Origin: Spirochaetaceae bacterium
GTDB lineage: Bacteria; Spirochaetota; Spirochaetia; Treponematales; Breznakiellaceae
Direction: 5' to 3'
Length of the DNA stretch: 12,255 bases
Assembly (NCBI GenBank): GCA_031280115.1
Contig: JAITHF010000139.1
Location: 1 to 12,255, forward strand
Shown here: one piece after another, positions 1-12,255 of the stretch
How the letters are laid out: every line of letters starts with the position of its first letter
Position numbering within the stretch: position 1 is the stretch's first letter
Made by a program: the position numbers and the translations under genes
Notes under the pieces: model-generated
Database searches by the model: none
What the model was told of the DNA's origin: nothing
The model's input: the letters and a program-made list of their open reading frames with translations, nothing else

Positions 1-177
1 GACCGCGCCGGTTCCGGTCCGGTGTTCATCCATATTCCGGTGTCAGGCGGGGCAGCGGGGGTCACCACCGCCGGCGCCGGCGCCGGGGACCGCGCGCTGT
101 CTTCCCTTAACGCCTGCGAGGGAGTGGCCCGGGCCTGGGTGCCGTAGGCGCCGGCGCGGGAGTTATCCGGTTCCCGT
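1..177. other. Window-edge open frames, strand unresolved
   Basis: Two frames are open here and share the same GC-rich third-codon positions, so base composition cannot decide between them. On the plus strand, frame 1 runs from the window start to a TAG at 145-147. If real, it is the 3' end of a gene converging on the membrane-protein gene at 178. On the minus strand, an open frame rich in Ala and Pro runs from inside the end of the 178-654 gene to the window edge, but has no convincing ribosome binding site. A possible minus-strand ATG lies near position 30. There is a short GC palindrome with GCCGGCGCC units near 70-90. No family is recognised. Confidence 0.3.
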
Positions 178-654
178 TTAAGAGGAGAGGCCGCCCAGCT
201 TATGGTTAAGCGCAAGCCCTGCAAACGCGGAGAGCGCGTCCCCTGCGGCGATGAGGAGCATAATGCCGCTTACCAGTATGAGCGAGCGCTCCGCGGCGGA
301 GAGGGCGAAGAGCGCGAAAAAAGAGGGGCTTTCTACGGCGTCCGCAGCGGAGGGGATAAACGGTCTGAGGGAAAAGGCGGCCCACCCTATAATCGACACG
401 GCCCCGATGATTTTACCCGCTATATAGAGGGGGAGATAGGCCCTGTATAAAGCCAGACGGATTAAAAGAAAGTACGTCATAAGCGGGAACAGGGCGTTAG
501 GGACCACATAGACCGCGTAAGGGAAAAGCCCTTCCGCGGATGTTCCGGTTCCTGACGGTTCCCGCAGGGGTTCCAGCGCGGCGGCGGCCATAAGGATAAG
601 GCGGATAATATCGTAGATAAACAGGGACGCCCGCAGCGGACCGTATATGTGCAT
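178..654 (-). CDS. Small hypothetical polytopic membrane protein
   Basis: This 158-residue protein is strongly hydrophobic. Four membrane segments are visible at about residues 8-28, 44-66, 72-96 and 122-148, separated by short polar loops such as the Gly/Ser/Thr-rich loop near 32-41. There is no signal-peptide cleavage site and no catalytic motif. The ATG at 654 is preceded by AGGA about 7 bases upstream, a weak ribosome binding site. It ends in TAA at 180-178. The gene sits alone: upstream lies repeat DNA beginning about 33 bp from its start codon, so its promoter must lie in that short gap or in the repeat. I do not recognise the family. It could be a membrane subunit of unknown function or a cell-envelope protein. 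The open frame, start and hydrophobic pattern make a real gene likely. Confidence 0.6.
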   Translation of the reverse strand: MHIYGPLRASLFIYDIIRLILMAAAALEPLREPSGTGTSAEGLFPYAVYVVPNALFPLMTYFLLIRLALYRAYLPLYIAGKIIGAVSIIGWAAFSLRPFIPSAADAVESPSFFALFALSAAERSLILVSGIMLLIAAGDALSAFAGLALNHKLGGLSS

Positions 655-686
655 ATCCGAATCCTAAAGCGCCGCCCCCGCATGGT

Positions 687-936
687 CAACCCCCTGCGGG
701 GGATTCAGGTGCTTCTTGCAGCGAGAGGGTTCGCAATTTTAGTCACCCCCTGCGGGGGATTCAGGTGCTTCTTGCGGCGATAGGGTTCGGACGTTTAGCC
801 ACACCCCCGACGCGGCGCCACTTCGCGCTTTGATACCGTTTGGGGCGCTGCACACGTCGCATTTTGGGGGGGTTTGGGGGGTCTATGACCCCCCATAATG
901 CCTTAAAAGAGGCGCGAAAGCGCCGATAATTTTTAA
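687..936 (+). repeat. Composite palindromic element A-A-B-C, copy 1
   Basis: Two tandem A modules (687-743 and 744-798) each begin with the palindrome CCCCCTGCGGGGG followed by ATTCAGGTGCTTCTTGC. Module B (about 800-866) is the most diverged B copy in the window. Module C holds the hairpin TGGGGGGTC-TAT-GACCCCCCA (875-895), then GGCGC-GAAA-GCGCC (911-924), which is followed by GATAATTTTT and so resembles a terminator on the plus strand. The A end lies 33 bp upstream of the minus-strand membrane-protein gene. The C end leads into array 1. The same order recurs at 5391-5643 and, inverted, at 1829-2017. Confidence 0.85.
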
Positions 937-966
937 TATACCAACAAAGCACGGCAGGAAAACCGG
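937..966 (+). other. Leader of array 1, shared with array 4
   Basis: The AT-rich sequence TATACCAACAAA, followed by a short stretch ending in CAGGAAAA, precedes array 1. Nearly the same words (TATACCAACAAA, then CAGAAAA) precede array 4 at 6065-6090. This suggests a conserved left leader for these two arrays. TATACC looks like a -10 hexamer, but no matching -35 was found, so it is not called a promoter. Confidence 0.5.
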
Positions 967-1197
967 TTTTTTTGCTAGCAAAGTGAGTTTGTTTGCCAGC
1001 AAAATAAGTTTTTTTGCTAGCAAAATAAGTTTATTTGCCAGCAAAATAAAGTTCTTTGCCAGCAAAATAAGTTTATTTGCCAGCAAAATAAGTTTGTTTG
1101 CTAGCAAAATAAGTTTATTTGCCAGCAAAATAAGTTTATTTGCCAGCAAAATAAGTTTATTTGCCAGCAAAATAAGTTTATTTGCCAGCAAAATAAA
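967..1197 (+). repeat. Tandem array 1, eleven 21-bp units
   Basis: Eleven head-to-tail units of exactly 21 bp, built around TTTGCCAGCAAA or the perfect palindrome TTTGCTAGCAAA, with AT-rich spacers such as ATAAGTTTA. The first unit (967-987) is degenerate and the last (1177-1197) ends in CAAAATAAA. Because 21 bp is seven codons, frames stay open on both strands (SLFASKI repeated on plus, LILLANK on minus). There is no ribosome binding site next to any start, so it is read as a DNA repeat rather than a gene. Spacers are not unique, so this is not a CRISPR. Confidence 0.95.
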
Positions 1198-1345
1198 CTA
1201 TCCTGTCCCCGCATAAATCATTGTGTTATAACAAATTATCGGCGCTTCGCGCCTCTTTGAAGAGATGTGGAGGGTCATAGACCCTCCACGCCACCCATAA
1301 AGGCTTCCTGCGCCGCGCCCTTCCGCCGGCGGCTCCGGCGGGCGT
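1198..1345 (+). repeat. Inter-array scaffold between arrays 1 and 2
   Basis: It begins with CTATCCTGTCCCC and ATAAATCATTGT, the same right flank found after arrays 2 and 3. Three consecutive hairpins follow: GGCGC-TTC-GCGCC near 1243, a CTCTT/AAGAG dyad, and GTGGAGGGTC-ATA-GACCCTCCAC (1267-1289). The segment GGCTTCCTGCGCCGCGCCC is the inverse of module B. The GC-rich CCGCCGGCGG/CTCCGGCGG stretch leads into array 2. Confidence 0.85.
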
Positions 1346-1513
1346 TTTGTTGGAACCAACCGAACCTTTGTTGGAACCAACCGAACTCTTGTTGGAACCA
1401 ACCGAACCTTTGTTGGAACCAACCGAACCTTTGTTGGAACCAACCAGCCTTTTGTTTGATCCAACAGAACTCATATTTGTTCCAACCAGCCTTTTGTTTG
1501 CCAGCAAAATAAA
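1346..1513 (+). repeat. Tandem array 2, eight 21-bp units
   Basis: Eight units of exactly 21 bp start at 1346, 1367, 1388, 1409, 1430, 1451, 1472 and 1493. The first five carry GTTGGAACCAAC, a dyad with a 2-bp centre. Units six and seven are degenerate but keep the length. The last unit is not of this type: it is a perfect array-1 unit with TTTGCCAGCAAAATAAA, directly followed by the shared right flank. Open frames encode CWNQPNL-type repeats on plus, with no start signal. Confidence 0.95.
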
Positions 1514-1662
1514 CTATCCTGTCCCCAGATAAATCATTGTTTTATAATGACTTACCGGCGCTTCGCGCCTCTTTTAAAAGTTTTTGGGGGAACCAGTTCC
1601 CCCAAACCCCCAACCAACGGCTTCCTGCCTCGCGCCCTTCCGCCTGCGGCTCCGGCGGACGT
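1514..1662 (+). repeat. Inter-array scaffold between arrays 2 and 3
   Basis: Same order as the scaffold at 1198-1345: CTATCCTGTCCCC, ATAAATCATTGT, GGCGC-TTC-GCGCC. The third hairpin is replaced by a different one of the same position and length, TTTGGGGGAA-CCAG-TTCCCCCAAA (1583-1606). It then runs through the inverse of module B (GGCTTCCTGCCTCGCGCCC) into CTCCGGCGGACG before array 3. Confidence 0.85.
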
Positions 1663-1788
1663 TATTTTGGCGCCGCGGAAACTTTATTCGGGGTCAAAAA
1701 CAACTTATTCGGGAGCCCGAATAACTTATTCGGGGTCAAAAACAACTTATTCGGGGGCCCGAACAACTTATTCGGGATACAAAATAAA
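1663..1788 (+). repeat. Tandem array 3, six 21-bp units
   Basis: A degenerate unit at 1663-1683 is followed by five units at 1684, 1705, 1726, 1747 and 1768. Two unit types alternate: TTCGGGGTCAAAAAC and TTCGGG(A/G)GCCCGAA, the latter a strong dyad. The pattern is therefore a 42-bp dimer. The last unit ends in CAAAATAAA like those of arrays 1 and 2. Plus-strand frames read FGVKNNL and FGSPNNL, again without a convincing start. Confidence 0.92.
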
Positions 1789-2017
1789 CTATCCTGTCCC
1801 CAGATAAATCATTGTTTTATAATGACTTACCGGCGCTTCGCGCCTCTTTTAAGAGATGTGGAGGGTCATAGACCCTCCACGCCACCCATAAAGGCGACTT
1901 GTGCAGCGCCGCTAACGCCATCGAAGCGCTCTGAGGCGCCGCTTCTGGGTTGTGACTAAAATTGCGAACCCTCTCGCCGCGAGAAGCACTTAAAACAGCC
2001 TTCGGCTGCGCAGGGGG
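1789..2017 (-). repeat. Shared right flank and composite element copy 2 (C-B-A)
   Basis: CTATCCTGTCCCC and ATAAATCATTGT form the shared right flank. After them comes an inverted copy of the composite element: GGCGC-TTC-GCGCC near 1832, GTGGAGGGTC-ATA-GACCCTCCAC (1858-1880), module B in reverse, then module A in reverse ending in GCAGGGGG at 2017. The first base of the A palindrome directly abuts the stop codon (2020-2018) of the nucleoside kinase. With copy 1 at 687-936 it forms long inverted repeats around arrays 1-3. Confidence 0.85.
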
Positions 2018-3694
2018 CTAGTATTTGAATTCGCTCTCGCCGATGAACTCCCTCAAAATGCTCTGCCCGGGCACATACTGCGGCGGTATGGGGGCAAAGT
2101 TCTCAAGAAACGAACTGAGCCGCGCCGCTTCAGCGTATTCGGCGCTGCCGGGTTTCACAGAACGAAGGATCGGGTCAGCGTAAAACTTCAGCACCGCAAG
2201 CTCGTAACTCAGCGCCGAGTTGAACGCGAAGTCCGCGCCGTTCTGAAAGGGGAAAATATACTTCCATTCGCCCCGCTGGACGCTGGGCCACATCTTGATC
2301 GTCTCCGCGGCGCCTACGGCCCGGAACTGGTAATCCCGCACAAGGCGGCGCAAAAGCCGGTTGTCAGTGGTGGGAATACGGTTGTGGTCGTCAAGATTAA
2401 GCTGGGTGAGGGCGGAAACATAGAGCTTGAACGCGGACTCTTTTGGGATGTCTTGGATGAGCGCGTCATTGAGGCCGTGAATACCCTCCACAATGAGCAT
2501 GCTCCGGCTCCCAAGGCGTATGGTCTTGCCCCCTTCCCGCCGCCTGCCGGTCTTAAAGTCGTAAACAGGAAGGGTTGCCTCCCGCCCCTTGAAGAGCGAG
2601 GCAAGCTGCTGGTTGAAATAGGGGACATCCAGCGCGGAAAGGCACTCATAGTCCGGCTCGCCTTTCTCGTCCCGGGGCGTTTTGTCAGAGTTCACATAGT
2701 AATTGTCCAAACTCACCGCTATAGGCTCTATGCCCATGACTTTAAGCTCTATAGAAAGCCGCTTGGCCGTGGTGGTCTTGCCGGAACTTGAGGGCCCTGC
2801 GATAAGCACCACCTTGAGGGCGCCTTGGCGCTCGCTTATCTTGTCCGCGATATGCCCGATGGTTTTCGATTGAAACGCTTCGGCAACCTGTATATACGCT
2901 TTAACCGCCCGCTCCCGTACCAGGCGGTTAAGGTGGCCTGCCGCTTGAACCCCCTGATCCCTGCTCCATTTCTTGTGTTCGTTGTACACTGCGAAGATTT
3001 TGGGGCTGTCCTCAAAGGGCTCCATCTTGTGCATCCCCCCGGCTCCGGGGAAGCAGAGGAGCAGGCCGTCCTGATACGCCGCCACGTCGAACACCTTGAG
3101 AAAGCCCGTGCGCGGAACCAAAGGCTGCACGTAGAGGTCGGTAAAGCCGCCGCACTGGTTGACCTTGACCGCAGAGCCGCCGCGCTCGTCCAAAAGAAGT
3201 TTCGTGTCGGTCTGGCTGTTACGCTCAAAAAGCGCAAGCGCTTGGGCGTAGGCCATATACCGGTAGTTTATAGGGAGGTCCTGCGCCGCAAGCCCGCCCA
3301 TCTTGTCTTTAAGGCTCCGGGCGTCTTCCGCGCTCGGGGCTTTGCCGTCGGCAAACGTATAGTAATAGGTATTGCCCAAAGAATGGCCCACATAGAGGCG
3401 CCGGTCAGGGAACAGGTCTTTTGAGGCTATCGCAAGAAGGTACGCAAGGGACCTGCGGTAGATCATAACCCCTTCAGGGGAAAAGAGCGCCACAGGCTCA
3501 AGGGCCGAGTCTATCTCAAGGCGCGCGGAAAGCGGAAGGATTTCGTTGTTCGCCTTCACCGCCGCAAGGCCCCCCTCAGCCGGCGCCAAACGGGGCGCGA
3601 ACGCGCTAAAGGGCGTGCCGAAAGGGCAGGTAAGGGCGCCGCCGCCGTTGGCAAACGTTACGGTTATATCGTTCATATCGTTTATATCGTTCAT
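2018..3694 (-). CDS. Nucleoside (uridine-type) kinase with TGS and ThrRS-like N-terminal domains
   Basis: A protein of about 558 residues. Residues about 10-70 look like a TGS domain. Residues about 78-260 resemble the second additional domain of threonyl-tRNA synthetase (the segment around HSLGNTYYYTF). Residues from about 290 form a uridine kinase/phosphoribulokinase P-loop domain with Walker A GPSSSGKT near 300-307, DNYYVNSD, the PVYDF motif and LIVEGIHGLND. The family phosphorylates nucleosides in the cytoplasm; the exact substrate cannot be read here. Two in-frame starts exist: GTG at 3700 lies only 2 bases from AAGGAG, while ATG at 3694 has a normal 8-base gap and is chosen. The N-terminus repeats NDI/NDM because of a 9-bp repeat. 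It starts 38 bp after accA ends and is probably the last operon gene. Its stop codon abuts a repeat element. Confidence 0.88.
   Translation of the reverse strand: MNDINDMNDITVTFANGGGALTCPFGTPFSAFAPRLAPAEGGLAAVKANNEILPLSARLEIDSALEPVALFSPEGVMIYRRSLAYLLAIASKDLFPDRRLYVGHSLGNTYYYTFADGKAPSAEDARSLKDKMGGLAAQDLPINYRYMAYAQALALFERNSQTDTKLLLDERGGSAVKVNQCGGFTDLYVQPLVPRTGFLKVFDVAAYQDGLLLCFPGAGGMHKMEPFEDSPKIFAVYNEHKKWSRDQGVQAAGHLNRLVRERAVKAYIQVAEAFQSKTIGHIADKISERQGALKVVLIAGPSSSGKTTTAKRLSIELKVMGIEPIAVSLDNYYVNSDKTPRDEKGEPDYECLSALDVPYFNQQLASLFKGREATLPVYDFKTGRRREGGKTIRLGSRSMLIVEGIHGLNDALIQDIPKESAFKLYVSALTQLNLDDHNRIPTTDNRLLRRLVRDYQFRAVGAAETIKMWPSVQRGEWKYIFPFQNGADFAFNSALSYELAVLKFYADPILRSVKPGSAEYAEAARLSSFLENFAPIPPQYVPGQSILREFIGESEFKY
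3665..3694 (-). repeat. 9-bp in-frame repeat at kinase N-terminus
   Basis: AACGATATA/AACGATATG occurs three times in a row right after the start codon, coding for the Asn-Asp-Ile/Met triplets. Copy-number change would lengthen the N-terminus without shifting the frame. Confidence 0.8.
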
Positions 3695-3702
3695 AATCAC
3701 TG

Positions 3703-3708
3703 CTCCTT
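3703..3708 (-). promoter_or_regulatory. Ribosome binding site AAGGAG of the nucleoside kinase
   Basis: AAGGAG lies 8 bases before the ATG at 3694 and 2 bases before the GTG at 3700. The spacing favours the ATG. Just upstream is CCCCGGGG, a short palindrome in the 38-bp accA-kinase gap. No terminator is seen in the gap. Confidence 0.7.
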
Positions 3709-3732
3709 TTTTATATGCCCCGGGGTTTCGCT

Positions 3733-4557
3733 CTAGGGAGCGGGGCTTGTTCCGCTAGGCCCGCCCCCGCTGTCAGAGAAAACCCCGATAGAGCGGAACT
3801 TCTGGTACCGTTTCTGGAGAAGGGCGTCAATATCAATGTGCGAAAGCCGGGCAATGGTGCTGAGGAGATAGGCTTTAAGGCGCTCCGCCGTGTCAATCAC
3901 CCCCAGTTCCGGTATGATAGCGTCGCATATACCGAAATCCCGGACCTCTTCGGCGCGTATCTTCATAAGCCGGGCCGCCTCGATTTCCCTTGACCCGTCT
4001 TTCCACAGAATAGACGCGAACCCTCTGGGGGAAATAATCGAGAACACCGCGTTTTCCAGCATAGCAAGCTCGTCGCAGACCCCCAGGGCAAGGGCGCCGC
4101 CGGACCCGCCCTCTCCCAGGACCACCGAGATTACGGGTGTTCGCAAGTTCATAAACGCCATGAGGCTGCGGGCTATGGCTTCGCTCTGCCCCCGCTCTTC
4201 GGCGCCGACCCCGCAGAACGCGCCGGGGGTGTCAATAAAGGCGATAACCGGCCTATGAAACTTCTCCGCCTGCCGCGCAAGGCGCAGAGCTTTGCGGTAG
4301 CCTTCAGGGTGGGGCATGGCGCAGTTCGTGCGCTCCAGTTCTTCCACCGTGCGGGGCCGGGCCTGGGCCAGAACCGTAACCGGCGTGTCTTCCAGCATGC
4401 CGATACCGCCAAGCACCGCAGGGTCGTCCCCGTAGGCCCGGTCCCCGCTCAATTCGGTAAACTCGCTCACAATGGCCGGAAGGTAATCATACACCGACGC
4501 TTTTTTGCCAAGGCCCCGCAGGAGCGAAAGCCGCTCTTCAAGAGATAACCGGGGCAT
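3733..4557 (-). CDS. accA: Acetyl-CoA carboxylase carboxyltransferase subunit alpha
   Basis: A 274-residue protein with the AccA crotonase fold. It forms the carboxyltransferase with AccD, moving the carboxyl group from carboxybiotin to acetyl-CoA to make malonyl-CoA for fatty-acid synthesis. Visible family motifs: ELSGDRAYGDDPAVLGGI near 35-52, MPHPEGYRKALRL at 81-93, FIDTPGAFCGVGAEERGQSE at 107-126, the glycine-rich GEGGSGGALA at 148-157 (oxyanion loop) and ISPRGFASILWKD at 175-187. It is shorter than the roughly 317-residue E. coli protein, mainly at the N-terminus, as in many non-enterobacterial AccA. The C-terminal tail is Gly/Ser/Pro-rich. Its ATG overlaps the accD stop (TAATG), so translation is probably coupled and the two subunits made in equal amounts. 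A kinase gene follows. Confidence 0.95.
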   Translation of the reverse strand: MPRLSLEERLSLLRGLGKKASVYDYLPAIVSEFTELSGDRAYGDDPAVLGGIGMLEDTPVTVLAQARPRTVEELERTNCAMPHPEGYRKALRLARQAEKFHRPVIAFIDTPGAFCGVGAEERGQSEAIARSLMAFMNLRTPVISVVLGEGGSGGALALGVCDELAMLENAVFSIISPRGFASILWKDGSREIEAARLMKIRAEEVRDFGICDAIIPELGVIDTAERLKAYLLSTIARLSHIDIDALLQKRYQKFRSIGVFSDSGGGPSGTSPAP

Positions 4558-5339
4558 TAAGGGTTCCTCCTTTGATACCCGTGCATACGGATAAGGCGGG
4601 CAAGGACGCTCCGCTGGTTGTGCCGCGGCACGATAAGGTCAACAAAGCCCTTTTCCCGGACGAACTCGGCGGTCTGGAAGTTTTCGGGCAGCCGGGCGCC
4701 CAGGGTGTCTTGAATGACCCGCTTGCCGGCGAAGCCGATGAGCGCCCCCGGTTCGGCCATGATAATGTCCCCCAAAGAGGCGAAAGACGCGGCAACCCCG
4801 CCTGTGGTGGGGTCGGTCAGCACGGCTATATAGAGGGCGCCGGCCTCGCTGTGGCGGGCTGCGGCGCCGGCGGTTTTGGCCATCTGCATAAGGGAGAAGA
4901 TGCCTTCCTGCATTCTGGCCCCGCCGGACGCGGTGAACAGCACTACCGGCAGTTTTTGTTCCGCGCCGCGCTCGAAGGCTCTGGTTATCTTTTCGCCTGC
5001 CGCGCTTCCCATGCTTCCCATCATAAAGGCGCTTTCCATGACGCCTATAATGACCGGATAGCCCAGTATGGCGGCGCTGCCGGTTATTACCGCTTCATTC
5101 GCGCCGGTTTTTTCTTGGAGCTGCCGGATTTTTTCTTCATAGCCGGGGAAGTTAAGGGGGTTTTGGGATACCAGCCCTTCATCGAAGGCCGCGAAGGTTT
5201 CCCGGTCGGCGATGAAGCCGATACGTTCTTTCCATGATAGTCTGGCGTGATACCCGCAGGCGCCGCAGACGCTGCGGTTTGCGGCAAAGGTATCAGCCGG
5301 CGTGGTTCCCCCGCAGCGGGGGCAGATAAAATCAGTCAT
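4557..5339 (-). CDS. accD: Acetyl-CoA carboxylase carboxyltransferase subunit beta
   Basis: A 260-residue protein. The N-terminal zinc ribbon is complete: C6-x2-C9 and C25-x2-C28. The carboxyltransferase core shows GSMGSAAGEKI at about 108-118, SGGARMQEG at 138-146, GGVAASFASLGD at 180-191 and GFAGKRVI at 202-209. With AccA it makes malonyl-CoA in the cytoplasm. Biotin carboxylase and BCCP genes are not in the window. The start at 5339 is the only good ATG before the zinc ribbon. Its ribosome binding site is weak: only GGTAAAAAATT precedes it. It is the first gene of the accD-accA-kinase operon. Only 51 bp separate its start from repeat DNA at 5391, so the promoter is either in those 51 bp or inside the repeat; no clear hexamers were found. 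Confidence 0.96.
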   Translation of the reverse strand: MTDFICPRCGGTTPADTFAANRSVCGACGYHARLSWKERIGFIADRETFAAFDEGLVSQNPLNFPGYEEKIRQLQEKTGANEAVITGSAAILGYPVIIGVMESAFMMGSMGSAAGEKITRAFERGAEQKLPVVLFTASGGARMQEGIFSLMQMAKTAGAAARHSEAGALYIAVLTDPTTGGVAASFASLGDIIMAEPGALIGFAGKRVIQDTLGARLPENFQTAEFVREKGFVDLIVPRHNQRSVLARLIRMHGYQRRNP

Positions 5340-5390
5340 AATTTTTTACCCATCAATAAGTTTCAAGATACCGCCAAACCCAAAACAAAG

Positions 5391-5643
5391 CAACCCCCTG
5401 CGGGCAGCCGGAGGCTGTTTTACGTGCTTCTTGCGGCGAGCGGGTTTGCACGTTTAGTCACCCCCTGCGGGGGATTCAGGTGCTTCTTGCGGCGAGAGGG
5501 TTCGCAATTTTAGTCACAACCCAGAAGCGGCGCCTCAGCGGGCTTTGATAACGCACGGGCGCAGCGCAGGAAGCCTTTAGGGGAGGTTTGGAGGGTCTAT
5601 GACCCTCCAAATTCTCTTAAAAGAGGCGCGAAAGCGCCGATAA
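5391..5643 (+). repeat. Composite palindromic element A-A-B-C, copy 3
   Basis: The first A module (5391-5458) has its opening palindrome replaced by CCCCCTGCGGGCAGCCGGAGGCTG. The second (5459-5515) is near-identical to 688-743. Module B (5519-5579) contains GCGCCTCAGCGGGC and GGGCGCAGCGCAGGAAGCC. Module C has the 11-bp hairpin TTTGGAGGGTC-TAT-GACCCTCCAAA (5587-5611) and GGCGC-GAAA-GCGCC near 5625-5638, followed by GATAAAAAA. This is the cleanest full copy. The A end faces accD and the C end faces array 4. Confidence 0.87.
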
Positions 5644-5685
5644 AAAAGCGCACGCGAAGCGCAGCGCGTAAAAAACGCAGGGGGG
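5644..5685. repeat. GCGC-rich tail after module C
   Basis: AAGCGCACGCGAAGCGCAGCGC matches the GCGCAAGCGCAGCGCAGCGC tail that follows module C at 9351, 11855 and 12130. It is probably an optional end segment of the same element. Confidence 0.6.
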
Positions 5686-5714
5686 TTGATAAACCATAAG
5701 TTAGGTGGTATTGT
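5686..5714 (+). promoter_or_regulatory. Candidate sigma-70 promoter
   Basis: TTGATA (5686-5691) and TATTGT (5709-5714) are separated by 17 bp. The first matches 5 of 6 and the second 4 of 6 consensus bases. It would transcribe rightward through the structured segment 5746-5871. No open reading frame with a good start follows closely. Confidence 0.25.
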
Positions 5715-5871
5715 TATGATATTATGTTGAAACGTAGCAGTACCGCGTTTTCGTTAGGGCGCAGTTTGGCCGAAAACGACAAACGACAAACGACAAACGA
5801 CAAACGACAAACAATTATGGGGGCGGTTTTGGCTTTGTCAAGCCCTCTCCGCCGGAATCCGGTCATTTTTT
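5715..5871 (+). ncRNA. Possible small structured RNA
   Basis: Downstream of the candidate promoter is a perfect 8-bp stem CGTTTTCG (5746-5753) / CGAAAACG (5771-5778) with a 17-base loop. Five CGACAAA repeats follow, then a nested hairpin: outer GGCGG (5822-5826)/CCGCC (5849-5853), a symmetric 4x4 internal loop, inner GGCTT (5831-5835)/AAGCC (5840-5844) with loop TGTC. CCGG-AAT-CCGG (5852-5862) followed by TCA and six T could be an alternative terminator stem that competes with the outer stem. No known RNA family is recognised. Confidence 0.25.
5777..5811 (+). repeat. Five tandem CGACAAA heptamers
   Basis: Five perfect 7-bp copies occur in a row. Seven is one third of the 21-bp unit found in the larger arrays. 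Confidence 0.92.
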
Positions 5872-5885
5872 AATATATTTCCCAG

Positions 5886-5975
5886 CCTTTTTTTCTTTTT
5901 TTTCTTTTCTTTCTTTCTATATATATTCCCGTTTCGCTTTCTTTACTTTTTCCGCTCCTTCCGGGCTCATCAGAA
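5886..5975. other. Pyrimidine-rich tract with an AT stretch
   Basis: 33 uninterrupted C/T bases (5886-5918), then ATATATAT, then a second mostly C/T stretch to about 5975. The base bias is unlike anything else in the window. Mirror-like T/C tracts of this length can form triplex (H-DNA) structures; that is inference. The minus strand codes for Lys/Glu-rich residues here, without a supported gene. Confidence 0.75.
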
Positions 5976-6100
5976 AGGCGGCGCAAGGCGTGTTTGGGGC
6001 AGGCTCAACAGGCAGGCCGGAGCATACAGCACTATCCCGCAGCAAACCGTATGCTATGCTTGAATATACCAACAAACCGCAGACAGAAAAGTCTGAATTT

Positions 6101-6352
6101 GACTCAAATCTATTCAGATCCGACTCAAATCTATTAAGATCCGACTCAAATCTATTAAGATCCGACTCAAATCTATTCAGATCCGACTCAAATCTATTCA
6201 GATCTGACTCAAATCTATTCAGATCTGACTCAAATCTATTCAGATCCGACTCAAATCTATTCAGATCCGACTCAAATCTATTCAGATCCGACTCAAATCT
6301 ATTCAGATCCGACTCAAATCTATTCAGATCCGAGCCGGATCTATTCAAATCT
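6101..6352 (+). repeat. Tandem array 4, twelve 21-bp units
   Basis: Twelve units of exactly 21 bp begin at 6101; the last (6332-6352) is degenerate. The unit combines GACTCAAATC and TATTCAGATC with C or T at the last base. Units with T contain the perfect palindrome TCAGATCTGA. A leader TATACCAACAAA (6065-6076) is shared with array 1. Plus-strand frames read DSNLFRS and minus-strand frames DLNRFES, open far beyond the array on both strands (5990-6517 plus, 5917-6348 minus). The possible starts are GTG and TTG with no ribosome binding site, so these are listed as repeat rather than genes. An ATG at 6053 is in frame with DSNLFRS but also lacks a ribosome binding site. Confidence 0.95.
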
Positions 6353-6457
6353 GAGCCGGATTTTCCCGCTCCGGCGGCGCTTCAAACCAGCGGCGCCGCG
6401 CTTTTTACGGTCTCTGCCCCGCCTTTAAGACGGGTGCATATATTTTTAAGGATTTTT
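6353..6457. other. Gap between array 4 and the small gene
   Basis: A half-unit (GAGCCGGAT) ends the array. GCTCCGGCGGCGC resembles the CTCCGGCGG segment next to arrays 2 and 3. Two copies of ATTTTTAAGGA occur back to back at 6442-6462, the second merging into the ribosome binding site of the next gene. TATATT at 6439-6444 could be a -10 element, but no -35 is seen. Confidence 0.5.
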
Positions 6458-6465
6458 AAGGAGGT
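6458..6465 (+). promoter_or_regulatory. Strong ribosome binding site AAGGAGGT
   Basis: A near-perfect Shine-Dalgarno sequence 4 bases (counted from GGAGG) before the ATG at 6469. It is one of the strongest in the window and the main reason to call the small gene that follows. Confidence 0.75.
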
Positions 6466-6468
6466 ACT

Positions 6469-6714
6469 ATGTATGTACAACTATCCACGATGGCTTCCCC
6501 CCGCTCGGAAGTCTTGAACGCCCGGGTCCGCGCGGCCTTTGAGCGGCTTATTGCGTGTATGCAGGACGTGAAAGACCGGTATTTCAAGACCCCGCCGCTT
6601 CTCGAAGAGGACTTAGAGGACTTTTTTATTGGCGCTTTCGCGCCTCTTTGGGAAGAATTTGGGGGAACCAGTTCCCCCAAACCCCCGCTAAAGGCGTCAT
6701 GCTTTGCGCCATAA
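6469..6714 (+). CDS. Small hypothetical protein with repeat-derived C-terminus
   Basis: An 81-residue frame directly behind a strong ribosome binding site. Residues 1-54 look like an ordinary soluble protein, partly helical (VLNARVRAAFERLIACMQDV) and ending in an acidic EEDLEDFF stretch. From residue 55 (position 6631) to the stop, the DNA is a copy of module C plus part of B in reverse: GGCGC-TTTC-GCGCC and the 10-bp hairpin TTTGGGGGAA-CCAG-TTCCCCCAAA (6658-6681). It translates as GGTSSPKPPLKAS. The same peptide appears in repeat translations at 1547 and 12121. The original C-terminus was probably replaced or extended by the repeat. No family is recognised. It may be a remnant of a longer gene. 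Confidence 0.55.
   Translation: MYVQLSTMASPRSEVLNARVRAAFERLIACMQDVKDRYFKTPPLLEEDLEDFFIGAFAPLWEEFGGTSSPKPPLKASCFAP
6631..6712 (-). repeat. Composite element copy 4 (C-B), inside a coding frame
   Basis: Modules C and part of B, inverted relative to copy 3 at 5391. Together the two copies frame array 4. The hairpin stem of 10 bp (6658-6667 with 6672-6681) is identical to those at 1583 and 7036. It lies wholly inside the open frame 6469-6714 and keeps that frame open. Confidence 0.8.
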
Positions 6715-6719
6715 CGAAT

Positions 6720-6996
6720 GCGGTGCTTTAGGCGGTTTTTTTATGGGGGGTTTGGGGGTTCTTGCCCCCCCCATAGCCTCTTAAAAGCGCCGAAAGGCGC
6801 AACAAGTCAAGCTGTTGGGGGGTGTTTAGTATGAGCGCGGTGCGGGTTTTTTATGGGGGGTTTGGGGGGCTTTTTTACCGGCGCTTCATGTTTCGCGTAT
6901 TCTTTTGCGAACTCCGCGTAAGGGAACAGCCTTCGGCTGCACCCATAATGCCTTAAAAGCGCCGAAAGGCGCAACAAGTCAATCTATTGGGGGTTT
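6720..6996 (+). repeat. Tandemly duplicated hairpin-rich segment
   Basis: Two diverged copies of one unit (about 6720-6830 and 6838-6996). Each starts with GGTTTTTTTATGGGGGG and TTTGGGGG, and ends with TTAAAAGCGCC-GAAA-GGCGC followed by AACAAGTCAA. The second copy carries an insertion at 6870-6939 that also occurs inverted at 11764-11833. No coding frame is supported here. Confidence 0.75.
6870..6939 (-). repeat. 70-bp segment, inverted partner of 11764-11833
   Basis: Read on the minus strand it matches 11764-11833 with about three mismatches in 70 bases. Both copies keep one frame open that reads LFPYAEFAKEYAKHEA. This looks like a fragment of a coding sequence carried within the repeats. 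The parent gene is not in the window. Confidence 0.75.
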
Positions 6997-7000
6997 TTTA

Positions 7001-7091
7001 TCGGCGCTGCGCTTCGCTTGCGCTTTTTAAGAGTTTTTGGGGGAACCAGTTCCCCCAAACCCCCAATCAACGGCTTCTAGCGCCGCGCCCC
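7001..7091 (-). repeat. Composite element copy 5 (C-B) upstream of the chemoreceptor
   Basis: GGCGC-rich start, TTTTTAAGAG, the hairpin TTTGGGGGAA-CCAG-TTCCCCCAAA (7036-7059), then CAACGGCTTCTAGCGCC, matching 1583-1640. It ends about 40 bp before the chemoreceptor start codon. Module A is missing. Confidence 0.8.
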
Positions 7092-7131
7092 CTTTCGCCA
7101 TCAAAACGCGATGAGATAAAAGGAAAACTTT

Positions 7132-9285
7132 ATGGGTAAAAAAATGACGTTCGCGGCGCTGTTTACCGCGATCGGGTTAAGCATGATGGCGTGTATCACT
7201 ATCGCCCTCTCAACGCTGTTCTTTATCAGCCTCCGGGGGATGGCCTACCGCCAGATAAAGTCCCATGTGCTTGAAACCGCCCTGCGCCTTGAAGATTCAG
7301 TGGCAGCAATGCTGAAAGACCACGCAGGGCTCGTGCAGGATACGGCGGAGGCGGTTGCGTCCCTTCACGCCGTAGCCGGCGAAACCCCCCATAACGCCAT
7401 ACAGGATTTCCTCATCCGTACGATGAAACGCCTCCCTGATGTGTCGTACCTCTACTACGCAAGCCTGATACCCTGGGGCAAAGAGGGGAGTTTCTTTATT
7501 ATTAACGACGGGTGGACCCCGCCGCCGGACTACGACCAGACCGATCGGGACTGGTTCAAAGCGGCAAAGGATGCCCGGGGGAACGTGGGCTACTCAGAGC
7601 CTTACCGGGAAGCCGCCTCCCAAGTGATCTCAGTATCCCTGTCCATACTTGTCAAAGACAGCGCCGGCAGGGAACTGGGAATTGTGGGCGCTGAAATAGT
7701 GATTGCCGCCCTGGGGGAGGCCCTCAATACGCTGCGCACCAATTCGCAGCGCCTCTACCTTATAGACCGCGCAGGCAAATATATCACCCACCCGGACGAA
7801 AAGATGGTGATGGACGGGGACTTCTTTGCGGAACACGGCCTCAATGACCATAAGAGCGCGGCCCTTTCTGAGCGCTCCTTCTCCGCTGAGACAAAGGAAG
7901 TGCTGCTCCATTCGGCGCGTATACCTGAGACGGACTGGATTCTGGTGTCCGTCATCCCCCGGTCAGTGATTTTCGCTGAGGTGAACCGCCTTCTTGCCCT
8001 CTCCCTTGTTATAATCGGGGCCCTTCTTGCGGCTGCGGCGGCAGTATTGGCGGTTATCACCCATAAAATGAGCAGGCCCCTGCGGGATATTACCGCGGCG
8101 CTTGCGGAGATAGCCCGGGAATGGGACCTTACCAAGCGCCTTGACGGGGAACAGGCGGCGCAGGTGGCTGAGTTTTCCCGCATAACCGACGTGTTCAACA
8201 TGACCTTTGAGAATATGGGCCGCCTTATCGGAACCATAAAGAGCCAGAGCCGGTCCCTCACCCATACGGGCATAGAGCTTTCAACCAACATGATTGAGAC
8301 CGCGGCGGCCATAACCGAGGTGAACGCGAACATTCAGAGCATGAAAGTCCAGATAGAGCGCCAGGCCGGGGAATCGGCGGAGGCCAAGCGCTCTGTTGAC
8401 CGGATGATGCGTAATATAGCCAATCTGTACGGGCATATTGATAAACAGGCAGGCAAAGTTTCCCAGTCCGCCGCGTCTGTGGAGGAGATGTTTGCCAGCA
8501 TTGAGGCCGTGGCGGAGACGCTGGACAGGAACGCGGGGAACGTGGCGGCCCTGCGGGAGTCCTCTGAGACGGGCAAGGCCGGCCTCCAGAGCGTGTTTTC
8601 TATTTTTCAGGAAATCGCCGAAGAATCCGAGGGGCTTTTACAGATAAACGCGGTGATGAACAATATCGCCAGCCAGACGAACCTTCTTTCTATGAATGCG
8701 GCGATTGAGGCGGCCCATGCCGGAGGCGCGGGCAAGGGCTTCGCGGTGGTTGCCGATGAGATACGCAAACTGGCGGAGTCTTCGGCAAAGCAGTCCAAAA
8801 CCACGGCGTTTATGCTGAAGAAAATTAAGGCCGCGATTGACACGCTGACCCGCTCCATAGCGGAGGTGCTGGACCGGTTTGCGAGCATTGACGGCGATGT
8901 ACGGGCCGTTTCCGAACAGGAAGCGGGTATCCGCTCGGCAATGGCGGAGCAGCATCAAGGGAGCAGGCAGCTCTTAGAGGCTGTTGAGGAACTGCGGTCG
9001 ATTACTGACATGGTAAAGCGGGAGTCCGCGGGCATCGCCGAAGAGAGCCGGGAGATAGGGGTCAAAAGCGCGGCGCTTGAGCGGATAAGCGCGGAGGTGT
9101 TTCACGGCATGGACGAGATGGCCGCCGGCGCCGGCGAGATAAATACCGCCGTGGTCCGGGTGAATGAGATAAGCGGGGCCAACCGGGACAGCATTACCGC
9201 CCTGAGCAATGAGATAGCCAAGTTCAAAGCAGCCGAACCCCCTGCGGGGGATTCAATGGCGCCTCAGCGGAATTCGAGAGCGTGA
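7132..9285 (+). CDS. Methyl-accepting chemotaxis protein, dCache-HAMP type
   Basis: A 717-residue transmembrane chemoreceptor. TM1 is at about 8-35. The periplasmic sensor at about 45-275 looks like a dCache_1 domain (the [18 protein letters not shown] segment at 128-145 and [11 protein letters not shown] at 212-222). TM2 is at about 287-311, HAMP at 312-365, then a long cytoplasmic coiled coil. The hairpin tip with [20 protein letters not shown] at 511-530 and [16 protein letters not shown] at 534-549 binds CheA/CheW. The ligand cannot be told; dCache domains often bind amino acids or other small molecules. The ATG at 7132 follows AAAGGAAAA. There is no C-terminal CheR-binding pentapeptide. 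Residues 702-717 are encoded by a copy of the repeat element (from 9235), so the native C-terminus seems replaced. Repeat copies in opposite orientation flank the gene. No other che gene is nearby. Confidence 0.95.
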
Positions 9286-9380
9286 GCGGCGCGGGGCATG
9301 AAGCCTTTAGCGGGGGTTTGGGGGAACTGGTTCCCCCAAATCTCTTTAAAAAGCGCAAGCGCAGCGCAGCGCCCTTTCGC
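9236..9380 (+). repeat. Composite element copy 6 (A-B-C), overlapping the chemoreceptor 3' end
   Basis: CCCCCTGCGGGGGATTCA (start of A) fuses to GGCGCCTCAGCGGAATTCGA (module B) within the last 16 codons of the chemoreceptor. It continues past the stop into AAGCCTTTAGCGGGGG and the hairpin TTTGGGGGAA-CTGG-TTCCCCCAAA (9317-9340), then a GCGCAAGCGCAGCGCAGCGC tail. The hairpin could act as the gene's terminator, although only CTCTTTAAAAA follows it. The A module is shortened. Confidence 0.85.
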
Positions 9381-9394
9381 CTGCGCTGCATGGG

Positions 9395-9423
9395 TAGACC
9401 TTATGCGGTTTTTTTAATATACT
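9395..9423 (+). promoter_or_regulatory. Candidate promoter of the EcsC-like gene
   Basis: TAGACC (9395-9400) and TATACT (9418-9423) lie 17 bp apart, about 25 bp before the start codon. The -10 matches 5 of 6 consensus bases and the -35 matches 4 of 6. The region between is T-rich. It lies just outside the repeat element. Confidence 0.4.
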
Positions 9424-9447
9424 ACAAACAGGCGTAAGGAGGAATGG

Positions 9448-10188
9448 ATGGCGGATACGACCGAAGTGGTAGGAGTATGGTACAATGTGCTGGGAGCGGC
9501 ATTGCAGATTCCCGGGGCGCGGGTAAACCGCGCTGAATTTCTTGTAAAAGAATTCGGCAAATACTGCAATCCGGCAACTATAGAAAAGATTTTCTCGAAA
9601 GGCACCGCAGCCGCAGGCGTGGAAGCGGCGCTCATGGACAAAGTAGCGGAGGATACTATCAACCTCCACGCGGGAATAGCCGCGTCCTTGTCGTTTGCCG
9701 CAGGAATACCCGGGGGGCTTGCAATGCTGGCAACCGTTCCGGCGGATATTGCCCAATACTATTATCATGTCATAGCAGCGGCTCAAAAACTCGCGTATAC
9801 CTATGGTTTTTTGGAAATGCCTCTGGTTGAGGATGATTTTAAGTCATTGATAACCCTGCTTCTTGGGGTTATGGCGGATATAGAGGACGCGAATACTACT
9901 GTAACCGAACTCTATGCCAGCCAGGTATCAAGAGAAATGGCGGCTATGGCAATGGGAAAAGCCCTTAATAAGGCGGCGCTGAAAACCGCTTTGGCCCTTG
10001 CATACAGGCTGACCGGAAAATCCGTCTTCAAATCCATTTGGAAAGCCGTGCCGGTTCTAGGCGGCGTGGTATCCGGCGGGATAACCCTGTGCACCTTCCT
10101 GCCTATGTGCAATAACTTAAAAACAAGGCTCCATAGAAGCGTAGAAGCCGCAAAAAAAATGCCTTTGCTGCCAAGCGTGGCGCCCTAG
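9448..10188 (+). CDS. EcsC-like family protein
   Basis: A 246-residue protein with the look of the EcsC family. A Gly/Pro-rich turn followed by a helix, AAGIPGGLAMLATVPADIAQ at 84-103, leads to a helical stretch ending KLAYTYGF (114-121). A second Gly-rich segment, KAVPVLGGVVSGG at 199-211, is followed by a hydrophobic stretch. Bacillus subtilis EcsC sits beside the EcsAB ABC exporter; its biochemical role is unsettled and no transporter gene is near here. The protein probably associates with the membrane through the two hydrophobic regions (about 75-100 and 200-220). The start is the second of two overlapping ATGs (9444 and 9448): only 9448 is in frame, and AAGGAGG lies 5 bases before it. 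It ends 11 bp from the end of the converging dehydrogenase gene. Confidence 0.72.
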   Translation: MADTTEVVGVWYNVLGAALQIPGARVNRAEFLVKEFGKYCNPATIEKIFSKGTAAAGVEAALMDKVAEDTINLHAGIAASLSFAAGIPGGLAMLATVPADIAQYYYHVIAAAQKLAYTYGFLEMPLVEDDFKSLITLLLGVMADIEDANTTVTELYASQVSREMAAMAMGKALNKAALKTALALAYRLTGKSVFKSIWKAVPVLGGVVSGGITLCTFLPMCNNLKTRLHRSVEAAKKMPLLPSVAP

Positions 10189-10199
10189 CCCCGGGCCGC

Positions 10200-11477
10200 C
10201 TAGATTTCAGGGGCGTGTTCCAAGAGATAATCTTCGGCTTCTTTATTCCACAACCCGTTGTAAGACGCGCAGATGTCCCCCAAACGCCGGAAGAACGGAT
10301 CGTCCCTGCCTTTTTCCGCAAAGCCGGCAATCGCGCTCAGGCCCAGGCGCTTGTGGGTATAGATGAGTTTCTTGCCCCCGGGGATTGCGTCCAGATCAAG
10401 CGTGGCCTGAGCCGCCGCGTCAAGGCCGCCTATGTGGGTGACCATGAAAACCGGATTGATAACCCCGCCGGCCATGAGGGACAGGGCCTCTTTCATGTCG
10501 TCAGTGCTGCCGCCGGAGGTGCCTACGATATGGTGCCCCTCGTAATGGACGTTATAAAAGTTTAAGGAACCGGAGAACTCCGGGTCCGTGGGGCCTGCGA
10601 AGAAGTTCAGGCACCCGCCGCGCCCTAAAAGCCGCCCCCCCAGCTCAAGAACCGGCTTGACCGGCGCGAACACGAACACATCGTCGTACAGGGCGCCGCG
10701 GTTACGGTCTCTCAGGGCCCCCACAGGATCGGAGAGGGCTTTTGTGTTTACATACACAAGCTCCACCCCGTTTTCCCGGGCGTCTTCCGCCGTAAGGAGG
10801 CTTGCGGCGCGGGACAGGCGGCTCTCGTCTATGTCCGCAACCACCAGGCGGGAGGGTTTGCGGGGGTTGTGCAGGGCGTAATCAACGGCGCAAAGCCCCA
10901 TAGGCCCGGCGCCGGCAAGGAAGAGGAGGGACCCGCCCTCAGCAATGCCCATAACGTGCCGGTACGAGCCCGCTTCCGTGTGGTACTGGGCGTGGAAAGC
11001 CCCGGCAATACAGGATACCGGCTCGGCCAGGGACCCAAGGTAAAAATTATCCCCTGTATAGAGGAGGAGGCAGTTCATCTCCATCACTTCAGGGGGAATG
11101 ATAATATACGTGGCGTCCCCGCCTATGTATTGGTACGAATAGCCCGGGGCCCAGAGCGTGGCCTGCCCCTGCTGGTCCGGGTAATTTAGCGCCGGCTGGA
11201 TAGTAAACTTGGCGCCCGCTTGAAAGGCCCCTGCCCAGGCGGCGCCGACCTGTTCAATGACCCCGCAGAACTCGTGGCCGATAACCGCCGGCTTTTCAGC
11301 GAGCGTACCCCTGACCCGTTTGTGCCGCTCCCCCTGCATTGCCAGTTTATGGCTGGACATACAAATCGAATCAGAGACCACCCGCGCAAGGATTTCGTCA
11401 TCTTGCAAAGGGGGAAGATCGAATTCGTCAAGCCTCAAATCCCGCGCCCCGTGGATGCGGACCGCTTTTGTTTTCAT
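10200..11477 (-). CDS. Zinc-type medium-chain dehydrogenase, sorbose-1-phosphate reductase-like
   Basis: A protein of 425 residues in the medium-chain alcohol dehydrogenase superfamily. Catalytic zinc ligands are visible: C39 (in DSICMSSHK), H68-E69 in GHEFCG and probably E152 in AEPVSC. The cofactor fold has G189-A-G-P-M-G194 and an acidic residue after strand two (VVADIDESR, D215), suggesting NAD(H). The structural four-cysteine zinc lobe is absent. Length and overall pattern resemble proteins annotated as L-sorbose-1-phosphate reductase, so a sugar-phosphate ketone/alcohol substrate is inferred, not shown. The frame opens upstream to 11528, but GGAGG at 11487-11491 points to ATG 11477 (9-base gap) or the adjacent GTG 11480 (6-base gap). 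It converges with the EcsC-like gene. No sugar transporter or kinase is nearby. Confidence 0.85.
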   Translation of the reverse strand: MKTKAVRIHGARDLRLDEFDLPPLQDDEILARVVSDSICMSSHKLAMQGERHKRVRGTLAEKPAVIGHEFCGVIEQVGAAWAGAFQAGAKFTIQPALNYPDQQGQATLWAPGYSYQYIGGDATYIIIPPEVMEMNCLLLYTGDNFYLGSLAEPVSCIAGAFHAQYHTEAGSYRHVMGIAEGGSLLFLAGAGPMGLCAVDYALHNPRKPSRLVVADIDESRLSRAASLLTAEDARENGVELVYVNTKALSDPVGALRDRNRGALYDDVFVFAPVKPVLELGGRLLGRGGCLNFFAGPTDPEFSGSLNFYNVHYEGHHIVGTSGGSTDDMKEALSLMAGGVINPVFMVTHIGGLDAAAQATLDLDAIPGGKKLIYTHKRLGLSAIAGFAEKGRDDPFFRRLGDICASYNGLWNKEAEDYLLEHAPEI

Positions 11478-11486
11478 CACAGTATC

Positions 11487-11491
11487 CCTCC
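11487..11491 (-). promoter_or_regulatory. Ribosome binding site and leader hairpin of the dehydrogenase gene
   Basis: GGAGG before ATG 11477/GTG 11480 rules out the longer frame that starts at 11528. Just upstream, GCGAT-TTTTT-ATCGC (11505-11519) forms a small hairpin in the leader, next to a sequence resembling a worn remnant of module C (TTATCGCGCCTCTCAT). Confidence 0.6.
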
Positions 11492-11553
11492 TATAGATGA
11501 GCCTGCGATTTTTTATCGCGCCTCTCATACTACCATGAACCTCCCGCCTCCTT

Positions 11554-11714
11554 CAACCCCCTTCGGGCAGCCTGCGGCTGTTTTACGTGCTTCTTGTAGC
11601 GAGAGGGTTTGCGGGTTTAGTCACAACCCCGAAAGATGCGCCTCAGCGGAATTCGATGGCGCACGGGCGCAGCGCAGGAAGCCTTTAGCGGGGGTTTGGG
11701 GCAGCCGAAGGCTG
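11554..11714 (+). repeat. Composite element copy 7 (A-B)
   Basis: Module A with CCCCCTTCGGGCAGCC and GGCTGTTTTACGTGCTTCTTG, close to the first A of copy 3 at 5391. Then module B with GCGCCTCAGCGGAATTCGA (as in the chemoreceptor end) and GGGCGCAGCGCAGGAAGCC. It switches after GGGGTTTGGGG into CAGCCGAAGGCTG instead of the usual hairpin. Its A end lies about 77 bp upstream of the dehydrogenase start codon. Confidence 0.82.
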
Positions 11715-11763
11715 TTTCAGCAGCCGTAGTTTGCGCTATGAGCCGCAAAACATAAAGCGCCGG
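11715..11763. other. Short non-repeat spacer
   Basis: It holds only GCAGCC/GGCTG palindromic words and no supported gene or signal. Confidence 0.4.
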
Positions 11764-11833
11764 CAGCCAAAGGCTGTTCCCTTACGCGGAGTTCGCAAAA
11801 GAATACGCGAAACATGAAGCGCTGATAAAAAAG
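11764..11833 (+). repeat. 70-bp segment, inverted partner of 6870-6939
   Basis: Nearly identical to the reverse complement of 6870-6939 (about three mismatches). The shared frame reads LFPYAEFAKEYAKHEA, then LIKK here and PVKK in the other copy. It lies between a composite element and array 5. Confidence 0.75.
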
Positions 11834-11892
11834 GCCCCCAAATTGCATTATAAAAGCGCAAGCGCAGCGCAGCGCTCGTAACCGAACAGAGC
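11834..11892 (+). repeat. Scaffold before array 5
   Basis: CCCCCAAATTGCATTATAA, the GCGCAAGCGCAGCGCAGCGC tail and CTCGTAACCGAACAGAGCGG. The same order recurs at 12107-12165, before array 6, with a few base changes. Confidence 0.85.
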
Positions 11893-12039
11893 GGGGTTTT
11901 CACGGCGGGGAGCGGTATCCGTGAGGCGCGGGGAGGTATCCGTGAGGCGGGGAGCGGTATCCGCAGGGCGCGGGGAGGTATCCGCAGGGCGCGGGGAGGT
12001 ATCCGCAGGGCGCGGGGAGGTATCCGCACGGCGCGGACG
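11893..12039 (-). repeat. Tandem array 5, seven 21-bp units
   Basis: A degenerate unit (11893-11913) and six units at 11914, 11935, 11956, 11977, 11998 and 12019. The unit combines GGTATCCGC or GGTATCCGT with AGGGCGCGGGGA, extremely GC-rich. CCGC-AGGGC-GCGG forms a short dyad. The flank order (CTTCATGCGCTGCACCC next to the array on the minus strand) shows that it is inverted relative to arrays 2 and 3. Minus-strand frames read RALRIPP; a start for them is not supported. Confidence 0.93.
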
Positions 12040-12165
12040 TAAGGGGGCAGGGCAGGCGGAAGGGTGCAGCGCATGAAGCCTTTAGCGGGGGTTTGGGGGA
12101 ACTGGTTCCCCCAAATTGCATTATAACAGCGCAAGCGAAGCGCAGCGCTCGTCACCGACCAGAGA
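12040..12165 (+). repeat. Scaffold between arrays 5 and 6
   Basis: GGGCAGGCGGAAGGGTGCAG and CATGAAGCCTTTAGCGGGGG (module B end), the hairpin TTTGGGGGAA-CTGG-TTCCCCCAAA (12092-12115), TTGCATTATAACAGCGC and CTCGTCACCGACCAGAGAGG. The left part matches 9294-9345 after the chemoreceptor. The right part matches 11836-11892. Confidence 0.87.
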
Positions 12166-12207
12166 GGGGCTTTCACGGCGCGGAGAGGTATCCGTGGGGC
12201 GCGGGGG
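12166..12207 (-). repeat. Array 6, two 21-bp units
   Basis: Two units of the array-5 type: one with CTTTCACGGCGCGG like the degenerate first unit of array 5, and one with GGTATCCGTGGGGCGCGG. It is the minimal form of an array, in the same flanking context as array 5. The sequence after it (12208-12255) is GC-rich, with no feature recognised before the window ends. Confidence 0.8.
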
Positions 12208-12255
12208 CGCACCTCTAACGCGGAAAGGCCGCCCCCTGCGGCACCGTATGTACCC

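Follow-up and report, generated by a model that had tools for sequence, protein, structure and literature searches.

Unrelated intergenic repeat families with a common 21-bp minisatellite unit in a Breznakiellaceae genome

Introduction

The closest known kind of repeat to those described here is the BrickBuilt MITE of Porphyromonas gingivalis. The available part of its description presents an intergenic element with a leader, a tail and inverted-repeat ends, in which a spacer-free array of 1 to 22.8 units of 23 nt occupies a fixed place, and counts 19 copies in strain ATCC 33277 (PMC4596501). The spirochaete repeats have the same architecture. However, BrickBuilt has one 23-nt unit family, whereas here several unrelated 21-bp families share one genome, with tens of copies per class, dyad cores that in one class differ by compensated substitutions, and other 21-bp families in a congener. 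A survey of prokaryote satellites states, in the portion available, that most species hold few satellites and that Leptospira interrogans has non-coding satellite families with repeats of 37, 46 and 69 nt (PMC6749651). Those satellites are similar in belonging to a spirochaete and in being intergenic and scattered over the genome, but they have several repeat lengths and no common one.

Iterons and other phased site arrays are direct repeats about two helical turns apart that are read by a protein. The arrays described here, in contrast, occupy many places in the genome, their sequence is not constant, and neither a replication gene nor a cognate protein is part of the picture. REPINs, which go with RAYT transposases, are short, palindromic, dispersed units. 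The present genome likewise has one RAYT-like gene match, but no such repeat was seen on the 5' side of it, and to our knowledge REPINs hold no 21-bp arrays. Among titles and abstract openings, we found no literature on 21-bp arrays in these spirochaetes, and the main text of a paper on termite Breznakiellaceae (PMC13067680), in the part available, contains nothing on tandem, intergenic or transposition topics beyond one unrelated mention of a repeat.

Results

Tandem arrays in the window

The window, that is, the whole 12,255-nt stretch analysed, comes from a 1.84-Mb MAG of 301 contigs that is 62% complete with 0.4% contamination. Its genes have Pfam matches to AccA, carboxyl transferase domain, uridine-kinase family, methyl-accepting chemotaxis and zinc-type alcohol dehydrogenase entries; the carboxyl transferase domain gene is presumably accD, judging by its position. 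The repeat features are:

690 to 2017, strand not given: composite class-A element with three arrays (similar-stretch coverage and inverted repeat)
967 to 1197, + strand: array 1, class A, 11 units of 21 bp, consensus core TTTGCCAGCAAA (TRF and anchored units)
1199 to 1262, + strand: class-A right flank, first copy, TATCCTGTCCCCNNATAAATCATT ... GGCGCTTCGCGCC (alignment)
1346 to 1513, + strand: array 2, class A, 8 units, core GTTGGAACCAAC (TRF and direct count)
1515 to 1580, + strand: class-A right flank, second copy (alignment)
1684 to 1788, + strand: array 3, class A, 5 units, cores such as TTCGGGAGCCCGAA (TRF)
1790 to 1855, + strand: class-A right flank, third copy (alignment)
5930 to 6100, + strand: class-B left flank (similarity matches in the own genome)
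6101 to 6352, + strand: array 4, class B, 12 units, consensus GACTCAAATCTATTCAGATCC (TRF)
11835 to 12039, + strand: flank and array 5, GC-rich, about 6 units of GCGGGGAGGTATCCGCAGGGC (TRF and flank motifs)
12108 to 12223, + strand: second copy of the array-5 stretch including array 6, at most 2 units (85% identity repeat)

An earlier note on this DNA had described six arrays of exactly 21-bp units with unrelated cores and almost no indels. TRF recovered arrays 1 to 5: array 1 at 966–1196 (11.0 units of 21 bp, 0% indels), array 2 at 1346–1470 (6.0 units, 2%), array 3 at 1684–1784 (4.8 units, 1%), array 4 at 6101–6351 (12.0 units, 0%) and array 5 at 11905–12036 (6.2 units, 1%). Array 6 (12166–12207) received no call even at a score of 30 and sits in the stretch 12108–12223, an 85% identical copy of the array-5 stretch 11835–11950. 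A second TRF row for array 2 (1345–1500, 7.4 units) has 7% indels. For the arrays as a whole, near absence of indels is a fair description. The eight units given for this array were found again by direct count (eight 21-mers, 1346–1513, the last of them diverged); compared with most class-A arrays, it is shifted in phase by one base relative to the right flank. In array 3, two unit variants alternate, and a 42-bp double unit scores higher than the single one.

The cores are unrelated between arrays 1–3, array 4 and array 5, but not within arrays 1–3, which form one family because they have the right flank TATCCTGTCCCCNNATAAATCATT in common and one unit formula fits all three. A CTTCCGCC module adjoins array 5 and likewise arrays 2 and 3, as seen by comparison of flank motifs. 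Array 5 and similar units make up a GC-rich group that is less well defined than classes A and B.

A genome-wide excess of 21-bp arrays

Periods were surveyed in 40 of the 301 contigs of the same genome (218,402 bases): contigs 1 to 22 minus 5 and 19, both already with flank matches, plus every tenth contig from 25 to 215. At a TRF score of at least 50, two batches of 20 contigs gave 36 and 39 clusters. Of these 75 clusters, 32 had a 21-bp row, an excess beyond chance, and 35 (17 and 18 per batch) are counted if those with only 63 or 84 bp are included. The best period was 22 once and 19, 20 or 23 never. Among clusters of at least 60 bp, the period was 21 or a multiple in 23 of 32 outside long ORFs and in 6 of 15 in ORF-like frames; put the other way, 23 of 29 such 21-bp clusters lie outside long ORFs. 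The 32 sampled arrays make up 2.3% of the sampled bases. Thirteen of them touch a contig end, and some may be halves of one array. When the five window arrays are added, 18 of 37 arrays lack all six flank motifs that were compared, which leaves about half without a family; 9 of the 18 lie at contig ends. The broad range of periods within the same flanks that the earlier note took as counter-evidence was not seen, and length is kept while letters change both here and in the congener G003. The observation made on the window largely holds and is genome-wide.

Class-A and class-B repeats are dispersed elements

The class-A flank has at least 40 copies in its own genome (40 of 282 candidates scored). 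In the window, tens of similar stretches from the own-genome contigs compared cover most of 690–2017, with sharp edges near 690 and 2010, and fewer of them cover array 2 than the rest. The arms of this element form an imperfect inverted repeat (760–895 and 1859–1994, 136 nt, 79%), and it ends beside the stop codon of the uridine-kinase-like gene. In G005 the accD-accA-udk order is kept and no arrays are present there; alignment gave no precise empty site.

Another class-A copy, L007, has a single unit and lies inside a stretch with tens of similar stretches and sharp edges. Folded as DNA, it gives a predicted hairpin of 324 nt (z −8.4) in which base 1 pairs with base 324. The dyad center of its unit, 162.5, is the exact midpoint of this hairpin, with a four-base loop, and the single unit is the exact tip of the long predicted fold. 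Both class-A copies examined for form are long imperfect inverted repeats and are MITE-like.

The class-B left flank of array 4 has 38 matches in the own genome, window included (40 of 59 candidates scored), and none in five congeners. Its copies have the same flank and other second halves of the unit. In the 20 of 38 copies seen, some of them shortened by contig ends, units mostly start with GA(C/G)TCA, a piece whose letters suggest an odd-centered dyad, and the second half is variable. Given the fixed positions of class A, described below, and this usual start in class B, each class keeps the unit length and part of the unit while the rest changes. The array-4 ORF and its flanks have counterparts in two predicted proteins from JGI, which have one and nine heptads fewer than the window; they carry the same heptads between homologous flanks.

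This genome holds short, dispersed, intergenic repeat families that carry a 21-bp minisatellite at a fixed place and mostly in a fixed phase. Of the BrickBuilt features, inverted-repeat ends occur in class A (L007 and the window arms), and a spacer-free array of fixed unit length lies between a conserved leader and tail in classes A and B. The unit, compared by length alone, is 21 bp and not 23 nt. The earlier note's statement that no family of this kind had been described was too strong, as BrickBuilt, going by the available part of its description, is built alike around a 23-nt unit (PMC4596501).

Y1_Tnp has one match in the own genome (G000), on contig L171. No similarity to the own repeats fetched was seen across that contig (1.9 kb, of which about 1.5 kb precede the Y1 match and just over 0.1 kb follow it). 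Among Y1 genes no autonomous partner of the elements came to light, and no target-site duplication was noted. As a possible link, a TGTCCC-type motif in the neighborhood of three Y1 genes was considered, and k-mer counts gave nothing convincing. A phage origin was also considered; the class-A flank pattern has no exact match in viral_contigs.

Arrays change mostly by whole units

Distances between the left and right class-A flanks leave a remainder of 1 modulo 21 in 12 of 17 pairs, spanning 1 to 17 units, and in 12 of 15 once two multi-array window spans are set aside. For class B, the remainder is 10 in 4 of 4 pairs (4 to 16 units). Within the own genome, unit number thus changes mostly by whole units. 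In the arrays L024 and L187, the unit type switches with phase kept. Class-A arrays with similar flanks are only slightly more likely to have similar cores (Spearman correlation with flank identity 0.13 for the core and 0.18 for the unit; 38 arrays, non-independent pairs).

Indels are scarce in the arrays of this genome, with 10 events per 573 mismatches, a count that TRF may itself lower by favoring indel-free arrays. The class-A flanks have 38 per 417 mismatches (nearest neighbors, 37 pairs of 47 copies; Fisher p 7e-7). However, the class-B flank has 0 gaps among 145 differences in 20 copies, which weakens the case for an array-specific scarcity: scarce indels are not peculiar to the arrays.

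Class-A units contain covarying dyad arms

Of the 47 class-A flank sites, 37 yielded a consensus unit and 10 were left out for having too few similar units in phase. All 37 units have G at position 7 and C at position 12, and 36 have A at position 18; position 9 is nearly free and positions 8, 10 and 11 are weakly biased. Single units do deviate from G7 and C12, with 12 and 10 changes in 222 units. Among the 35 distinct consensus units, pair 7–12 is always G–C, and pairs 4–15, 5–14, 6–13 and 8–11 covary with three Watson–Crick types each (z 5.6 to 6.2, from column shuffles, which ignore the kinship of arrays). Pairs 9–10 (p 0.22), 3–16, 2–17 and 1–18 show no covariation beyond shuffles in the same units. 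Within 31 class-A arrays (475 changes in all), positions 4–7 and 12–15 have 4 to 16 changes each and positions 8–11 have 30 to 42 each, with 24 double and 21 single changes at 8–11. Low counts are also seen outside the dyad arms, at position 18 (18 changes) and position 19 (12 changes).

Dyads were counted with arrays of fewer than 3 copies or with a consensus other than 21 nt excluded, one of G008 among them. Perfect even-centered dyads (5 of 5 pairs) occur in 10 of 26 own arrays and in 7 of 12 from G003, some of which are near-repeats of each other. Odd-centered ones occur in 1 of 26 and 1 of 12; shuffled units average 3.4 pairs. None of the 7 arrays from other genomes has a perfect dyad. 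A universal palindrome was rejected, with p ≤0.05 only in 6/35 own, 8/15 G003, 0/3 G001, 0/4 G004 and 0/5 window arrays in a first palindrome test; the p values of the five window arrays were 0.06, 0.10, 1.0, 0.29 and 0.86.

Relatives and habitat

A search over 39 genomes found the class-A flank only in the own genome G000, in G003 and in G005. The exact flank pattern occurs outside the own genome in one genome_contigs record, Spirochaetaceae bacterium isolate Pc512_bin84 (JAITHR010000226.1). With multiples of 21 included, 21-bp clusters number 15 of 27 in G003 (10 contigs, two picked for flank matches), 3 of 11 in G001 (7 contigs), 4 of 9 in G004 (6 contigs), 0 of 1 in G005 (10 contigs, one picked for a match) and 0 of 1 in G002 (7 contigs). 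Among G003 clusters of at least 60 bp, 7 of 12 non-coding-like ones have period 21 or a multiple, and 5 of 7 coding-like ones have period 21. The G003 cores AAAAGGTATACCTTTT, AAACGCTAGCGTTT and AACATCAATGTT are mostly unlike the window cores; one G003 core is of class A.

In the wider family (38 contigs, 18 genomes) there is no sharp 21-bp excess: of 51 clusters, period 21 accounts for 13, many of which consist of two copies, and period 15 for 8. Two order-level genomes gave 1 of 8 clusters with period 21. Arrays of at least 3 copies are present in G007, G012 and G013. The host of Pc512_bin108 is given as the termite Prorhinotermes canalifrons in the available part of the source (PMC11707648). 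By kinship, the window organism is likely a termite-gut spirochaete.

Discussion

Several sequence-unrelated families share one exact length, equal to two turns of B-DNA, in one genome and a congener. The sharp length, the whole-unit changes and the symmetric class-A half-sites with a free center are fitted best by whole-unit slippage in which 21 bp is kept for a putative dimeric protein reading dyad sites on one helix face; we give this reading a probability of roughly 0.4. Units would be gained and lost through replication slippage or unequal exchange, which would homogenize each array while its letters drift. The least sure steps follow. In class A, units may act as inverted half-sites, NNNG-4 bp-CNNN, on which the putative dimers would bind side by side; a unit of 21 bp (2 × 10.5) would align all the dimers along one side of the helix, and compensated changes would preserve the dyad as its letters change. 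The helical phasing proposed in the earlier note is consistent with class-A half-sites recurring every 21 bp, but perfect dyads are absent from many arrays (16 of the 26 own arrays and all 7 from other genomes). This, together with the putative nature of the protein, is the weakest point of the binding reading, and a single protein would need to recognize arms that differ widely. The predicted position of the L007 unit at a hairpin tip also suits a hairpin-driven mechanism equally well.

Neutral minisatellite turnover with inherited length, helped by that hairpin-tip position, is nearly as good as phased binding, and we hold it as a serious if tentative competitor. Old 21-bp arrays in selfish MITE-like elements would change by whole-unit slippage or exchange, inheriting their length while letters drift, and template switching in the palindrome would restore symmetry without selection. 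The in-phase switches of unit type in L024 and L187, the weak tie between core and flank identity, the coincidence of the L007 dyad with the midpoint of its predicted hairpin, and the lack of indels in class-B flanks all agree with it. However, class A, class B and most G003 families have no recognized common sequence or flank, so very deep descent would be needed, and template switching does not obviously fix G7 and C12 in 37 of 37 consensus units while positions 8–11 change. Those two fixed positions are also left unexplained by a copying mechanism with its own 21-nt ruler, such as an enzyme handling a fixed length at a hairpin tip, which could turn any sequence into a 21-bp array. Such a ruler would account for the one length shared by unrelated cores, both in several families and in G003, for 21-bp arrays elsewhere that lack perfect dyads, and for a unit forming the exact hairpin tip in L007. 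We know of no enzyme with such a ruler, and none of these repeats accompanies the sole Y1 (RAYT-like) match within the 1.9 kb covered, almost all of which is on the 5' side; we consider this explanation improbable.

The covariation of the class-A arms would also be expected if the arrays were transcribed and each 21-nt unit formed a small RNA stem-loop, but covariation of pair 8–11 would leave only 2 nt for the loop, fewer than an RNA hairpin needs, AT-rich units should give weak stems, and Rfam matches are all below gathering scores, which makes this very unlikely. Heptapeptide repeats are less likely still. Twenty-one bp correspond to seven codons, 34 of 35 class-A consensus units have no stop in one particular frame where shuffles give 21, two other class-A frames have synonymous excesses (130 against 107 and 122 against 107 expected), 5 of 7 coding-like G003 clusters have period 21, and the two JGI proteins resemble the array-4 ORF. 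The mostly open frame, however, has a synonymous deficit (97 against 118 expected), and new stops arise most often in the two frames that have an excess (18 and 14). In the class-B flank, 38 of 145 changes are synonymous against 23% expected, and second codon positions vary most (28, 77, 40). Neither these figures nor the six-frame synonymous counts of the class-A units speak for purifying selection in one reading frame. Off-remainder flank distances would shift the frame in some copies, and most 21-bp clusters lie outside long ORFs, as noted above. The coding reading, touched on in the earlier note with its remark that a length of seven codons preserves frames, is not supported. Least probable of all is an assembly artefact, in which a k-mer assembler repeats its smallest word length. 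A value of 21 is a common k-mer setting of assemblers, the contig name of the Pc512_bin84 relative has a k119 form, and 13 of 32 arrays end with their contig; on the other hand, units vary within arrays, array lengths and flanks are many, and the JGI proteins place the same heptads between homologous flanks.

Phased binding, if it is the cause, may extend further. Putative helically phased binding arrays across a clade of gut spirochaetes, with geometry (21 bp and inverted half-sites) selected and letters free in each array, would amount to a sequence-independent spacing code; we regard this extension as unlikely, though less so than a copying ruler. If true, each array could have its own partner or identity. 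If selection on helical phase is the cause, these repeats offer a natural test of a protein that reads spacing and not sequence. Should a copying ruler or a hairpin-tip mechanism be responsible, they would point to an unknown way of amplifying DNA.

Tandem arrays and neighbouring repeats

The 21-bp phase is kept across a change of unit type in arrays of two contigs, L024 (near 887) and L187, the latter array belonging to class B, one of the two dispersed intergenic repeat families carrying such arrays. Mosaics of small palindromic modules surround the arrays of the window, and a 56-bp module (CCCCCTGCGGGGGATTCAGGTGCTTCTTGC...) occurs, singly or in tandem, in several intergenic regions. A pure heptamer tandem lies near the window's class-B element and recurs on two further contigs of the window's own genome.

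Intergenic 56-bp module and AAACGAC tandem
Window 689-807, 5391-5517, 11554-11624: 56-bp module
Window 5774-5812; L035 5499-5570; L064 3172-3226: AAACGAC tandem

Other periods are found in relatives. The congener G003 has its own tandem repeats, two of which adjoin a 21-bp array, and G008, of another genus of the family, carries 23-bp arrays; in one of these two, the 69-bp row scores best. BrickBuilt, a MITE of Porphyromonas gingivalis (PMC4596501), resembles the G008 arrays in its 23-bp unit length.

Tandem repeats in relatives
L077 8-281, L077 493-732, L082 3952-4277: G003, periods 84, 94 and 158 bp
L119 16966-17469; L139 13103-13220: G008, 23-bp arrays

Y1 transposase genes

A CTCTGTCCC-type motif lies close to a RAYT-like Y1 transposase gene on three contigs. 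Y1 matches number one each in the window's own genome (G000) and G003, and 8, 16 and 11 in the relatives G001, G004 and G005, respectively.

RAYT-like Y1 transposase genes
L171 (G000:C283)
L172 (G003)
L178 (G005)
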